64,000 nt of DNA from Arthrobacter globiformis (GTDB lineage Bacteria; Actinomycetota; Actinomycetes; Actinomycetales; Micrococcaceae): positions 62,001 to 126,000 of the forward strand of contig NZ_QLNP01000105.1 of NCBI RefSeq assembly GCF_003261175.1, in the 5' to 3' direction. The notes beneath the pieces are model-generated. The model searched no databases, was not told the DNA's origin, and saw only the letters and a list, made by a program, of their open reading frames with translations. Positions 1 through 64,000 of the stretch are shown here, one piece after another; the stretch's first letter is position 1; each line of letters begins with the position of its first letter. The position numbers were made by a program, and so were the translations under genes.

Positions 1-1
1 A

Positions 2-2785
2 AAGAAGAACCCCAGCCAGGCCGCCGGCGAAGTCGGAGCCATGCTCCGGACACGGGCAAGTGTGGCAGAGCTCGTGGGTCGGTATGCGGAGGCAAAGAGG
101 GCACGCGGTGCCCTGGACTTCGGCGACCTCGTGGCGCTCGCGGCACGCGTGGCCCGCGAGGTGCCCCTGGCCGCCGAGATGGAGCGCCAGCGCTACAAGG
201 TGGTGCTGCTGGACGAATTCCAGGACACGTCACACGCCCAGCTGGTGCTGTTCTCCAGGCTCTTCGGGGACGGCCACGCCGTCACAGCCGTGGGTGATCC
301 GAACCAGTCCATCTACGGCTTCCGCGGGGCGTCCGCCGGACAGCTGTTCCACTTCGTCAACGAGTTTCCGGTCTGCGAGGACGGCCAGCCAGGGACGGCG
401 TCCCGGCGTCCCGCCCCCGTTTCATACCTGACCACTGCCTGGCGGAACGGCCGCAATATCCTGGCCGCGGCCAACCTCATCTCGGCGCCGCTCAGCGCCG
501 CCGCGGCCCAGGGCGGGCCGGCAGGGCAAAGGTCCTCCAGCGCCGCCGTAGAGGTGCCTGCGCTCCGGCCCAGCCCCGCCGCGGTGCAAGGCCGGGTGGT
601 GATCGGCCGTTTTGCCACCGATGAAGATGAAGCAACGGCGATCGCCAAGGATCTCCTGAGGTTCCGGGCCACGGATTTCGACGGTTCCTCCCCGGAGCCG
701 CGCATCCAACCGGCCATGGCCGTCCTGTGCCGGAGGCGCGCACAGATGGAATGCCTCCGCAAGGAATTCGAGGCCACAGGCATCCCGTACGAAATCGTGG
801 GCCTCGGGGGCCTGCTGGACACTCCCGAAATTGTGGACCTGGTGTCCACGCTGCGGGTCCTGGCCGACCCCGGACGGTCGGATTCCTTGATGCGCCTCCT
901 TGCCGGAGCCCGCTGGCGGATCGGTCCGGCTGACCTCATGGCGTTCCGGGACTGGTCCGCGTTTCTGGCCCGGCGCCGCGGCATTGTCGATGGCGGCCGT
1001 GGACTGGGCGGAAACGATCCGTCCGGCGACGAGGAAGCGGACGCCGCCGACGTCGTTATCGAGGGCGACATCACCGACGCCGCAAGCCTCGTCGAAGCCC
1101 TGGACTGGCTGCCCAAGGAAGGATGGACGTCGGCTCACGGCCGCAGCCTGACCCCTCCTGCACTGGAGCGGCTGCAGCGCCTGGGCACGGAGCTGCGGCA
1201 GCTTCGGGCGTTGATGGGGGAGGACCTGACCACCCTGCTGGGCGAGGTTGAACGGGCCATGCTGCTGGACATCGAGGTCGCTGCGAGGCCAGGCTTCAGC
1301 ATTCACCAGGCGCGGCGGAACCTGGATGCGTTCCAGGACGCGGCCGCCGGGTTCCTGCAGACATCCCACCGGGTGGACGTCCTGGCCTTCCTTTCGTGGC
1401 TGGAAGCGGCGGCATCGGAGGAGGGCGGCCTGGACGTGCCGCCCGCGGACGTCAACCACGAGGCCGTGCAGCTGCTGACGGTGCACGCCTCGAAGGGACT
1501 CGAATGGGACGTCGTGTTCGTGCCCGGCCTGAACTCGGGCGCGTTCCCCAGCAGCCGTGATTCGAGGTGGAGCAGCGGCTCCGCGGCCCTGCCCTGGCCT
1601 CTGCGCGGCGACCGTGCCGATCTTCCGCAGTGGGATCTGGACCAGCCGGACCAGAAGGGCTGGCTGGACGCCGAGAAGATGTTCAAGGCCGACGTCCAGG
1701 CCCACGGCGAGGCTGAGGAACGGCGGCTGGCCTATGTTGCATACACGCGGGCCAAGCACGTGCTCTGGGTATCCAGCGGGGCCTGGGTGGGCGGACGCGG
1801 CGGGATGGCGGAGATGTCGCCGTTCCTTGCCGAGCTGGCGCCCCTGGCCGAAGAGGAAACTGCTGAGATCCACCCTAATTCTGTCGATGAGGAATCCCTG
1901 CCCCAGGAAAGTCCCCTGACCCGGGAGCTGGAGGTGGCGGCCTGGCCGTACGATCCGTTGGAAGGACCTGTGGACCCCCGCAGCGGGAACCGGTTGCGGC
2001 TAGTGCCGGGACGGCGGGAAGCGATGGACCGTGCCGCCGGGCGGCTGCTCGCCGAGATCGCCGCGGTCGAGGCCGGTACGCCGGGGCTCCCCGCGGGCCA
2101 GGGTCTCCGTGCCCAGGCCGCCGGCTGGGAACGTGAAGCCGCAGTCCTTCTGGAACGCCGCTTGAGGCGGGCCCGGAGCCGCGACGTTCATCTGCCCGGG
2201 CACATCTCAGCGTCCACCCTTGTTGACCTGGGTGAGGACGCCGAGGCCGTGGTCCAGCGGCTCAGGAGGCCTGTCCCGCGCGAACCGGGGATGTCGGCGC
2301 GCAAGGGAACTGCCTTCCATGCCTGGGTGGAAGAGTACTTTGGAACGGCGGGCATGCTGGATCTCGGCGAAGCGCCGGGCTCTGACAACCACATTGACGA
2401 GGCCTACGGCCTGGACGACATGGTGGCTACATTCAAGGACTCCCGCTGGGCACACAGATCGCCCGCCTACGTCGAAGTCCCCGTGGAGACCCGGATCGGC
2501 GACGTTGTTGTCCGCGGCCGCATTGACGCGGTGTTCCGGGACGCCGACGGCGGCTGGGACCTCGTGGACTGGAAGACCGGCCGCCGGCCGTCGGCAGGGC
2601 AGCTTAAGACCAAGAGCGTCCAGTTGGCTGTCTACCGGTTGGCCTGGGCCCGGCTCAAGGGCGTCCCGGTGGAGGAGGTCCGCGCTGCCTTCTTCTACGT
2701 GGCGGACAACCATGTGGTGCGCCCCCACGACCTGGCGTCAGGCGCCGAACTGGAAGGGATCGTGGCTGCCGCCCTCGCCGGTTAG
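2..2785 (+). CDS. adnB: AdnB-like UvrD-type helicase/RecB-type nuclease, 5'-truncated by window edge
   Basis: The frame is open from base 2, so the N-terminus with the Walker A motif lies outside the window. The visible part of about 927 residues carries superfamily 1 helicase motifs: DEFQDTS (motif II, about residue 58 from the Met at base 41), GDPNQSIYGFRGA (motif III), TVHASKGLEWD (motif V, near 480) and AYVAYTRAKH (motif VI, near 565). A C-terminal RecB-family nuclease follows, with RGRIDAVF, DLVDWKTGRRP and a QLAVYRLAW segment (about 825-870). This helicase-nuclease fusion is typical of AdnB, one subunit of the actinobacterial AdnAB complex that resects double-strand breaks. The downstream order with nudC and uvrD2 resembles Mycobacterium tuberculosis Rv3201c-Rv3198c. 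AdnA would be expected just upstream. The helicase-nuclease call is firm; AdnB rather than another paralog rests on domain order and synteny. Confidence 0.88.
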   Translation, partial: KKNPSQAAGEVGAMLRTRASVAELVGRYAEAKRARGALDFGDLVALAARVAREVPLAAEMERQRYKVVLLDEFQDTSHAQLVLFSRLFGDGHAVTAVGDPNQSIYGFRGASAGQLFHFVNEFPVCEDGQPGTASRRPAPVSYLTTAWRNGRNILAAANLISAPLSAAAAQGGPAGQRSSSAAVEVPALRPSPAAVQGRVVIGRFATDEDEATAIAKDLLRFRATDFDGSSPEPRIQPAMAVLCRRRAQMECLRKEFEATGIPYEIVGLGGLLDTPEIVDLVSTLRVLADPGRSDSLMRLLAGARWRIGPADLMAFRDWSAFLARRRGIVDGGRGLGGNDPSGDEEADAADVVIEGDITDAASLVEALDWLPKEGWTSAHGRSLTPPALERLQRLGTELRQLRALMGEDLTTLLGEVERAMLLDIEVAARPGFSIHQARRNLDAFQDAAAGFLQTSHRVDVLAFLSWLEAAASEEGGLDVPPADVNHEAVQLLTVHASKGLEWDVVFVPGLNSGAFPSSRDSRWSSGSAALPWPLRGDRADLPQWDLDQPDQKGWLDAEKMFKADVQAHGEAEERRLAYVAYTRAKHVLWVSSGAWVGGRGGMAEMSPFLAELAPLAEEETAEIHPNSVDEESLPQESPLTRELEVAAWPYDPLEGPVDPRSGNRLRLVPGRREAMDRAAGRLLAEIAAVEAGTPGLPAGQGLRAQAAGWEREAAVLLERRLRRARSRDVHLPGHISASTLVDLGEDAEAVVQRLRRPVPREPGMSARKGTAFHAWVEEYFGTAGMLDLGEAPGSDNHIDEAYGLDDMVATFKDSRWAHRSPAYVEVPVETRIGDVVVRGRIDAVFRDADGGWDLVDWKTGRRPSAGQLKTKSVQLAVYRLAWARLKGVPVEEVRAAFFYVADNHVVRPHDLASGAELEGIVAAALAG

Positions 2786-2852
2786 GAAGCGCCGGCCGGT
2801 TTTGAAGACCGGCGGGTTCGGATGCGCAGCCCGGCCAGGCCGCCCTGGAAGG

Positions 2853-4178
2853 CTAGGTCGTCTTCGCGTCGACCACCGTGAGGGCAACAGTGGAGGTGTC
2901 GGCGCCGGAGGGTTTCGGAGCCGGGGCTTCCTGGTTCCCGTCATCCGAACCGGGGAATTCGGCACTGTCAGATGCGCCAGCATCCTCCGCCGCGTCATCA
3001 TCCGCTGCATCGTGCGAGGCGTCCTGCCCTGCCGGCGGGCCGGTGGTGCCCCCGGCGTTCTCCCTGTCCGCCGGGATGGGCGTCACCTTGACCGGGACCG
3101 GTGCCATGTCAACAGGAATGGGCGTGACATGGACGGCGGGCATGGCCTCCGAGGCGTCGGTGGCTGCCGGGGCATCCACGAGGCCGGGAGCGGCCGCTGC
3201 CTGGCCGGTTGGCGGGGAGTCGGGCTTGGCCGGGGGCAGCGGTTCCACACTGATGGGCTGGCCGCCGTATTCGGCGATGTCGTCGGCCAGCGTGGAAAGC
3301 ATGCCTTCCGCCTCAGCGATCATGTCGGCGTCGGCCGCCGCGATGCCCTTGACGAGGTACTGGGCCAGCGCAAACTCGGCGGAGAGCGCGGCGCGGCGCA
3401 GCAGGTGGTTGTCGGGCGCGTCGCGGCGCTTCGCGGTGTAGTGCTTCACCACGGCATCGACGAATTCGTGCTCATTGGATGCCACGAGCCAGGCGAGGTC
3501 GTCAGCGGGGTCGCCGATGCGCAGGTCGGTCCAGCCGGTCACGGCGGTGACGCGGTGGCCGTCGACCAGCAGGTTGTCCTCGTGCAGGTCACCGTGCACC
3601 ACGCAGGGGTTGAAGCGCCACAGTGAGACGTCTTCCATGGCGTGTTCCCAGCGGCGGAGCAGGAGGGCGGGAATCTTGCCCGTGGTCGCGGCCATGTCGA
3701 GTTCGTTGAGCCTGCGCTGCCGGAACTCGTTCGGGGTGTAACTGGGCAGGTCGGCGTTGCTCACCAGCGCGCGGGGCAGGTCGTGAATGGCCGCCAGCGC
3801 CGTGCCGATCTCCTTCGCCAGCTCCTGCGGGCCCGCCGTCAGCTCTTCGACGGTGCGCGTGGTGCCTTGGAGGTGGGAGTACACAAAAGTGGTCAGGTCC
3901 TGCTGCCGGACGGTGCCGGCCACGGTCGGCATGAGAAACGGCAGTTCGGCCCGGATGGCGGGCGCGAAAGCACGCAGTACCAGGAACTCCGTCTCCAGCC
4001 TGGTGCTTGCTTCCGCGTGCCGGGGGGAGCGGACGCGCCAGCGCTTGCCTTCGGCATCAAGAAGGAGGGCCGAATCAAAGTCCGCCGGGTCGTCCGGGGC
4101 AGAGCTCACTGCAGTTGGGCTCAGTCCGGGGACTGCCGCGGTGGCCACAGCTGCCAGTTCGATTGGTTCTCTTCTCAC
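2853..4178 (-). CDS. Aminoglycoside/macrolide phosphotransferase-family protein with low-complexity tail
   Basis: The first 310 residues or so are an APH-family kinase fold. The catalytic loop is HGDLHEDNLLV and is followed by GDPADDLAW. The segment just before that reads VTGWTDL, where family members normally have an IDW-type sequence whose Asp binds magnesium, so that Asp appears to be replaced by Gly. About 120 C-terminal residues are rich in Pro, Ala and acidic residues, with a repeated VTPIP element, and look disordered. The start is GTG (4178-4176) with no strong ribosome-binding site. The gene is convergent with the adnB-like gene and divergent from nudC. True substrates of such chromosomal APH proteins are usually unknown, so an antibiotic-resistance role should not be assumed. 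Confidence 0.75.
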   Translation of the reverse strand: MRREPIELAAVATAAVPGLSPTAVSSAPDDPADFDSALLLDAEGKRWRVRSPRHAEASTRLETEFLVLRAFAPAIRAELPFLMPTVAGTVRQQDLTTFVYSHLQGTTRTVEELTAGPQELAKEIGTALAAIHDLPRALVSNADLPSYTPNEFRQRRLNELDMAATTGKIPALLLRRWEHAMEDVSLWRFNPCVVHGDLHEDNLLVDGHRVTAVTGWTDLRIGDPADDLAWLVASNEHEFVDAVVKHYTAKRRDAPDNHLLRRAALSAEFALAQYLVKGIAAADADMIAEAEGMLSTLADDIAEYGGQPISVEPLPPAKPDSPPTGQAAAAPGLVDAPAATDASEAMPAVHVTPIPVDMAPVPVKVTPIPADRENAGGTTGPPAGQDASHDAADDDAAEDAGASDSAEFPGSDDGNQEAPAPKPSGADTSTVALTVVDAKTT

Positions 4179-4342
4179 GGTTCCACGGTAGATTGAGCGG
4201 CGTCCAAGACAATGATGTGTCGCGGCGAGTCTTGAGATCCGCCCAAATATGGGTACGGCGAGGCGAGTGGAAACTCACTGTCCGGGGCTGCCGCTGCCCT
4301 CCTGAAATGTAAATTGTCACTGCGAGTCAGTACGGTGGATAC

Positions 4343-5395
4343 ATGAGTCATGCGGAGGCCGCTGCGCCGGTCGGTCAAGCGGCGGGCGCCATCACGGAAA
4401 ACCAGCTGCCGGCAGGCCAACTGCCGGCCAACCAACTCTTCAATACCGTGCTGCCGGTTCGGCCCGCAATGGTCAACAGGGGGTCGGTTGAACGGATGAG
4501 GCCTGGCCTCATTCCGGACCTGCTGGCGGCGGGAACCGCCAAGGCCATGCTCCTGTCCGGCCGGCATGCGCTGGTCCACGGGGACGCGCTCGTCCTGGCA
4601 GAGGCCGGACCGCTGCTGGACCGGCTTGAGGGAACGGCGTCCGGCCCGGCGCACGTCATCTATCTCGGCGCGGCCCTCGGCTCCGAGGACCTGCCTGCCG
4701 GAACGGGTGTCCTGCTCTTCATTCTGCCGGAACCGGTGGACCCCGGTACTGCAGGCCTGCCCGCCGACGCCACCTGGGAAGGCTTCCGGGACGTCGCCGC
4801 GCAACTGGACGCCACGCACACCGCCCTGTTCGTTGAGGCCAGTGCCATTGCCAACTGGCACGCCACCCACACCCACTGCCCCCGGTGCGGCGCCGTCACC
4901 AACGTGGAGGCCGGCGGATGGGTCCGGCGGTGCCCGGCCGACAACTCCGAACACTACCCGCGCACGGACCCGGCCATCATCGTCACGGTGGTTGGCCCGG
5001 ACGGCCGCGTCCTGCTGGGCGGTGGCGGTCCGCTGGATGCGAAGAACTACTCCACCCTGGCCGGATTCGTCGAGCCCGGGGAATCCCTCGAACAGGCCGT
5101 CGTCCGGGAAATCCAGGAAGAGGTGGGCGTGCGGGTGCGGGCGTGCCAGTACCTCGGCTCCCAGTCGTGGCCGTTCCCGGCGTCCCTCATGCTCGGCTTT
5201 ACAGCCGTCACCGACGACACAGAAGCAAAGCCCGACGGCGTCGAGGTCACCCGGGCGCGCTGGTACAGCCGGGAGGAACTCCAGGAGGCAGTGCTCAGCG
5301 GTGAAATTACCATCTCCACCCGGCTCTCCATCGCCAGGTCCCTCATCGAACACTGGTACGGCGGCGTGATCCAGGACCGTCCGGCTGACGACTGA
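4343..5395 (+). CDS. nudC: NAD(+) diphosphatase NudC (Nudix hydrolase)
   Basis: NudC cleaves NAD(H) to NMN(H) and AMP, and in bacteria can remove NAD caps from RNA. The Nudix box is visible as GFVEPGES followed by REIQEEVGV (about residues 240-262). It is followed by SQSWPFPAS, the NudC-specific motif downstream of the Nudix box (SQPWPFP in E. coli). Upstream is a zinc-ribbon segment, CPRC followed by CPAD, in which the last of the four usual cysteines is Asp. The protein has 350 residues, longer than the roughly 260-315 of many homologues because of its N-terminal domain. The ATG is preceded by TACGGT at 4331-4336, which could act as the -10 of a near-leaderless promoter; GGTGG at 4334-4338 could also serve as a weak ribosome-binding site. 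Position between the adnB-like gene and uvrD2 matches mycobacterial order. Confidence 0.93.
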   Translation: MSHAEAAAPVGQAAGAITENQLPAGQLPANQLFNTVLPVRPAMVNRGSVERMRPGLIPDLLAAGTAKAMLLSGRHALVHGDALVLAEAGPLLDRLEGTASGPAHVIYLGAALGSEDLPAGTGVLLFILPEPVDPGTAGLPADATWEGFRDVAAQLDATHTALFVEASAIANWHATHTHCPRCGAVTNVEAGGWVRRCPADNSEHYPRTDPAIIVTVVGPDGRVLLGGGGPLDAKNYSTLAGFVEPGESLEQAVVREIQEEVGVRVRACQYLGSQSWPFPASLMLGFTAVTDDTEAKPDGVEVTRARWYSREELQEAVLSGEITISTRLSIARSLIEHWYGGVIQDRPADD

Positions 5396-5480
5396 CCGGC
5401 GCGCCGGCCGGCAACATGCACACCGTTGACGCCACCATGGCGGAGCAGCCCATCCATCCATATGAAGCAAGCAGCAAGAA

Positions 5481-7613
5481 GTGACGACAGAAATTCCTGA
5501 TGGCAACGCCTCCCTGGAGGACCGGATCCTAGGCGGCCTCGACGCGGAGCAGCGGGAAGTGGCCACCACCCTGACCGGCCCGCTCTGCGTGCTCGCCGGA
5601 GCCGGCACCGGCAAGACCCGCGCCATCACCCATCGGATCGCCTACGGCGTGCACTCGGGGGTCTACAGTCCGCAGCGGCTGCTGGCGGTCACATTTACGG
5701 CACGGGCGGCAGCGGAAATGCGCAGCCGGCTCCGCGATCTTGGGGTTGGGAACGTCCAGGCCAGGACGTTCCACGCGGCCGCGCTGCGGCAGCTCCAGTT
5801 TTTCTGGCCGCAGGCGGTGGGCGGGGCGCTGCCCAACCTGCTGGACCATAAGGCACAGATGATCGCCGAGGCCGCCCGCCGGCTTCGGCTGAGCACCGAC
5901 CGTGCCTCCATCCGCGACCTGGCGTCAGAAATAGAGTGGGCCAAGGTATCCATGCTGACGCCCGCCAACTATCTGGAAAACGCGCAGGACAGGGGCGCGC
6001 CGGGAGGCTTTGACCTTACGGCCGTGGCCCGCGTGTTCCAGGCCTACGAGGACGTGAAGACCGACCGCAACGTCATCGACTTCGAGGACGTCCTCCTGAT
6101 TACTGTGGGCATCCTGCAGGAAGACCCCAAGGTGGCGGCGACGGTCCGGGAACAGTACCGGCATTTCGTGGTGGACGAATACCAGGACGTTTCCCCGTTG
6201 CAGCAGCGCCTCCTGGAGCTCTGGCTCGGCGGCCGCAACGAGCTGTGCGTTGTGGGTGACGCCAGCCAGACCATTTACTCGTTCACCGGCGCATCCCCGA
6301 AGCACCTCCTCGGGTTCAAAGCCCAGTACCCGGACGCGAACGTGGTCAAGCTGGTCCGGGACTACCGCTCCACTCCGCAGGTGGTCAAGCTGGCAAACGA
6401 TCTCCTCGCCTCGCGCCGGAGCGGCGGACCGGCGGCCGATGCTGCCTGGGCCGCGCCGCTGAAGCTCGTGGCCCAGCGGAACCCCGGACCCCTGCCGCAA
6501 TTCACAGAATGCACGGATGACGAAGCCGAGGCTGCGACGGTCGCCGGCAAGATCCGAACACTCCTTGACAACGGCGTGCCGGCGAGTGAGATCGCTGTCC
6601 TGTTCCGGACCAACGGCCAGTCAGAGGCCTACGAGCAGGCTCTGGCGTCCGCGGGGATCGGCTACCAGCTGCGCGGCGGCGAGCGGTTCTTTGCCCGGAA
6701 GGAGGTCCGCGACGCGATCCTCCAGCTCCGTGCGGCCACCCGTGCCGTATCCGAGTCCGATCCCCAGCCGCTGGGCCAGCTGGTACGCGACATCGTCGCG
6801 TCGCTGGGTTACACGGACACTGCCCCGCACAGCGGCGGTGCCCTGCGGGAACGCTGGGAATCCCTGGCCGCGCTGGTGGCTCTGGCGGACGAGCTGGCGC
6901 AGAACCGGGGGCCGCAGTTCGGCCTGGCTGACTTCGTCAACGAACTTCAGGAACGCTCCGTTGCCCAGCACGCCCCCACCGTCCAAGGGGTCACGCTGGC
7001 TTCCCTGCACGCGGCGAAAGGCCTCGAATGGGACGCGGTTTTCCTCGTCGGGCTGAGCGAAGGCCTCATGCCCATCTCCTTCGCGGACGATCCCGCCGCG
7101 GTGGACGAGGAACGCCGGCTGCTCTATGTCGGCATCACGCGGGCCCGCGAGCACCTGTCCCTCTCGTGGTCCACCGCGCGGACCCCCGGCGGACGTGCCA
7201 ACCGGAAACCGTCCCGCTTTCTTGACGGGCTGCGCCCGGACTCGGTGGCCAGCTCCACCGAGCGGGGGAGGGGACCCGCGCCGCGCCGCAAGGCGGCCGC
7301 CCCAGCATCCTGCCGGGTCTGCGGCAGCATGCTGGCCAGCGGAGCCGAGCGGAAGGTTGGCCGCTGCAGCCAGTGCCCGCCCAGCTATGAAGAGCAGACT
7401 TTCAACGCGCTCCGTGAATGGCGCAAAGAGGTCGCTCACTCCGCCGACGTCCCGGCCTTCGTGGTTTTCACGGACGCAACCCTGACTGCCATCGCCGAAG
7501 CCCGGCCGTCCTCGCTCGAGGAACTGGCCCGCCTCGCGGGCGTGGGCCCGTCCAAACTGGAGCGGTACGGCGAGGCAGTCCTCGCGGTGCTGACGGAAAG
7601 CAGCACACTCTGA
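5481..7613 (+). CDS. uvrD2: ATP-dependent DNA helicase UvrD2
   Basis: A 710-residue superfamily 1A 3'-5' DNA helicase. Motifs in order: GAGTGKTRAI (Walker A, about residue 38), DEYQDVS (motif II, about 231), GDASQTIYSFTGA (motif III), HAAKGLEWD (motif V, about 512) and LLYVGITRARE (motif VI, about 550). Next comes a tetracysteine segment, CRVC followed by CSQC (about 612-630), and then a C-terminal HRDC domain (about 640-705). Tetracysteine plus HRDC is the signature of actinobacterial UvrD2, which is about 700 residues in mycobacteria. The start is GTG at 5481 preceded by GCAAGAAG, a weak ribosome-binding site. The stop overlaps the next ATG (TGATG at 7611-7615), so the metallopeptidase gene is probably translationally coupled. 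Confidence 0.95.
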   Translation: MTTEIPDGNASLEDRILGGLDAEQREVATTLTGPLCVLAGAGTGKTRAITHRIAYGVHSGVYSPQRLLAVTFTARAAAEMRSRLRDLGVGNVQARTFHAAALRQLQFFWPQAVGGALPNLLDHKAQMIAEAARRLRLSTDRASIRDLASEIEWAKVSMLTPANYLENAQDRGAPGGFDLTAVARVFQAYEDVKTDRNVIDFEDVLLITVGILQEDPKVAATVREQYRHFVVDEYQDVSPLQQRLLELWLGGRNELCVVGDASQTIYSFTGASPKHLLGFKAQYPDANVVKLVRDYRSTPQVVKLANDLLASRRSGGPAADAAWAAPLKLVAQRNPGPLPQFTECTDDEAEAATVAGKIRTLLDNGVPASEIAVLFRTNGQSEAYEQALASAGIGYQLRGGERFFARKEVRDAILQLRAATRAVSESDPQPLGQLVRDIVASLGYTDTAPHSGGALRERWESLAALVALADELAQNRGPQFGLADFVNELQERSVAQHAPTVQGVTLASLHAAKGLEWDAVFLVGLSEGLMPISFADDPAAVDEERRLLYVGITRAREHLSLSWSTARTPGGRANRKPSRFLDGLRPDSVASSTERGRGPAPRRKAAAPASCRVCGSMLASGAERKVGRCSQCPPSYEEQTFNALREWRKEVAHSADVPAFVVFTDATLTAIAEARPSSLEELARLAGVGPSKLERYGEAVLAVLTESSTL

Positions 7614-8221
7614 TGCCCGGAAAACAGATGCCCGCAAAACAAGTGACCAGCACTCCATTAGTCACCCATGACGGGGCTCCGGTTGAGATCCGTCGCTCTG
7701 CCCGCCGGCGCCGCACGGTCGCGGCCTTCTGGGAGAACGGCACTGCCGTCGTCGCGATCCCCGCCCACTTTAGCCGGGCGCAGGAGGCGGACTGGGTTCA
7801 CCGCATGCTGGAGAAGCTCCGGACCCAGGGGGAGAAGCGTTCCAGCGGTGCGGGGCGGCGGCCTTCGTCGGACGCGGCGCTGGCCGCGCACGCGGCTCAG
7901 CTCTCGGCCAGGTACTTGGGCGGCAGGTCGGCCCCGACATCGGTCCGGTGGGTCAGCAACCAAAACTCCCGCTGGGGTTCGGCCACCCCCTCGGACGGGT
8001 CCATCCGGCTTTCAGACAAGCTCCGGCCCATGCCGCAGTGGGTCATTGACTACGTGCTGCTGCACGAACTGGCGCACCTGCTGGTGGCAGGCCATAACGC
8101 GGCGTTCTGGAAGCTGCTTGAGGCCTACCCCGAAACGGAGCGCGCCAAGGCTTTCCTCGAGGGCGTGTCGTTTGCCACGTCCCGCGGCCTGCCGGCAGGC
8201 GAAGCAGCACCGGCTCTTTAA
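7613..8221 (+). CDS. YgjP-like (DUF45/SprT-like) zinc metallopeptidase
   Basis: A 202-residue protein of the YgjP/DUF45 family. The zinc site is HELAHLLVAGH (about residue 150), an HExxH motif with a third His five residues on. Typical flanking sequences are present: WGSATPSDGSIRLS before the motif and AFWKLL after it. The frame is open well upstream of 7613, but the ATG that overlaps the uvrD2 stop codon is the natural start. The protein has no signal peptide, so it should be cytoplasmic. Its substrate is unknown; SprT-like relatives act on DNA-protein crosslinks, and co-transcription with a repair helicase makes such a role possible but unproven. Confidence 0.85.
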   Translation: MPGKQMPAKQVTSTPLVTHDGAPVEIRRSARRRRTVAAFWENGTAVVAIPAHFSRAQEADWVHRMLEKLRTQGEKRSSGAGRRPSSDAALAAHAAQLSARYLGGRSAPTSVRWVSNQNSRWGSATPSDGSIRLSDKLRPMPQWVIDYVLLHELAHLLVAGHNAAFWKLLEAYPETERAKAFLEGVSFATSRGLPAGEAAPAL

Positions 8222-8225
8222 CGAC

Positions 8226-8316
8226 CGCTGGTTGAGCTGGCCCCGCTGGTTGAGCAGGCCCCGCTGGTTGAGCTGGCCCCGCTGGTTGAGCTTGTCGAAA
8301 CCAGCTCAACCAGCGG
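8226..8316 (+). repeat. Four 18-bp tandem repeats ending in a perfect hairpin
   Basis: CGCTGGTTGAGC occurs four times at exact 18-bp spacing (8226, 8244, 8262, 8280). The last copy is followed, after a 12-nt loop containing TTGTCGAAACC, by its perfect reverse complement GCTCAACCAGCG at 8304-8315. The core GGTTGAGCTTGTCGAAACC resembles an intergenic element recalled as common in Arthrobacter-like genomes (from memory, unchecked). It begins five bases after the stop of the metallopeptidase gene and ends just before the stop of the convergent gene, so it may terminate transcription in both directions. Confidence 0.85.
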
Positions 8317-8322
8317 ATACGC

Positions 8323-9762
8323 CTAGCTCTTCGGAGCGTCGCCCTCGTCGCCGGCAGATTTTTCGCCTTCGGTGGTTTCGTCGCCGTCACTCTTCTCGGC
8401 GTCGCCCTCGGCGGGGCTGTCAAAGCCGCCGTTCAGCAGCTTCTGAAGGGCATCGTCCACTTCGCTGTCACTGGCCTCGGCGAGCTTGCGGCGTTCGCTG
8501 AATCCCGTGGGATCGTCAAGATCCTCGGCGGTGGGGAGCAGGTCCGGATGCTTCCAGATGGCGTCGCGGCCGTCGATGCCGCGCTCGGCCTTGAGTGACG
8601 CCCACAGCGTGGCGGCTTCGCGGAGCCGGCGGGGCCGCAGCTCCAGTCCGACGAGGGAAGCGAACGCGTGTTCCGCGGGACCGCCGGTGGCCCGGCGGCG
8701 GCGGACCGTTTCGCGGAGCGCTGCGGCGGAGGGAAGGACCTTTTCGGTGGCGGCTGCGGTAAGCTCGTCCACCCATCCCTCAACGAGGGCCAGCGCGGTT
8801 TCCAGCTTCTGCAGTGCCTGGTCCTGTTCGGGCGTGCGCTGCGGCATGAAGACGCCCTGCGATAGGGCCTCCTGAATTCCCTCCGGGTTGCTGGGGTCAA
8901 GGTCCCGGGCCAGCTCCTCGATCCGCGATGTGTCGATGTGGATGCCGCGGGCGTAGGCCTCAATGGCACCGAGCAGGTGCCCGCGCAGCCACGGAACCTG
9001 GACGAACAGGCGGGCATGGGCGGCCTCGCGGACGGCGAGGAAGAGCCGGATGTCGTTTTCGGGAAGGCTGAGCCCCTCGCCGAACTTGGCCACGTTGCCG
9101 GGAAGCAGCGCCATCTCCAGATCGGCCAACGGAACTCCGATGTCCGTGGAGCTGACCACATCGGTGGACAGGGCCCCGATCGCCTGGCCCAGCTGCATGC
9201 CGAAGATGGCACCGCCCACGTTTTGCAACATGGACGAGGCGCCGCCCATCATGGACTTCATCTCCTCCGGCATCTGCTCCGTCATGGCGGTGGAGAGGGC
9301 GTTGGCCACACTGTTGGCCACGGGCTCCGTAAGTCGCTTCCAGGTGCCGAGTGTCTCCTCCACCCATTCGGCGCGGGACCACGCCTTCCCGATGAGGCCG
9401 GTAGCGGGCAGGTCGGTGACCTGGTCGAGCCATAGCTCGGCCAGCCGCAGCGCCTCATCCACTTCGCGTGACTGCGCGGAGGTGACTGAGGGGTCGGAGC
9501 TGCCTGCGGCGACGCGGCGGGCGTTGTCATGGGCGAGCTTCCAGTTGACAGGGCCCTCCGAGGGCGCGCTCATCATGGCCTGCACCTGGGAGAACATCTG
9601 GGCCAGCAGGTTGGGGTCGTTCGGCAGTCCGGCTGCTTTGGCCAGTTCTGCGGGGTCAATGTCACCCAGGCCCTTGCCGCCCATGAGGTTCTGCAGCATC
9701 TCCGCTAGCGGATCCTTTGGATTTTCGTCGCCATTGGACGGATTGAGTGGATTGGAGGTCAT
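8323..9762 (-). CDS. DUF2342 (COG5282) zincin-like protein
   Basis: A 479-residue actinobacterial protein resembling M. tuberculosis Rv3195, annotated in databases as a putative zinc-dependent metalloprotease or hydrolase (DUF2342/COG5282). The core region near residue 245 reads VREAAHARLF followed by VPWLRGHLLGAIEAYARG. No canonical HExxH was found; REAAH is the closest match. The N-terminus contains a Met/Gly/Asn-rich segment and the last 50 or so residues are acidic and Ser/Glu/Asp-rich, probably disordered. It has no signal peptide. It is divergent from the Lon-like PDZ protease and UPF0182 genes, as in mycobacteria (Rv3193c-Rv3195). Biochemical function is unproven. Confidence 0.8.
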   Translation of the reverse strand: MTSNPLNPSNGDENPKDPLAEMLQNLMGGKGLGDIDPAELAKAAGLPNDPNLLAQMFSQVQAMMSAPSEGPVNWKLAHDNARRVAAGSSDPSVTSAQSREVDEALRLAELWLDQVTDLPATGLIGKAWSRAEWVEETLGTWKRLTEPVANSVANALSTAMTEQMPEEMKSMMGGASSMLQNVGGAIFGMQLGQAIGALSTDVVSSTDIGVPLADLEMALLPGNVAKFGEGLSLPENDIRLFLAVREAAHARLFVQVPWLRGHLLGAIEAYARGIHIDTSRIEELARDLDPSNPEGIQEALSQGVFMPQRTPEQDQALQKLETALALVEGWVDELTAAATEKVLPSAAALRETVRRRRATGGPAEHAFASLVGLELRPRRLREAATLWASLKAERGIDGRDAIWKHPDLLPTAEDLDDPTGFSERRKLAEASDSEVDDALQKLLNGGFDSPAEGDAEKSDGDETTEGEKSAGDEGDAPKS

Positions 9763-9984
9763 GATCCCGCCGATCGTCGGTGTGACTATTAATCAACTTC
9801 ACGCTACCCCCGTGCGGGAGCGGCTGTCTGCCGAAAGCGGGGACGTTCGCTGTAGGCAAAGAGCTAACGGCAGGCCCGGACGCGTACTGTTAGAAGCCGG
9901 AACGTATGTAGGCTGCGCCCCGGCCGTCCGCCGGGCTGCGGCCGCGGTGCAGCGCTGAACGACGCGGTGCGGAGAGGTCCTTCA

Positions 9985-11145
9985 GTGACGATTACCAAGG
10001 GCGGCCAGCCCGCAGAGGAGTCCCCGGCGCCCGCCGCCGGCGGCGGGAATCCCGACGGAACCGGGGACGCCCGCCGGTCCCGGCGTGGCCGGGGGAGGGA
10101 TCCCCGCATCTCCGCCATGACGTTGTCCGGGCTCCTGGCGCTCGGGCTGGGCGTGACGGCCGCCGTCCTTCCGGTCCCGTATGTGGTGGAATCGCCCGGG
10201 CCGACGTTCAACACCCTGGGCACGGAGAATGCGACGCCAGTGATCAGCGTTTCCGGCCGCGAGACGTTCCCGGCCAAGGGGAACCTCGACCTGACCACTG
10301 TCTATGTCGACGGCGGCCCCAACGGTCCCGTCAGCGTCTTTGAGGCGTTCTCGGCCTGGCTGGACGGCTCCAAGGCGGTGTATCCCGAGGAACTGATCTT
10401 CCCGGCGGGTGTGACCAAGGAAAGCTCGCAGCAGGAGAGTGCCGTGGCCATGGCCACGTCGCAGGAGAACGCGGTGGCGGCGGCCCTGAAGGGGCTGGAT
10501 ATCGCCTACACGCAGAAGCTCGAAGTGGCCGACCTGTCCGAGGGCTCGGCCGCGCAGGGCAAACTGCAGAAGGGTGACATCTTCACTTCCATCAACGGTA
10601 AACCCGTCACCTCACTGGAGGTGATCCAGGACGAACTGGCCGCCGGAAAGGAAAAGCCGGCCGTCGTCGTCGTAAGCCGGGACGGCAAGCAGGTCACGGA
10701 AACCGTGACACCGGCGAAGAACCCGTCCGGACGGTACATCCTGGGCGTACTGCTGCAGTACCGCTTCACCTTCCCGTTCGATGTGAAGATCTCCCTGGAC
10801 AAAGTGGGCGGCCCGAGCGCCGGGATGATGTTCGCCCTGGGAATCATGGACACCCTGACGCCCGGCGATCTCACCGGGGGAAAACACATCGCGGGGACCG
10901 GCACCATCAGCCCCGACGGCGTGGTAGGCCCGATCGGCGGCATCGCGGTGAAGATGCATGGAGCCCAGGCTGACGGCGCCACCATGTTCCTGGCTCCGGC
11001 GGCGAACTGCGCAGAGGTTGTGGGTCATATTCCGGACGGGCTGCAGGTGGTCAAGGTGGAAAACCTGGACGAGGCAAAATCGGCCGTCGAACTGGCCGCC
11101 AAGGGCGCCGACACTTCGGGCCTTCCGGGCTGCACCAACAACTAG
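9985..11145 (+). CDS. Membrane-anchored PDZ/Lon-like (S16) serine protease, YlbL-type
   Basis: A 386-residue protein: a charged cytoplasmic N-terminus, one membrane segment (about 35-57, ending near PYVVESPGP), a PDZ domain (about 170-240) and a C-terminal Lon-type S16 protease domain. The catalytic Ser lies in GGPSAGMMFALGIMD (about 278) and the catalytic Lys in GGIAVKMHGAQ (about 322), giving a Ser-Lys dyad. It resembles Bacillus YlbL and M. tuberculosis Rv3194c. The frame opens with a GTG at 9967, but GTG at 9985 has a good ribosome-binding site (GGAGAGG at 9971-9977, 7-nt spacer) and is chosen. The catalytic domain should face outward and probably degrades misfolded or regulated envelope proteins. 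Confidence 0.88.
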   Translation: MTITKGGQPAEESPAPAAGGGNPDGTGDARRSRRGRGRDPRISAMTLSGLLALGLGVTAAVLPVPYVVESPGPTFNTLGTENATPVISVSGRETFPAKGNLDLTTVYVDGGPNGPVSVFEAFSAWLDGSKAVYPEELIFPAGVTKESSQQESAVAMATSQENAVAAALKGLDIAYTQKLEVADLSEGSAAQGKLQKGDIFTSINGKPVTSLEVIQDELAAGKEKPAVVVVSRDGKQVTETVTPAKNPSGRYILGVLLQYRFTFPFDVKISLDKVGGPSAGMMFALGIMDTLTPGDLTGGKHIAGTGTISPDGVVGPIGGIAVKMHGAQADGATMFLAPAANCAEVVGHIPDGLQVVKVENLDEAKSAVELAAKGADTSGLPGCTNN

Positions 11146-11276
11146 ACTAAATCGAGGAACTAAGGCTCCGGTCCGCTCGTGGCACTTATTGACAGCATGC
11201 GCCGACGCTATGCACGCGTTCCACTGAAAACTTAAAATTAATACCAGCAACTGACAAAAAGCTATGAGGTACGAGT

Positions 11277-14264
11277 TTGTCCCGTCCTGCCAGCCCCACC
11301 CCGCCCGGAAAACTCCAGACAAGGCGAGGTGCCTTGACGCCCACGCTCATCGTCGTTGCGCTGGTTGTTGTCGGGTTCATCTTCTTCGCCAATGTGTGGA
11401 CGGACGTCCTGTGGTACCAGCAGCTTGGCTACTTCGAAGTGTTCCTGACGGAGAACCTGGCCCGGATCGGCATTTTTGCCGCCGGCTTCCTACTTATGTT
11501 CGCGGCCGTGTTTTACGCGATCCGCATCGCCTACCACGCCCGGCCCGTCTATGCGCCGGACTCGGAAATCCGGGATAACCTCAACCGGTACCAGGCGCAG
11601 CTGGAACCCGTGCGGCGTGTGGTCATGATCGGGCTGCCTGTGCTGTTTGGGCTCTTCGCCGGCAGCGCCGCCTCCAGCCAGTGGCAAAAGGTCATGCTGT
11701 TCTTCAACCAGGAGTCCTTCGGCCAGAACGATCCGGAGTTCGGACTGGACATCGGTTTTTACCTGATGACGCTGCCGTTCCTGGGCTTCGTCACCGGGTT
11801 CCTGATCAGCGTGGCAATCGTGGCCGGCATCGCGGGCATCCTCACGCACTACCTCTACGGCAGCATCAGGATCATGGAACGCGGCATCTTCACCAGCCGC
11901 GCCGCGCAGATCCACCTCGCTGTCACCGGCGCTTCGTTCCTGATTCTGCTGGGCCTCAACTTCTGGCTGGACCGCTACTCCGCACTGCAGAACAGCGGTG
12001 GCCGCTGGGCCGGCGCCCTGTACACCGACGTCAACGCCGTCATTCCCACGAAGGCGATCCTGGCCGTGGCAGCGGCACTGGTCGCCATCCTCTTCATCGT
12101 CGCAGCCGTCATCGGCAAGTGGCGGCTTCCGGTCATCGGCACGGCGATGCTTGTCATCACCTCCATCCTTGCTGGCGGTGTCTACCCGTGGGTCATCCAG
12201 CAGTTCCAGGTCCGCCCCTCCGAGCAGACCCTTGAACGGAAGTACATCGAGCGCAACATCGGCATGACCCGGGCAGCCTACGGCCTGGACCAGGTAAAGG
12301 TGGAGCGGTACAACGCCACCACCACCACGACCGCCGGCGCCCTGGCCCCGGACGCGCAGACCACGGCCAACATCCGGCTCCTGGACCCCAACCTGATCTC
12401 GGACGCCTTCTCGCAGCTCGAGCAGTTCCGCCCGTACTACCAGTTCCCCAAGGCGCTTAACGTCGACCGGTACATGGTGGACGGCAAGATGCAGGACACC
12501 GTCATCGCGGTGCGCGAGCTGAACCCGGACGGCCTCAGCGCTGATCAGCAGTCGTGGCTAAACCGCCACATCGTCTACACGCACGGCTACGGCGTGGTCG
12601 CCGCGAAAGGCAACAAGTTTACGGCCGACGGAAAGCCGGAGTTCCTGCAGTCCGGCATTCCGTCCACCGGCGTCCTGGGCAACGATGAGACGTATGAACC
12701 GCGCATCTACTTCGGCGAGGACTCCCCGGAGTACTCGATTGTGGGTGCCCCCGAAGGCGCGCCGCACCGTGAGCAGGACCGCCCGGCGTCCAAGGACGGC
12801 GGCGAGACCCAGTACACCTTCACCGGCAACGGCGGGCCGAACGTCGGCAGCTTTTTCAACAAGGTCCTGTACTCCATCAAGTTCCAGTCCTCGGATCTGC
12901 TGCTGTCCGACGGCGTGAACGACGCCTCCCAGATCCTGTACGAACGCAACCCGCGTGAACGCGTGCAGAAGGTGGCGCCTTACCTGACGGTGGACGGCAA
13001 TGCCTATCCCGCCGTCGTTGACGGCCGGGTCAAGTGGATCGTGGACGGCTACACCACCAGCCAGTACTACCCGTACTCGCAGCAGGAACAGCTTTCCGAC
13101 GCCACCACGGATTCACAGACCACCGCCGGCCGCAACGTGGCACTGCCCAACAGCTCCGTCAACTACATCCGCAACTCGGTCAAGGCCACTGTTGATGCCT
13201 ATGACGGTTCCGTCACCCTCTACGCCTGGGACGACCAGGATCCGCTCCTGAAGGCCTGGCAGAAGGTGTTCCCTTCCACCCTGAAGCCCTATTCGGAGAT
13301 GTCCGCCGCTGTCATGAGCCACGTCCGCTACCCGGAGGACCTGTTCAAGGTGCAGCGTGAGCTGCTGGGCCGCTACCACGTTACGGACCCCGTGAGCTTC
13401 TACAAGAACGACGACGCATGGAGCGTGCCGAACGATCCCACCGTGTCCGAGGAGGTCAAGCAGCCGCCGTTCTACATGTCACTGCAGATGCCGGACCAGA
13501 AGGCGCCGGCGTTCCAGCTGACGTCGTCCTACATTCCGCAGGTGGTGAACAACAACGCCCGCAACGTCCTCTACGGCTTCCTCGCAGCGGATTCCGACGC
13601 GGGATCGAAGAAGGGCGTCAAGGCGGACAGCTACGGGCAGCTCCGGCTGCTGCAGGTTCCGCCCGAAGCCCAGGTGCCCGGCCCCGGCCAGGCGCAGAAC
13701 AAATTCAACTCGGATCCCACCGTCTCGCAGGCGCTGAACCTGCTGCGGCAGGGCGCATCCGATGTGCTCAACGGCAACCTGCTGACGCTTCCTGCCGGCC
13801 GGGGCATGCTCTACATCCAGCCGGTGTACCTCAAGTCCACGGGTGAAACCTCCTATCCGACGCTGCAGAGGGTACTCGTGGCCTTTGGCGACAAGATCGG
13901 CTTCGCGCCCACCTTGGACGAGGCTCTCAACCAGCTGTTCGGCGGCCGGTCCGGAGCGACGGCCGGTGACTCCGACAACAACGGGCAGACGCCCGCACCG
14001 CCCGGCGGCGGAGGCGCCACTCCGGCCCCCGCGGCGGACGCCAAGGCGGCGCTGAAGGCGGCGCTGGATGAAGCAAACGCGGCCATCAAGGCCGGCCAGG
14101 AGGCGCTGGCCAAGGGCGACTTTGCGGCGTACGGCGAGCAGCAGAAGAAGCTGTCAGCGGCGCTGAAGAAAGCGCTCGACGCCGAGGCCAGGATTGGCAG
14201 CACCGGCACAGCCAGCAGCCAGACCTCGCCGTCCGCGACGCCGACGCCGACACCCAGCAGCTGA
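11277..14264 (+). CDS. UPF0182 family large membrane protein
   Basis: A 995-residue member of the UPF0182 family (like M. tuberculosis Rv3193c). The N-terminal third has about seven hydrophobic helices, for example [18 protein letters not shown], and the next 550 or so residues form a large, probably extracellular soluble region. The C-terminal 110 residues are a Gly/Pro linker followed by an Ala/Lys-rich helical stretch. The TTG start is chosen because GAGGT at 11266-11270 sits 6 nt upstream; an overlapping ATG at 11264 is in another frame. Function is unknown, but adjacency to the Lon-like PDZ protease is conserved in actinobacteria. A strong nested hairpin follows the stop codon. Confidence 0.88.
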
Positions 14265-14300
14265 CTGACAGCCGCTTGGCTGGACGCAGCTGAGTAAGTG

Positions 14301-14339
14301 AAGGCCGGCCCTCCCCGTGACGGGGATGGGCCGGCCCTT
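14301..14339 (+). terminator. Nested hairpin terminator after UPF0182 gene
   Basis: GGCCGGCCC (14303-14311) pairs with GGGCCGGCC (14328-14336), and inside it CCCCG pairs with CGGGG across a TGA loop. It lies 36 nt after the stop. There is no long U-tract, only CTTC, which is common for actinobacterial terminators. Confidence 0.75.
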
Positions 14340-14391
14340 CGCGTATGGACGGGGCCTAGAGCTCCGGAGACGCAGATCACGTCGTTTGGAT

Positions 14392-14420
14392 TTGGCCTCC
14401 TGTTCACCGGCCGGTAGAGT
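14392..14420 (+). promoter_or_regulatory. Promoter of the first initiator tRNA gene
   Basis: TTGGCC (-35, 14392-14397) and TAGAGT (-10, 14415-14420) are separated by 17 bp. The predicted start of transcription lies a few bases before the tRNA 5' end at 14432. Confidence 0.5.
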
Positions 14421-14431
14421 AGTTCTTGCGA

Positions 14432-14505
14432 CGCGGGGTGGAGCAGTTCGGTAGCTCGCTGGGCTCATAACCCAGAGGTCACAGGTTCAAATCCTGTCCC
14501 CGCAA
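14432..14505 (+). tRNA. Initiator tRNA-fMet (CAT), copy 1, no encoded CCA
   Basis: A 74-nt cloverleaf with anticodon CAT at 14466-14468. Initiator features are visible: the first base C faces A at position 72, leaving the end of the acceptor stem (CGCGGGG with CCCCGCA) unpaired, and three consecutive G-C pairs (GGG/CCC) stack on the anticodon loop. The base after the acceptor stem is the discriminator A, followed by CTG, so the CCA end must be added by tRNA nucleotidyltransferase. The 74 bases are identical to copy 2. Confidence 0.95.
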
Positions 14506-14511
14506 CTGAAG

Positions 14512-14549
14512 AAAAGACCCGGATCACCGTATGGTGGTCCGGGTCTTTT
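14512..14549 (+). terminator. Rho-independent terminator after tRNA copy 1
   Basis: AAAAGACCCGGA (14512-14523) is the exact complement of TCCGGGTCTTTT (14538-14549). The 3' arm itself supplies the T-run, a classic intrinsic terminator right after the tRNA. Confidence 0.85.
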
Positions 14550-14627
14550 GCTGTCCGGAGAGTTTCTGCCAAGCGAAACAGCAGTGGTCAAAGCCTCCGC
14601 AAAAGTAGGGTATTGTTGATCAAGCGA

Positions 14628-14704
14628 CGCGGGGTGGAGCAGTTCGGTAGCTCGCTGGGCTCATAACCCAGAGGTCACAGGTTCAAATCCTGTCCCCGCA
14701 ACCA
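14628..14704 (+). tRNA. Initiator tRNA-fMet (CAT), copy 2, CCA encoded
   Basis: Same 74-base sequence as copy 1, with anticodon CAT, the C1-A72 mismatch and a GGG/CCC anticodon stem. Here the discriminator A is followed by CCA (14702-14704), so the mature 3' end is genome-encoded. TATTGT at 14611-14616 is a possible -10 box. The two copies lie 122 bp apart, each with its own terminator, so they are probably separate transcription units. Confidence 0.95.
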
Positions 14705-14708
14705 GAAG

Positions 14709-14740
14709 GAAGCCCTGGCCACGATGTGGCTGGGGCTTTC
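14709..14740 (+). terminator. Hairpin terminator after tRNA copy 2
   Basis: AAGCCC then GGCCAC (14710-14721) pair with GTGGCT then GGGCTT (14725-14738), with one wobble pair and one mismatch, and end in a short T-run. Confidence 0.7.
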
Positions 14741-14866
14741 TGCATTGCCGGAGCATTTGTTCATGTGCTCGGGGTTCCTAGTATTCTCTTTCGCAGGGCC
14801 CGGAATTCCTGGCCGGCGCAGGGCGCCTACACTGGTCAGTCATTCTCGAGAGGAATGGATAGCTCG

Positions 14867-15802
14867 ATGTCCACAACGAAGAACAAGTCCGGCACTGCCA
14901 GGGGCAAGCGCGCCAGGCTGTACTGGGCGGTGCCTGCAGCGCTCGTGGCACTGGTGCTGGTCGTGCTCCTCGCAAAGTGGATCACCGGACTGTCCGCCGT
15001 TGCCTCCTTCATGGAGGACTACCCCGGGCATTCCGAGCTTCCCGCAGGCGCCCCCGTCGGCTTCCCGGCCTGGCTGGCCTGGCAGCACTTCTTGAACGCC
15101 TTCTTCCTGCTGCTCATTATCCGTTCAGGATGGCAGGTCCGTACCACCACCCGCCCCGGCGGATACTGGACCCGGAACAACAAGGGCCTCATCAAGACCC
15201 GGACGGCGCCCACCAAGATCAGCCTGGAGCTATGGTTCCACCTCACACTTGATGCGCTGTGGATCCTCAACGGACTCGTCTTTGTGATCCTGCTGTTCGC
15301 TACCGGCCAGTGGACGCGGATCGTTCCCACATCCTGGGATGTTTTCCCGAACGCCGTCTCTGCCGCCCTGCAGTACGCTTCGCTGAACTGGCCCACCGAG
15401 AACGGCTGGGTCAACTACAATGCCCTGCAGCTGCTGACCTACTTCGCCACGGTGTTCATCGCCGCTCCGCTGGCCTTCATCACGGGCCTGCGGATGTCCG
15501 CCGCGTGGCCCAAAAAGGCCGCCGGGTTGAACAAGGCCTTCCCCATCGAGGCCGCCCGGGCAGTGCACTTCCCGGTGATGATCTACTTCGTGGCCTTCAT
15601 TGTGGTGCACGTGTTCCTGGTCCTGGCCACCGGCGCGCTCCGCAACCTCAACCACATGTACGGCGCCAGCGACGACGTGAGCTGGGTCGGTTTCTGGTTC
15701 TTCGTGGCGTCAGTTGCGGTCATGGTTGCGGCATGGTTCCTGGCCCGGCCGCTGTTCCTGCGTCCGATCGCGTCCCTCATGGGCAAGGTCACCAGCCGCT
15801 AG
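14867..15802 (+). CDS. Cytochrome b561/Ni-hydrogenase-cytochrome-b-like membrane protein
   Basis: A protein of about 311 residues with five or six hydrophobic helices. Histidines sit in or near helices at WQHFLNAFF, LWFHLTLDALW, ARAVHFPVMIYF and IVVHVFLVL, the arrangement expected for b-type heme ligands in the cytochrome b561/hydrogenase cytochrome b family. It probably carries electrons across the membrane; the partner is unknown because no hydrogenase or molybdoenzyme gene is adjacent. The start is uncertain: ATG at 14855 lies only one base after GAGAGGA, while ATG at 14867 (MSTTKNKSG) lies 12 nt after it and is preferred. Confidence 0.7.
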   Translation: MSTTKNKSGTARGKRARLYWAVPAALVALVLVVLLAKWITGLSAVASFMEDYPGHSELPAGAPVGFPAWLAWQHFLNAFFLLLIIRSGWQVRTTTRPGGYWTRNNKGLIKTRTAPTKISLELWFHLTLDALWILNGLVFVILLFATGQWTRIVPTSWDVFPNAVSAALQYASLNWPTENGWVNYNALQLLTYFATVFIAAPLAFITGLRMSAAWPKKAAGLNKAFPIEAARAVHFPVMIYFVAFIVVHVFLVLATGALRNLNHMYGASDDVSWVGFWFFVASVAVMVAAWFLARPLFLRPIASLMGKVTSR

Positions 15803-15830
15803 CCCGCCGGCGTTGCTGCCGCCCGGCTGC

Positions 15831-17255
15831 TCACCTGTCCTTGAGCCGCTGGTAAGTGTCCAGCGCCCTTTCCCGCGATTCCGGCAGGCCCACCAGCGGC
15901 TGGGGGTAGCCCGAAGCCGCCGCCGGGTTCTTCCACGGCTCGTGCACCGTCCGGTCATCCAAGTCTGCGAGTTCCGGTAGGTAGCCGCGAAGGTAACTGC
16001 CACCGGCGTCGAACTTCTTGCTCTGCGTCACCGGGTTGAAGATGCGGAAGTAAGGGGACGCGTCCGCGCCGGAGCCTGCCACCCATTGCCAGTTGGCCGG
16101 GTTGTTCGCTGCGTCGGCGTCGACCAGGGTGTCCCAGAACCAGGCCTCGCCCACGCGCCAGTCCGCAAGCATGTTCTTCACCAGGAACGACGCCGCAGCC
16201 ATCCGCACCCTGTTGTGCATCCAGCCGGTCTGCCAAAGCTGCCGCATGCCGGCGTCCACCAGGGGATAGCCGGTGTGCCCCTGCTGCCAGGCTGCCAGTT
16301 CGGCGTCCGACGGCGTTTGCCAGGCAAAGTGGTCGAACTCCCGACGGTAGTTCTGCGTGGCCAGGTCCGGATTCTCGTACAGCAGCTGCCAGCAGAACTC
16401 ACGCCAGCCGAGCTCACTGCGGAAGATCCCGACGTCGGCCGGTGCATGCCGCGGGAACCGTTCCCGGAGGGCATGCCAGACACGGAAGGGACTGATCTCG
16501 CCGAAGCGCAGGTGCGGTGAGAGGCGGCTGGTGCCCTCGACGCCCGGCAAGTCGCGGCCCCTGCCGTAGTCCTCCGCTGGACCGTCGAGAAAATATTCCA
16601 GCCGGTCGTGGGCGCCGTCCTCGCCCGGGGTCCACGTCCCGGCGAGGCCGCCACTCCAGTCCGGCTTGCGCGGGAGGAGCCGCCAACTGTCCAGCCGGTC
16701 ACCGGCCGGCGGGCCGCCGGACGTTCCGGCCGCGGGCTGCGGAAACTGGTCCGGGGCATCGGCAGGAAGGCGCGGTTCGGCACCGGTCAGGCAGGAACGC
16801 CAGAACGGTGTGAAGACCTTGTACGGCCCGCCTGAACCGGTGCGCACCGTCCACGGCTCGAACAGCAGGTTTGCCTGGAAACTGGTGGTCACAATGCCCT
16901 GCCCGGCGGCCCACTCCTTGATGCCTGCGTCGATGGTCCGCTCCGGCTGGCCGTAACGCCGGTTCCAGAACAATCTGCCGGCGGCGGTCTCGGCAGCCAA
17001 ATCCTCCATGATTGAAGCGGCGGGGCCCCGGCGCAGCAGGAGCCGTGACCCGCGCGCTTCGAGTCTGGCGGCGAGGGTGGACAGGGAGTGGTGGAGCCAC
17101 CACCTGGCTGCCGCGCCCAGCGGGCGGATGCCGGGGGAGTCCTCGTCGAGGATGTACACCACCGTCACCGGATCCGGCAGTGCAGCCGCGGCGGCGAGGG
17201 CTGGATTGTCGTCGAGGCGCAGGTCGTCACGGAGCCAGACAATGGTGGAAGCCAT
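15831..17255 (-). CDS. phrB: Deoxyribodipyrimidine photolyase (class I CPD photolyase)
   Basis: A 474-residue DNA photolyase that uses blue light and FAD to split cyclobutane pyrimidine dimers. The N-terminus (TIVWLRDDLRLDDNPAL) opens the antenna-binding Rossmann-like domain. The C-terminal half has the FAD-binding signature segments RLSPHLRFGEISP, GYPLVDAGMRQLWQTGWMHN, RVRMAAASFLVKN and WQWVAGSGADASPYFRIFNP. Length matches E. coli PhrB (472). It converges with the cytochrome-b-like gene, with 28 bp between stops. A cryptochrome role cannot be excluded from sequence alone. Confidence 0.92.
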   Translation of the reverse strand: MASTIVWLRDDLRLDDNPALAAAAALPDPVTVVYILDEDSPGIRPLGAAARWWLHHSLSTLAARLEARGSRLLLRRGPAASIMEDLAAETAAGRLFWNRRYGQPERTIDAGIKEWAAGQGIVTTSFQANLLFEPWTVRTGSGGPYKVFTPFWRSCLTGAEPRLPADAPDQFPQPAAGTSGGPPAGDRLDSWRLLPRKPDWSGGLAGTWTPGEDGAHDRLEYFLDGPAEDYGRGRDLPGVEGTSRLSPHLRFGEISPFRVWHALRERFPRHAPADVGIFRSELGWREFCWQLLYENPDLATQNYRREFDHFAWQTPSDAELAAWQQGHTGYPLVDAGMRQLWQTGWMHNRVRMAAASFLVKNMLADWRVGEAWFWDTLVDADAANNPANWQWVAGSGADASPYFRIFNPVTQSKKFDAGGSYLRGYLPELADLDDRTVHEPWKNPAAASGYPQPLVGLPESRERALDTYQRLKDR

Positions 17256-17343
17256 GGATTCACGCTACACGTCCTGGAGACGGCAGAGGCCGGGATCCAT
17301 GTGGATCCCGGCCCCGTAGCGGTGCGCGGTGTGGGCCGCAGCC

Positions 17344-18138
17344 TTACAACTTGTCGAAGTCCGCCTCGTCAACGGTGGACGACGAAGAGGAGGTTGCATT
17401 GTCCCCGGCCCCGATGGCCGGCTTGGCGTTGCCTGACTTCAGCGCGGCAAGCCGGGCCTCGATCTCGGTCTGCTCGCCGAGATCCTCGAGTTGATTGAAC
17501 TGGGCATCGAGGCTCGAAGCGGCAAGCTCCTGCTGGCCGCGGACCTTGGCCTCTTCGCGCCGGATCTTTTCCTCGAACCGGCCCACCTCGCTGGTGGGGT
17601 CCAGAATGTCGATGCTGCGGAGCGCGTCGTGGACCTGGGACTGTGCGGCCGCGGTCTTGGAGCGGGCCACCAGTTCGTTGCGCTTGCTGGTGAGCTGGTT
17701 CAGCTTGCCCTTCATCTGGTCCAGGCCGGTCTTGAGGCGGTCCACCACATCGGACTGGGAGGCGATGTTGGGCTCGGCGGCGCGGGCCTCATTTTCCGAT
17801 GACATCTGGCGCTGCAGTGCCACCTTGGCCAGGTTGTCGAACTTCTGTGCATCGGCCGCGTTGCCGGCGCTGCGGAACTCATCAGCCTTGCGGGAGGCCG
17901 CCAGGGCCTTGTTGCCCCAGTCCTGCGCGTTCTTGATGTCCTCGTTGTAGTCGTCCTGGAGCATGCGCAGGTTTCCGATGGTCTGGGCCACCGCGGACTC
18001 GGCTTCGGCAATGTTGTTGGAGTAGTCCCGGACCATCTGGTCCAGCATCTTCTGCGGATCCTCGGCCTGGTCCAGCAAGGCGTTGATGTTTGCCTTCGCC
18101 AGCTGCGCCATGCGGCCGAAAATGGACTGCTTAACCAT
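17344..18138 (-). CDS. pspA: Phage shock protein A (PspA/IM30 family)
   Basis: A 264-residue, almost entirely alpha-helical coiled-coil protein starting MVKQSIFGRMAQLAKANINALLD, which matches PspA/IM30/Vipp1. Such proteins bind stressed inner membrane and form helical scaffolds. The N-terminal amphipathic helix, the following QMVRDYSNNIAEAE segment and the long coil to about residue 215 are visible. The last 35 residues are Ser-rich and differ from the proteobacterial form. It lies 108 bp downstream of the TPM-domain protein on the same strand, so the two may be co-regulated. A hairpin between them makes separate transcription possible. Confidence 0.92.
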   Translation of the reverse strand: MVKQSIFGRMAQLAKANINALLDQAEDPQKMLDQMVRDYSNNIAEAESAVAQTIGNLRMLQDDYNEDIKNAQDWGNKALAASRKADEFRSAGNAADAQKFDNLAKVALQRQMSSENEARAAEPNIASQSDVVDRLKTGLDQMKGKLNQLTSKRNELVARSKTAAAQSQVHDALRSIDILDPTSEVGRFEEKIRREEAKVRGQQELAASSLDAQFNQLEDLGEQTEIEARLAALKSGNAKPAIGAGDNATSSSSSTVDEADFDKL

Positions 18139-18208
18139 GGTGTTACCTTTCGTCCTGCTCCGTGTGTGCCACTGAATACAGTGAACTGTTGTGATACCGC
18201 TTCTATCC

Positions 18209-18231
18209 GCCGGCCCGGCGGCCGGGCCGGC
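18209..18231 (-). terminator. GC-rich hairpin between TPM-domain gene and pspA
   Basis: GCCGGCCCGG and CCGGGCCGGC form a perfect 10-bp stem with a 3-nt loop, 16 nt after the TPM-domain gene's stop on the minus strand. There is no T-run, so it could be a terminator or an mRNA 3'-end stabiliser. Confidence 0.5.
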
Positions 18232-18246
18232 GCTTAGTTTTGCCGG

Positions 18247-20307
18247 CTAGAAACTCCCCGAGTCCCCGCCGCCGAAGTCGCCCCCGCCGAAGTCGCCCCC
18301 GCCGAAGCCGCCGGAGTCGCCGCCCCAGCCGCCGCCATCGTTGTGTCCGCCGCCCCAGCCGCCGCCGCTGCCGCCGTTGAGGATGGAGTTGATGAGGATG
18401 CCCCCAAGGATGGCGCCGCCCAGGCCGCCGCCTCCGCCGCCGCCGAACATGCCGCCGCGGCCGTATCCCTGGCCGTATCCTTGGTTGGCGTAGCCGAAGC
18501 TGTCGACGTCAGACTGTGCCAGCTGGGCCGCCTGGGCAGCCAGCGCATGGGCCTGCTGCGCGTAGGTCAGCGCTGTCACGGGGTCGTTTCGGGAGATGGA
18601 GAGCGCGTAATCGAGGTTGCGCTGGGCCTCCGCCAGTCGGGTCCGGGCCTCGGTGCCGACCCCGCCGCGGCGGGCGGTGATGTAATCCGATGTCGCGCTG
18701 ATCTGTGCCTGGGCCGACATGATGGTCTGCTGCAGCGACGCCTGAGCCCTGCGGGCCTGTTCCTGTTGGTCCCGGATTCCGCCCAGGGCCTGGTCGAGGG
18801 CCTGGTGCGCCGACTCCACCCGCTCCAGCGTGGCGACCGGATCAATCTTGCCGCTTTGGATTTCGCTCTTCACGCGCGCGAGGGCCGCTTCGACGCCGGC
18901 CACGGGCCCCTCGAGCTCAGGATGGGCGCCGGACTGGATCATGGCCCTCGCCTGGGCAAGGTCCTGGGAGGTGTCCACAACAGCGGATTCCAGTCCCTGA
19001 CGGGCCGAGTCCAGGTTGCCGGCCACCTTGGAGATTGCATCCAGCAGCACGTGGGTCTGGTGCAGGCTCTCCTCCGATGCCCGGACGGCCACGGCTGCGA
19101 GGCTTCCCTCTCCGGCCGCAAGCTTTTCACGTGCAGCGGCGCTGGCATTCTGCACGAAGGCCAGCCGTTCCTTGGCCTGGCTGATGTTGTCCGACACCTG
19201 GGCCAGCGCGCTGTCCGCGTACTTGCCGCGCAGTTCGGCCAGGGTCTGGTCAGCCCGGGCGATCTTGGCGTCCGCGTCCGCGGCGCCGGCGTCCACTGCC
19301 GCGAGGGCCTGCGGCGCGTTCTTCTCGAGTTCGCGCAGCGAGTCGAAGTCGGCCTTCTGCTCCTGCAGCGACGCCAGAGCCGCTTCCGACCTCCTGATGA
19401 TTTCGCCGAGCCAGCTGCGCTGCTGTTCTTCGGTGTCGGGGATGTGATCGTCCAGCTGCTGCTGCAGCTTGAACGACTCGGACATGTGCGCTTTTGCCTC
19501 CTGGAGCGCCTTGGTGAAGTTGCCTACCGCCGCTTCCCCGTATTGCGCCTCCGCGAAGCCCAGTTCCTGCTCGCTCGACTTGATCGCGTCGTCGGCTTCA
19601 ATCAGTAGGGAGCCGCTCTTCCGGCGCAGATCGTCGATGCTCATGCCGGCAAGGGGATCGAGCTCCGCGCCCTGCGGGCCGTAGCTTGCGCTGGATGCCT
19701 GTCCGGCCTTCTTGCGCCTGTTGCGCAGGTAAAGGTACGTGCCCGCGCCGCCGGCGGCCACGACGCCGGCGCCCACGAGGACCGCCGTGCCTGCACCGGC
19801 GCCCGAGGGTACTGTTCCGCTTCCGCCGCCTGCCGCGTCGCCGATGGCGCCCGCAGTATCAATGGCAGCCTGGGCGAAGTCCCTCTTGCCGCCGCCGAGG
19901 TTGGCCGCGATGGCGTTCTGCGTGATGGTGGTCCGTTTGGGGTAGATGGCGCTGGAGGTATTGGGCGCGAAGTAGTACCGGCCCTGGTCCGCAGCGATGG
20001 CGAGGATCACATCAGCGGGGCCCATACCCTTCCGCTCCGCGACGGCCCTGCCCCACGCGGCAGGATCAGCCGGATTTTCGAATGACTTCACGGTGACCAC
20101 GTACAGGTTGTACTTATGGTCTTTGAGGAGCTTCTGGATGGCGTCCTCAACTTCGCCCTTGCGGCTGCCGAGCACATTCGCGTTGTCGACAATGTTTTGG
20201 CCGGAGGGGATGGTAACCGGCTCGTCCGCCCAGGCTGCCGCAGCCGGAGCCGCCAGCATTCCCGTCAGGCCGATCACGGCGAGAACTCGTTTCAACATTG
20301 ACCGCAT
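18247..20307 (-). CDS. TPM-domain membrane protein with coiled coil and Gly-rich tail
   Basis: A 686-residue protein: signal peptide (RVLAVIGLTGMLAAPAAAAWA), a TPM domain (about 35-150; INDNANVLGS-like opening seen as IVDNANVLGS), a Gly-rich linker, one membrane helix near 180-200 followed by RNRRKK, a long predicted coiled-coil region (about 220-600), and a terminal stretch of about 60 residues dominated by Gly, Trp, Asp and Phe. The TPM domain should be outside the membrane and the coil inside. YgcG-like relatives are membrane proteins of poorly known function. Sitting directly upstream of pspA on the same strand suggests a shared role in envelope stress, which is inference. Confidence 0.8.
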   Translation of the reverse strand: MRSMLKRVLAVIGLTGMLAAPAAAAWADEPVTIPSGQNIVDNANVLGSRKGEVEDAIQKLLKDHKYNLYVVTVKSFENPADPAAWGRAVAERKGMGPADVILAIAADQGRYYFAPNTSSAIYPKRTTITQNAIAANLGGGKRDFAQAAIDTAGAIGDAAGGGSGTVPSGAGAGTAVLVGAGVVAAGGAGTYLYLRNRRKKAGQASSASYGPQGAELDPLAGMSIDDLRRKSGSLLIEADDAIKSSEQELGFAEAQYGEAAVGNFTKALQEAKAHMSESFKLQQQLDDHIPDTEEQQRSWLGEIIRRSEAALASLQEQKADFDSLRELEKNAPQALAAVDAGAADADAKIARADQTLAELRGKYADSALAQVSDNISQAKERLAFVQNASAAAREKLAAGEGSLAAVAVRASEESLHQTHVLLDAISKVAGNLDSARQGLESAVVDTSQDLAQARAMIQSGAHPELEGPVAGVEAALARVKSEIQSGKIDPVATLERVESAHQALDQALGGIRDQQEQARRAQASLQQTIMSAQAQISATSDYITARRGGVGTEARTRLAEAQRNLDYALSISRNDPVTALTYAQQAHALAAQAAQLAQSDVDSFGYANQGYGQGYGRGGMFGGGGGGGLGGAILGGILINSILNGGSGGGWGGGHNDGGGWGGDSGGFGGGDFGGGDFGGGDSGSF

Positions 20308-20614
20308 GGCAACCCTTCAGCACGCCGCGGCTGGTTCGGGACGAACAGCCGTCATAGAATGCAGCAGCGCCCCCACGCCGGGTGTAAAGCCGCAGGTCGC
20401 TGTGGCAATTCTTCTTGATTCTATGGTGCACCAGCGGGAGCGTCCACGGCGGGGAATATGCCACCAGCGAAAAGCGCTGGAGACGTTGGTGGCTTCCAGA
20501 ACACTGGTCAGGAACACCATCCCGGAGGCCTTTCAGCAACCTCCCAGCCAACGTCCGTTTTAGTTTCAGTCGGATCGTCCATAGTTAATAGAGACGAGGA
20601 TGAAAGGAAGTCCA
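20308..20614. other. Divergent intergenic region between TPM-domain gene and htrA-like gene
   Basis: About 307 bp without a credible gene; short open frames here lack ribosome-binding sites and coding character. It must hold the two divergent promoters. A small hairpin (CCAGCG, AAAAG loop, CGCTGG at 20464-20480) is visible. On the right, the AT-rich stretch CATAGTTAATAG (20579-20590) is the likeliest -10 region for the protease gene. Confidence 0.6.
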
Positions 20615-22198
20615 ATGACTGAGCACCCAGCACCGGGCGCAGCACCTGAGAACCGAGATCCTTCAGGGCGGCCTGTTGATCCGAACCCTCGGCCTGAGCC
20701 CGCCGAGGGTCTCCAGCCGCCTGCGCGGCAGGACAGCGAGCATCACACCGCCAACGCTTCCGAGAACCCGACGGTGCGCCTGGACTCCGATAGCAACCCC
20801 ACCATGCCGCTGTACCGTCCCGCGCAGGACCCAAACCAGCAGCAGCGTTCCGGCGGCCCGCACCCCGTCTACCCGCAGCACGCCCCCTTCTACGGGCAGC
20901 AGTCGGCCCCGGCTACCCAGCCGATCGGGACCCAGTACTCCCAGCACAACGCGCATTCCGCGTTCCAGGACACCCGTGCCAGCCAGCCCAAGCGCAAGGC
21001 GACGTTCGGTGTGGGGACCCTCGTGGCCAGCATCCTCGCCGCAGGCCTCGTGGGCGGCGGTGTTGCAACCGTTGGCGCCGGCAACCTTTTCGACGCCGGC
21101 GGCACCGCACCGGCCGTCAGCTCCGGCAGCCAGCCCGGCACCGTCATCGTGAACAACCAGGATTCGGTCAACGAGATCACGGCCGCGGCCGTCAAAGCGT
21201 CACCGAGCGTCGTGACTATCAAAGCCACCAGCGGCAGCGACGGCGGCACGGGCTCGGGGATCATCCTCGACGACCAGGGCCACATCCTCACCAACACCCA
21301 CGTGGTGACGCTGGACGGCGCCACCGCCAACGCGGAAATTCAGGTCCGCACGAGCGACGGCCGCGTCCTCAGCGCCAAGGTCGTTGGCACCGACCCGCTT
21401 TCCGACCTCGCGGTCATCAAGGTGGACAACCCGTCCGGGCTCACGCCGGCAGCCCTGGGTGATTCCAGCAAGCTGAACGTCGGGGACACGGCTGTTGCCA
21501 TCGGTTCGCCGCTGGGCCTCACCGGCACGGTAACGGACGGCATCGTCTCCACGCTGAACAGGACCATCAGCGTCGCGTCCTCGGCAGCCCCGAAGCAGGG
21601 GACGGACAACTCCCAGGGCGGGGGCCAGGGCTTCGAGTTCGCTCCTCCGGGCCAGGGACAGGGCCAGAGCTCGGCCAGCAAGGGATCGATCTCCATCAAT
21701 GTCATCCAGACGGATGCGGCCATCAACCCGGGCAACTCCGGTGGTGCCCTGGTGAACAGCAAGGGTGAAGTGATCGGCGTCAACGTCGCCATCGCCTCAG
21801 CCGGCGGCAGCTCCGCCGCAAGCGGAACAGGCAACATCGGCGTGGGCTTCAGCATCCCGATTAACAGTGCAAGGCGCGTGGCGCAGGAAATCATCGACAA
21901 CGGCAAGGCCACGCACGGCCAGCTGGGCGTGAGCGTGCAGCCGAAGTCGGAATCGGATGCCGGGTTCTCGACGGGTGCCGATGTGGCCTCGGTGGAGCAG
22001 GGCTCCGCGGCGGCCAAGGCAGGGATCAAGGCGGGCGATGTGGTCACGCGCTTCAACGACCTGGCGATCAGTGACCCGAACCAGCTGACGGCAGCTGTCC
22101 GCGAGCAGCCGTCCGGCTCGTCGGTGAAGATCACGGTCCTGCGTAACGGCCGCGAACAGCAGATCGACGTGACTCTCGGCGCAGCCGCAGAGCAGTAG
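20615..22198 (+). CDS. HtrA/DegP-like membrane-anchored serine protease with PDZ domain
   Basis: A 527-residue S1C protease: Pro/Gln-rich cytoplasmic N-terminus (about 1-130), one membrane helix (TLVASILAAGLVGGGVATVG), a trypsin-like domain with His in ILTNTHVV, Asp in DLAVIKVD and Ser in NPGNSGGALV, and a C-terminal PDZ domain (about 430-520). The Gly/Gln-rich loop before the Ser segment is unusually long. An ATG at 20600 exists, but AAAGGAAG at 20603-20610 places a ribosome-binding site 4-5 nt before ATG 20615, which is chosen. It probably degrades or refolds damaged extracytoplasmic proteins. A 13-bp hairpin follows. Confidence 0.92.
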   Translation: MTEHPAPGAAPENRDPSGRPVDPNPRPEPAEGLQPPARQDSEHHTANASENPTVRLDSDSNPTMPLYRPAQDPNQQQRSGGPHPVYPQHAPFYGQQSAPATQPIGTQYSQHNAHSAFQDTRASQPKRKATFGVGTLVASILAAGLVGGGVATVGAGNLFDAGGTAPAVSSGSQPGTVIVNNQDSVNEITAAAVKASPSVVTIKATSGSDGGTGSGIILDDQGHILTNTHVVTLDGATANAEIQVRTSDGRVLSAKVVGTDPLSDLAVIKVDNPSGLTPAALGDSSKLNVGDTAVAIGSPLGLTGTVTDGIVSTLNRTISVASSAAPKQGTDNSQGGGQGFEFAPPGQGQGQSSASKGSISINVIQTDAAINPGNSGGALVNSKGEVIGVNVAIASAGGSSAASGTGNIGVGFSIPINSARRVAQEIIDNGKATHGQLGVSVQPKSESDAGFSTGADVASVEQGSAAAKAGIKAGDVVTRFNDLAISDPNQLTAAVREQPSGSSVKITVLRNGREQQIDVTLGAAAEQ

Positions 22199-22219
22199 GC
22201 GGCAGTAACTGCGCCCAGC

Positions 22220-22268
22220 ACGACGGCGGGCCGCACTCCTTGAGTTCGAGGGGTCGGCCCGCCGTCGT
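22220..22268 (+). terminator. Terminator hairpin after the htrA-like gene
   Basis: ACGACGGCGGGCC (22220-22232) is the exact complement of GGCCCGCCGTCGT (22256-22268), a 13-bp stem with a 23-nt loop, 21 nt after the stop codon. Confidence 0.7.
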
Positions 22269-22291
22269 TGTCCCTGCCCTGGCCCAGGCCT

Positions 22292-22324
22292 TTGACACAG
22301 GCGTTAACGGGACGTCATATGACG
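22292..22324 (+). promoter_or_regulatory. etfBA promoter with palindrome over the -10 box
   Basis: TTGACA (-35, 22292-22297) is followed after 17 bp by TCATAT (22315-22320). The -10 sits inside the perfect 12-bp palindrome CGTCATATGACG (22313-22324), a plausible repressor site. This would leave a leader of about 100 nt before etfB. Confidence 0.55.
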
Positions 22325-22427
22325 GACCCAATATGGTTAGCTAGGAGCTACCCGTATCCCGGGCGTTCCACGGCCACGACCTCACCCGGCTGGCTATCCA
22401 CGAGCACGGAAGGCTGCTGTAAATACA

Positions 22428-23240
22428 GTGGAAGAGACATTGAAGATCGTCGTCCTGGTCAAGCATGTGCCGGATGCCCAGTTCGACCGGCACCTCAGCG
22501 GCGAGGGCCACACCACGGACCGCGACGAGAGCATCCTGTCTGAACTGGATGAGTACGCCCTGGAGGCCGCGCTGCAGCTGGCCGAAGCCCGCGGCGGTGC
22601 CAAGGCCGGCAACAAGGTCATCGCATTGAGCATGGGACCGGCCGGCGCCGTGAACGCCATCAAGAAGTCCCTGCAGATCGGTGCCACCGAAGGCGTGCAC
22701 CTCACGGACGGTGCCCTCGCCGGCTCCGACGCTGCGGCAACCTCCCTCGCGCTCGCTGCTGCCGTCCGCCACCTCGGCGCGGACACGCCCGTGGACCTGG
22801 TGCTGACCGGCATGGCCTCCACCGACGGCGAGACCTCCCTGGTGCCCGCGCAGCTCGCCGAGCGTCTGGGTCTTCCGCAGGTTACGTTCGCCTCCTCGCT
22901 GGAGGTCGACGACGGACGGGTCTCGGCGCGCCGCGATGCTGACACCCACTCGGAGACGGTTGAGGCGCCGCTGCCCGCAGTGGTTTCCGTGACCGACCAG
23001 ATCAACGAACCGCGCTACCCGAACTTCAAGGGCATCATCGCGGCCAAGCGCAAGAGCATCACCACGCTCTCCCTTGCTGACATCGGAGTCGATTCCTCCC
23101 AGGTGGGCCACGCCGGATCCTGGACCCGCGTGACGGCGGCCGAGGAACGCCCGCCGCGCACTGCCGGCACCATCATCACGGACGAAGGCGACGCCGGCAT
23201 CAAGCTGGTTGACTTCCTGGCCGCCCAGAAGCTGCTCTAA
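22428..23240 (+). CDS. etfB: Electron transfer flavoprotein subunit beta
   Basis: A 270-residue EtfB/FixA protein. It forms a heterodimer with EtfA that takes electrons from acyl-CoA and related dehydrogenases and passes them to ETF:quinone oxidoreductase. Family landmarks are KIVVLVKHVPDAQFDR at the N-terminus, the AMP-binding region with DLVLTGMASTDGETSLVPAQLAERLG (about 125-150), and VVSVTDQINEPRYPNFKGI (about 185-205). The frame starts at GTG 22428; a TTG at 22440 with GGAAGAG just upstream would give the more usual MKIVVLVKHV start. etfA follows after 14 bp, so the pair is an operon. Confidence 0.93.
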   Translation: MEETLKIVVLVKHVPDAQFDRHLSGEGHTTDRDESILSELDEYALEAALQLAEARGGAKAGNKVIALSMGPAGAVNAIKKSLQIGATEGVHLTDGALAGSDAAATSLALAAAVRHLGADTPVDLVLTGMASTDGETSLVPAQLAERLGLPQVTFASSLEVDDGRVSARRDADTHSETVEAPLPAVVSVTDQINEPRYPNFKGIIAAKRKSITTLSLADIGVDSSQVGHAGSWTRVTAAEERPPRTAGTIITDEGDAGIKLVDFLAAQKLL

Positions 23241-23254
23241 GGGGACTCCACAAC

Positions 23255-24208
23255 ATGGCAAACGTACTGGTATTCATTGACAACCCCGGGCAGGCTCTCA
23301 AGAAGAGCAGCCTGGAACTCCTCACCATCGCCCGTTCCCTCGGAGAGACTGCCGTGGCCGTCAACGGCGAACTGTCCGACGACGCCGCCGGCACCTTGGG
23401 CTCCTACGGTGCGGCCACCGTCTTCCGGCCGTCCGCAGCGGACCTCGACGATTACCTCGTCGCGCCGAAGGCCGCCTTCCTGGCTGCCGTAGCGGACAAG
23501 TCCGGTGCCACCACCGTCCTGCTCGAGAACTCGCCTGAGGGCAAGGAAATCGCGGCCCGGCTGGGCATCCGGCTGAGCGCCGGCGTCATCACCGACGTCG
23601 TCGCGGTGGACGCCGACGGCACCGCCCACAAGTCGGTGCTGGCCGGTTCGTACACCACGACGGCGAAGGCCACCACCGCGGTCACCGTGCTGTCCGTGAA
23701 GGCCAACACCGTGGACCCCGAACCCGCGGCGGTTCCAGGCGCACCCGAAACGCTCACTGTTGATGTCCCTGCCGACGCAACCGCTGCGGCAGCCCGCATT
23801 ACCTCCCGGGAACAGAAGGTCGCCAGCGGCCGCCCTGACCTCACCGACGCACGCATCGTGGTGGCCGGCGGACGCGGCCTCGACGGCGACTTCGGCCCCG
23901 TGGAGGAATTGGCTGACGCGCTGGGTGCGGCCGTGGGCGCCTCCCGCGCGGCAACTGACGCCGGCTGGATCAACCACGACGCCCAGGTCGGCCAGACCGG
24001 CAAGACCGTCTCGCCTCAGCTCTACATTTCCGCCGGCATCTCCGGCGCCATCCAGCAGAAAGCGGGCATGCAGACGGCTAAGGTGATCGTCGCCGTGAAC
24101 AAGGACGCCGAATCGCCGGTGTTCGAAATTGCGGACTTCGGCATCGTGGGCGATCTCTTCCAGGTGCTGCCGCAGGCAACTGAAGAAATCAAGAAGCGCA
24201 AGGCCTGA
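23255..24208 (+). CDS. etfA: Electron transfer flavoprotein subunit alpha
   Basis: A 317-residue EtfA/FixB protein carrying the FAD of the ETF dimer. The C-terminal FAD-binding domain shows GQTGKTVSPQLYISAGISGA and VAVNKDAESPVFEIADFG followed by GDLFQVLPQ. The N-terminal domain begins VLVFIDNPGQALKKSS. A ribosome-binding site AAGGGGA (23239-23245) precedes the ATG. Length fits the family (about 310-325). The next gene starts four bases after the stop. Confidence 0.95.
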   Translation: MANVLVFIDNPGQALKKSSLELLTIARSLGETAVAVNGELSDDAAGTLGSYGAATVFRPSAADLDDYLVAPKAAFLAAVADKSGATTVLLENSPEGKEIAARLGIRLSAGVITDVVAVDADGTAHKSVLAGSYTTTAKATTAVTVLSVKANTVDPEPAAVPGAPETLTVDVPADATAAAARITSREQKVASGRPDLTDARIVVAGGRGLDGDFGPVEELADALGAAVGASRAATDAGWINHDAQVGQTGKTVSPQLYISAGISGAIQQKAGMQTAKVIVAVNKDAESPVFEIADFGIVGDLFQVLPQATEEIKKRKA

Positions 24209-24212
24209 ATCC

Positions 24213-24992
24213 TTGACCCCAAACGCTGCATCAGCGCAGAGCCCGTTCAATCCGGAACAGCACCGGATTGAGCGGGTGCTCTGTTTCTCAGCCCATCCGG
24301 ACGACATCGATTTCGGCGCCGCCGGCACCATCGCCGGATGGACGGCGGCCGGCGTCGAGGTCAGCTACTGCATCATGACCGACGGCGACGCCGGCGGTTT
24401 CGATCCCCAGCAGCGTGCCGAAATCATCGCCCTCAGGGCGGCCGAACAGGAACGTGCCGCGGCCCTGGTCGGCGTCACGGACATCCACTACCTGCACCAG
24501 CGGGACGGGTACGTTGAACCGAACCACGAGGTGATGCGCGGAGTAGTGAAGCTGATCCGCGAAATCCGGCCCGACGTCGTGCTTTCCATGCATCCGGAGC
24601 GCAATTGGAAGCGCATCCAGAAGAGCCATCCGGACCACCTGGCGGTGGGGGAGGCGGTGACCCGTGCCATCTACCCTGCGGTGGAAAACCCGTTCGCTTA
24701 CCCGGACCTCGCCGAGGCCGGCCTGGAGGCCTTCAAGCTTCCGTGGCTGTGGCTCTACGCCGGTCCGGAGGAGCGGGAAAACCACTTTGTGGACGTCACA
24801 GACCATGTAGAGAGCAAGCTCGAGGCGATCCACGTGCACGTCAGCCAGCATCCCGACGCCGAGGCCATGGAGACCACCGTCAGGCGCGGCCTGCAGCTGG
24901 CCGCCGATCGCTCCGGCCTCCCCGCTGGCCGGAGTGCCGAGGCGTTCCACGTGGTCATGGTCAACGGGCCGGGGACCATTGCCGGCTTCTAA
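24213..24992 (+). CDS. PIG-L (LmbE-like) zinc deacetylase
   Basis: A protein of about 259 residues in the PIG-L/LmbE family, which removes acetyl groups from GlcNAc-type substrates. Zinc ligands are in AHPDDIDFGAAG (HPDD, about 32) and in SHPDHLAVG (HPDH). The family includes MshB and Mca of mycothiol metabolism, present in actinobacteria, but this sequence alone does not assign a substrate. The frame runs upstream into etfA; the TTG at 24213, four bases after the etfA stop, is the most sensible start, although its ribosome-binding site (AAGG at 24200-24203) is weak. Probably co-transcribed with etfBA. Confidence 0.8.
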   Translation: MTPNAASAQSPFNPEQHRIERVLCFSAHPDDIDFGAAGTIAGWTAAGVEVSYCIMTDGDAGGFDPQQRAEIIALRAAEQERAAALVGVTDIHYLHQRDGYVEPNHEVMRGVVKLIREIRPDVVLSMHPERNWKRIQKSHPDHLAVGEAVTRAIYPAVENPFAYPDLAEAGLEAFKLPWLWLYAGPEERENHFVDVTDHVESKLEAIHVHVSQHPDAEAMETTVRRGLQLAADRSGLPAGRSAEAFHVVMVNGPGTIAGF

Positions 24993-25011
24993 GCTGACTT
25001 CCGGCGTGCTC

Positions 25012-25785
25012 TCAGCCTCCGGCTGAACTGAGCTGCGACGCCGCGTAGACCTTGATCCCCTCCAGCAGGTACGGGGCGAGGCCTGCGCGGCTCCTGTCGT
25101 AGAAGGCGGTGAAGCGGGGATCCTCGACGTACATCCGGCCCAGGCCAACGTAGCTGTCCGCATCCGGGGTCCAGCTGACGCAGATCCAGCGGTAGTGGCG
25201 TTCGACGGCGGCCTGCACCCGGGCGTCGTCCGCCGGCAGGCCGGCGTCCAGGCACCGGGCAAGCTCCTCGTTGATAGCACCGGCCTCGGCCAGAAAGGCC
25301 TCCTTGTCGGCAGCGCTCAGCGCGGCGTGCCGCGCCTTGCTGTCCTCGACTGCCTTATCGCCCCACCGCTCTCGGGCCTCCTCCTCGTAGGGGTTGGTGT
25401 CAAAGTCCTTGAAAATTTCTTCGCCTGACATGGCGTCTCCTCGCTGCAGTGCCGATATGGTGGCGCCGACGGTCCTGGCCATGCGGTCCAGGCGGTCGCG
25501 CTCAGCCAGCAGCCACTTCCGGTGCACACTCAGCGCATCCAGTTGGTCTGCCTGGCCGTCCAGAACCTGGCCAATGGTTTCCAGTCCCAGGCCAAGTTCG
25601 CGAAGAAGCAGGATCCTCTGAAGACGCAGCAGTTCAGGCTGCGTGTAGTAGCGGTAGCCGTTGTGCCCGGTGTAGGCAGGCGGCAGCAACCCCACCTGGT
25701 CGTAATGCCGGAGGGTCCTGGACGAGACCCTGCTCAGCTTCGCCAGTTCGACGGTGGACCAGCTCCGGAGTTCTTCCTGCTTCAT
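25012..25785 (-). CDS. MerR-family regulator of the TipAL type
   Basis: A 257-residue protein with an N-terminal MerR winged helix (WSTVELAKLSRVSSRTLRHYDQVGLLPPA, then GYRYYTQPELLRLQRIL), a coiled dimerisation helix (about 75-115), and a C-terminal TipAS domain (about 125-255; NPYEEEARERWGDKAVEDS and RHYRWICVSWTPDADSYVGLGRMYVEDPRFTAFYD are family-typical). TipAS domains bind thiopeptide antibiotics and other hydrophobic or peptide ligands and activate transcription. A perfect inverted repeat 16 bp upstream of the ATG suggests autoregulation. Confidence 0.9.
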   Translation of the reverse strand: MKQEELRSWSTVELAKLSRVSSRTLRHYDQVGLLPPAYTGHNGYRYYTQPELLRLQRILLLRELGLGLETIGQVLDGQADQLDALSVHRKWLLAERDRLDRMARTVGATISALQRGDAMSGEEIFKDFDTNPYEEEARERWGDKAVEDSKARHAALSAADKEAFLAEAGAINEELARCLDAGLPADDARVQAAVERHYRWICVSWTPDADSYVGLGRMYVEDPRFTAFYDRSRAGLAPYLLEGIKVYAASQLSSAGG

Positions 25786-25800
25786 GCCTCAAGCGTAGAA

Positions 25801-25817
25801 GTTGACGCAACGTCAAC
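25801..25817 (-). promoter_or_regulatory. Palindromic operator upstream of TipAL-type regulator
   Basis: GTTGACG and CGTCAAC form a perfect 7-bp inverted repeat around CAA. On the minus strand a second TTGACGT lies immediately upstream, so the repeat may overlap a -35 box, as usual for MerR-family sites between widely spaced promoter elements. Confidence 0.55.
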
Positions 25818-25863
25818 GTCAAGCCTTCATGAAGTGGCGCTGGTCCAGGTGGGTCAGCCAGGC

Positions 25864-26757
25864 TCAGGTGTTCAGCGGGGCGGCGGCCACAGTGGGGAGC
25901 GTCGGCGTAGCGGATCCGCCGACGGGTTCGACCGTGATGCCGAGCGAGGCCGCGGAGCCGATGCCCTTGACCAGGGCCGGCTTCGACAGTGCCTCCGCGT
26001 CCATCAGGCCCTGCGAGACAGGGGTGGAGCCGTCCTTGGGAATCAGCCACATCTGGTAGACCTTGCCCGCGGGCGGCGGCGGCACATCCTTCATCCGCAC
26101 CACCAGCGCATCATGCGACTGCGAGATCGAAACCGTCGCCGTGCCTCCGCCATTGACGTCGACAGTCGCCTGCCGCGCGTCCTGTGCCTCGATGACCTGG
26201 TTGACGGGATCGTTCTGGTTGGCCAGGTAGGCACCGACCCCGACACCGCCGAGCGCGATCACGGCAGCAGCCGCAACACTGATGAGCCAGTTACGGAGCC
26301 CGGCTGACCGGCGTCGTACCTCACGGCGCTGGCGAGCAACGGAAAGTTCGTCGGCAGCGGGGGCCGGCTCGGCCGCAGACAGGGCAGCCGGCGCGCCGGC
26401 GACGATGGTTTCCGCCGCAGCGGCAGGTGCCCCGGCCGGCCCCGCCGGTGCAGCAGCGGGAAGCTGCGCGGCAATCCGGGCGAACAGGTCCGCAGGAGGC
26501 TCCTCCTCGGCCGTAAACGACAATGCCAGAGTCTCCCGCGCCTGGCGGACACGGTCGTTGAAGGACTGGCGTTCAGCCTCGGGAGCGCCGCTGACGTAGG
26601 CGTCGATGGCCTTCCGCTCAGCGTCGCTGATCGCGTCCAGGGCGTAAATTTCGGCGAGTTCCACCGCCCGGCCGGCCGCAAGGTCGGTGGGAATATCGGC
26701 AGCGAATGCCCTGGGCAGCTGGCGCCCGCGGGAATCATTCGTATCGGTCATGGTCAC
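25864..26757 (-). CDS. rskA: Anti-sigma factor RskA-like
   Basis: A 297-residue single-pass membrane protein: a cytoplasmic anti-sigma domain (about 15-90; LAEIYALDAISDAERKAIDAY) without the Cys/His zinc motif, an Ala/Pro linker, one membrane helix (WLISVAAAAVIALGGVGVGAYLA, about 165-185), and an extracytoplasmic RskA C-terminal domain (KVYQMWLIPKDGSTPVSQG). It should hold SigK inactive until proteolysis. The GTG at 26757 overlaps the sigK stop as GTGA; an ATG at 26751 with GAGG five bases upstream is an equally good start. Confidence 0.88.
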   Translation of the reverse strand: MTMTDTNDSRGRQLPRAFAADIPTDLAAGRAVELAEIYALDAISDAERKAIDAYVSGAPEAERQSFNDRVRQARETLALSFTAEEEPPADLFARIAAQLPAAAPAGPAGAPAAAAETIVAGAPAALSAAEPAPAADELSVARQRREVRRRSAGLRNWLISVAAAAVIALGGVGVGAYLANQNDPVNQVIEAQDARQATVDVNGGGTATVSISQSHDALVVRMKDVPPPPAGKVYQMWLIPKDGSTPVSQGLMDAEALSKPALVKGIGSAASLGITVEPVGGSATPTLPTVAAAPLNT

Positions 26758-27359
26758 CTCACCCCCAGGCAGGTCTTGAGTCGGATCAGTCCGTCGCGGA
26801 TGCGGGACTTGATGGTCGGAATGGCCGCGTTCAGCTTTTCAGCCACTTCGCGGTAGGTGAGGCCGCCGTAGTAGGCGAGTCGAACGGATTCCTGTTGCGT
26901 CTCGGTCAGGGTCTCCAGGCAGCGCACCACGGCTTCGGCCTCCAGCCGGCTGTCCACCTCGTCCGACACTGAGTCATGGTCGATGTCCTGGCTGTTGGCG
27001 CCGTACCTGGCCTCACGGTCGCTCGCGGACTGCGAGGACCGGACCTTGTCCACGGCCCGGCGGTGCGAAATGGTCATGAGCCAGGCCAGGGGACTTCCGC
27101 TCGCCGGATCGAACTTGGCGGCGTTTTGCCAGACCTGCAGGAAGACCTCCTGCGTGGTGTCCTCGCTGAGCTCCGGGTCGATGAGCACCCGGCGCGCCAT
27201 GCCGAACACCCGCCGCGATGTCAGGCCGTAGAACTCGGCGAAGGACGCCTGGTCGCCTTGGGCAATGCGCTTTAGCAGCTGCGCCAGCTGCTGGTTAAGG
27301 TCGACGGCGGTGCCGGGCGGCGCGGTGGCGTCAAAGTTCGGCGCGTTAGGAGTTTCCAT
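26754..27359 (-). CDS. sigK: ECF RNA polymerase sigma factor SigK-like
   Basis: A protein of about 201 residues in the ECF sigma-70 group. Region 2 is visible as FAEFYGLTSRRVFGMARRVL then EDTTQEVFLQVWQNAAKFD, and region 4 as LTETQQESVRLAYYGGLTYREVAEKL followed by PTIKSRIRDGLIRLK. The open frame reaches back to 27563, but ATG 27359 (METPNAPNF) has GAGAG just upstream and gives the normal ECF length. TATGCT a few bases further up may be its -10. The overlap with the RskA-like gene supports a cognate SigK-RskA pair. Target genes cannot be read from this window. Confidence 0.9.
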   Translation of the reverse strand: METPNAPNFDATAPPGTAVDLNQQLAQLLKRIAQGDQASFAEFYGLTSRRVFGMARRVLIDPELSEDTTQEVFLQVWQNAAKFDPASGSPLAWLMTISHRRAVDKVRSSQSASDREARYGANSQDIDHDSVSDEVDSRLEAEAVVRCLETLTETQQESVRLAYYGGLTYREVAEKLNAAIPTIKSRIRDGLIRLKTCLGVR

Positions 27360-27579
27360 CACTCTCAAGCATAGGTTGCCTGCTGGCAGGCGAGGCACAC
27401 CGTTTCCAGCGGTGACAGCACCGTGCCGTGCATAACGCAGCGCCGTGTTGCCCGGCCCAAGTGCTTTCACCTGCCGCTCCTTACGCCCTGCGGATGTACG
27501 CGTCCTTTTGGATGTGCTCAGAAGGGATTCGGTGCCGCTCAGGCCTTGGATGGGTGGCCGCACGGCCGGGTTACGGTTC

Positions 27580-28047
27580 TTAAAGCTTGGCGCCGGTGAA
27601 ACCCTGCTGGCGCCAGGCCTCGTAGACGGCGATGGATGCCGCGTTCGCCAGATTCAGTGACCGCAGCGACGGCAGCATAGGCAGGCGGACCCGGGACGTG
27701 ACGTGGGGATCGCGCTTCAGATCGTCCGGCAGGCCTACGGATTCCGGGCCGAACATCAGAACATCGCCCGGCCGGTAGGCAATGTCTGTGTAGGAAACCT
27801 CGCCGTCGGACGTGAACGCGAAGACGCGCTCCGGCTGCAGTGCCGCCCAGGCGGCCTCGATGCTGGAGTGAACGGTGACCACTGCAAGGTCGTGGTAGTC
27901 CAGGCCGGCGCGGCGCAGCTTGGCATCGGAGAAGTCGAAACCCAAAGGCTCCACGAGGTGGAGTTCGGCGCCGGTGATGGCGGCGAGACGGATGGCGTTG
28001 CCCGTATTGCCGGGAATTTCGGGCGTGTGGAAGAGGATGCGGAACAC
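27580..28047 (-). CDS. trmL: tRNA (cytidine(34)-2'-O)-methyltransferase TrmL
   Basis: A 155-residue SPOUT-family methyltransferase that 2'-O-methylates the wobble base of certain leucine tRNAs. Seen: HTPEIPGNTGNAIRLAAITG near the start, LMFGPESVGLP in the middle, and the knotted SAM-binding C-terminus LPMLPSLRSLNLANAASIAVYEAWRQ. The length is that of E. coli TrmL (157). GTG start. It lies 58 bp after the J-domain gene on the same strand. Confidence 0.93.
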   Translation of the reverse strand: MFRILFHTPEIPGNTGNAIRLAAITGAELHLVEPLGFDFSDAKLRRAGLDYHDLAVVTVHSSIEAAWAALQPERVFAFTSDGEVSYTDIAYRPGDVLMFGPESVGLPDDLKRDPHVTSRVRLPMLPSLRSLNLANAASIAVYEAWRQQGFTGAKL

Positions 28048-28105
28048 GGTTCAATCCTAGCGTCGGAAAATCCGTCATTCTTCGGGCCGGACCTCAGCGC
28101 CTGGC

Positions 28106-29050
28106 TTAGTGCATGCCCCTGAGCAGCCGGGCGAGCACCTGGACATTGACCGTGTTCGGCGCAGGGCCGGAGGACAGGAAATCCTTGAGCCCGCGGGCCA
28201 GGCCGGCGGCATTGACCACCTGGACGACGTCGGAGCCGCCGCGGGAGCGGCGGTGGCGGTCGATGACGGGTTCGTGGAGGTTGCCGTCCGGGCTGTGGAC
28301 CACGGTCCACCCGGTCACGTTGAGCTCGGGAAAAATGTCCTGCATCTGCCAGACCACGTGGGCCAGCTGCGGCGGGGCGACCGACCTGCCGCCGTGATTG
28401 AGCGTGTTTCCGTCCCAGGCGTAGGCACCCTTGGGCAGGAGCATGGAGCCGATCAGCGCAAGCCGATAGCCCGAGAGCAGGGCGTGGTCAATGTGGCTGT
28501 TGTCCCCCGGGGACTGCAGCCCATTGATCAGGCGCGCCGCCGGGATCGCCGGCAGGACCTGCCTGCTGATCAGCTGTACCGTGCGCAGCTCACGCTGGAT
28601 CCGGGCTTCCGCGCCGAAGATGCCCCGCTTCCTGGGCATGCCGTGCACCTGCTGGCTGGCCAGCTCCGGCGGGAGGAGCGGAACGGCGCCCGGCGTGTCG
28701 AAGGGCGGGACGTAGACTGGGGCGTCGCCGGAGGTGTTGCGCGGCGTTCCCGGCTTGTGGATGGTCGCCGAGGCGTGGCTGCCGGCGGCCGGGGCATCGA
28801 AGTGCGCTTCGTCGCCGTCTGCGCGGCTCCGGCGCGGGCCGGCCGCGTAGGAGCGGTCATAGGCGGCCCGCCGCTGGGGATCGATGAGCGTCTCATATGC
28901 AAGGGTCACCTGCCGGAACGCCGCGGCGTCGCCTCCGTGATCGGGATGCGAAACGCGGGCCGCCTTGCGGTAGGCCACCTTGATTTCGCGCTCCGTCGCG
29001 GTCACCGCCACGCGGAGCACTTCGTAGTGGGAACTGCTGCCCTTGGTCAA
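28106..29050 (-). CDS. J-domain (DnaJ-like) protein
   Basis: A 314-residue protein. Residues 7-68 form a J-domain with the HPD motif ([17 protein letters not shown]), which stimulates DnaK-type Hsp70 ATPase. The remaining 240 residues lack the zinc-finger and C-terminal domains of true DnaJ and form an unassigned, actinobacteria-type region, so this is a specialised co-chaperone. The start is TTG, supported by AAGGA six bases upstream on the coding strand; no in-frame ATG fits. Client unknown. Confidence 0.85.
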
Positions 29051-29197
29051 GCATGGTCCTTAAGTCGTTGTTGCCGGCGTGCATGCGCTGTCCGGTGTGC
29101 CAAGCATATAAGCCGGTCTTGAGGGTCTTCTGGGACAACGACCGCGGCAGGGTTGCAGGTTCCCGCCGGTGGAAACGCTAAGGGAACGCAGGGCGTC

Positions 29198-29203
29198 TAG
29201 ACT
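29198..29203 (+). promoter_or_regulatory. -10 box of a probable leaderless promoter
   Basis: TAGACT ends seven bases before the ATG at 29211, and there is no ribosome-binding site, so transcription probably starts at or beside the start codon. GGAAAC (29171-29176) lies 17 bp before CGTCT (29194-29198), also compatible with an ECF-type promoter. Confidence 0.45.
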
Positions 29204-29210
29204 TTTCGGA

Positions 29211-29906
29211 ATGGAGGTTCGGACAGGTCGCGGTGATGCCCGCCGTGTGCACGTGGTGATGGCAGCCGTCGCGGCCGCTGCCCTTCTCGGCGGCTGCAGT
29301 GTGGGTGTGCCGGATCCGGCTGCCCCGAGTGACCGGCCTGTCAGCAGCGGCCCGGGCACGCCGACTATCACCCCCGGACACGACCCCGATGCCGTGGCCG
29401 CCCGCGACATGCCGTTCTCGGCAGGGGCCACGCTGGCACACGGGGTTCCCGTCGGGCTGTCGGAGGACCTGGCCGAAGCGCCGCAATGGAAACAGGTGGT
29501 CAGTAACGCCGGTGGCGCCAGCCGCTATCAAAAATCCGACGGCTGCCATGTGGCGGCTGAGGTGCGCCAGAACCAGTGGCCCCTGGTGGCGGCTGATGAC
29601 AGGGAATCGACGGCGGCGCTGTTTGCCTATCTGGACCCCACTGTCCTGCCCGCCTATTTGAAGCCGGCATCGCTGCGGTGGGGCGGTGAGCGGGGCAAGC
29701 CGACGCCGGCCGTGGACGTACTGGTTCTGGAACGTGCCGCCAGGCCGGCAGGTCAGAAAGCCAACAGGGCCACCGCGGTGCTGGCCCGGGTTTTCGGTGA
29801 GGCAGGCTCGTCCGTTTATGTGTCGGCATCGTGCCCGACGGCGGCGGCGCTCGCCGCCGCCCGCGCAGACATTGCTCAGTGGCTGACGGTGGTTCCGCCG
29901 GGCTGA
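29211..29906 (+). CDS. Lipoprotein of unknown function
   Basis: A 231-residue protein that is not recognised. It has a lipoprotein signal peptide ending in the lipobox LLGGC (Cys about 28), then a Pro/Ser/Gly-rich linker to about residue 65 and a compact domain with two further Cys (KSDGCHV and SASCPTA) that could form a disulfide. The predicted place is the outer face of the membrane. An upstream in-frame ATG at 29169 is less likely because the 29211 start places the signal peptide correctly. Its 3' end overlaps the convergent DoxX-like gene by 31 bp. Confidence 0.75.
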   Translation: MEVRTGRGDARRVHVVMAAVAAAALLGGCSVGVPDPAAPSDRPVSSGPGTPTITPGHDPDAVAARDMPFSAGATLAHGVPVGLSEDLAEAPQWKQVVSNAGGASRYQKSDGCHVAAEVRQNQWPLVAADDRESTAALFAYLDPTVLPAYLKPASLRWGGERGKPTPAVDVLVLERAARPAGQKANRATAVLARVFGEAGSSVYVSASCPTAAALAAARADIAQWLTVVPPG

Positions 29907-30322
29907 TGAGCCGCTGGGGCGGAGGCCACCCGGTTGAGGGCCAGCGCACCCACGAACAGGCCGAAGTCGCGCAGGGCGACGTCGTAATAGGCTCCGAGGA
30001 TGAGCAGGTTCACGATGATCCCCAGGAGCCAGGCAGCCACCACGAGCGACCCGATCCGCGGCCGCGCGGCTACCAGGATTCCCGCAATTATCTCGACGAC
30101 GCCGACGGCGTACATCACCGTCTGCGCCGGCAAGTGCAAGGTATCCGGAACCATCGGTGCGAGGTAGCCGGTCCAGTCGGCCAGGAGGTTGGTGAACTTG
30201 TCCAGGCCGAACAGGATGGGCGCGACGGTGAACACGGTGCGCAGCAGCAGGAACGCCTGGCGGGCCGGATCCGCCGCGAGCGTGTGCGGGCTTGCGGAAC
30301 CCTTCAGTGCTGTGGTTTTCAT
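29876..30322 (-). CDS. DoxX-like small membrane protein
   Basis: A 148-residue protein with four hydrophobic helices (for example FLLLRTVFTVAPILFGLDKF, VMYAVGVVEIIAGILVAA, LVVAAWLLGIIVNLLILGA) resembling DoxX-family proteins, some of which take part in thiol or sulfur redox processes at the membrane. The ATG has a good ribosome-binding site (AGGGAG, 6-nt spacer). A perfect 29-bp inverted repeat lies 11 bp upstream of the start and is shared with the flavoprotein reductase, so both are probably controlled by the neighbouring regulator. Confidence 0.65.
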   Translation of the reverse strand: MKTTALKGSASPHTLAADPARQAFLLLRTVFTVAPILFGLDKFTNLLADWTGYLAPMVPDTLHLPAQTVMYAVGVVEIIAGILVAARPRIGSLVVAAWLLGIIVNLLILGAYYDVALRDFGLFVGALALNRVASAPAAHQPGGTTVSH

Positions 30323-30333
30323 GGCGAGCTCCC

Positions 30334-30362
30334 TTCTAAAAGTTGATAACTTGATTTTAGAA
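30334..30362 (-). promoter_or_regulatory. 29-bp inverted-repeat operator, site A
   Basis: TTCTAAAA (30334-30341), 13-bp spacer, TTTTAGAA (30355-30362): a perfect 8-bp inverted repeat. On the DoxX-gene strand the spacer contains TATCAA, a possible -10 box, so binding here would block transcription. The same length and ends recur at 33670-33698. Confidence 0.65.
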
Positions 30363-30372
30363 CCGCCTGTCC

Positions 30373-30401
30373 TTCTTTAGCAACGGATCTTGATTTTAGA
30401 G
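30373..30401 (+). promoter_or_regulatory. Degenerate operator, site B, overlapping the regulator's -10 box
   Basis: The right half CTTGATTTTAGA (30389-30400) is identical to the right half of site A (30350-30361). The left half, TTCTTTAG at the matching distance, is degenerate. TAGAGT (30397-30402) within it is a good -10 for the regulator gene starting at 30415, implying autoregulation. Confidence 0.55.
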
Positions 30402-30414
30402 TTACGCTGGATCC

Positions 30415-31104
30415 ATGAGCCGCCCGACTGAGAACCGCGAATCCAAGACCGCTCTTTCGTGGACCGGCCGCCTGGCAGCCCTGGCCTCGCTGGGTGACGC
30501 CAGCCGGCGGCGCCTTTTCGAGTACGTCACCGGGCAGCCGTCGGCGGTGGGGCGGGACGATGCTGCTGCTGCGCTGGGCATGCCCAGGTCCACGGCGTCC
30601 TTCCACTTGGACAGGCTGGTCCGCGACGGTTTGCTCGCCGTCGAGTTCCGCAAGCTCGGCGAAAAGGCCGGCCCGGGGTCGGGCCGTCCGGCGAAGCTGT
30701 ACCGCCCGGCGCTGGAAGAAGTGGGTGCGTCGGTACCGGACCGGAGCTACGACCTGGCCGGAGAGCTGATGGCCACCGCGATTGAATCCTCCATGGCCGG
30801 CGGCGGAGGGGTGCGCGAGGCACTGGCTGACGCGTCCTACTCCCGGGGCCGTGCCCTGAGTGGAAACGGATCCTCCCTGGATGAGGTGCTCGGGCGCATT
30901 GGCTACATGCCCGAACAGGACGCGGATGGGGGCACCGTCCTGATGAACTGTCCCTTCCACCGGCTCGCTGACGGGCACGCAGACGTGGTGTGTGCCATGA
31001 ACGGGGCGTTTTTGAGTGGCGCCGCCGCTGCCTGTGGGGTGCCGGAGGAGAAAGTGGTGGAAGACAGGACGGCAGGGCGCTGCTGCGCCAGGATCAAGCC
31101 CTGA
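30415..31104 (+). CDS. SufR-like (COG2345) winged-helix regulator with cysteine cluster
   Basis: A 229-residue protein. Residues 15-80 form an ArsR/DeoR-type winged helix (LASLGDASRRRLFEYV, then GMPRSTASFHLDRLVRDGLL). The C-terminal sensor has Cys179, Cys193, Cys207 and Cys223-224 in CPFHRLADG, VVCAMNG, AACGVPEE and GRCCARI, spaced by 13, 13 and 15 residues. SufR, the Fe-S repressor, has four Cys at nearly the same spacing (12, 13, 14), so a 4Fe-4S or other redox-sensing cofactor is plausible. It starts near-leaderless behind a -10 that overlaps its putative operator. The cysteine desulfurase gene follows after 35 bp. Confidence 0.8.
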   Translation: MSRPTENRESKTALSWTGRLAALASLGDASRRRLFEYVTGQPSAVGRDDAAAALGMPRSTASFHLDRLVRDGLLAVEFRKLGEKAGPGSGRPAKLYRPALEEVGASVPDRSYDLAGELMATAIESSMAGGGGVREALADASYSRGRALSGNGSSLDEVLGRIGYMPEQDADGGTVLMNCPFHRLADGHADVVCAMNGAFLSGAAAACGVPEEKVVEDRTAGRCCARIKP

Positions 31105-31127
31105 GGCGGCTGAAACGCGGCGGCGTC

Positions 31128-31133
31128 TAGAAT
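31128..31133 (+). promoter_or_regulatory. -10 box of a probable leaderless promoter for the cysteine desulfurase
   Basis: TAGAAT ends six bases before the GTG at 31140, with no ribosome-binding site between. The context GGCGTCTAGA also occurs before the lipoprotein gene at 29192. It allows expression apart from the upstream regulator gene. Confidence 0.5.
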
Positions 31134-31139
31134 TTAAGC

Positions 31140-32369
31140 GTGCCTGTTTACCTGGACCATGCCGCCACCACGCCCATCGCAGCCGAAGCCCTGGCTGCAC
31201 TGACGCGCGAGCTGTCCCGAACCGGGAACCCCTCGTCCCTTCATGGCTCGGGCCGCCGGGCGAGACGCTCCGTGGAGGATGCGCGGGAAACCCTTGCCGC
31301 CGCGGCAGGCGCCCATCCCTCGGAGGTCATCTTCACCTCGGGGGGCACCGAAGCGGACAATCTGGCCGTCAAGGGCCTGTACTGGTCCCGGGTGGCTGAA
31401 GACCCGCGCCGGCGGCGGATCCTGTGCTCCGCCGTCGAACACCATGCCGTGCTGGACACCGTGGAATGGCTGGAGCGCCACGAAGGGGCGGAAGTTTCCT
31501 GGCTGCCCGTCAGCCAGGAAGGCGTGCTGGACCTCGACGCGCTGCAGGCAGAACTTGCGCGTGACCCCGAGTCCATTGCCCTGGTGACGGTCATGTGGGC
31601 CAACAACGAGGTGGGCAGCATCCAGCCCGTCCATCGATTGGTGGAGCTCGCGCACGCCGCCGGCGTCCCGGTGCACTCGGACGCGGTGCAGGCGTTTGGC
31701 TCCGTTCCCGTGGATTACCGGGCCTCCGGGCTGGATGCCATGTCTATCTCAGGGCACAAGATTGGCGGACCGGTCGGCGTCGGCGCGCTCATTCTGGGGA
31801 GGTCAGTGAAGCTCACGCCGGTACAGCACGGCGGCGGCCAGGAGCGCGACGTCCGCTCGGGAACGCTGGACACGGCATCCATCGCGGCCTTCGCCGCCGC
31901 TGCTGACTCGGCCGCGAAGAACCTCGGCCCCGAGGCGGCGCGGCTTTCCGCGATGCGCGACCGGCTCATCACGGGGGTCCGTGACGCGGTTCCGGCGGCG
32001 GTGCTGCGGGGCGCGGAGGGCGACGGGCGGCTGCCCGGCAATGCCCACTTCACCTTTCCCGGGTGCGAGGGTGACTCCCTGCTGTTCCTCCTGGACCTCG
32101 CCGGCGTCGAGTCGTCCACCGGCTCCGCGTGCACGGCAGGTGTTCCGCGTCCGTCGCATGTCCTCCTTGCCATGGGCCTGGACGAGGAAACGGCGCGCGG
32201 TGCACAGCGCTTCACCCTGGGGCATCCTTCGACGGAAGCGGACGTCGACGCACTCCTCGCTGCCCTGCCCGGTGCTTATGCCCGGGCGCGGCAGGCCGGA
32301 ATGGCCGGGCATGAATCCTCCATTCAGACGGCTGCCACCGTTGCCCGGCAGGGTTCTGGCATCAACTGA
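31140..32369 (+). CDS. Cysteine desulfurase (NifS/IscS family)
   Basis: A 409-residue PLP enzyme that converts cysteine to alanine and passes the sulfur, as a persulfide, to Fe-S cluster or tRNA-thiolation partners. The N-terminus VYLDHAATTPI, the PLP-binding Lys207 in SISGHKIGGP and the catalytic Cys331 in SSTGSACTAGVPRPS are visible. In mycobacteria the matching gene (Rv3025c, iscS) lies next to mnmA; here a reductase gene is inserted between them on the opposite strand. It most likely supplies sulfur to MnmA and housekeeping Fe-S assembly. GTG start, probably leaderless. The stop is 7 bp from the convergent reductase stop. Confidence 0.92.
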   Translation: MPVYLDHAATTPIAAEALAALTRELSRTGNPSSLHGSGRRARRSVEDARETLAAAAGAHPSEVIFTSGGTEADNLAVKGLYWSRVAEDPRRRRILCSAVEHHAVLDTVEWLERHEGAEVSWLPVSQEGVLDLDALQAELARDPESIALVTVMWANNEVGSIQPVHRLVELAHAAGVPVHSDAVQAFGSVPVDYRASGLDAMSISGHKIGGPVGVGALILGRSVKLTPVQHGGGQERDVRSGTLDTASIAAFAAAADSAAKNLGPEAARLSAMRDRLITGVRDAVPAAVLRGAEGDGRLPGNAHFTFPGCEGDSLLFLLDLAGVESSTGSACTAGVPRPSHVLLAMGLDEETARGAQRFTLGHPSTEADVDALLAALPGAYARARQAGMAGHESSIQTAATVARQGSGIN

Positions 32370-32376
32370 TCCGGCA

Positions 32377-33633
32377 TCAGCTGGCTCCCGGCATCAGCTG
32401 GTCGAGCGGAACCGTCTCGTCCGCCAGCCGCTCGGCAGGCACCTCGATCCGGCCGGTGATGAGCGCCTTGATGGTCTTCTGGGCACTCGGTTTGACGGAC
32501 CTCGGCCAGTTGACGCTCATGCCGGCCACGACCCGCCCGTCCTGCTGCCAGAGCGCGACGAACTCCTTGCTGTCCAGCGAGCCGCGGATGACCGGAGCCG
32601 CCTTTGCTGCGAGGGACGGGAAGCCCGAGTACTCCATGCTGACGTCAAACTGGTCGGTGTAGAAGTAGGGGACCGTGTCCAGGGCAACGTCCTGGCCGAG
32701 CATGGCCCTGGCCGCCACCTTGCCGCCGTTGAGCGCGTTGGACCAGTGTTCGCTGCGGTGGTGCTCGCCGGTGAACGGATGCAGTGCATTGGCGGCGTCG
32801 CCGGCGGCAAAAATATCCGGGGCACTGGTGCGCAGCGAAGCGTCCGTGAGGACACCGTTGCGGACCTCCAGCCCGGCCGCGGTGGCGAGTGCCGTTTCCG
32901 GCACCACTCCAACGGCGATCACCACGATGTCCGCGGGCAGTAGTTCGCCGGTGTCGGTCAGCACGGCCGTCACCCGTCCGCTTTCTCCGGTAATTTCCTT
33001 GGCGGAAGCGGGTAGCCGGAAGCGGACTCCATGGTCCTCGTGCAGGGTACGGAAAAAGCTGCCCAGCTTCGGGCCGATCGCCGCGGCAAGCGGGATGTCC
33101 TCAAGCCCGAGCAGTGTGACCTGGTTGCCGTAGGTGCTTGCCGCCGCGGCCAGTTCCATCCCGATCCAGCCGGAACCGATGAGCACCACGTTCCGTCCGC
33201 CCGGCGACAGCTGTTCCCGCAGGCGGCGGCTGTCATCGAGCGTGCGGAAGGCGGTGACGCCGTCGAGTTCCGCGCCGTCCAGGGGCAGCGTCCGGGGGGT
33301 GGCTCCGGGTGCCAGCAGCAGTGACCCATAAGCCTGGACGGTCCCATCTGCGAAGCGGACGGTGTGGGCCGCCGGATCGACCAATGCCACAGGGTTGTCC
33401 AGCCGGAGGCTGACGTTGTTGTCCGCGTACCAGCCCTCCGGTACGACCTCGATGGCGTCCTCCCCGGCTTTGCCGAGCAGGTATTCCTTGGACAGCGGCG
33501 GCCGGAGATAGGGCGGGTGCGGCTCGGTCCCTGCGATGGTGATGTTCCCTGCATACCCTTCGGCGCGCAGGGTGCGGGCCGCTGTCGCTCCGGCCAGTCC
33601 GGCGCCCACGATGATGATGCTTTCAGGGTTCAT
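32377..33633 (-). CDS. FAD-dependent ferredoxin-reductase-type oxidoreductase
   Basis: A 418-residue pyridine nucleotide-disulfide oxidoreductase-like flavoprotein of the ferredoxin/rubredoxin/putidaredoxin reductase group. It shows an FAD motif (IIIVGAGLAGATAARTLRAEG), an NAD(P)H motif (VVLIGSGWIGMELAAAAS), a second FAD contact (DIFAAGDAAN) and a C-terminal reductase domain. It would move electrons from NAD(P)H to a ferredoxin; none is encoded nearby. The 29-bp inverted repeat 37 bp upstream matches site A before the DoxX-like gene, so regulation by the SufR-like protein is predicted. Confidence 0.88.
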   Translation of the reverse strand: MNPESIIIVGAGLAGATAARTLRAEGYAGNITIAGTEPHPPYLRPPLSKEYLLGKAGEDAIEVVPEGWYADNNVSLRLDNPVALVDPAAHTVRFADGTVQAYGSLLLAPGATPRTLPLDGAELDGVTAFRTLDDSRRLREQLSPGGRNVVLIGSGWIGMELAAAASTYGNQVTLLGLEDIPLAAAIGPKLGSFFRTLHEDHGVRFRLPASAKEITGESGRVTAVLTDTGELLPADIVVIAVGVVPETALATAAGLEVRNGVLTDASLRTSAPDIFAAGDAANALHPFTGEHHRSEHWSNALNGGKVAARAMLGQDVALDTVPYFYTDQFDVSMEYSGFPSLAAKAAPVIRGSLDSKEFVALWQQDGRVVAGMSVNWPRSVKPSAQKTIKALITGRIEVPAERLADETVPLDQLMPGAS

Positions 33634-33669
33634 GGCTACTCGATTCGCCCGGCAGGCCAGTAGCCCGCG

Positions 33670-33698
33670 TTCTAAAAATGATACTCGTGACTTTAGAA
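33670..33698 (-). promoter_or_regulatory. 29-bp inverted-repeat operator, site C
   Basis: TTCTAAA (33670-33676) and TTTAGAA (33692-33698) match site A at 30334-30362 in length and at both ends. On the reductase strand the centre contains TATCAT, a possible -10 box. It lies 37 bp before the reductase ATG and about 100 bp before mnmA. Confidence 0.62.
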
Positions 33699-33802
33699 GC
33701 GCGGGCCGGAACCGTCAAGGAAATTTAGGCCCTGATTCCGGCAGCAAGTAGAATAGTTCGGCAACCCGTGCGTCATGGGTCCACATCCAACAGAAAGCCA
33801 TA

Positions 33803-34942
33803 ATGCGAGTTCTAGCAGCCATGAGCGGCGGAGTTGACTCCGCCGTTGCCGCCGCCCGCGCCGTCGAAGCGGGGCACGACGTCGTTGGCGTTCACCTCGC
33901 GCTGTCGAGGATGCCGGGTACCCTGCGCACCGGCAGCAGGGGCTGCTGCACGATTGAGGATTCGCGCGATGCCTGGCGGGCATGCGACGTCCTGGGGATT
34001 CCCTACTACGTGTGGGACTTCTCTGAGCGGTTCAAGGAGGATGTGGTCCAGGACTTCATCGACGAGTACGCCGCCGGCCGCACCCCCAACCCCTGCATGC
34101 GCTGCAACGAGCGCATCAAGTTTGCGGCCCTGCTCGAAAAGGCGATCGCCCTCGGGTTCGACGCCGTGTGCACGGGCCACTACGCCAAGGTCATAGAGGA
34201 CGCAGACGGAAACCGCGAGCTGCACCGTGCCGCCGACTGGGCGAAGGACCAGAGCTACGTCCTGGGCGTGCTCACCCATGAGCAGCTGAAGCATTCCATG
34301 TTCCCCCTCGCGGACACACCTTCGAAGGCGGAGGTGCGCGCGGAGGCCGAGCGGCGCGGACTGTCAGTGGCCAACAAGCCGGACAGCCACGACATCTGCT
34401 TCATCCCGGACGGTGACACCGCAGGGTGGCTCGCGGAAAAGATCGACATGACCACCGGCGACATCGTGGACGAGACCGGCGCCAAGGTGGGCGAACACCC
34501 CGGAGCGAACGCGTTCACCGTCGGGCAGCGGCGGGGGCTGAAGCTTGGCCGGCCCGCCTCTGACGGCAAGCCGCGGTTCGTGCTGGAGATCCGGCCGAAG
34601 GAAAACAAGGTGGTGGTAGGGCCCGAGGCCCTGCTGGCCATCGACGAAATCCGCGGCATCAAGGTTTCGTGGGCCGGCCTGCCCATCGGCGAGGTTGATT
34701 CCGGAGCCGACTTTGACTGCCATGCGCAGGTGCGCGCGCACGGCGACCCCGTTCCTGCCATTGCGCGCATTGAGCGGGTTGCCGACGACGCCGGGATTGA
34801 GCGGGACAGCCTCGTGGTGACCCTGACCGATCCGCTGCGCGGTGTTTCGCCGGGCCAGACCGTGGTGCTCTACCAGGGCAGCAGGGTCCTCGGCCAGGCG
34901 ACCATCGACGCTGCGCGGTCCCTGCAGCGGGCACAACTTTGA
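33803..34942 (+). CDS. mnmA: tRNA-specific 2-thiouridylase MnmA
   Basis: A 379-residue enzyme that adenylates and thiolates uridine 34 of Glu, Gln and Lys tRNAs using sulfur relayed from a cysteine desulfurase. The PP-loop [15 protein letters not shown] is at the N-terminus. The catalytic cysteines are Cys98 in NPCMRCNE and Cys199 in DICFIPD, and GHYAKV is family-typical. TAGAAT at 33749-33754 is a possible -10, giving a 40-nt leader. The cysteine desulfurase 1.4 kb upstream is the likely donor. A perfect palindromic terminator follows. Confidence 0.96.
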
Positions 34943-34967
34943 CCGTGCTCCGGTCTCCGGAGTGACA

Positions 34968-34998
34968 ACGGCCGGCGGAATTCCGCCGGCCGTTTTTT
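34968..34998 (+). terminator. Rho-independent terminator after mnmA
   Basis: ACGGCCGGCGGAA (34968-34980) is followed directly by its exact complement (34981-34993), then a run of six T. The effective loop is the central AATT. Confidence 0.92.
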
Positions 34999-35189
34999 GT
35001 TGCCATTTCCCGGTTTCCGACCGTTCGGTCAGCCGACCGCAGTTCGTTCTGGTAAATTTTGTGTCTCAACTCACACGATGCAATGTTTCACCGGGCAACC
35101 TTCTGGTTGAATCAGAGGCATCAGCGGGCTGCCCGCACACGAGTCAGTTCGGGCACCCCGCGCGTACTCATCGAACAGAAAGTTCACAG

Positions 35190-36824
35190 ATGGCAATGAA
35201 TCAGAGGGCCTTGAAGAGCGCTATCGCGCTGGCAGGCGTTTCCGCTTTCGCACTCACAGCCTGCACCGGCCCGTCCGGAGGCGGGGGAACGTCCACCGGC
35301 GGCGCCGGCGGAGGCACCATCACCTACGGCACCACGGATAAAGTTGTCACCCTGGACCCCGCCGGCTCCTACGATGCAGGCTCATTCATGGTGATGAACC
35401 AGGTCTATCCGTTCCTCATGAACTCCAAGCCCGGATCAGCCGAGGCCAGCCCGGACATCGCGGAATCCGCCTCCTTCACGAGCCCCACGGAATACACCGT
35501 GAAGCTTAAGCCGGGCCTCAAGTTCGCCAACGGCCACGCGCTGACGGCCTCGGACGTCAAGTTCTCCATCGACCGCGTCGTTAAAATCGCGGACCCCAAT
35601 GGACCGGCGTCATTGCTCGCGAATCTGAAATCGGTGGCAGCGAAGGATGACTCCACCGTCGTCTTTACGCTTAAGGCGGCGAACGACCAGGTCTTCCCGA
35701 GCGTCCTCGGTACCAACACCGGTCCCATCATCGATGAAGAAGTCTTCCCGGCGAACAAGATCATGAGTGATGACGAGATCGTCAAGGGCAAGCCCTTTGC
35801 GGGCCAGTACACGATCGAGAGCTACAAGAAGAACGAGCTTGTCAGCCTCAAGGCCAACCCGGACTACAACGGCGTGCTCGGCAAACCCGCCAACGACGGC
35901 GCCACCATCAAGTACTACGCCGACTCCAACAACCTGAAGCTGGACGTGCAGCAGGGCAACATCGACGTGGCCGGCCGCAGCCTGACAGCCACCGACGCCG
36001 CGGACCTTGAAAAGGACTCGAAGGTCAAGGTGCACAAGGGCCCCGGCGGTGAACTGCGCTACATCGTCTTCAACTTCGACACCATGCCCTTCGGCGCCAA
36101 GACGGCCGACGCCGACGCCAAGAAGGCGCTCGCCGTCCGCCAGGCCATGGCCGACATTGTGGACCGGGACGCCATCGCAACCCAGGTCTACAAAGGCACC
36201 TACCTTCCTGCGTTCTCGGTCGTTCCGGATGGCCTGCCAGGCGCAGCGCAGCCCCTCAAGGAGATGTACGGCGACGGCAACGGAAAGCCCGACCTTGACA
36301 AGGCCAGGAAGGCATTCGACGACGCCGGCATCACCGGCACGGTCAACATCAAACTGCAGTACAACCCGGACCACTACGGCAAGTCCTCCGGTGATGAATA
36401 CGCCATGATCAAGGAACAGCTGGAAAAGTCGGGCCTGTTCAAGGTGGACCTGCAGTCCACGGAGTGGGTGACCTACTCCAAGGCACGCACCGCGGACGCC
36501 TACCCGGTCTACCAGCTTGGCTGGTTCCCGGACTACTCCGACGCGGACAACTACCTCACGCCGTTCTTTATCCCGGGTAACTTCCTCAAGAACCACTACG
36601 AGAACCCGGCGGTCACTGACATCATCAAGAAGCAACTGGTGACAGCTGACAAGACCGAGCGCGAAAAGTCTCTCGGCGACGCGCAGACGGCCGTTGCCAA
36701 GGACCTTTCCACGTTGCCGCTGCTGCAGGGCGCCCAGCTGATGGTTGCCGGCGCGGATGTCAAGGGCGTGGAACAGACGCTGGACCCGTCATTCAAGACC
36801 CGCCTCGGAGTGATCTCGAAGTAG
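35190..36824 (+). CDS. ABC transporter substrate-binding lipoprotein (SBP family 5, peptide type)
   Basis: A 544-residue lipoprotein: signal peptide with lipobox FALTAC (Cys about 25), a Gly/Thr-rich linker, then a family 5 extracellular solute-binding domain (GTTDKVVTLDPAGSYDAGS, and KLKPGLKFANGHALTASDVKFSIDRV typical of DppA/OppA). It captures peptides or similar ligands for the permeases and ATPase encoded downstream. The frame is open upstream to 34842 but ATG 35190 places the signal peptide correctly, with GAAAG as a weak ribosome-binding site. A long hairpin separates it from the permease genes. Substrate not readable from sequence. Confidence 0.92.
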   Translation: MAMNQRALKSAIALAGVSAFALTACTGPSGGGGTSTGGAGGGTITYGTTDKVVTLDPAGSYDAGSFMVMNQVYPFLMNSKPGSAEASPDIAESASFTSPTEYTVKLKPGLKFANGHALTASDVKFSIDRVVKIADPNGPASLLANLKSVAAKDDSTVVFTLKAANDQVFPSVLGTNTGPIIDEEVFPANKIMSDDEIVKGKPFAGQYTIESYKKNELVSLKANPDYNGVLGKPANDGATIKYYADSNNLKLDVQQGNIDVAGRSLTATDAADLEKDSKVKVHKGPGGELRYIVFNFDTMPFGAKTADADAKKALAVRQAMADIVDRDAIATQVYKGTYLPAFSVVPDGLPGAAQPLKEMYGDGNGKPDLDKARKAFDDAGITGTVNIKLQYNPDHYGKSSGDEYAMIKEQLEKSGLFKVDLQSTEWVTYSKARTADAYPVYQLGWFPDYSDADNYLTPFFIPGNFLKNHYENPAVTDIIKKQLVTADKTEREKSLGDAQTAVAKDLSTLPLLQGAQLMVAGADVKGVEQTLDPSFKTRLGVISK

Positions 36825-36847
36825 GGCCCCACCCCATCAGGTCCTGA

Positions 36848-36896
36848 CCAGCCAAGGAGGCGGGACGCCTTCCGGGCGTTCCGCCTCCTTGCTGGC
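36848..36896 (+). terminator. Long intercistronic hairpin between binding protein and permease genes
   Basis: AAGGAGGCGG then ACGCC (36854-36869) pair with GGCGT then CCGCCTCCTT (36875-36890), with one mismatch, and the stem extends to CCAGC/GCTGG outside one bulge. No T-run follows. It could partly terminate transcription or protect the upstream message, giving more binding protein than permease. Confidence 0.65.
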
Positions 36897-36954
36897 CGGT
36901 GAACAGCGGATTCCGGATCCGTGAACGGACCCGGAAACACAGAATCAGGCAGTA

Positions 36955-38046
36955 ATGACAACTCTTATTGAGGCGCCGCCAAGCGACGCAGACGGCCTTT
37001 TGCCGACAAAGAAAAAGAAGTCCGGCGGGGGACTGGGCCAGTACATCCTGATCAGGTTCCTCCTGATCTTTCCAACCATTTTCATCCTGGTCACCATGGT
37101 GTTCTTCCTCATGAGGATCACCGGCGACCCCATCACGGCTGCCATGGGCGGCCGGCTGCCTCCGGACCAGCTGCAGCAGCGGATCCACGACGCCGGATAT
37201 GACCGGCCGCTTCCCGTCCAGTACTTCGAATACCTGGGCCAACTGGTGACCGGCAATTTCGGCACCACCCTCTCTGACAACCGCCAGGTCACTGAGATGC
37301 TGGCAACCTACGGTGCGGCCACGCTCGAACTTACCGTCAACGCGCTCATCGTCGCGCTTCTGGTGGGCATTCCATTCGGGATGATCGCTGCCCACCGCAG
37401 GGACCACGCACCGGACGCGGTACTGCGCGTCTTTGCCATTCTCTGCTACGCCACGCCCGTATTTTTTGCCGGGCTGCTGCTGAAGCTGACCTTTGCCGTG
37501 TGGCTAGGCTGGCTGCCCGTGGCGGGTCGGGCGAAAACCTCCAGCGAACTTGCCCTCACGGGGCTCCAGGCGCCAAGCGGGATTTACTGGCTGGACGCGC
37601 TCAGAAGCGGCAATATGGCCGCCCTCGGCGACGTGATGGCGCATGCCGTCCTGCCCGCGGTTGCCCTCGGCCTGCTGACAGCGGGCATCTTCCTCCGTCT
37701 GGTGCGCACGAATCTCATCGGCACGCTGGGCCGCGACTACATCGAGGCGGGCCGCTCCCGCGGCGTTAGCGAATTCCGGCTGGTCACCAAGCACGCCTAC
37801 AAGCCTGCCCTCATCCCCATCATCACCGTCATGGGCCTGCAGATCGCGGTGATGCTCGGCGGCGCCGTGCTTACGGAAAAAACCTTTGAGTGGAAAGGGC
37901 TGGGCTTCCAGCTGGCCAACTACCTGACGGCCCGTGACTTCGTGGCCGTACAGGGCATCGTGGTCCTCCTGGCCGTCATCGTCGCCATCACCAACTTCAT
38001 CGTGGACATCGTGGCCGCGCTGATCGATCCCCGTGTGAGGTACTGA
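36955..38046 (+). CDS. Peptide-type ABC transporter permease (DppB-like)
   Basis: A 363-residue inner-membrane protein with about six helices. It carries a DppB-type N-terminus (YILIRFLLIFPTIFILVTMV), the external loop DRPLPVQYFEYLGQLVTGNFG, and the EAA coupling loop (YIEAGRSRGVSEFRLVTKHA) that contacts the ATPase. About 35 extra N-terminal residues are Lys-rich and cytoplasmic. It pairs with the DppC-like gene two bases downstream. Confidence 0.92.
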   Translation: MTTLIEAPPSDADGLLPTKKKKSGGGLGQYILIRFLLIFPTIFILVTMVFFLMRITGDPITAAMGGRLPPDQLQQRIHDAGYDRPLPVQYFEYLGQLVTGNFGTTLSDNRQVTEMLATYGAATLELTVNALIVALLVGIPFGMIAAHRRDHAPDAVLRVFAILCYATPVFFAGLLLKLTFAVWLGWLPVAGRAKTSSELALTGLQAPSGIYWLDALRSGNMAALGDVMAHAVLPAVALGLLTAGIFLRLVRTNLIGTLGRDYIEAGRSRGVSEFRLVTKHAYKPALIPIITVMGLQIAVMLGGAVLTEKTFEWKGLGFQLANYLTARDFVAVQGIVVLLAVIVAITNFIVDIVAALIDPRVRY

Positions 38047-38048
38047 CA

Positions 38049-39071
38049 ATGAGCACCAACCCTCCAGTGGCAGCCACCATGCACCACAAGGCACCGCTGC
38101 TCAAACGGCTGCCCGTCATTTCCCACTTCAACAAAAGCGTCGGACTCCAGCGGGGCATGCTCGTCGTCGGCCTCGTCCTGACCGGCACGTTCCTCCTGAC
38201 CGCCATTTTCGCGCCGCTCCTCGCCCCCTACGGATATGCGCAACTTTCCGACGCCGACGGCAGCTTTCCCACGCAGCAGCCCCCCGGCGGAAAGCATCTG
38301 TTGGGCACCACCGTCGGCGGCTATGATGTCCTGTCCCGGGTGATCTGGGGCTCCCAGACCGCCATCCTCGTGATCGTTGTGGCCGTGGTGCTGTCCATCT
38401 TCGCGGGCGTCATCCTCGGCCTGGTGAGCGGATACCTCGGCGGCTGGCTCGACCGTGTCCTCGTGGTGGTGGCAGACGCCATCTACGCATTCCCGTCATT
38501 GCTGGTGGCCATCGTCATGGCCATCGTCATCAGCGGCGGCGAGTCCAGCCTCTTCGGAGGCGTGCTCGCCGCGGCGATTTCCATCACGGTGGTGTTCATT
38601 CCGCAGTACTTCCGGGTCATCAGGGCGGAGACCATCAGGCTCAAGGCGGAACCCTTCGTCGAATCGGCGAAGGTGGTGGGCGCCTCCAGCGTCCGCATCA
38701 TGGGCCGGCACATCTACCGGAATGCCACCCGCACCCTTCCGCTGATTTTCACCCTGAATGCTTCCGAGGCGATCCTGACCCTCGCAGGCCTGGGCTTCCT
38801 GGGATTCGGCATCGAGCCCTCGTCCGCCGCCGAATGGGGCTTCGACCTCAATAAGGCGCTGGCTGACACCACCTCGGGCATCTGGTGGACCGGCGTGTTC
38901 CCGGGCCTCGCCATCGTCTGGACTGTGCTTGGCCTGACACTGGTGGGGGAGAGCATCAATGACCTCAACGATCCCCGCCTCCGCGGGCGCAAGCGCGCCG
39001 GGAACAAGGGCGGACCGGACTCGACCGCGGCGGCCCAGGCAGCCATTTCAGCAGATGTGAGAAGCTCATGA
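38049..39071 (+). CDS. Peptide-type ABC transporter permease (DppC-like)
   Basis: A 340-residue DppC-family permease. It has an N-terminal membrane anchor (LVVGLVLTGTFLLTAIFAPLLAPYG), the GGKHLLGTTVGGYDVLSRVIWGS segment, five further helices and the EAA loop around FVESAKVVGASSVRIMGRHI. Its last four bases overlap the ATPase gene start (ATGA), showing tight coupling. Confidence 0.92.
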   Translation: MSTNPPVAATMHHKAPLLKRLPVISHFNKSVGLQRGMLVVGLVLTGTFLLTAIFAPLLAPYGYAQLSDADGSFPTQQPPGGKHLLGTTVGGYDVLSRVIWGSQTAILVIVVAVVLSIFAGVILGLVSGYLGGWLDRVLVVVADAIYAFPSLLVAIVMAIVISGGESSLFGGVLAAAISITVVFIPQYFRVIRAETIRLKAEPFVESAKVVGASSVRIMGRHIYRNATRTLPLIFTLNASEAILTLAGLGFLGFGIEPSSAAEWGFDLNKALADTTSGIWWTGVFPGLAIVWTVLGLTLVGESINDLNDPRLRGRKRAGNKGGPDSTAAAQAAISADVRSS

Positions 39072-40783
39072 CCATCAATATCGGATCTGTTTCTGACCGG
39101 CACGCAGCCGGCGCCGGACCGGTGCTGGACATCGACCATCTCAAGGTCACGTTCGCCACCGACGCCGGGGACGTCCACGCCGTCAAGGACGTGAGCCTTG
39201 AAGTGAAGGCGGGGGAAGTGCTCGCCATCGTCGGCGAATCCGGCTCCGGCAAGACGGTGACGGCCAAGACCATCCTCGGCCTGCTGCCGGAAACCGCCAT
39301 CAGCTCCGGCGCCGTGGTGATCAACGGCAGCAACGTCATCAGTGTCAGCCCGGGGAGGCTCCGCCAGATCCGGGGACGGGACGTGGCCATGGTCTTCCAG
39401 GAGCCGTCCACGGCGCTGAATCCCGTGTTCACCGTCGGGTGGCAAATCGCCGAAGGGATCCTCGCCCACGCCGGCCGGGACGGCGGCCAGCGCGTCACGG
39501 CAAAGGAAGCGAAGGTCCGGGCCATCGAGGCCCTGCGCAAGGTGGGCATCCCGGACCCTGAAACGCGCGTCAACTACTACCCGCATCAGTTCTCCGGCGG
39601 CCAGAAGCAGCGCGTGGTCATCGCCGCGGCGCTTGCCCTGAACCCGGGGCTGATCGTGGCGGACGAACCCACCACCGCCTTGGATGTCACTGTGCAGGCG
39701 GAAATCCTGGAGCTCCTGCGGGACCTGAGGGACAAGTACGGGACGTCCATTGTGCTGATCACGCACAACATGGGCGTCGTGGCCGACCTCGCCGACCGCG
39801 TCGTGGTGATGTACCAGGGCGACGTTGTCGAGGAAGCCAGCGCGAAATCCCTCTTCGCCGAGCCGCGGCAGGACTACACCCGGAAGCTGCTGGCCGCCGT
39901 CCCGCACCTTGGCCGGCACTCGGCGTCCGAAGGAATGACGGAGCGGGCGCACCAAGGCGGGCAGGTGCTGGTGGAGGCCAAAGGCCTCACCATCGAATAC
40001 CCGGGCAGGCTGGGCAGCCCGGCTTTCAAGGCCGTTGACGGCGTCAGCTTCACGGTATCCGAGGGCGAAGTGTTCGGACTCGTTGGCGAATCCGGTTCCG
40101 GAAAGACCACCATCGGCCGGGCCATCGCCGGCCTTAACCGGACCACCGGCGGAAGCCTGAACGTCCTGGGCTACGAGATGCTGAACTTCAAGGAACGGAC
40201 CTTCAAGCCGCTCCGCAAGGAAATCGGGTTCGTCTTCCAGGACCCGGCAGCGTCCTTCAACCCGCAGCTGACCATCGGCGACTGCGTTGCCGAACCGCTG
40301 GTCATCCACACCAACCCTTCACCGGCGCAGGCGCGCAAGCGCGTGGGTGAGCTGCTGGAGTCAGTCCAGCTGCCGGCGTCGTACGCTGACCGTTTCCCGC
40401 ATGAGCTCAGCGGCGGGCAGCGCCAGCGCGCATCACTGGCGCGTGCGCTGATCCTGAACCCGAAATTGCTCATCGCCGATGAGCCGACGTCGGCACTGGA
40501 CGTTTCGGTGCAGGCGAAAGTACTAGAGCTCTTCCGCGAAATCCAGCAGGAGTTCGGGTTCGCGGCGCTGTTCATCAGCCACGACCTGGCTGTGGTGGAC
40601 ATGCTGTCGCACTGGGTCGGGGTGCTGTACAAGGGCAAGCTCGTTGAGCAGGGAATCGGTCACCACGTCATGGGCTCCCCGCAGCATGACTACACGAAGC
40701 GCCTGATCGCGTCGCTGCCTGTCCCGGATCCGGCCGAGCAGGCCAAACGCCGGGAGGACCACCGCGCCCTGCTGGGCATCTGA
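39068..40783 (+). CDS. Fused two-domain peptide-type ABC transporter ATPase (DppD-DppF-like)
   Basis: A 571-residue protein with two ABC ATPase domains in tandem, replacing the separate DppD and DppF subunits. Domain 1: Walker A GESGSGKTVTAK (about 56), signature FSGGQKQRV, Walker B LIVADEPTTALD. Domain 2: Walker A GESGSGKTTIGR (about 340), signature LSGGQRQRAS, Walker B LLIADEPTSALD. Both domains look catalytically complete. It ends the importer operon; a bidirectional terminator follows. Confidence 0.94.
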   Translation: MTINIGSVSDRHAAGAGPVLDIDHLKVTFATDAGDVHAVKDVSLEVKAGEVLAIVGESGSGKTVTAKTILGLLPETAISSGAVVINGSNVISVSPGRLRQIRGRDVAMVFQEPSTALNPVFTVGWQIAEGILAHAGRDGGQRVTAKEAKVRAIEALRKVGIPDPETRVNYYPHQFSGGQKQRVVIAAALALNPGLIVADEPTTALDVTVQAEILELLRDLRDKYGTSIVLITHNMGVVADLADRVVVMYQGDVVEEASAKSLFAEPRQDYTRKLLAAVPHLGRHSASEGMTERAHQGGQVLVEAKGLTIEYPGRLGSPAFKAVDGVSFTVSEGEVFGLVGESGSGKTTIGRAIAGLNRTTGGSLNVLGYEMLNFKERTFKPLRKEIGFVFQDPAASFNPQLTIGDCVAEPLVIHTNPSPAQARKRVGELLESVQLPASYADRFPHELSGGQRQRASLARALILNPKLLIADEPTSALDVSVQAKVLELFREIQQEFGFAALFISHDLAVVDMLSHWVGVLYKGKLVEQGIGHHVMGSPQHDYTKRLIASLPVPDPAEQAKRREDHRALLGI

Positions 40784-40799
40784 GCACAAATTACACGGC

Positions 40800-40843
40800 A
40801 GACCGGCGTCCCCGCCCCAGTCAGAGGGCAGGGACGCCGGTCT
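40800..40843. terminator. Bidirectional terminator between convergent genes
   Basis: AGACCGGCGTCCC (40800-40812) is the exact complement of GGGACGCCGGTCT (40831-40843), placed 17 bp after the ATPase gene stop and 9 bp before the stop of the convergent oxidoreductase gene. Confidence 0.8.
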
Positions 40844-40851
40844 CCGACGTT

Positions 40852-41508
40852 CTAGTCAGATACCACCTTGATGTTGAACACATTGTTCCCCTGCTTCAAA
40901 AAAATCCGCAGCCACAGCGGCAGCCACATTTCCAGGCCCCGCGCCGACTCGAGCGGGCCCAGGTCCCGGATGTGTTCAGTCCGCCAGCCGAATTCCCGCA
41001 GGATTCCGGCCACCACTGCCTTGGCCTCCGCGTCGTCCCCGGCCATGAACACGTCGTGATCCCCGCCCGCCAGCCGGTCCGGCGCCACCATGACATCAGC
41101 GCGCATGGTGTTCAGTGCCTTCACCACGCGGGCCGTGGGAAACGCCCGCTGGATGGTTTCCGCCAGGCTGTCGGTGTTCGAGATGGAGAGCGACGGCGGA
41201 AAGCCGGCGGAGTGGTCCAGCGGGTTGGCCACATCGATCAGCACCTTGCCGGCGAGGTTCTTTGTGCTGGCCGCAGCCAGCACCTCCAGCGAAACGGCGC
41301 CGGGCGTCGCGTTGATGACCACCTCGGCCTCCGCGGCGGCGTCGAAGAACGTCGCGGCTTTGGCCCGCGGCCCCGCTTCAGCGGCCCACCCCACGGCAGC
41401 TTCGTTGGTGGCGGTCCGTGACCCGAGCACCACGTCGTGCCCGGACTCCACGAGTTTTCCCGCCAAGGTCCTGCCCGCCACACCGGTACCAAGAACTGCA
41501 ATCCTCAT
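40852..41508 (-). CDS. NADP(H)-binding oxidoreductase, F420-dependent NADP reductase-like
   Basis: A protein of about 218 residues with an N-terminal Rossmann motif MRIAVLGTGVAGRTLAGKL followed by LGSRT (a pattern favouring NADP), then INATPG and VLIDVANPLD. These match the NADP oxidoreductase, coenzyme F420-dependent family (Npd/Fno and relatives). Whether it uses F420 cannot be told; many actinobacterial relatives act on other substrates. ATG 41514 abuts GGGAGG, so ATG 41508, six bases after it, is the better start. The gene is divergent from the chorismate mutase gene. Confidence 0.78.
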   Translation of the reverse strand: MRIAVLGTGVAGRTLAGKLVESGHDVVLGSRTATNEAAVGWAAEAGPRAKAATFFDAAAEAEVVINATPGAVSLEVLAAASTKNLAGKVLIDVANPLDHSAGFPPSLSISNTDSLAETIQRAFPTARVVKALNTMRADVMVAPDRLAGGDHDVFMAGDDAEAKAVVAGILREFGWRTEHIRDLGPLESARGLEMWLPLWLRIFLKQGNNVFNIKVVSD

Positions 41509-41593
41509 GTGCATCCTCCCTCATCGGTATGTGCGAACACTTACATTCTCCGCCGGCATCCTTAACACGGGCAGGGAGCCCTGCAGTGCCCAT

Positions 41594-41599
41594 AGACTG
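41594..41599 (+). promoter_or_regulatory. -10 box of a probable leaderless promoter for chorismate mutase
   Basis: TAGACT ends five bases before the ATG at 41605, with no ribosome-binding site. It is the same hexamer as before the lipoprotein and secA genes. Confidence 0.5.
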
Positions 41600-41604
41600 G
41601 AACC

Positions 41605-42024
41605 ATGACCGAGCTGAACCATGATCTGCCTGACACCGACTCCTACAATCCTGCCGCCAGCTCCCTGGCCGGGCATGTGGATCCTGCGGTGATGGCGGAG
41701 CTGCTATCAATCCGGTCAAGCATCGACAACATCGATGCAACCCTCGTCTACCTTCTCGCGGAGCGGTTCAAGGCGACACAGAAGGTGGGTTTCCTTAAGG
41801 CTGCGCACCGCCTTCCCGCCGGGGATCCCGGCCGTGAAACCGCCCAGATTGCCCGGCTTCGACGCCTTGCCGAGGACGCCCAGCTGGACCCGGCGTTCGC
41901 GGAAAAGTTCCTGAACTTCATCATCGGCGAGGTGATCCGGCACCACGAGGCGATCGCCGAGGACCACAACGCCGCCGGAACAGCCGACGGGTCGGCCAGC
42001 CACTCCGCACCGCTTACCGCCTAA
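41605..42024 (+). CDS. Chorismate mutase (AroQ class)
   Basis: A 139-residue all-helical chorismate mutase, converting chorismate to prephenate for Phe and Tyr synthesis. It shows the AroQ pattern: LSIRSSIDNIDATLVYLLAERFKATQKVGFLKAA with Arg, Asp and Lys active-site positions, then REtAQIARLRRLAEDA and FLNFIIGEVIRHHE. There is no secretion signal, so it is the cytoplasmic enzyme; actinobacterial forms often need DAHP synthase as partner. The MetE-like gene starts three bases after its stop. Confidence 0.9.
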   Translation: MTELNHDLPDTDSYNPAASSLAGHVDPAVMAELLSIRSSIDNIDATLVYLLAERFKATQKVGFLKAAHRLPAGDPGRETAQIARLRRLAEDAQLDPAFAEKFLNFIIGEVIRHHEAIAEDHNAAGTADGSASHSAPLTA

Positions 42025-42027
42025 GCC

Positions 42028-43068
42028 GTGCCGGACCCAGAGCTCCAGCTGCCCGCCCAGGTAACCGCCACCGCCCTGGGACCCTGGCCGGGCCAGGACC
42101 CGGTGGAGGCCACCCGCATCATCCGCGGTGAGCTCGGCAGCCCGCACCTGCCCTTTCTTGCCGAACTGCCTGACCGTGGCGTCGGTGCCGACGCCATAGG
42201 CCGCACCGCCTCACTCCTGGTGGACCTGGCAGTGGACGTGCAGCCGCACGGCTGGCGGATCGTTGACCGGCCCGGGCGCGACCTGGTCCGGGCAAGGTCC
42301 GCCCTGTCCACGGACATCAACGTGCTGGCCGACATCGCCGGCGAAGAGGACATCGCCGCCGACGAATTCAAGGTCCAGCTGCGCGGCCCCCTGAGCCTGG
42401 CCGCCGGCCTGCACCTCCACAACGGCGAGCGTGCCCTGATCGACTACGGCGCCCGCCGCGACATCGCTGCTTCCCTCGCCGCCGGGGTCGGCGCGCACCT
42501 GACGAAGGTGTCCGCCGCCGTTCCCGGGGCCAGGCTCGTGGTGCAGCTCGACGAACCGGACATTGCCTCGGTCCTCGCTGGCACCATCCCCACCTCCAGC
42601 GGCTACCGGACCCTGCGCTCCGTCGCCGGACACGAGGTCACGGAGCTCTGGCGCGTGGTAGTTGATGCGCTCCGGGAGGCGGGGGCGGCCGAGATCGCCA
42701 TCGCAGTCCCGGAGATCGAGGCCCCATTCGAACGTATCGTGGCTGCCGGCGCGGACGCCATCGCGGTTCCACTGCGGGCCCTGACCGCCAGGCAGTGGGA
42801 ACAGCTCGCGGAGGCAGTCGAAGCCGGCAAGCGGCTCTGGGCCGGGGCCCTGCAGGCCGACGGACCGGGCGGCGTGCCGAAGGCATCCGACGTTGTTGAA
42901 TCTGTCCGCCGTCCGTGGCAGCAGCTTGGACTGCCGCTGGCGTCGCTCGGCACGGTGCGGGTCACGCCGTCGGGCGGCCTTGAAAGGCAGTCACCAGCCG
43001 CCGCGACGGAGGTCCTTACCCGCCTGACACAGGTTGCCGACGGCCTGAACCAGCTGGCGCTCGGCTAA
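42028..43068 (+). CDS. MetE-like TIM-barrel protein without cysteines (Rv3015c-like)
   Basis: A 346-residue protein resembling the C-terminal barrel of cobalamin-independent methionine synthase and M. tuberculosis Rv3015c. MetE binds catalytic zinc through His, two Cys and Glu; this protein contains no Cys at all, so it is very unlikely to be a methionine synthase. Segments such as FLAELPDRGVGADAIGRTASLLVDL and FKVQLRGPLSLAAGLHLHNGE are characteristic. GTG start three bases after the chorismate mutase stop, so co-transcribed. In mycobacteria the homologue lies beside ligA and near mnmA. Function unknown. Confidence 0.75.
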   Translation: MPDPELQLPAQVTATALGPWPGQDPVEATRIIRGELGSPHLPFLAELPDRGVGADAIGRTASLLVDLAVDVQPHGWRIVDRPGRDLVRARSALSTDINVLADIAGEEDIAADEFKVQLRGPLSLAAGLHLHNGERALIDYGARRDIAASLAAGVGAHLTKVSAAVPGARLVVQLDEPDIASVLAGTIPTSSGYRTLRSVAGHEVTELWRVVVDALREAGAAEIAIAVPEIEAPFERIVAAGADAIAVPLRALTARQWEQLAEAVEAGKRLWAGALQADGPGGVPKASDVVESVRRPWQQLGLPLASLGTVRVTPSGGLERQSPAAATEVLTRLTQVADGLNQLALG

Positions 43069-43099
43069 TCAGCGCCAGGGTCAGCAGGCTGGGGCTTCC

Positions 43100-43870
43100 T
43101 CAGCTTCGTCGCTCCCAGCGGTCGGGCCTGGCATACGCCGGGAGGAAACCGGCTGAAGAACTTCCGGACGGATAGGGTTCCAGGCGGTAGTCGAAATGGC
43201 CGGCGTAGACCAGGACGAGGCCGAGCTGCGGCTGGATTACCTTCACCTGGATCCTGTGCCGTCCAGTTTCCCCCGCGTCCGGGTCCCACCACTGCTCCGC
43301 GTACGCTTTCGCGTCAAGGGCGCCCGGCAGCGGCAACCGGAGCGGGCCGAGGAACAGCCGTGATACTTCGGAGACTCCGCGCAACCTACCCTCCGCTGTC
43401 ACGTCGAGATTCAGGTCCGTGACCAGCCGGCGGTACCGGCCCACGTAGTCCACCAGGCGTGCTTTGCCATCGCCGGCGCCCGCTTCCATGCTGGTGGTGT
43501 CCTGAAAGATCCTCGTCCTGCCGGGGAAGAATATCTCGCGCCTGGCAGTCAGGCTGGTGCGGCCGAACGGATCGAGATGCGCATGGTTTTCGATCCGGAA
43601 CGGCACGCCCTCGCCGTACTCCGGAAAGAAGGCCTGCTCACCGGCGATCAGCCGAAGCATCGGCCGCAGCCGCTGCTGCGTGCAGCCCACCACGTCGAAA
43701 ACGCCCTCGCCGACGCCGAAGCTGCCGGAACCCGGGGCGAGCGAAAAGTACTCCTGCAGTTCCGGCTGCAGCCGGAAGAAGGCGGCGCCCAGCGCCTGGC
43801 GGTAAATCGGGGTGTTCACGGCGGCTCCTGACATCCGGCCTGATGATTCTGCATTCCCGCTGACACTCAC
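43100..43870 (-). CDS. DUF4166 domain protein
   Basis: A 256-residue protein with a DUF4166 domain over most of its length (IYRQALGAAFFRLQPELQEYF at the start; VSRLFLGPLRLPLPGALDAKAYAE and VIQPQLGLVLVYAGHFDYRLEPYP near the end). No membrane segment or signal peptide. The GTG start overlaps the DUF58 gene's stop (GTGA); an internal ATG at 43834 is an alternative. It is the last gene of the six-gene MoxR operon. Function unknown; some DUF4166 domains are fused to Rossmann-type oxidoreductases. Confidence 0.75.
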   Translation of the reverse strand: MSVSGNAESSGRMSGAAVNTPIYRQALGAAFFRLQPELQEYFSLAPGSGSFGVGEGVFDVVGCTQQRLRPMLRLIAGEQAFFPEYGEGVPFRIENHAHLDPFGRTSLTARREIFFPGRTRIFQDTTSMEAGAGDGKARLVDYVGRYRRLVTDLNLDVTAEGRLRGVSEVSRLFLGPLRLPLPGALDAKAYAEQWWDPDAGETGRHRIQVKVIQPQLGLVLVYAGHFDYRLEPYPSGSSSAGFLPAYARPDRWERRS

Positions 43871-45159
43871 AGCCGCCCCGCCGCTTTGAGCCGGATGTAG
43901 GCATCGGCCAGCGCCGGCGGCAGCTGGTGCGGTTCGGCGTCCACCACTTCGACGCCGAGTTGGCGCAACTGGGCACTCACGGCCTCCCGCTCGAGCAGGG
44001 CCCGTTCCGCGGCCGCTGCGCGGAACACCTGGGCCGCCGTCGTCCTGTCCTGGAGCATCTCGCCAAGCAGCGGGTCCCGGACCGACGCCACCACCACTAC
44101 GTGCTGCTGGGCGAGGCGCGCCGCCATCGGAATAAGGCCTTCCTCCGGCGCGCCGCTATCCAGGGAGGTCAGCAGCACCACGAGCGAACGGTGCGCGGAC
44201 ACCGCACGGACCTGGGCCGGCACCTGTGCCCAGTCCAGCTCGATGAGTTCAGCCTGCAGCGGCGCTGCCGCCTGGACCAGCTGCCCCAGCAGGTTGCCGC
44301 CCGCCGTCGTGCCGGCCCGGGCGCGCATTCTCCGGTCGAAGGCGAAGAAGTCGACGCGGTCACCCCCGCGTTCGGCAAGGACACCAAGCAGCAATGCGGC
44401 CTCGATGCCGGTATCCAGCCGGGGCTCGTCGTTCACGCGCGCAGCGGCGGTCCGCGACGTGTCCAGCATGATCACCACGCGGCGGTCGCGCTCCGGCCGC
44501 CAGGTGCGGACGACGACGGCGGACCGTCTCGCCGTCGCTCGCCAGTCGATGGAACGGACGTCATCGCCCCGGACGTAGTCGCGCAGGGAGTCGAATTCAG
44601 TTCCGGCGCCGCGGATTTGCACTGCCGCCTTGCCGTCGAGCTCCCGCAGCCGACGCAGCTTTGACGGCAGGTGCCGCCGGGAATTAAAAGGCGGCAGCAC
44701 CCGAAGCGATCCGGGAGCGTGCACCGTTTTTTGGCGGGCGGCCAGCCGGAGCGGGCCGAAGGAGCGGACGGTGATGTGGGGCGCCTTGAGGTCACCCCGC
44801 CGGACGGGCCTGAGCCTGATGCCCAGGCGGCGCCGTTCACCGGCCGGAACGTCTGCCGTCTGGACCGGGTTTTCCGCCCCGGCCGAGGGCTGCCAGGCGT
44901 CACGCACGACCGCCCTGAGCCTGCGCGTGCCTCGGTTATTCACCGTCAACACGGAGTCCGCCGTGCCCCCGAGCGTGACGTTGGCGGGCGCTGACCTTTC
45001 CACCGAGACCTGCTGCAGTGCCGCAGCCAGCAGTACGTCCAGCAGGACCAGGGCGCCAAGAACCAGGAGCACGGCAAGCACGGTCAGCCAGCCGGGAAAG
45101 AGGAGCACCGGTGCCAGGCCGGCCGCCGCCAGGAGTACCAACCGTCCGGAAATGGCCAC
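43867..45159 (-). CDS. DUF58 domain (vWA-like) membrane-anchored protein
   Basis: A protein of about 430 residues with two adjacent N-terminal hydrophobic helices (LVLLAAAGLAPVLLFPGWLTVLAVLLVLGALVLLDVLLA) and a DUF58 segment (GTEFDSLRDYVRGDDVRSIDW, about 205-230). A von Willebrand A-like fold follows, with a MIDAS-type start at VVIMLDTSRTAA. DUF58 proteins are partners of MoxR ATPases and are thought to assemble or insert metal-binding or envelope proteins. The frame is open to 45222, inside the MoxR gene; GTG 45159, four bases after the MoxR stop, gives the natural N-terminus. Confidence 0.85.
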   Translation of the reverse strand: MAISGRLVLLAAAGLAPVLLFPGWLTVLAVLLVLGALVLLDVLLAAALQQVSVERSAPANVTLGGTADSVLTVNNRGTRRLRAVVRDAWQPSAGAENPVQTADVPAGERRRLGIRLRPVRRGDLKAPHITVRSFGPLRLAARQKTVHAPGSLRVLPPFNSRRHLPSKLRRLRELDGKAAVQIRGAGTEFDSLRDYVRGDDVRSIDWRATARRSAVVVRTWRPERDRRVVIMLDTSRTAAARVNDEPRLDTGIEAALLLGVLAERGGDRVDFFAFDRRMRARAGTTAGGNLLGQLVQAAAPLQAELIELDWAQVPAQVRAVSAHRSLVVLLTSLDSGAPEEGLIPMAARLAQQHVVVVASVRDPLLGEMLQDRTTAAQVFRAAAAERALLEREAVSAQLRQLGVEVVDAEPHQLPPALADAYIRLKAAGRL

Positions 45160-45163
45160 GGGA

Positions 45164-46249
45164 TCAGCGGGGGACCGGTACGGAGGCCAGGATGCTGCCC
45201 AGCACGTCGTCCACCTGGACACCGTCCATCAGGGCTTCGGGCCGGAGCGCCACGCGGTGCCGCAGGCACGGCTGGGCCAGCGCCTTGACGTCATCCGGAG
45301 TGACAAAGTTCCGGCCGGACAGCCAGGCCCAGGCCCGCGAGGTGTTCAGCAGCGCTGTGGCACCTCGCGGCGAGACGCCAAGCTGGAAGGACGGGGCGGC
45401 GCGGGTGGCCCGGACCACGTCAACGATGTAGCCCAGCACCTCCGGCGCCACTTCGACAGTGGCTACGGCCCGCCTTGCCCGTTCCACTTCGTCGGCGCCC
45501 GCCACGGGGCGGATGCCGGCCGCGGCGAGGTCACGGGGATCGAAGCCGGCGGCGTGCCTGCGAACGACCTCGATTTCGGCGGCACGGTCAGGCAGGGGCA
45601 TGGTGAGCTTGAGGAGGAACCGGTCCAGCTGGGCCTCCGGCAGCGGGTAGGTGCCCTCGTACTCGATTGGGTTTTGCGTGGCCGCCACGATGAAGGGCAC
45701 CGGCAGCCGGCGCGACACGCCATCCACGGACACCTGGCGCTCCTCCATGGCTTCCAGCAGTGAGGCCTGGGTCTTGGGCGGCGTCCTGTTGATTTCGTCG
45801 GCCAGGAGCATGTTGGTGAAGACGGGACCCTCGCGGAAACTGAAGTCCGAATTGGCGGCGTCGTACACCAGGGACCCCGTGACGTCACCGGGCATGAGGT
45901 CCGGTGTGAACTGCACGCGCTTGGTGTCCAGGCTCAGGGCAGCGGACAGGGCCCGGACCAGGAGTGTCTTTGCCACGCCCGGCACGCCTTCGAGCAGCAC
46001 ATGTCCGCGCGACAGCAGGGCAATCAGCATTCCGGTGACCGTGGAATCCTGGCCCACCACTGCCTTGGCCACCTCCTGCCTGACGTCAAGCAGCGCCTGC
46101 CGGACAGGATCCGGGGCATGATCCGGGGTGTGCGGAGCGGCCATGGTGCCGACGGGCGCTTCGCCGTGGGTGCTGTTGCCGTTCATTCCGTTGACGTTGG
46201 TTCCGTAGCCGTTGGTCCCGTGCGGGTGGCCGTTTGGCTGCTGGCTCAT
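45164..46249 (-). CDS. MoxR-family AAA+ ATPase
   Basis: A 361-residue AAA+ ATPase. Walker A is GVPGVAKTLL (about 85), Walker B LLADEINRTPPKTQ, followed by the MoxR-typical QASLLEAMEERQVSVDG and sensor region FIVAATQNPIEYEGTYPLPEAQLDRF. The first 35 residues are Asn/Gly/His-rich and disordered, unusual for the family. ATG overlaps the DUF4350 gene's stop as ATGA. It probably acts as a chaperone-like ATPase on the DUF58 protein and their shared target. Confidence 0.93.
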   Translation of the reverse strand: MSQQPNGHPHGTNGYGTNVNGMNGNSTHGEAPVGTMAAPHTPDHAPDPVRQALLDVRQEVAKAVVGQDSTVTGMLIALLSRGHVLLEGVPGVAKTLLVRALSAALSLDTKRVQFTPDLMPGDVTGSLVYDAANSDFSFREGPVFTNMLLADEINRTPPKTQASLLEAMEERQVSVDGVSRRLPVPFIVAATQNPIEYEGTYPLPEAQLDRFLLKLTMPLPDRAAEIEVVRRHAAGFDPRDLAAAGIRPVAGADEVERARRAVATVEVAPEVLGYIVDVVRATRAAPSFQLGVSPRGATALLNTSRAWAWLSGRNFVTPDDVKALAQPCLRHRVALRPEALMDGVQVDDVLGSILASVPVPR

Positions 46250-47526
46250 CTGGCCTGTACCTCTTTCTCTACTAGGACAAGGTCCTGGGCCCAGCGCACA
46301 AGCTGGGCCTCGGTCGCGGGACGGTGTTGCAGGAGCTGCTGTATTTCGGCGGCGTTCCGGTCCAGATGCCGGGCTGCGGCGGCCGCCACGTCAGAGCCGG
46401 TAACGTCAGAAAGCCCGGCTGCGGTGCGCACCCGGAGTGCCGAGGCAAGCCGGACGATGGTGCCGGCACGGAGGGTGTCCGCCGCCCGGGCAACGTCGTG
46501 GGCCTCGTGGTACAGACGGGCCCTGCCCTCGGCGGTTTCCGCGGACTTCACCACCACCGGCATGGGTTCGAAGACCAGCGGGCCCAGACGGCGCCCGCGC
46601 CACGCTACGGCAAACAGGGCCACCACAATGAGCCACGGGGCCACAAACGCCGACCACGCCGGGGCAAGCTCGGCCAGGGTCTTCGGTGCGGGGCTGCCCG
46701 CGAGGTCCCCGGGGCCCGGCAGGTACCAGACGAGGTCGCCCTGGCTGCCCAGGGTCCGCAGGGTGAGCGCGGCGTTGCCGTTGGCGGCCAGAAACTGGTT
46801 GCTGATCACAGCTGTGCTGCCGATGACCACGAGCTTGCCGTCCTCTGCCGACGCGTAAAGGCCCCGCCCGCTCCCGCCGGCGCCGTAGCAGACGGTGCCG
46901 CCGCTGTAGAGGAAGCCTCCGTCCGCGCTGATGTCACCGGCGGCCTGGGCATCGGCAACGGTGCATCCAGGCTGGAGGGTCTGCTCCGAGCCCGGGACCA
47001 CCCCGGCCTGCCGGATGGCGCTGCCCAGGCCGGTCAGTGTGGCCAGGCGCGGCGAGACCACCACCAGCCGGTCCGTCTCTGCAAGCAGCCGGCGAAGCCG
47101 TTCGGGAGCAAGGAACCCGCGCTGGTCGTAGACCAGGACCGTAGACCCCGGCCCTCTGCTGGGGCCTGCACGCACCGCTGCCAGAGTCTCCTCAAACGAC
47201 GCCGTCTGTTCAACAGCGACGCCTTGCGCACCAAGGATTTGTGCTGCTGCCCTGGCGCCCTGCGGGCCGGGGTTGCGGATGGACAGCTCCTGGTTGTCGC
47301 CCTGTTGCGTCGGCTGGAACGCCAGGACCACCGCAAGGGCAACGGCCATGGCCAGGCCGAAGAGCACCCCCGCCCTGTGCCTGCGGATCCAGCCGGTCTT
47401 CCTGCGTCGGGCTGCGACCATGACGCCGGCTGCGGGCCTGCCGCCGTCGGACGGGGCATCCGTGCCGGCTGCCTCCGCGCTGCCTGCTTCCGTGGCGGCC
47501 GGTTCGGTGCGGGGGAGATGCGTCAC
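46246..47526 (-). CDS. DUF4350 domain membrane protein
   Basis: A 426-residue protein: a Glu/Ala-rich cytoplasmic N-terminus, a membrane helix (AGVLFGLAMAVALAVVLAF, about 60-78), an extracytoplasmic DUF4350 domain (SIRNPGPQGARAAAQILGAQGV; VVVSPRLATLTGLG), a second helix (FVAPWLIVVALFAVAW, about 300) and a cytoplasmic tail. A longer open frame to 48555 runs through two neighbouring genes and is not credible; GTG 47526 overlaps the DUF4129 stop (GTGA). DUF4350 proteins recur in MoxR-DUF58 operons; their function is unknown. Confidence 0.82.
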   Translation of the reverse strand: MTHLPRTEPAATEAGSAEAAGTDAPSDGGRPAAGVMVAARRRKTGWIRRHRAGVLFGLAMAVALAVVLAFQPTQQGDNQELSIRNPGPQGARAAAQILGAQGVAVEQTASFEETLAAVRAGPSRGPGSTVLVYDQRGFLAPERLRRLLAETDRLVVVSPRLATLTGLGSAIRQAGVVPGSEQTLQPGCTVADAQAAGDISADGGFLYSGGTVCYGAGGSGRGLYASAEDGKLVVIGSTAVISNQFLAANGNAALTLRTLGSQGDLVWYLPGPGDLAGSPAPKTLAELAPAWSAFVAPWLIVVALFAVAWRGRRLGPLVFEPMPVVVKSAETAEGRARLYHEAHDVARAADTLRAGTIVRLASALRVRTAAGLSDVTGSDVAAAAARHLDRNAAEIQQLLQHRPATEAQLVRWAQDLVLVEKEVQAR

Positions 47527-48230
47527 CTGGGTACCGCCAGTCCGCCGGGTGCGGCCCCTGCATAGGAAGGCGTGAGCCTTTCCAAGGTCGAGTCCAGCCC
47601 AGCTACCGCGGCGTGGTCGGCTGCAACGGCGCTCCCGCTGCCGTAGCGGACGGCATCGAACATGCGGGCAGCTGCCTCGAGCCGGCCACTGGCCGCGGGG
47701 AACGCCCGGATGAGCTGTCCGGCAGCCTCGTCGGCTGTGCGGCCAGGCTGGGGGTCCAGGACGGCGCGGTCCTCGGCCGAACTCACCAGCGCGCGGAACT
47801 GTTCGACGACGGCGGCCGCCCAGTCGCCACGTGCGGCCGCGGCTTTTGCGCGCTCCCGGTAGTCGGCTGCCGTGGCGGCTGCTTCGGCGTCGAAGATCTC
47901 CTTCGGAGGGCGGCGGCGGGCGTTCAGCCGTGGCCGCGCCAGGATGATGGCCACAGCTATCAGAATGGCGATGCCCAGGCCGATGAAGGGCCCCACCGGA
48001 GGCCCCTCGGCAGGGGACTGGCCATCGGTCACGGACTGCAGCCAGTCGAGGAACTGCTGCCACAGGGTTTCCAGCCAGCCGGGCGCCGCCTCCCTGTACT
48101 CGCGTTTGGAGAGCTTCTCCGCCGCCCATCGGCGCGCTTCTTCCCGGCCAGGCTGCACCGGTGGTTCCAGGGTCCGGTTCAGCAGTGCCGTGGCGTGCTG
48201 CAGGACCGGGACGAAGCCGACGGGGCTCAT
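47523..48230 (-). CDS. DUF4129 domain membrane protein
   Basis: A 235-residue protein: a short extracytoplasmic segment (EEARRWAAEKLSKREYREAAP), one membrane helix (FIGLGIAILIAVAIILARPRL, about 88-108) and a cytoplasmic DUF4129 domain (YRERAKAAAARGDWAAAVVEQFRAL, then DEAAGQLIRAFPAASGRLEAAARMFDAVRYG). DUF4129 is often fused to transglutaminase-like domains or encoded beside MoxR. The start ATG and the stop both overlap neighbouring genes by 4 nt. Confidence 0.82.
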   Translation of the reverse strand: MSPVGFVPVLQHATALLNRTLEPPVQPGREEARRWAAEKLSKREYREAAPGWLETLWQQFLDWLQSVTDGQSPAEGPPVGPFIGLGIAILIAVAIILARPRLNARRRPPKEIFDAEAAATAADYRERAKAAAARGDWAAAVVEQFRALVSSAEDRAVLDPQPGRTADEAAGQLIRAFPAASGRLEAAARMFDAVRYGSGSAVAADHAAVAGLDSTLERLTPSYAGAAPGGLAVPR

Positions 48231-49594
48231 CCCGGCATCGTCGGCGGCCCCGGGGGCGGCGGCCAGCCTGCTGAGTTCCCGTATGGGCCTGCCTGATGGG
48301 GTCCGGGTTGGTAGGGGCCCTGGTGGTAAGGCCAGGACTGGTGAGGGCCGGCGCCGTTCCGGCCCGGGGTGTAGACGGGCACGCCCCGGCCCGGGATGCC
48401 GCCGTCGTCATGGCCCGTTTCCAGCAGCCGGAGCAGCGCGATGTCCAGTCCGTCGTTGCGCATCCGCAAATCCATGTAGAGCAAAGCCATGACCGACGTC
48501 TGGAAGGCGAACGCCACGGCGCCGACGGCGGCGGACACGATCGCCGTGGCGACACCGACCACCACCTGCAGGGCGGCCGCCTGGCCGGCCGGGTCCTGGG
48601 GGCCGGCCACGGAGGCGAGCAGCCCGGTCAGCAGGGTGAGCGGGATGAGGACGATCTGGCCAATGATGCCGACGAGGAGTGACACCACAAGGACAATGCC
48701 GAAGACCCGCCACCAGCTTCTCCGGGTGACGGCCCAGGAACGCCGGATGCCATCCATCGCTCCCACGTCCTCGACGACGATGACCGCAGGTGCGACGGTC
48801 AGCTTGACCGACACCCAGATCATGGCGGCGATAAAGGCCAGAAACAGCGGAAGCACGATGACCAGCGACCCGGTTCCCATCGAATTGGCCAGCAGTACGG
48901 TGGCCAGTGCGATGAGGGCCCCGCCCAGCAGCACGGCTGCCACCCCGATGCCGGCCAGGCGAACCAGCGCCCACGCCCGGCCGCGCGCCAGCAGCCACAT
49001 CTGCCGGAAGCCGGTTTGCCGGTTGAGGATGGACCTGGCCACGGGGACCACCATGGCGCCCTGCATCACCACGGAGATAAACACGGTCACCAGGCCGAAA
49101 AGCACAAAGCCGCCCGCCACGCCCGCAAAGAGGGAGGTCATCTCAGAATTGCTGAGGTTCGCCAGCCAGGCCTCCGCGGAAGCATCGGATGCCGGGGTGA
49201 ACACCGGGACGACGCCGGCAATCACTGCGCCCAACGCCTGGGCAACGAGGCCTGCCCCGAGCATCGCCTTGGGATTCCGCCGGATCGTCTTAAAGGCCCC
49301 GTCCATGATTTCGCCGAACATGAGCGGCCGCAGCGGCACCACGCCGGGCTTCGGCGGGGCCGCGTAGACGGGAAAGGGAACGGCGGGGTTCGGTCCAGTG
49401 CGGTTGGGCGGCGCTGCGGGATACGGGTTTGCGCTCCACTGTTGGGGCGGCCCGTAGGGCTGGTGGGAACTGGGCTGGTACGGTCCGGGCTGGTAGGGCT
49501 CGGGCTGCTGGCTGCCCCACTGCGGGGGTGCGCCCCATGGCTGTTCAGGCGGCCTTTCTCCGGACGGCGGATGCTGCGGATCCTGCTCTGACAA
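48227..49594 (-). CDS. Multi-pass membrane protein (GDPD membrane-domain-like) with YQPGP-rich tails
   Basis: A 455-residue protein with about six to eight membrane helices (for example MLGAGLVAQALGAVIAGVVPVF, LIALATVLLANSMG, VFGIVLVVSLLVGIIGQIVLI). The core, LMFGEIMDGAFKTIRRNPKAML and SWAVTRRSWWRVFGIVL, resembles the membrane domain attached to some glycerophosphodiester phosphodiesterases. No catalytic domain is present. Both termini, about 95 and 60 residues, are rich in Pro, Gln, Tyr, Gly and His, with YQPGP-like units. The TTG start has a strong ribosome-binding site (GGGGAGG, 6-nt spacer). It heads the six-gene operon, divergent from mtrA. Confidence 0.78.
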   Translation of the reverse strand: MSEQDPQHPPSGERPPEQPWGAPPQWGSQQPEPYQPGPYQPSSHQPYGPPQQWSANPYPAAPPNRTGPNPAVPFPVYAAPPKPGVVPLRPLMFGEIMDGAFKTIRRNPKAMLGAGLVAQALGAVIAGVVPVFTPASDASAEAWLANLSNSEMTSLFAGVAGGFVLFGLVTVFISVVMQGAMVVPVARSILNRQTGFRQMWLLARGRAWALVRLAGIGVAAVLLGGALIALATVLLANSMGTGSLVIVLPLFLAFIAAMIWVSVKLTVAPAVIVVEDVGAMDGIRRSWAVTRRSWWRVFGIVLVVSLLVGIIGQIVLIPLTLLTGLLASVAGPQDPAGQAAALQVVVGVATAIVSAAVGAVAFAFQTSVMALLYMDLRMRNDGLDIALLRLLETGHDDGGIPGRGVPVYTPGRNGAGPHQSWPYHQGPYQPGPHQAGPYGNSAGWPPPPGPPTMPG

Positions 49595-49699
49595 CCTGTT
49601 CCTCCCCAAGGTGCGCACTGGCCGACGGCCGGGCACCTCCAGACTATAGTTCCGCCGTCGGGCATCCTAGCTTCCGGCCGGTTTGGGCTGCGGCGGACC

Positions 49700-49727
49700 G
49701 CCGGGGTGCCGTGTCCGGCACCCCGGC
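49700..49727. promoter_or_regulatory. Perfect 12-bp hairpin in the mtrA upstream region
   Basis: GCCGGGGTGCCG and CGGCACCCCGGC surround a TGTC loop, 61 bp before the mtrA ATG. It could be a protein-binding inverted repeat, a leader structure or a remnant terminator; no T-run follows. Confidence 0.45.
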
Positions 49728-49788
49728 ACGCGCCCCGCCGAAACTCCATCAATAGGACAAAGCAACAGCAATAAGGGAATATATAACT

Positions 49789-50463
49789 ATGAAGGCACGC
49801 ATTCTGGTGGTTGATGATGACGAGGCGCTCGCAGAAATGATCGGCATTGTCCTGCGCAACGACGGCTTTGAGCCCGTCTTCTGCGCGGACGGCGGACAGG
49901 CTCTGGACGTCTTTCGCTCGTCAAAGCCGGATCTCGTGCTCCTCGACCTGATGCTGCCGGGAACGGACGGCATCGAGGTATGCCGGCAGATCCGCTCCGA
50001 GTCAGACGTGCCGATCGTCATGCTGACGGCCAAATCAGACACCTCTGATGTGGTCAGGGGACTGGAGTCGGGTGCCGACGATTACGTGCCCAAGCCCTTC
50101 AAGCCGGCGGAACTTGTCGCCCGGGTGCGGGCGCGCCTGCGCCCCGGTGACCAGAAGGCGCCCGAAACGCTGCGCATCGCTGACATCACCATCGACGTCG
50201 CCGGCCACCTGGTAAGCCGTGGCGACGAGCGGATTTCACTGACCCCGCTCGAATTCGATCTCCTGGTTGCCCTGGCGCGTAAGCCCTGGCAGGTATTCAC
50301 CCGTGAGCTGCTTCTTGAGCAGGTCTGGGGCTACCGGCACGCGGCTGACACCCGGCTGGTCAATGTCCATGTCCAGCGACTGCGGTCCAAGATTGAACGT
50401 GATCCGGAAGCTCCGGAAGTTGTGATGACGGTTCGTGGTGTCGGCTACAAAGCAGGGTCCTGA
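49789..50463 (+). CDS. mtrA: Response regulator MtrA
   Basis: A 224-residue OmpR-family regulator. The receiver domain has acidic residues in VVDDDEALAE, the phosphorylated Asp53 in LLDLMLPGTDG, and Lys in YVPKPFKP (about 102). The winged helix has LTPLEFDLLVALARKPWQVFTRE and TRLVNVHVQRLRSKIERDP, and VRGVGYKAG ends the protein. MtrA controls cell-wall hydrolases, division and osmotic responses in actinobacteria. AAGGGA lies ten bases before the ATG. mtrB and lpqB follow, the universal actinobacterial arrangement. Confidence 0.97.
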   Translation: MKARILVVDDDEALAEMIGIVLRNDGFEPVFCADGGQALDVFRSSKPDLVLLDLMLPGTDGIEVCRQIRSESDVPIVMLTAKSDTSDVVRGLESGADDYVPKPFKPAELVARVRARLRPGDQKAPETLRIADITIDVAGHLVSRGDERISLTPLEFDLLVALARKPWQVFTRELLLEQVWGYRHAADTRLVNVHVQRLRSKIERDPEAPEVVMTVRGVGYKAGS

Positions 50464-50488
50464 ACCCCAGGGCCAGAATCCCCCTGAG

Positions 50489-52462
50489 ATGCCCGTGGGA
50501 ACCGGATCCGGCCCCCGCGGCGACTCTCCCGCGGCAGAGAACGCCCGGGACGGTCGCAACCCCGCTTCGCGTCCAGGCCCGGAGCACACGGACGCCTTCG
50601 GTGCCGGGCTCGCGGGGCTGGCTTTGCGCGCCCGCATCTGGCGGCGCCGCGCCCTCATCGTCGTGCTGCGCGTCGGACGCCTGGTGCGCACCGGCGTCGA
50701 CCGCATCTTTCCCGGCATCCGGTATCTGCTGCATTCCCTGCAGCGGCGGTGGCGCAGGTCGCTACAGTTCCGCACCGTCCTGACCACGCTGCTGCTGTCC
50801 ATCAGTTCGTTCGCCATCGTCGGCGCTTACCTGTCCAACCAGATTGCCAACAACCTGTTCCACGAACGGCTGACGCAGGCGGAGTCCGAGACCCGCTACA
50901 ACGTCAAGCAGGTGCAGGACACGTTCGACGGCGCCCAGGTCACCGACCAGTCCAGCGTGATCACGCTCGTCTACGACACCCTCAACGCCGTTGAGGGCAA
51001 GGGCTCGGTGATCCAGCGCCGCTACGTATTTGAAGCGATGCCGGAGCAGACCAAGCCCCGCAACCGGTGGGTGGAGTCGCGCGCATCCGACCAATTGACC
51101 ATCAGCGTCATCCCTCCGGACCTCCGGGCGGCAGTCCAGGACTCCGGCAAGGAGCAGTTCTGGGCGTCCACGGAATTCCCGGTGGGAACCGAAGACCGGC
51201 CGGGCATCGCCGTCGGCAACAAGGTGACGTTCAACGGCACGGTGTACGAGCTTTACCTGATCTACGACCTCAACACGGCACAGCAGACCCTGAACGAAAT
51301 CCAGAATGTCCTCTGGGCCGGCGGCGCTGCGCTGATCCTCATGATCGGCGGCATCGCCTGGTACGTCACGCGCAACGTGGTGAGTCCCGTCAGCCACGCC
51401 GCCGTGGTCTCGGAAAAGCTGGCAGCAGGCCAGCTGCAGGAACGCATGGTGGTCAAGGGGGAGGACGAGGTGGCACGCCTCGGCGCCTCGTTCAACCACA
51501 TGGCCGCAAGCCTGCAGGAGCAGATCACGCAGCTGGCCACGCTGTCCCAGATGCAGCAGCGGTTCGTTTCCGACGTGTCCCACGAGCTCCGGACCCCGCT
51601 GACCACCGTCCGGATGGCCGCTGAGGTGCTGTACGACGCCCGCAACGATTTCGACCCCATCAACAAGAGGTCAGCCGAACTGCTCTACAACCAGGTGGAA
51701 AGGTTCCAGTCGCTACTGGCGGACCTGCTGGAAATTTCCAGGTTCGACGCCGGCGTGGCCATGCTCGATGCCGAGGCGACGGACATCGTCCAGCTCATCT
51801 CGCATGTGATGGAGGGCGCGGCGCCCGTCGCCGAAGAGTACGGCTCGAAGATGCAGCTGAATGCGCCGGAGGGCAGCGTCGTAGTGGAGATGGACTCCCG
51901 GCGCATTGACCGCATCCTGCGGAACCTGATCCTGAACGCACTCGAACACGGCGAAGGCCGGGCGGTCAACATCTCCGTAGCCTCCAATGCGGATGCTGTC
52001 GCCGTCACCGTCAGGGACCACGGAATCGGCATGAGTCCTGCCGAGGCGGCCCGCGTCTTCGACCGCTTCTGGCGCGCCGATCCCGCCCGGGCCCGCACCA
52101 CCGGCGGCAGCGGGCTGGGCCTGTCCATTGCCACCGAGGACACCAAACTGCACAACGGCTGGCTCCAGGCCTGGGGGAACACAGGGGTCGGCTCCAACTT
52201 CAGGCTCACACTCCCGCTTAAACAGGGCGGCACCATCACAAAGTCGCCGCTGCCCCTTGAACCCGCAGACGTGGGGCTCGGCAGGCCCGGCGACCACAGT
52301 GTCCTTGTGCTGGGTCCCGGCGCCACCCCCGACCTGGAGGGATCCGCGCCCAAAAACTCTGCCCCGAATGACTCCGTTGGCGCAGGTAACGCCAACGCCG
52401 TGACGGTGGACTCCGCCGCGGCGGGCGCACCGGAGACAGCGCGCACCGGGGAGCGTTCGTGA
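50489..52462 (+). CDS. mtrB: Sensor histidine kinase MtrB
   Basis: A protein of about 657 residues: a Pro-rich cytoplasmic N-terminus, a first membrane helix ([20 protein letters not shown]), an extracytoplasmic sensor region of about 150 residues, a second helix ([20 protein letters not shown]), HAMP, HisKA with the phosphorylated His in [14 protein letters not shown] (about 365), and an HATPase domain with [12 protein letters not shown] and [16 protein letters not shown]. About 80 extra C-terminal residues are Ala/Pro/Gly-rich. The frame allows a GTG at 50435 inside mtrA; ATG 50489 avoids that overlap, but neither has a strong ribosome-binding site. Confidence 0.95.
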
Positions 52463-54177
52463 GCCGGGTACGGCCGGCGGCCCGCGGGGTTGCCGCAGGG
52501 CTCCTGGCCGTCATTCTGCTGTTCCTGACATCCTGCGCCCAGATTCCGCGGACCGGGCCTGTTGGGAAGAGCACGGACGAAAGCGCAGGAAATCCCAACG
52601 CTCCCGTATTCTTTCCCGTCGCGCCGCGCACCGGGTCCGGTCCCGAAGCTGTCATTGAGGACTTCTACCTGGCAGGCAGCGGGTATGAGGACGACTACGC
52701 CGTGGCGCGGCAGTACCTGACCCAGGCTTCCTCCGTTGCCTGGAAGCCGGACCAGCGCACATTGGTGTTCCGCTCCGAGCGTGTGGTGAAAACCGGCGTC
52801 GAGGGCGTCTATAACTACGAACTGGACGTCGCGTACTCAGTGGATTCCGACGGCGTGGCCACCCCGATGCCGGACGGAACCAAGGAAAACATCCCCGTGA
52901 CGCTGGTGCAGGTTGACGGCGAATGGCGCATCTCCAAGATCCCGGACGGCACCGCCATTCCCGAGGAGACCTTCAAGGTCATCTACGGCGCCTATCCCAT
53001 CTACTTCTACGACCCCAGCTTCACGTATGCCGTTCCGGATGTGCGCTGGTTCATCAAGAAGAAAACGGTGAAGGCCATGACGAGCGCCCTGCTCGGCGGA
53101 CCCGCCCCCTATTTGAAGGGCGCCGTGGTCAGTGCGTTCCCCTCCGGTATGAAACTTGCCAGGGAATCGGTGCCCGTAGTCTCGGGCGCAGCACAGGTTG
53201 ACCTGTCGGCCAAGGAGCTGACCGAGGCTTCCACCGAGGACAGACTGAGGATGCAGACCCAGCTGGCCCTGACGTTCCGCAGCCAGCCGGACGTCATCAA
53301 CGTGGAGCTGCGGGCGAACCAGGACCTTGTCCGCGTGGAGGACAACGGTTCAGTCCTGCCGCCGGTCCAGAACAGGAACGCCCCCGCGCGCCAGATCGCC
53401 ATCAGCAACAACGAGCTGGTGCGGTACGAGAACAACAGGGTGTCGCCGCTGCCTGACATGCAGCCGGTGGCCGGGCTGAAACCGCGTTCGCCCGCCGAAT
53501 CGCCCGTCTCGCAGACGGTGGCGTTTTTGAACGGCAGCCGCAGCACCCTGTATTCGATGGTGCCAGGCCAGCCCGCGCGCGCCCTGACCACACGCAGTAC
53601 GCTGACGCACCCGTCGTTCAGCCTGCACGACTGGCTGTGGACCGCCGGTCCCGGAGCCCAGGGCGTCACCGAAATCACGGCCTTCCGTCCCACCGGCGTG
53701 GCCCAGGGCGCACCGGTGCCGACCGTCACGCTGACCCCCTCCTGGCTGGCCGGCCGCAACGTGAAGGATTTGCGGGTGTCCCGGGAAGGGGTCCGGGCAC
53801 TGGTCATCTCCGAGCAGAACGGGGAGACACGCGTACAGGTGACGGGGATCATCCGCAGCGCGGACGGCACGCCTAAGGAACTGACGGCGCCCATCACGCT
53901 GCAGTCCAGCGGAAATCCCGACCAGGGCGTATGGGTGAATGACACCACCGTTGTGGTGATGAAGGGCGCCTCGACGTCCAACGTGACCCCGGAACTTCTC
54001 TCGCTCACCGCCTCCCAGCCGCAGAAGCTGGCCCCCTGGCCGGGGCTGGTTGCCCTCAGCGCAGGCAACGGCCCCGAGGAAATCTACGCCCAGTCCAGGG
54101 ACGGCATCTTCCAGCGGCTCGGCAACGGGTGGTCGGCGCAGCTGAGGGGACCCACGGACCCGTCCTTCCCCGGCTGA
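52459..54177 (+). CDS. lpqB: Lipoprotein LpqB
   Basis: A 572-residue lipoprotein with signal peptide and lipobox FLTSC (Cys about 31), an N-terminal region, a GerMN domain (about 190-300) and a C-terminal LpqB beta-propeller-like domain ([30 protein letters not shown]). LpqB interacts with the MtrB extracytoplasmic domain and modulates MtrA phosphorylation in mycobacteria. The GTG start overlaps the mtrB stop (GTGA), so mtrA-mtrB-lpqB form one operon. Confidence 0.95.
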
Positions 54178-54264
54178 CCGTTCCCCTCTTCCTATCCAGG
54201 GCGTTATCCACATGAAGGCCTCTTGCCCTTTTGCGGGCTGGGGCCGTTGCACCACCCTTGAACC

Positions 54265-55182
54265 GTGGGGAGCCATAGGACGCGAGACGGCCAGAGGACG
54301 TCGGCAGATCCGGACCTCCTGGCCCAGCCGCTGTGGCACGCACGTCACCGGGGGGAGCACCGTCAGCGACTCCTGCAGGCCTGGGATCTGCTGGCCGGGG
54401 CTGCGGCCGACGTCGTGGCCCTGGCGCTGCCCGTGGAATGCGTCTGTTGCGGCAAGGAGGATCTGGTGCTGTGTGCCGGCTGCGAGCGCAGGCTCCGGAT
54501 GCTCACCCGCCGTCCCTTCCGGGCAGAGACCGGGGCGCCCGCGCTCATGGACACCGACGGCTCAGTCATCCTTCCTGTCGTGGCGGCGGGCATCTACCGC
54601 GAGGAGCTCTCCCAGTCGATCCTGGCCTTCAAGCGCCACGGCCAGGGTCAGCTGCGGACCGTGCTGTCGAAGGTATTGGCTGGCGCACTCGCAGCAGCCT
54701 ATGCGGGAACGGACGCGATGGTGCTCGTTCCGGTTCCAAGCAGCGGCAGCGCCTACCGGAAACGCGGCTTCAGTCCCGTCCATCTGCTGTTGGCCGGCGT
54801 CAGGCGAAGCTTCGACGAACGCCGCCCGGTATGCACTGATGCGCTGCGCAAGGTCAGGAACCCGCGAACCGGCAGCGGCCTGACCGGAAACGGCCTGTCC
54901 GGTGGGCAGAAGGGACTCGGCAGGGGAGACAGGTCCCGAAAGGTCCGCGGCTCCATGCGCGCCGTGCGGGGCGCCCGCGGACGCTCTCTGCGGGGAAGGC
55001 AGTGCATCATTGTCGACGACGTCCTGACTACCGGCGCCACTCTGGCGGAGGCTGCCCGGGCCATCCACGAAGCCGGGGGAATTGTGCGCGGCGCCGTTGT
55101 CCTGGCCGCCACCCGCGCACCCGATGCGGCGGCTGGACCGGCGCCGTCCCGGCATCCTGGGGACTACCTGGGCCCTAGCTGA
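54265..55182 (+). CDS. ComF family phosphoribosyltransferase-like protein
   Basis: A 305-residue ComF-type protein. It has a possible zinc motif (CVCCGKEDLVLCAGC, about 60-74), the segment FKRHGQGQLRTVL, VPVPSSGSAYRKRGFSP, and the PRPP-binding motif CIIVDDVLTTGATLAEA (about 248-264). ComF proteins are linked to DNA uptake in competent bacteria; the gene is conserved in this position even in species not known to be competent. A 35-residue Gly/Arg-rich insert before the PRPP motif is unusual. The GTG start is uncertain. Confidence 0.88.
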   Translation: MGSHRTRDGQRTSADPDLLAQPLWHARHRGEHRQRLLQAWDLLAGAAADVVALALPVECVCCGKEDLVLCAGCERRLRMLTRRPFRAETGAPALMDTDGSVILPVVAAGIYREELSQSILAFKRHGQGQLRTVLSKVLAGALAAAYAGTDAMVLVPVPSSGSAYRKRGFSPVHLLLAGVRRSFDERRPVCTDALRKVRNPRTGSGLTGNGLSGGQKGLGRGDRSRKVRGSMRAVRGARGRSLRGRQCIIVDDVLTTGATLAEAARAIHEAGGIVRGAVVLAATRAPDAAAGPAPSRHPGDYLGPS

Positions 55183-55361
55183 GACATAGAAAAAAATAAA
55201 CTGCGAAAGGATGAATAACTTGTTGCTATGAACTAACGTCGGATATGGGTACCAAGATCAGTTGTACCTTTCGATAGCGGCTCGGAAAGGGGCTCGACTG
55301 TCAATCAGATCGTCCCCCGGAAGTGCCGCCGTCGTGTCACCGAAGTCATTTGGAGGGCACC

Positions 55362-56087
55362 ATGGAGTTCATGATCAGCGGACGAAATCTGACGGTCTCG
55401 GACCGATTCCGCGAATACGCCGGCGAGAAGATCTCAAAGATCGAATCGCTTGGGGACAAGGTCCAGAGGGTCGACGCGAAGGTTTCAAAGGAAACAAATG
55501 CGCGGCAGACCGGTGACCAGCTCACGGTTGAAGTGACAGTCCTGGGCCGAGGCCCCGTGATCCGTGCCGAAGCAAGCGCCGCAGATAAGTTCGCCGCGTT
55601 CGACCTCGCCTACAACAAGCTGCTCGAGCGGCTGCGCAGGGCCAAGGACCGCAAGAAGGTCCACCACGGGCGGCACACGCCCAAAGCCGTACGCGAGGCA
55701 ACTGCAACACTGGAGCCCGCGAGCTCCAACCAGCCGATCTACGTGGAAGCGAGCAACAACACCCAGGCTGCTCCGGAACCGGCTGAGAAATCGCCGTACG
55801 ACGTCGACAACGACATCCCCGCCGGCGACTCGCCGGTACTGATCCGGCGCAAAGTGTTCCCGGCCGCGTCCCTCACCCTCGACGACGCCGTGGACAACAT
55901 GGAACTTATCGGTCACGACTTTTACCTTTTCGTGGACAAGGCCACGAACGCGCCATCGGTTGTTTACCGGCGTCGCGGCTGGACATACGGGGTTATCACC
56001 CTGGACCACTACTGCGAACCCGGCGAGAACACGCATGAGGAGAAAATCATTGCGTACCGCTCGGATGATGCGGCCGCAACTGCCTAA
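55362..56087 (+). CDS. hpf: Long-form ribosome hibernation promoting factor
   Basis: A 241-residue long HPF, which binds stationary-phase 70S ribosomes and joins them into inactive 100S dimers. The N-terminal domain (1-105) is MEFMISGRNLTVSDRFREYA through KLLERLRRAKDRKKV. A variable linker (about 110-165) leads to the C-terminal dimerisation domain (about 175-235) with RRKVFPAASLTLDDAVDNMELIGHDFYLFVD and SVVYRRRGWTYGVI. The frame is open upstream, but ATG 55362 has GGAGG at 55352-55356 and is chosen. The 180-bp upstream region is unusually AT-rich and probably holds a regulated promoter. Confidence 0.95.
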   Translation: MEFMISGRNLTVSDRFREYAGEKISKIESLGDKVQRVDAKVSKETNARQTGDQLTVEVTVLGRGPVIRAEASAADKFAAFDLAYNKLLERLRRAKDRKKVHHGRHTPKAVREATATLEPASSNQPIYVEASNNTQAAPEPAEKSPYDVDNDIPAGDSPVLIRRKVFPAASLTLDDAVDNMELIGHDFYLFVDKATNAPSVVYRRRGWTYGVITLDHYCEPGENTHEEKIIAYRSDDAAATA

Positions 56088-56116
56088 GATGGTGCCCAGG
56101 CAACGAAAGGGCTGAC

Positions 56117-57331
56117 ATGGGTGCATCGCTGAGCCTCTCGCAGGCGCGGCGGATTGCACTGGCAGCCCAAGGACTGGATAAAGGACGGCCCGCCGGCCCC
56201 GTGACCTCACGGGCGGTGGGCCGGACCTTTGCCCGGATTCAACTCGTTCAGATCGATTCGGTCAACGTTCTGGCGCGGAGCCACTTCCTTCCGTTCTTTT
56301 CCAGGCTCGGCGACTACGACCGCTCCATCCTCCAGCAAATGGCAGGCAGGCACCCCCGGCGGATGATGGAGTACTGGGCGCACGAAGCCAGTTACATCCG
56401 GCCGCAACACTTCCCGGACCTGGTGGTGTGGCAGAACCGCAGGTGGGTCGGGGCTTCGGGGATGGATCCGGGGCTGCGTTCCGGTGTGACCGGCAGGGTC
56501 CTGGCTGCGCTCACCGACGGCAGGCCCATGACGGCCGCCGAACTCACCGCCAGGCTCGGGCACGTGGAGGACCGCAAGCACGTCGATTGGGGCTGGAACT
56601 GGAACGCCGTCAAGCGCGTGCTGGAGCACCTGTTTGAAGAGGGGGTCGTCTCGTCGGCGTCAAGGACGGACCAGTTCGAACGGCAGTATGCCCTGACCCG
56701 GCAGGTTTTGCCCGGCCATGACCTCAAAGCGGTACCTGACCCTTCGGCCGCCATGGACAGGCTCATCGATGCTGCGGCGCAGGCGCACGGCATCGGGACC
56801 GTGCGGTGCTTCGCGGACTACTTCAGGACTCCGATGAAGGCAGCTGCGGTCTCTGTTCAGCGCTTAGTTGATGCCGGACGCCTGGAACCGGTGACGGTGG
56901 CGGGCTGGGACCGGAAGGTGTACCGCCACGCCCAGGCCCGACTGCCACGCCGCGCAGCCGGCAGGGCGCTGCTCAGCCCGTTCGATTCGCTGGTCTTTGA
57001 ACGGCGCAGGCTTGAGGAGCTCTTCGGGTTTCACTACCGGATCGAGATCTACACCCCGGCGGCCAAACGCCGGTTTGGCTATTACGTGCTCCCATTCCTG
57101 CTCCGCGACCGCATTGTGGCCCGGGTGGACCTGAAGGCAGACCGGGCAGCGGGACTGTTGCTTGCCAAGGCGTGCTTCGGTGAGCCGGGCGCTCCGGCGG
57201 ACACCGCCGTCGAACTCGCTGCCGAACTGCACCTGATGGCAGGTTGGCTGGGACTGGACGGCGTAGCCGTCTCGCCGCTGGGGGACCTTGCCCCCGCGGT
57301 GGCGGCCGCCATTGACGGCTATCCGCTGTGA
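56117..57331 (+). CDS. YcaQ/AlkX-type DNA glycosylase family protein (HTH_42)
   Basis: A 404-residue winged-helix protein of the YcaQ/AlkZ family, which excises alkylated or crosslinked bases from DNA. The N-terminal catalytic segment is QLVQIDSVNVLARSHFLPFFSRLG, carrying the QxD motif (QID) of the YcaQ branch rather than the QxQ of AlkZ. EYWAHEASYIRP and LLSPFDSLVFERRRLEELFGFHYRIEIYTPAAKRRFGYYVLPFLL are strongly conserved family blocks. The start is 29 bp after hpf, with AAAGG seven bases upstream. Confidence 0.87.
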   Translation: MGASLSLSQARRIALAAQGLDKGRPAGPVTSRAVGRTFARIQLVQIDSVNVLARSHFLPFFSRLGDYDRSILQQMAGRHPRRMMEYWAHEASYIRPQHFPDLVVWQNRRWVGASGMDPGLRSGVTGRVLAALTDGRPMTAAELTARLGHVEDRKHVDWGWNWNAVKRVLEHLFEEGVVSSASRTDQFERQYALTRQVLPGHDLKAVPDPSAAMDRLIDAAAQAHGIGTVRCFADYFRTPMKAAAVSVQRLVDAGRLEPVTVAGWDRKVYRHAQARLPRRAAGRALLSPFDSLVFERRRLEELFGFHYRIEIYTPAAKRRFGYYVLPFLLRDRIVARVDLKADRAAGLLLAKACFGEPGAPADTAVELAAELHLMAGWLGLDGVAVSPLGDLAPAVAAAIDGYPL

Positions 57332-57416
57332 GGGAACAGGGGCAACGTGCCGTGTGTCTCTCCCGTAGACTAAATCACGCCAGAATTCGGCAGCATGAGA
57401 CTGGGAGCAACTTCAC

Positions 57417-60149
57417 GTGGCATCACTAATCGAAAAAATTCTCCGCACAGGTGACAAAAAGCTCCTGAGGCAACTGCGGAACTATGCTGATTCCATCAAC
57501 GCGCTTGAAGACTCATTCCAAACCTTCACGGATGCGGAACTGCGTGAAGAAACAGACCGGCTCCGGGCGCGCCACCAGGACGGCGAGAAGCTCGACGACC
57601 TCCTGCCGGAGGCCTTTGCCGCGGTGCGTGAGGCGTCATCCCGGACACTCGGCATGCGGCACTTCGACGTCCAGCTCATGGGTGGCGCTGCCCTGCACCT
57701 GGGCAACATCGCCGAAATGAAGACCGGTGAAGGCAAGACGCTGGTGGCCACTGCTCCGGCCTACCTCAACGCCCTTACCGGAAATGGCGTGCACGTCGTC
57801 ACGGTGAACGACTACCTGGCGGAATACCAGTCCGAACTCATGGGCCGTGTCTACCGATTCCTGGGGCTCACCAGCGGCTGCATCCTCGCCAACCAGGACC
57901 CGTCCGTCCGCCGCGAGCAGTACGCTGCCGACATCACCTACGGCACCAACAACGAATTCGGCTTCGACTACCTCCGCGACAACATGGCCTGGGACAAGAC
58001 CGAACTCGTGCAGCGCGGACACCACTTTGCGATCGTCGATGAAGTCGACTCGATCCTCATCGACGAGGCCCGTACGCCGCTGATCATTTCCGGCCCGGCA
58101 CAGGGCGACACCAACCGCTGGTACAGCGAGTTCGCCAAGGTTGTCCTGCGCCTGCAGCCGGAGAAGGACTACGAGGTCGACGAGAAGAAGCGCACCGTCG
58201 GCGTGCTTGAAAGCGGCATCGAAAAGGTTGAGGACTACCTCGGCATCCAGAACCTCTACGAATCCGCCAACACGCCCCTGATCGGCTTCCTCAACAACGC
58301 CATCAAGGCCAAGGAGTTGTTCAAGCGGGACAAGGACTACGTCATCCTCGACGGCGAGGTCCTCATCGTTGATGAGCACACGGGCCGTATCCTCGCCGGC
58401 CGCCGCTACAACGAGGGCATGCACCAGGCGATCGAGGCCAAAGAGGGCGTCGAGATCAAGGCGGAGAACCAGACCCTTGCGACGGTGACGCTGCAGAACT
58501 ACTTCCGCATGTACGACAAGCTCTCCGGCATGACCGGTACGGCCGAGACCGAAGCCGCCGAATTCATGAGCACGTACAAGCTTGGGGTGGTGGCCATCCC
58601 CACGAACCGCGACATGCAGCGGATCGACCAGTCCGACCTGGTGTACAAGAACGAAGTCGTCAAGTTCGAGGCCGTCGTCCGGGACATCGCCGAACGCCAC
58701 GAGAAAGGCCAGCCGGTCCTGGTGGGCACCACCAGCGTCGAAAAGAGCGAGTACCTCTCGCGCCTCCTCGCGAAGGAGGGCATCCGGCACGAGGTGCTCA
58801 ACGCCAAGAACCACGCCCGTGAAGCCGCGATCGTGGCCCAGGCGGGACGCAAGGGCGCGGTCACCGTGGCCACCAACATGGCCGGCCGCGGCACGGACAT
58901 CATGCTGGGCGGCAACGCCGAGTTCACCGCCATCGCCGAACTAGCCCAGCGGGGACTCGACCCGGAAGAAAACTCCGACGAGTACGAGGCAGCCTGGCCC
59001 GGTGCGCTGGAGGCGTCGAAGAAGGCCGTCAAGGACGAGCACGAGGAAGTCCTGGGCCTGGGCGGCCTGTACGTGCTGGGAACTGAGCGCCACGAATCCC
59101 GCCGGATCGACAACCAGCTCCGCGGCCGCTCGGGTCGCCAGGGCGACCCTGGCGAGTCCCGCTTCTACCTGTCGCTGACCGACGACCTCATGCGCCTGTT
59201 CAACTCGGGTGCAGCAGAACGGCTGATGAACAGCTCCGTCCCGGACGACGTGGCGCTGGAGTCCAAGCTGGTCTCACGTGCCATCGCTTCGGCCCAAGGG
59301 CAGGTTGAAGGCCGCAACGCCGAACAGCGCAAGAACGTCCTCAAGTACGACGACGTCCTCAACCGCCAGCGCGAAGCCATCTACGGCGACCGCCGCCGGA
59401 TTCTGGAAGGCGACGATCTCCACGAGAAGGTGCAGTTCTTCCTGGAAGACACCATCAACGCTCTGATTGACGAAGCAACCGCCGAGGGCAACGGCGACGA
59501 CTGGGACTTCGACCAGCTCTGGACCAACCTCAAGACGCTTTACCCCGTCACCGTAACGCCGCACGATGTCATCGACGAGGCAGGCGGCAAGTCGCGCATC
59601 ACCGTGGAGTTCCTGAAGGAAGAAATCATGTCTGACGCCAAGCTGGTGTATCAGGCACGCGAGGAAGCCATCGGCTCCGAGAGCATGCGCGAACTCGAGC
59701 GGCGTGTTGTGCTCTCCGTCATCGGGCGGAAGTGGCAGGAACACCTGTACGAGATGGACTACCTCAAGGAGGGCATTGGCCTGCGAGCCATGGCCCAGCG
59801 TGATCCGCTGGTGGAGTACCAGCGTGAAGGTTTCACGATGTTCCAGTCCATGATGGAAGCCATCCGGGAGGAGAGCGTCGGTTTCCTCTTCAACCTCGAA
59901 GTGGAAGTCACCCCGGCCGAGGACGTCGTGGTTGCCGACGCCGCGGGCGGCCACACCGAACACCACGAGCCGCAGATCCGCGCCGCCGGTCTTGAAGCGC
60001 CGGAGAAGCCCGCCCAGCTGCAGTACACCGCGCCCCGGGAGGACGGCGGAGCCGAGACCCGGATCGAGGGCCGGGCTGCGGGCCGCTCGGGCAACCCGGC
60101 CAAGGCTGCTTCCCAGGACCGGCGCGACGGGAAGAAGAAAAAGCGCTAG
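57417..60149 (+). CDS. secA: Protein translocase ATPase SecA
   Basis: A 910-residue SecA motor that drives preproteins through SecYEG. It shows Walker A in [14 protein letters not shown], the [18 protein letters not shown] helicase motif, [17 protein letters not shown] and the [14 protein letters not shown] segment. The C-terminus ends in DGKKKKR and lacks the Cys/His zinc finger of the SecB-binding form, as in other actinobacterial SecA1. GTG start; GGGAG lies nine bases upstream and TAGACT (57366-57371) may be its -10. The long preserved motor and the mtr-hpf neighbourhood identify SecA1 rather than SecA2. Confidence 0.98.
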
Positions 60150-60164
60150 CCAGACGATAAGGCA

Positions 60165-60202
60165 GGAAGGGACCGGAGCAGGAGCTCCGGTCCCTTCCTT
60201 TT
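60165..60202 (+). terminator. Rho-independent terminator after secA
   Basis: GGAAGGGACCGGAGC (60165-60179) pairs perfectly with GCTCCGGTCCCTTCC (60184-60198) across an AGGA loop, then four T. It lies 15 bp after the stop codon and just before the convergent gene's stop. Confidence 0.9.
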
Positions 60203-60206
60203 CGCG

Positions 60207-60635
60207 TTAGCCAATCTCCAGTGCGGTGACGCGCCAGACGTTCTTGCTGCGTTCCAGCCGGACGGCGACTGCGCGGACCCGCAGTTCATCGATCACCACC
60301 GCGCTGGCCTCATACACGTCCGGCGTCACCTCACAGGCGCGGACCGAGCGGACTGAGGCGTTGCGGTGGAGCAGCCCCATTTTCCGGGGAGCCCGGGCAG
60401 CCACCCGCCGGGTGAGGGCGGCCCTGTGCTGGAGCACGGTGAGGCAGCGCTGGTCCAGCCGCCGTGCGAGCTGGTGGATTGGCCTTGTTCCCGCCAGAAC
60501 TTCAACGGCGGCCTGGACTGTTGCCCTGGTGATGGCGCATATCTCGCGCGCCTCGTCTCCGGGCCCGGGAGCAGCGGCCGGGACGGACTCAAGAACAGCG
60601 CTTCCTGCACGCCGTATCGGGGTTACTGCAGTCAT
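60207..60635 (-). CDS. Rv3235-family (DUF6459-like) protein
   Basis: A protein of about 142 residues resembling the Rv3235 family, which sits near secA in many actinobacteria. The conserved part is ITRATVQAAVEVLAGTRPIHQLARRLDQRCLTVLQHRAAL, followed by a basic stretch (RRVAARAPRKMGLLHR) and a C-terminal half ending VRAVAVRLERSKNVWRVTALEIG that looks like a beta-rich fold. The frame is open to 60794, but ATG 60635 has AAGGA six bases upstream. Function unknown. Confidence 0.75.
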   Translation of the reverse strand: MTAVTPIRRAGSAVLESVPAAAPGPGDEAREICAITRATVQAAVEVLAGTRPIHQLARRLDQRCLTVLQHRAALTRRVAARAPRKMGLLHRNASVRSVRACEVTPDVYEASAVVIDELRVRAVAVRLERSKNVWRVTALEIG

Positions 60636-60729
60636 GATCGGTCCTTCGGTAGAGGCTGGCTTGGGAAGGCCGCGGGAGTTGCGGCCGCCGCGGGGTGGAT
60701 GGCGCGAAAGGAAAACATGCCAATGCCGC

Positions 60730-61524
60730 TTACGGCGGCGGAGGGCTGAGGAGCTGGCCCGGGAGAAGGACATTGGGATCGGCTCCGATGACATTCCGGT
60801 TTGCCTGGTACCAGAGCGGCCAGCGGGCTGCTATATCCACGTCGGAAGCGCCGGGTCCCAGCTCGCGCGCGGCGATGGTCCACAGTGATTCTCCGGCCCG
60901 GACGGGTACCTCGCAGCGGGCGCTGGCCGGCTCAGCCGCTGCCCTGGCGGGCAGTGGGGTGACGAGGCCGGGTTCCACAACCGGGACACGCGGTTTCCAC
61001 TGAGGCTGGAGTTCGCTACCCTCCACGACGGATCTCTGCGTGAGCCCGAATCCTGCGGAGCGGCCGGCGGGCAGGTCCGGCCGCCCGTCAGCCAGGGGCG
61101 CCCACGCTGCGGACAGGGACGATCCGCTGTTTGAGGAAAGGGCTCCTGCGGGCAAGGCATCCGCGTGGGCGAGCGGTGCGCCGAGAAGCTGCGCACCCAC
61201 TGCGGCCATCGCCAGCCTGCGCATGAAGACAGGGGTGCATCGCCCCGTGGCGCGGGCGGCGGCCTGGTGCCCTGTCCGCTCCAGGAGTGCCGATGCAAAT
61301 GCCGTAGCCAGCGACAGCAGCCACCAGGCTATGACTGTCAGCCCGGCGGCGAGGGCCAGCAAGCCAATCAGGTCGTCGAAGTGCAAAGCCTCCTGGTGTG
61401 CAGTGGACCGCCTCCATTGGTCGACGATCCCGGCCCCGGTGTAAGCGAGAAAGACTCCGAGCCCCAGGATGACGGCCGCCAAGGCGGCTTCTGCCCTCAC
61501 CGGGCGCTGTACCTCTACCGCCAT
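60730..61524 (-). CDS. LysM-domain membrane protein
   Basis: A protein of about 264 residues with three hydrophobic stretches (ALAAVILGLGVFLAYTG; LIGLLALAAGLTVIAWWLLSLATAFASAL; LAMAAVGAQLLGAPLAHA), a Pro/Ala-rich linker, and a C-terminal LysM domain (CEVPVRAGESLWTIAARELG through DPNVLLPGQLL) that should bind peptidoglycan. ATG 61524 (MAVEVQRP) follows GGGGGAAG and is preferred to the upstream ATG at 61575. The gene is divergent from the unknown gene at 61684 and next to what looks like a Tad pilus locus. Confidence 0.8.
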   Translation of the reverse strand: MAVEVQRPVRAEAALAAVILGLGVFLAYTGAGIVDQWRRSTAHQEALHFDDLIGLLALAAGLTVIAWWLLSLATAFASALLERTGHQAAARATGRCTPVFMRRLAMAAVGAQLLGAPLAHADALPAGALSSNSGSSLSAAWAPLADGRPDLPAGRSAGFGLTQRSVVEGSELQPQWKPRVPVVEPGLVTPLPARAAAEPASARCEVPVRAGESLWTIAARELGPGASDVDIAARWPLWYQANRNVIGADPNVLLPGQLLSPPPP

Positions 61525-61648
61525 GACTTCCCCCAGAAAAAGCGATTTGATGTAGTTTGATGTGCTTTGATGCATTTAGTACCGGTAGAGCAAGTTTGGG
61601 GCAGGGGTATCTCCTTTGTCTATGGAGAAAGAAAAGTTTGTGGATTAA

Positions 61649-61677
61649 TTGACCGCCCTCGCTGGCGCGCCTACGCT
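61649..61677 (+). promoter_or_regulatory. Leaderless-type promoter for the gene at 61684
   Basis: TTGACC (-35, 61649-61654) and TACGCT (-10, 61672-61677) are exactly 17 bp apart. The -10 ends six bases before the ATG and no ribosome-binding site is present. Confidence 0.65.
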
Positions 61678-61683
61678 GTCGCC

Positions 61684-62253
61684 ATGCGATGGAATGCACT
61701 CTTTCAGGATCTTGAGATGCAGCTAGCAGAGGCCGGGGTCCTGGGCCTGGAGTCCGAGATTGCCGAGCGCTCCCGGGCAGACACGGCTGCTATTGCGCTC
61801 GATGACAGGCTGCGAGGATCGTTGGGCTGCCGCATTGGTATCCATCTCAGTGCGGGACCGGTCTTCGCCGGCACCCTCAGCCACGCCGGATCCGAGAGCC
61901 TGGTCATCGACGAGGCGGCGCACCAGGTGCTGGTTCCTTATGCCGCCGTGGCCCACTACACGGGACTCGGACGGTTCGCCGTGGGCGAGGGGTCCGCCGT
62001 GCGACGGAGACTCGGCCTGGCCAGCGCGCTGCGGGGGTTGGCGCGGGACAGGGCAGAACTCACCGTCCTGATGGCGGGCCGGACACCGGATGTGCAGCTC
62101 TCGGGTGTGATTGACAGGGTGGGGCGGGACTTTTTTGACCTCGCCATGACGCTGCCGGGAGAAGCGCGGAGGGCTGGCCGGGTTGCCGATGTGGCAACGG
62201 TTCCGTTTCGGGCCCTGAGCGCGCTCCGGTCACGGCGCGGAGGGGAGCTCTGA
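61684..62253 (+). CDS. Conserved-looking protein of unknown function
   Basis: A 189-residue protein not recognised by family. It has a helical, Ala/Glu-rich start (MRWNALFQDLEMQLAEAGVLGLESEIAERSRAD), a beta-rich middle (GIHLSAGPVFAGTLSHAGSESLVIDEAAHQVLVPYAAV) that looks like a small barrel, and a basic, Arg/Ala-rich end. No membrane segment or signal peptide. The frame is open to 61567, but the promoter at 61649-61677 shows the 61684 ATG is the start. It precedes the SAF/CpaE genes of the putative pilus locus, with a small HTH gene between on the other strand. Confidence 0.7.
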   Translation: MRWNALFQDLEMQLAEAGVLGLESEIAERSRADTAAIALDDRLRGSLGCRIGIHLSAGPVFAGTLSHAGSESLVIDEAAHQVLVPYAAVAHYTGLGRFAVGEGSAVRRRLGLASALRGLARDRAELTVLMAGRTPDVQLSGVIDRVGRDFFDLAMTLPGEARRAGRVADVATVPFRALSALRSRRGGEL

Positions 62254-62300
62254 CCGCCCCAGGCAGGGAACGAAGCGTCCAGCCCGGAAACCGCCCGTGC

Positions 62301-62516
62301 TCAAACCGACTTGGACTTGGCCTCTTGAATCATGCGGCTTGCCTCGGCATACCGCTCTTCGATGTACTGCTCGAGCATCTTCTCCTCAACCCGCCACTGG
62401 CCGCGGCCACCCACCTGGATCGCCTTCAGTTCGCCGCTGCGGACGAGGGCATACGCTGCCGGCGCATTGATCTGAAGCTGCTCGGCTACATCTGCAAGCG
62501 TAAGGAATCGGGGCAT
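62301..62516 (-). CDS. Small excisionase-type helix-turn-helix protein
   Basis: A 71-residue protein with an excisionase/MerR-like (HTH_17) helix-turn-helix over residues 3-50: PRFLTLADVAEQLQINAPAAYALVRSGEL then GRGQWRVEEKMLEQYIEERYAE. The open frame extends to 62909 but only this C-terminal part is coding-like, and ATG 62516 (MPRFL) gives the standard start. BldC-like and related small DNA-binding proteins of this type are common in actinobacteria and are unlikely to be phage excisionases here, since no integrase is near. It lies divergent from the SAF-domain gene and may regulate it. Confidence 0.82.
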   Translation of the reverse strand: MPRFLTLADVAEQLQINAPAAYALVRSGELKAIQVGGRGQWRVEEKMLEQYIEERYAEASRMIQEAKSKSV

Positions 62517-62669
62517 AGTCCAATTGTGCCACCGCTGGTCGCGGATGATGCCGTTATCCACAGTTTGATGTTGTTTGCCTGAATACCTTTCCGATTGGGC
62601 AGGCATGCCGTAACAATGATCATGACCGGCGCGATTGAAGCGCCCAGGCGCCAAGGGGGAGCAGTACGC

Positions 62670-63314
62670 ATGAGTGGAAGCACGGCGGCGACCGGAGCCC
62701 GGCTGAAGAAGCCTTCCTGGAAGGACCCGAGGCTTCTGGTGGGCGTGCTCCTTGTCCTCGCCTCCGTTGTCGGAGTCGTTGCACTCGTCGGCAGCGCGGA
62801 TCGGACCACAGAGGTGTTCGCCGCCCGTGAGGCGATCGCAGTCGGTCAGAAACTCACCCCTGAAAACATCGGCCGCGTGAAGGTGCGCCTGGGCGACGTC
62901 GAAGCGCACTATGTCACAGCGGCGTCTGGCGTTCCCGATGGCCAGGTGGCGGTCCAGCGGATTGCCAAGGACCAGTTGGTTCCCCGTGAAAGCCTGGGCA
63001 GTGTCGACGCACTGGACCGGAAACCCGTGGCCGTCACGGTTCAGGAGGCCTTGCCGGAGCAGGCCGTTGCGGGCACCCGGGTTGACGTCTGGGTCTCCAT
63101 GCCCGACGCCCGGAACGGTTTTGCCGAACCGAAGCTGCTGCTCCCGGGCGCAGAGATCGCAGAGGTCTCACAAGGATCCACCGCCCTTGGCGCTTCGAAA
63201 TCGACGGTCCTGATGGTTCTGGTGGGAAACGAGCAGATGGCCTCCCTCCTCGGCGCGCAGGCGAACGAAGCCAAAATCTCCGTAGTGTGGAATCCCGGCG
63301 GGGCCGCCAAGTGA
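62670..63314 (+). CDS. SAF-domain membrane protein (CpaB/RcpC-like)
   Basis: A 214-residue protein: a short basic cytoplasmic start, one membrane helix (LLVGVLLVLASVVGVVALVG, about 25-45), then an SAF domain (EVFAAREAIAVGQKLTPENIGRVKV, about 52-80) and a beta-rich end. CpaB/RcpC proteins help assemble the Tad/Flp pilus secretin or periplasmic part; this short form suits a Gram-positive cell. ATG 62670 has GGGGGAG eight bases upstream. Its stop overlaps the CpaE-like GTG (GTGA), so the two are one operon. Confidence 0.8.
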   Translation: MSGSTAATGARLKKPSWKDPRLLVGVLLVLASVVGVVALVGSADRTTEVFAAREAIAVGQKLTPENIGRVKVRLGDVEAHYVTAASGVPDGQVAVQRIAKDQLVPRESLGSVDALDRKPVAVTVQEALPEQAVAGTRVDVWVSMPDARNGFAEPKLLLPGAEIAEVSQGSTALGASKSTVLMVLVGNEQMASLLGAQANEAKISVVWNPGGAAK

Positions 63315-64000
63315 GTATTCCGGTTGTCACCGTCGGCGAGTCGCAGGAAGATCTGGTGGGCGGACTGGAGCGGCTCCACGGTCCCGTCACAGTAGTCCGG
63401 CGCTGCGCGGAACTCGCAGAACTGCTGGCTGCCTGCCAGAGCGGGCTCGCCCGGGCAGCTGTTGTAGCCGAGGGAAGTCAGGACCTGACTGCATCGCTGG
63501 TGGACAGGCTCGCCGCAGTAGGCGTAGTGATCATTGCCCTGACCGACAGCCCTGAGGAGCGATTGAGGCTCCGCGGGATCGGAGTCACCGCGGCGCCTCT
63601 GACCGTTGAATCCACAGCCCTGGCGGAGAGCATTGCCGACGCCGTAGGCAGGCACGCGAGCTCGAGCCCGGCAGGGCTGACTCCCGGCGGCGGTCCCGGT
63701 TACAGCACGGGTTTCGCGGATGCCGGTGCGGCCCTGCGCCCGGAGGCTGACGACGCCGAATCGGAGCCGGTTCCTGTCGGAACCGGCAGGGTTCTGGCGG
63801 TGTGGGGGCCGGCCGGTGCACCCGGCAGAACACTGGTTGCCGTCAACGTCGCGGGGGAGCTGGCTGCGGAAGGCAAGTCCGTCCTGCTGGTCGACGCCGA
63901 CAGCTACGGGGCCAGTGTCGCGGGCGTCCTCGGGCTGCTCGACGACGCGGCGGGTCTGGCGCAGGCCTGCCGGCTGGCCGACCAGGGCCTCCTGGACAGG
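63311..64000 (+). CDS. CpaE-like MinD/ParA-type ATPase, 3'-truncated by window edge
   Basis: The open frame runs off the window after 230 residues. Residues 1-115 form a receiver-like domain (VVIIALTDSPEERLRLRGIGVTAAPLTVES) without a clear phospho-acceptor, then a linker, then a MinD/ParA-type domain starting VLAVWGPAGAPGRTLVAVNVAGEL (about 158-182) and VLLVDADSYGASVAGVLGL. The Walker A region GPAGAPGRT lacks both lysines of the usual KGGxGKT. CpaE places the Tad pilus machine in Caulobacter. The GTG start overlaps the SAF gene's stop. Absence of downstream tad genes is only the window edge. Confidence 0.78.
   Translation, partial: MSIPVVTVGESQEDLVGGLERLHGPVTVVRRCAELAELLAACQSGLARAAVVAEGSQDLTASLVDRLAAVGVVIIALTDSPEERLRLRGIGVTAAPLTVESTALAESIADAVGRHASSSPAGLTPGGGPGYSTGFADAGAALRPEADDAESEPVPVGTGRVLAVWGPAGAPGRTLVAVNVAGELAAEGKSVLLVDADSYGASVAGVLGLLDDAAGLAQACRLADQGLLDR

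Follow-up and report, generated by a model that had tools for sequence, protein, structure and literature searches.

A putative SufR/ArnR-superfamily repressor with inverted-repeat operators overlying the promoters of a DoxX-like gene and a flavoprotein gene in Arthrobacter globiformis

The stretch of Arthrobacter globiformis DNA analysed here (64,000 nt; the window) carries a gene for a 229-aa regulator (30415..31104, plus strand) with an ArsR-type winged helix (PF12840, above cut-off) and a C-terminal domain bearing the signature CPFH-X10-C-X29-CC. Divergent from it lies a gene for a 148-aa membrane protein (29876..30322, minus strand), which we call DoxX-like only, since its PF07681 score of 21.7 bits falls slightly below the gathering score of 23.6. 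A NifS/IscS-like cysteine desulfurase gene (31140..32369, plus strand) begins 35 bp past the regulator stop codon. Beyond it are the gene for a 418-aa FAD-dependent, ferredoxin-reductase-like flavoprotein (32377..33633, minus strand; PF07992 and PF14759, both above cut-off) and mnmA, for the tRNA 2-thiouridine synthase MnmA (33803..34942, plus strand; NF001138, 405 bits, above cut-off).

Three inverted repeats lie at the positions given by an earlier, sequence-only reading of this DNA. Sites A (30334..30362) and C (33670..33698) are exact matches to TTCTAAA-N15-TTTAGAA, lying 11 bp before the DoxX-like start codon and 36 bp before the flavoprotein start codon, respectively. Site B (30373..30401) is weaker, with 3 mismatches; it stands directly upstream of the regulator gene, 13 bp from the start codon and 39 bp from A, with which it shares the 12-mer CTTGATTTTAGA. 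In several other genera a second weak site likewise lies 38–39 bp from A. With up to 3 mismatches allowed, these are the 3 occurrences of the pattern in the window, against a mean of 0.07 in shuffled sequence. Whole-genome scans used the 29-bp form and covered genomes of one family. Throughout the 4.88-Mb genome the exact pattern occurs only at A and C (reversed control, 0), and allowing 1 mismatch adds a single site, on contig C29, upstream of a gene for a membrane protein of 158 aa and one for a trehalase-like protein of GH15. Some matches in congeners are chance occurrences: an identical 1-mismatch site recurs in five genomes (G313, G322, G323, G337 and G348). At L120, the single locus of these that was read, the site overlaps a coding frame of ABC-ATPase type.

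The repeats are superimposed on predicted promoters. A consensus scan returned a DoxX-like promoter (TTGCTA-18-TAAAAT, 30354..30383, minus strand), consistent with the −35 spacing in relatives, whose −10 hexamer lies inside A and whose −35 hexamer lies inside B. It also returned a flavoprotein promoter (TTGACG-17-TAAAGT, 33690..33718, minus strand) with its −10 inside C. The same scan did not recover the TAGAGT hexamer that had been proposed as a −10 of the regulator gene overlapped by B. TTGAC precedes the flavoprotein gene in all 39 rows, two of them near-identical, with a spacer of 17 bp in 36 and 18 bp in 3. More widely, in 90 of 111 operators from Actinomycetota, TTG sits 17–18 bp upstream of a TAAART-like hexamer within the operator. 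This spacing places the −10 element under the operator, an arrangement that would suit a repressor acting by blocking.

Co-occurrence was examined in 47 distinct loci from close relatives. Site A was present in 40/40 loci with the DoxX-like gene and in 0/7 without it, and site C in 38/38 with the flavoprotein gene and in 0/9 without it. The membrane protein/GH15 target had its operator in 12 of 15 cases. By its own account the sequence-only reading would have been refuted had the repeats not been kept between orthologous genes of relatives, and this check came out in its favour. It pictured a single regulator that has an operator type to itself and acts at its own gene and the DoxX-like gene and at the flavoprotein gene, which agrees with this joint presence and absence of putative operators and targets. 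Sequence comparison among relatives establishes the candidate operator, its predicted targets, the overlap with promoters and the link to the regulator.

The repeat might instead belong to another regulator, the adjoining gene being a bystander, and we find this scarcely credible. Across the phylum, many families have the operator next to the regulator gene, and in 28 genomes of the family that lack the regulator it was matched in 2, no higher than the reversed control, which was matched in 4. In another genus the operator lies upstream of an unlinked DoxX-like gene in 12/16 genomes, and it stood directly upstream of unlinked DoxX-like genes in all 13 places fetched; the genomes in this survey were picked for carrying the regulator, so these counts say nothing on the bystander explanation.

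Across Actinomycetota the core TCTA-N19/20-TAGA was found in 112 of 174 distinct regulator upstream regions (shuffle mean, 0.3). Among named loci the N19 form occurred in 41/80 and the N20 form in 10/80, with 0/80 for the reversed controls. Elsewhere in the actinobacteria folE and folP also stand behind the same operator type. The exact core is absent from the remaining 62 of the 174 regions, only 14 of the 29 named loci with folE upstream carry the operator, and none was found among the named Cryobacterium, Microbacterium, Leifsonia and Agromyces loci scanned; in such cases the operators have diverged, moved or gone missing. These associations would put the folE/folP pair under the same control as the DoxX-like protein and the flavoprotein reductase. 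No light-induced or electrophile regulon emerged from the literature, where we found no report tying DoxX to GTP cyclohydrolase and light, and none joining the DoxX family with redox, a repressor and an operator.

The cysteine desulfurase and MnmA had been placed beside the proposed regulon, and adjacent they are, but as mere neighbours without operators of their own. We rejected both as members, as neither has an operator of its own or regularly adjoins the regulator gene; in no more than 27 of 80 named loci does the desulfurase gene start within 900 bp downstream of where the regulator gene starts. It may possibly be read through from the regulator gene. Site C lies 104 bp from mnmA, and was also considered as its operator. 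With up to 3 mismatches allowed, however, C was present in all 44 rows (38 distinct) that have the flavoprotein gene, but in none of the 11 rows (9 distinct) where that gene was missing and mnmA present. We therefore assign C to the flavoprotein gene.

These neighbours bear on another explanation, that the regulator reports Fe-S supply as a paralogue of SufR, with NifS and MnmA in its regulon. Three of the regulator's cysteines can be aligned with cysteines of the SufR-like protein encoded in this genome, which itself has the published ligand spacing, and nifS follows the regulator gene closely. The regulator shares with SufR a winged helix and, by prediction, autoregulation. We nevertheless judge this explanation highly improbable, given the scarcity of nifS near the regulator gene and the association of site C with the flavoprotein gene rather than mnmA. 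In addition, the regulator has no TIGR02702 (SufR) match at 0.001, whereas another gene, directly upstream of sufB on contig C44, where the sufB/D-type genes lie, encodes a protein that scores 74 bits (E 1.3e-20) against this model, below the cut-off of 178.8. The comparison supports the earlier statement that the locus is not a suf operon. Cysteine spacing differs as well, being C-X13-C-X29/30-C in the regulator and C-X12-C-X27-C in SufR (C203, C216 and C244 in the M. tuberculosis protein). The published SufR operator, CAAC-N6-GTTG, was not seen by eye in the A/B region, where the conserved sites are TTCTAAA-N15-TTTAGAA; near the genome's SufR-like gene (locus L123) a scan found no exact copy, and its matches with 1 mismatch numbered 6, where 3.8 were expected. 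We rejected SufR membership on the combined grounds of TIGR02702, gene context, cysteine spacing and operator, the targets differing as well.

The regulator's N-terminal fold is of the ArsR type, and its AlphaFold2 model has a pLDDT of 90.9. It differs from ArsR/SmtB proteins in an additional C-terminal domain of about 120 residues that holds the cysteines, and its score for NF033788 (HTH_metalloreg) is 24.8 bits against a cut-off of 55. The cysteines are at positions 179, 193, 207, 223 and 224. All four residues named in the sequence-only reading (Cys179, Cys193, Cys207 and Cys223) exist, but that set omitted C224 and included C207, which varies in relatives. C179, C193 and the CC pair at 223–224 are invariant in 61 aligned relatives; C207 is cysteine in only 47 of 71 family rows, on which count we rejected it as a fourth ligand, and it lies outside the invariant columns of both the 17-row and the 61-row alignments. 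Phylum-wide, residue 182 is His in 162, Asp in 10 and another residue in 6 of the 178 rows with the signature. The regulator probably senses a metal or an iron-sulfur cluster.

By spacing, the nearest characterised regulator is not SufR, as had been suggested, but ArnR (Corynebacterium glutamicum Cgl1185), a [4Fe-4S] NO-sensing repressor of narKGHJI and hmp; publications describe both its cluster and its response to NO. Its Cys179, 193 and 223, in steps of 14 and 30, match the steps between cysteines 179, 193 and 223 (and 224) here, and it likewise combines a winged helix with a C-terminal sensor, is a repressor, and has homologues almost exclusively in Actinobacteria. A competing explanation holds that the Cys/His site binds zinc, structurally or as a sensor, and that the C-terminal domain senses a small molecule, for instance a phenol, quinone or aldehyde, with no Fe-S cluster involved. 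The modelled C-terminal domain may resemble TRAPPC3/V4R-type domains, and those of MopR and PoxR bind aromatic ligands; the PDB matches of the family profile are all N-terminal, apart from 5i8l (E 0.0025). We regard this zinc and small-molecule explanation as unlikely.

We consider it probable that the regulator is a SufR/ArnR-superfamily repressor with an ArnR-like cluster sensor and operators on −10 elements, and that its regulon comprises itself, the DoxX-like and flavoprotein genes and the membrane protein/GH15 pair. Binding, dimerization, repression, the cluster and its signal are what we infer for it. The winged-helix protein, presumably a dimer, is predicted to bind the inverted repeat, which is 29 bp long here and 30 bp in many other actinobacteria, and there, over the −10 hexamer of a target, it would exclude RNA polymerase. 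Through A and B it would control its own gene and the divergent DoxX-like gene, and through C the flavoprotein reductase gene; the pair on contig C29 would be under the same control. The invariant C179, C193, C223 and C224, usually with H182, would most probably hold an ArnR-like [4Fe-4S] cluster, and the repressor would leave its operators in response to NO, to oxidants or to damage to the cluster. An anonymous ArsR-type gene of Arthrobacter, Pseudarthrobacter, Cryobacterium, Streptomyces, Rhodococcus, Jiangella and others would become a testable regulator, in many of them with operator and targets defined.

A broader reading, to which we give a little less than an even chance, is that the family makes up, across the phylum, a third branch of the SufR/ArnR superfamily, with a regulon of DoxX, flavoprotein, folE and folP genes, an operator fused to the −10 element and [4Fe-4S] loss as the trigger. 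Such a branch is undescribed in the literature that we found. If real, it would couple Fe-S health, through cluster loss upon NO, oxidants or iron lack, to membrane redox and to the supply of folate and pterins. With a near-identical cysteine set and different sites and targets, the three branches would make a natural comparison. As the representative of ArnR we used two candidates picked by their place downstream of narI rather than a verified ArnR sequence; their cysteines are at 179, 193, 222 and 223. The family profile finds both with modest homology (E 3.5e-12 and 3.9e-11), and in the tree they fall outside the family branch, on long branches and with weak support (65/90). TCTA-N18 to N21-TAGA was not found in the two arnR-candidate/nar loci. 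The predicted targets differ from those of ArnR, the window genome's three sites with at most 1 mismatch preceding doxX/regulator, the gene for the flavoprotein and the membrane protein/GH15 pair, and sites elsewhere preceding folE/folP. Rv2621c of M. tuberculosis, termed ArnR-like (PMC12343034), was considered as a candidate relative; transcriptome studies of pHBA treatment, nitrite and a csoR mutant include it in their tables or lists.

We searched the genome that contains the window (G000, Arthrobacter-like, 4.88 Mb in 88 contigs) for the predicted operator TTCTAAA-N15-TTTAGAA. The window gene order is DoxX-like (29876..30322, −), the 229-aa ArsR-type regulator (30415..31104, +), a NifS/IscS-like desulfurase (+), the flavoprotein reductase (32377..33633, −) and mnmA (+). 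Sites A (30334..30362), B (30373..30401, a weaker copy) and C (33670..33698) had been proposed in the sequence-only reading, and the coordinates agree. Only A and C matched exactly genome-wide, and one extra copy with 1 mismatch was found on contig C29. The closest named regulator loci, among the best 80 of at least 583, were those of Arthrobacter ipis (96% identity) and Arthrobacter sp. ISL-65 (94%). Elsewhere in the window an ECF sigma factor gene is followed by an RskA-type anti-sigma-K gene (25867-27563, −), and a MerR/TipAS regulator gene (25015-25785) comes after this pair.

Of 295 genomes in the family, 110 had a regulator match at E ≤ 0.001, the weakest of these matches being other superfamily members. 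Co-occurrence of sites and genes was scored in 55 locus rows: 18 + 1 same-genus loci, the window, and 35 named loci of Arthrobacter, Pseudarthrobacter and Paenarthrobacter hand-picked from the best 80 of at least 583. DoxX lay beside the regulator in 47 rows; site A was found with at most 1 mismatch in 44 of them, measured from the DoxX start, and was present by distance from the regulator start in the remaining three (L078, L204, L208). The eight rows without DoxX (L081, L085, L088, L214, L220, L224, L225, L229), with three Paenarthrobacter among the named ones, likewise lacked site A (0/8), with a 3-mismatch copy before the regulator in five. Site C was found with at most 3 mismatches in 44/44 rows carrying the flavoprotein gene and in 0/11 rows lacking it, where mnmA was still there. 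Seven of the 55 rows are second copies of one genome, and the pair L081/L225 is near-identical. Merging rows at 97% DNA identity left 47 distinct loci, with site A in 40/40 with DoxX and 0/7 without, and site C in 38/38 with the flavoprotein gene (36 at ≤2 mismatches) and 0/9 without; these loci share descent, and the counts are not independent events. Because the sites are present or absent with those genes, we assign site C to the flavoprotein gene and site A to DoxX. An EamA-type transporter gene lies between regulator and desulfurase in L074 (5130-6008) and some other close relatives.

A profile built from 17 regulators (threshold 1e-10) matched 68/297 genomes of the order and 124/296 of the phylum, the weaker matches including other subfamilies. 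The best 80 of at least 583 named loci ranged from Arthrobacter to Streptomyces, Kribbella, Jiangella, Rhodococcus, Gordonia and Amycolatopsis. In the 250 bp preceding the regulator gene, TCTA-N19-TAGA occurred in 41 of these 80 and the N20 form in 10; no other spacer among those tried (18-23) was found in them, and a reversed control gave 0/80 in the same regions. From 200 collected regulator loci, 12 paralogues, truncated genes or members of another subfamily were left out, and removal of identical or too-short regions gave 174 distinct upstream regions. Conservation of the repeats near regulator orthologues was the test set by the sequence-only reading: the core was present in 112/174 (N19 77, N20 35) and missing from 62, against 0.3 on average, and never more than 2, in 200 dinucleotide-shuffle rounds. 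N19 (29 bp) dominates in the window's family and N20 (30 bp) elsewhere, with exceptions in both directions. The original observation is confirmed and extended to a regulon recurring across the phylum. The predicted link between regulator, operator and targets is strongly supported by these comparisons. By eye, the paralogous family regulators L063, L065 and L066 have related, altered upstream repeats of the TCTAAC / TTTTAGA type.

The search turned up no regulator in 28 genomes of the family (G137 among them gave a weak superfamily match). A 1-mismatch operator match occurred in 2 of the 28 and a reversed control match in 4; operator matches in such genomes are at chance level. A genus scan gave operator hits with at most one mismatch in at least 55 of 61 genomes and reversed-control hits in at least 6 of 61, both among the matches listed. 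Some of these are chance matches: the same site recurs in G313, G322, G323, G337 and G348, and in the one locus read (L120) it overlaps an ABC-ATPase-like frame.

DoxX was not found within 10-12 kb around the regulator in one genus (g24), where the regulator is divergent to folE and the flavoprotein gene, which folP follows at some loci. An operator search (≤1 mismatch) of 30 genomes picked for carrying the regulator located a further site away from it in 12/16 g24 genomes and in G007, of another genus. A DoxX-like gene lay directly downstream at 13/13 places, its product 45-63% identical to the window DoxX over 104-138 residues; G024 had one more 1-mismatch match besides these. Operator and DoxX remain together even without linkage to the regulator.

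The copy on C29 starts 89 bp upstream of the ATG of the gene for a 158-aa membrane protein, followed by a GH15 trehalase-like gene (region L105, 4001-6446). The protein, whose similarity to DUF1440/DUF6789 is weak and below cut-offs, occurred in 15 of 36 congeners searched; the core preceded its gene in 12, a 2-mismatch copy in one and none in two. A relative (82%) is encoded 1.9 kb downstream of the regulator in Jiangella muralis (L236).

The window DoxX promoter (TTGCTA-18-TAAAAT, −10 in A, −35 in B) and flavoprotein promoter (TTGACG-17-TAAAGT, −10 in C) are consensus matches, which alone are no evidence. Across 111 distinct operator regions, TTG preceded the in-operator hexamer (consensus TAAART, read on the divergent gene's strand) by 17 bp in 68 and 18 bp in 22, with at most 7 regions at each other spacer from 12 to 23. 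The spacing recurred at the flavoprotein gene in 39/39 rows and at the membrane-protein gene in 12/13. Unlinked DoxX genes had TTGAC in 13/13, yet about 22 bp from TAAAAA, with a putative −10 beside or in the operator. A predicted operator over the −10 would occupy the position that a blocking repressor needs, and activation from there would be unusual.

The cysteines used by M. tuberculosis SufR are C203, C216 and C244 (PMC6034842), and CAAC-N6-GTTG is the sequence bound by SufR in cyanobacteria and Streptomyces (PMC8593673, PMC11995493). ArnR, as described in PMC12343034, has Cys179, Cys193, Cys223 and a conserved His nearby, contains a [4Fe-4S] cluster, binds DNA as a dimer that di-nitrosylation releases, and has a sensor domain compared to TRAPPC3. 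Ten nar loci were fetched; just two gave a clear profile match. Both come from small genomes (f22/g309) and are ArnR candidates, encoded some 2.7 kb downstream of narI, with cysteines 179, 193, 222 and 223. Their family profile E-values were 3.5e-12 and 3.9e-11, and that of the SufR-like protein encoded elsewhere in G000 was 5.3e-9. In a tree a weakly supported branch (65/90) set the regulator family apart, with ArnR candidates and SufR outside. The regulator had been read as SufR-like; it is not SufR. By analogy its sensor probably works like that of ArnR, from which we infer the chemistry; it has an operator and targets of its own. No description of the regulon was found in the literature on SufR, DoxX, ArnR, COG2345 or Rv2621c/Rv2620c, a coverage mostly outside subscription papers, nor in passages of PMC9973013, PMC10436651, PMC8959459, PMC10470581, PMC6593118, PMC4801387 and PMC12161575.

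Gene neighbors were tallied in the best 80 of at least 583 named loci. Divergent partners included DoxX in 45 (40 with the core), folE in 29 (14 with the core), the flavoprotein gene in 26 and folP in 17; a desulfurase start lay <900 bp downstream of the regulator in only 27. The core was absent within 250 bp before the regulator from folE-type loci of Cryobacterium, Microbacterium, Leifsonia and Agromyces. In other genera the folate/pterin genes folE (GTP cyclohydrolase I) and folP (dihydropteroate synthase) adjoin a putative redox regulator. At L036 (5791-6411), L093 (8202-9185) and L070 (7060-8004) it is divergent to folE and/or the flavoprotein gene, with folP behind. A Rieske ferredoxin gene stands between flavoprotein gene and regulator in L162 (2336-2662), which suggests an electron-transfer partner of the flavoprotein.
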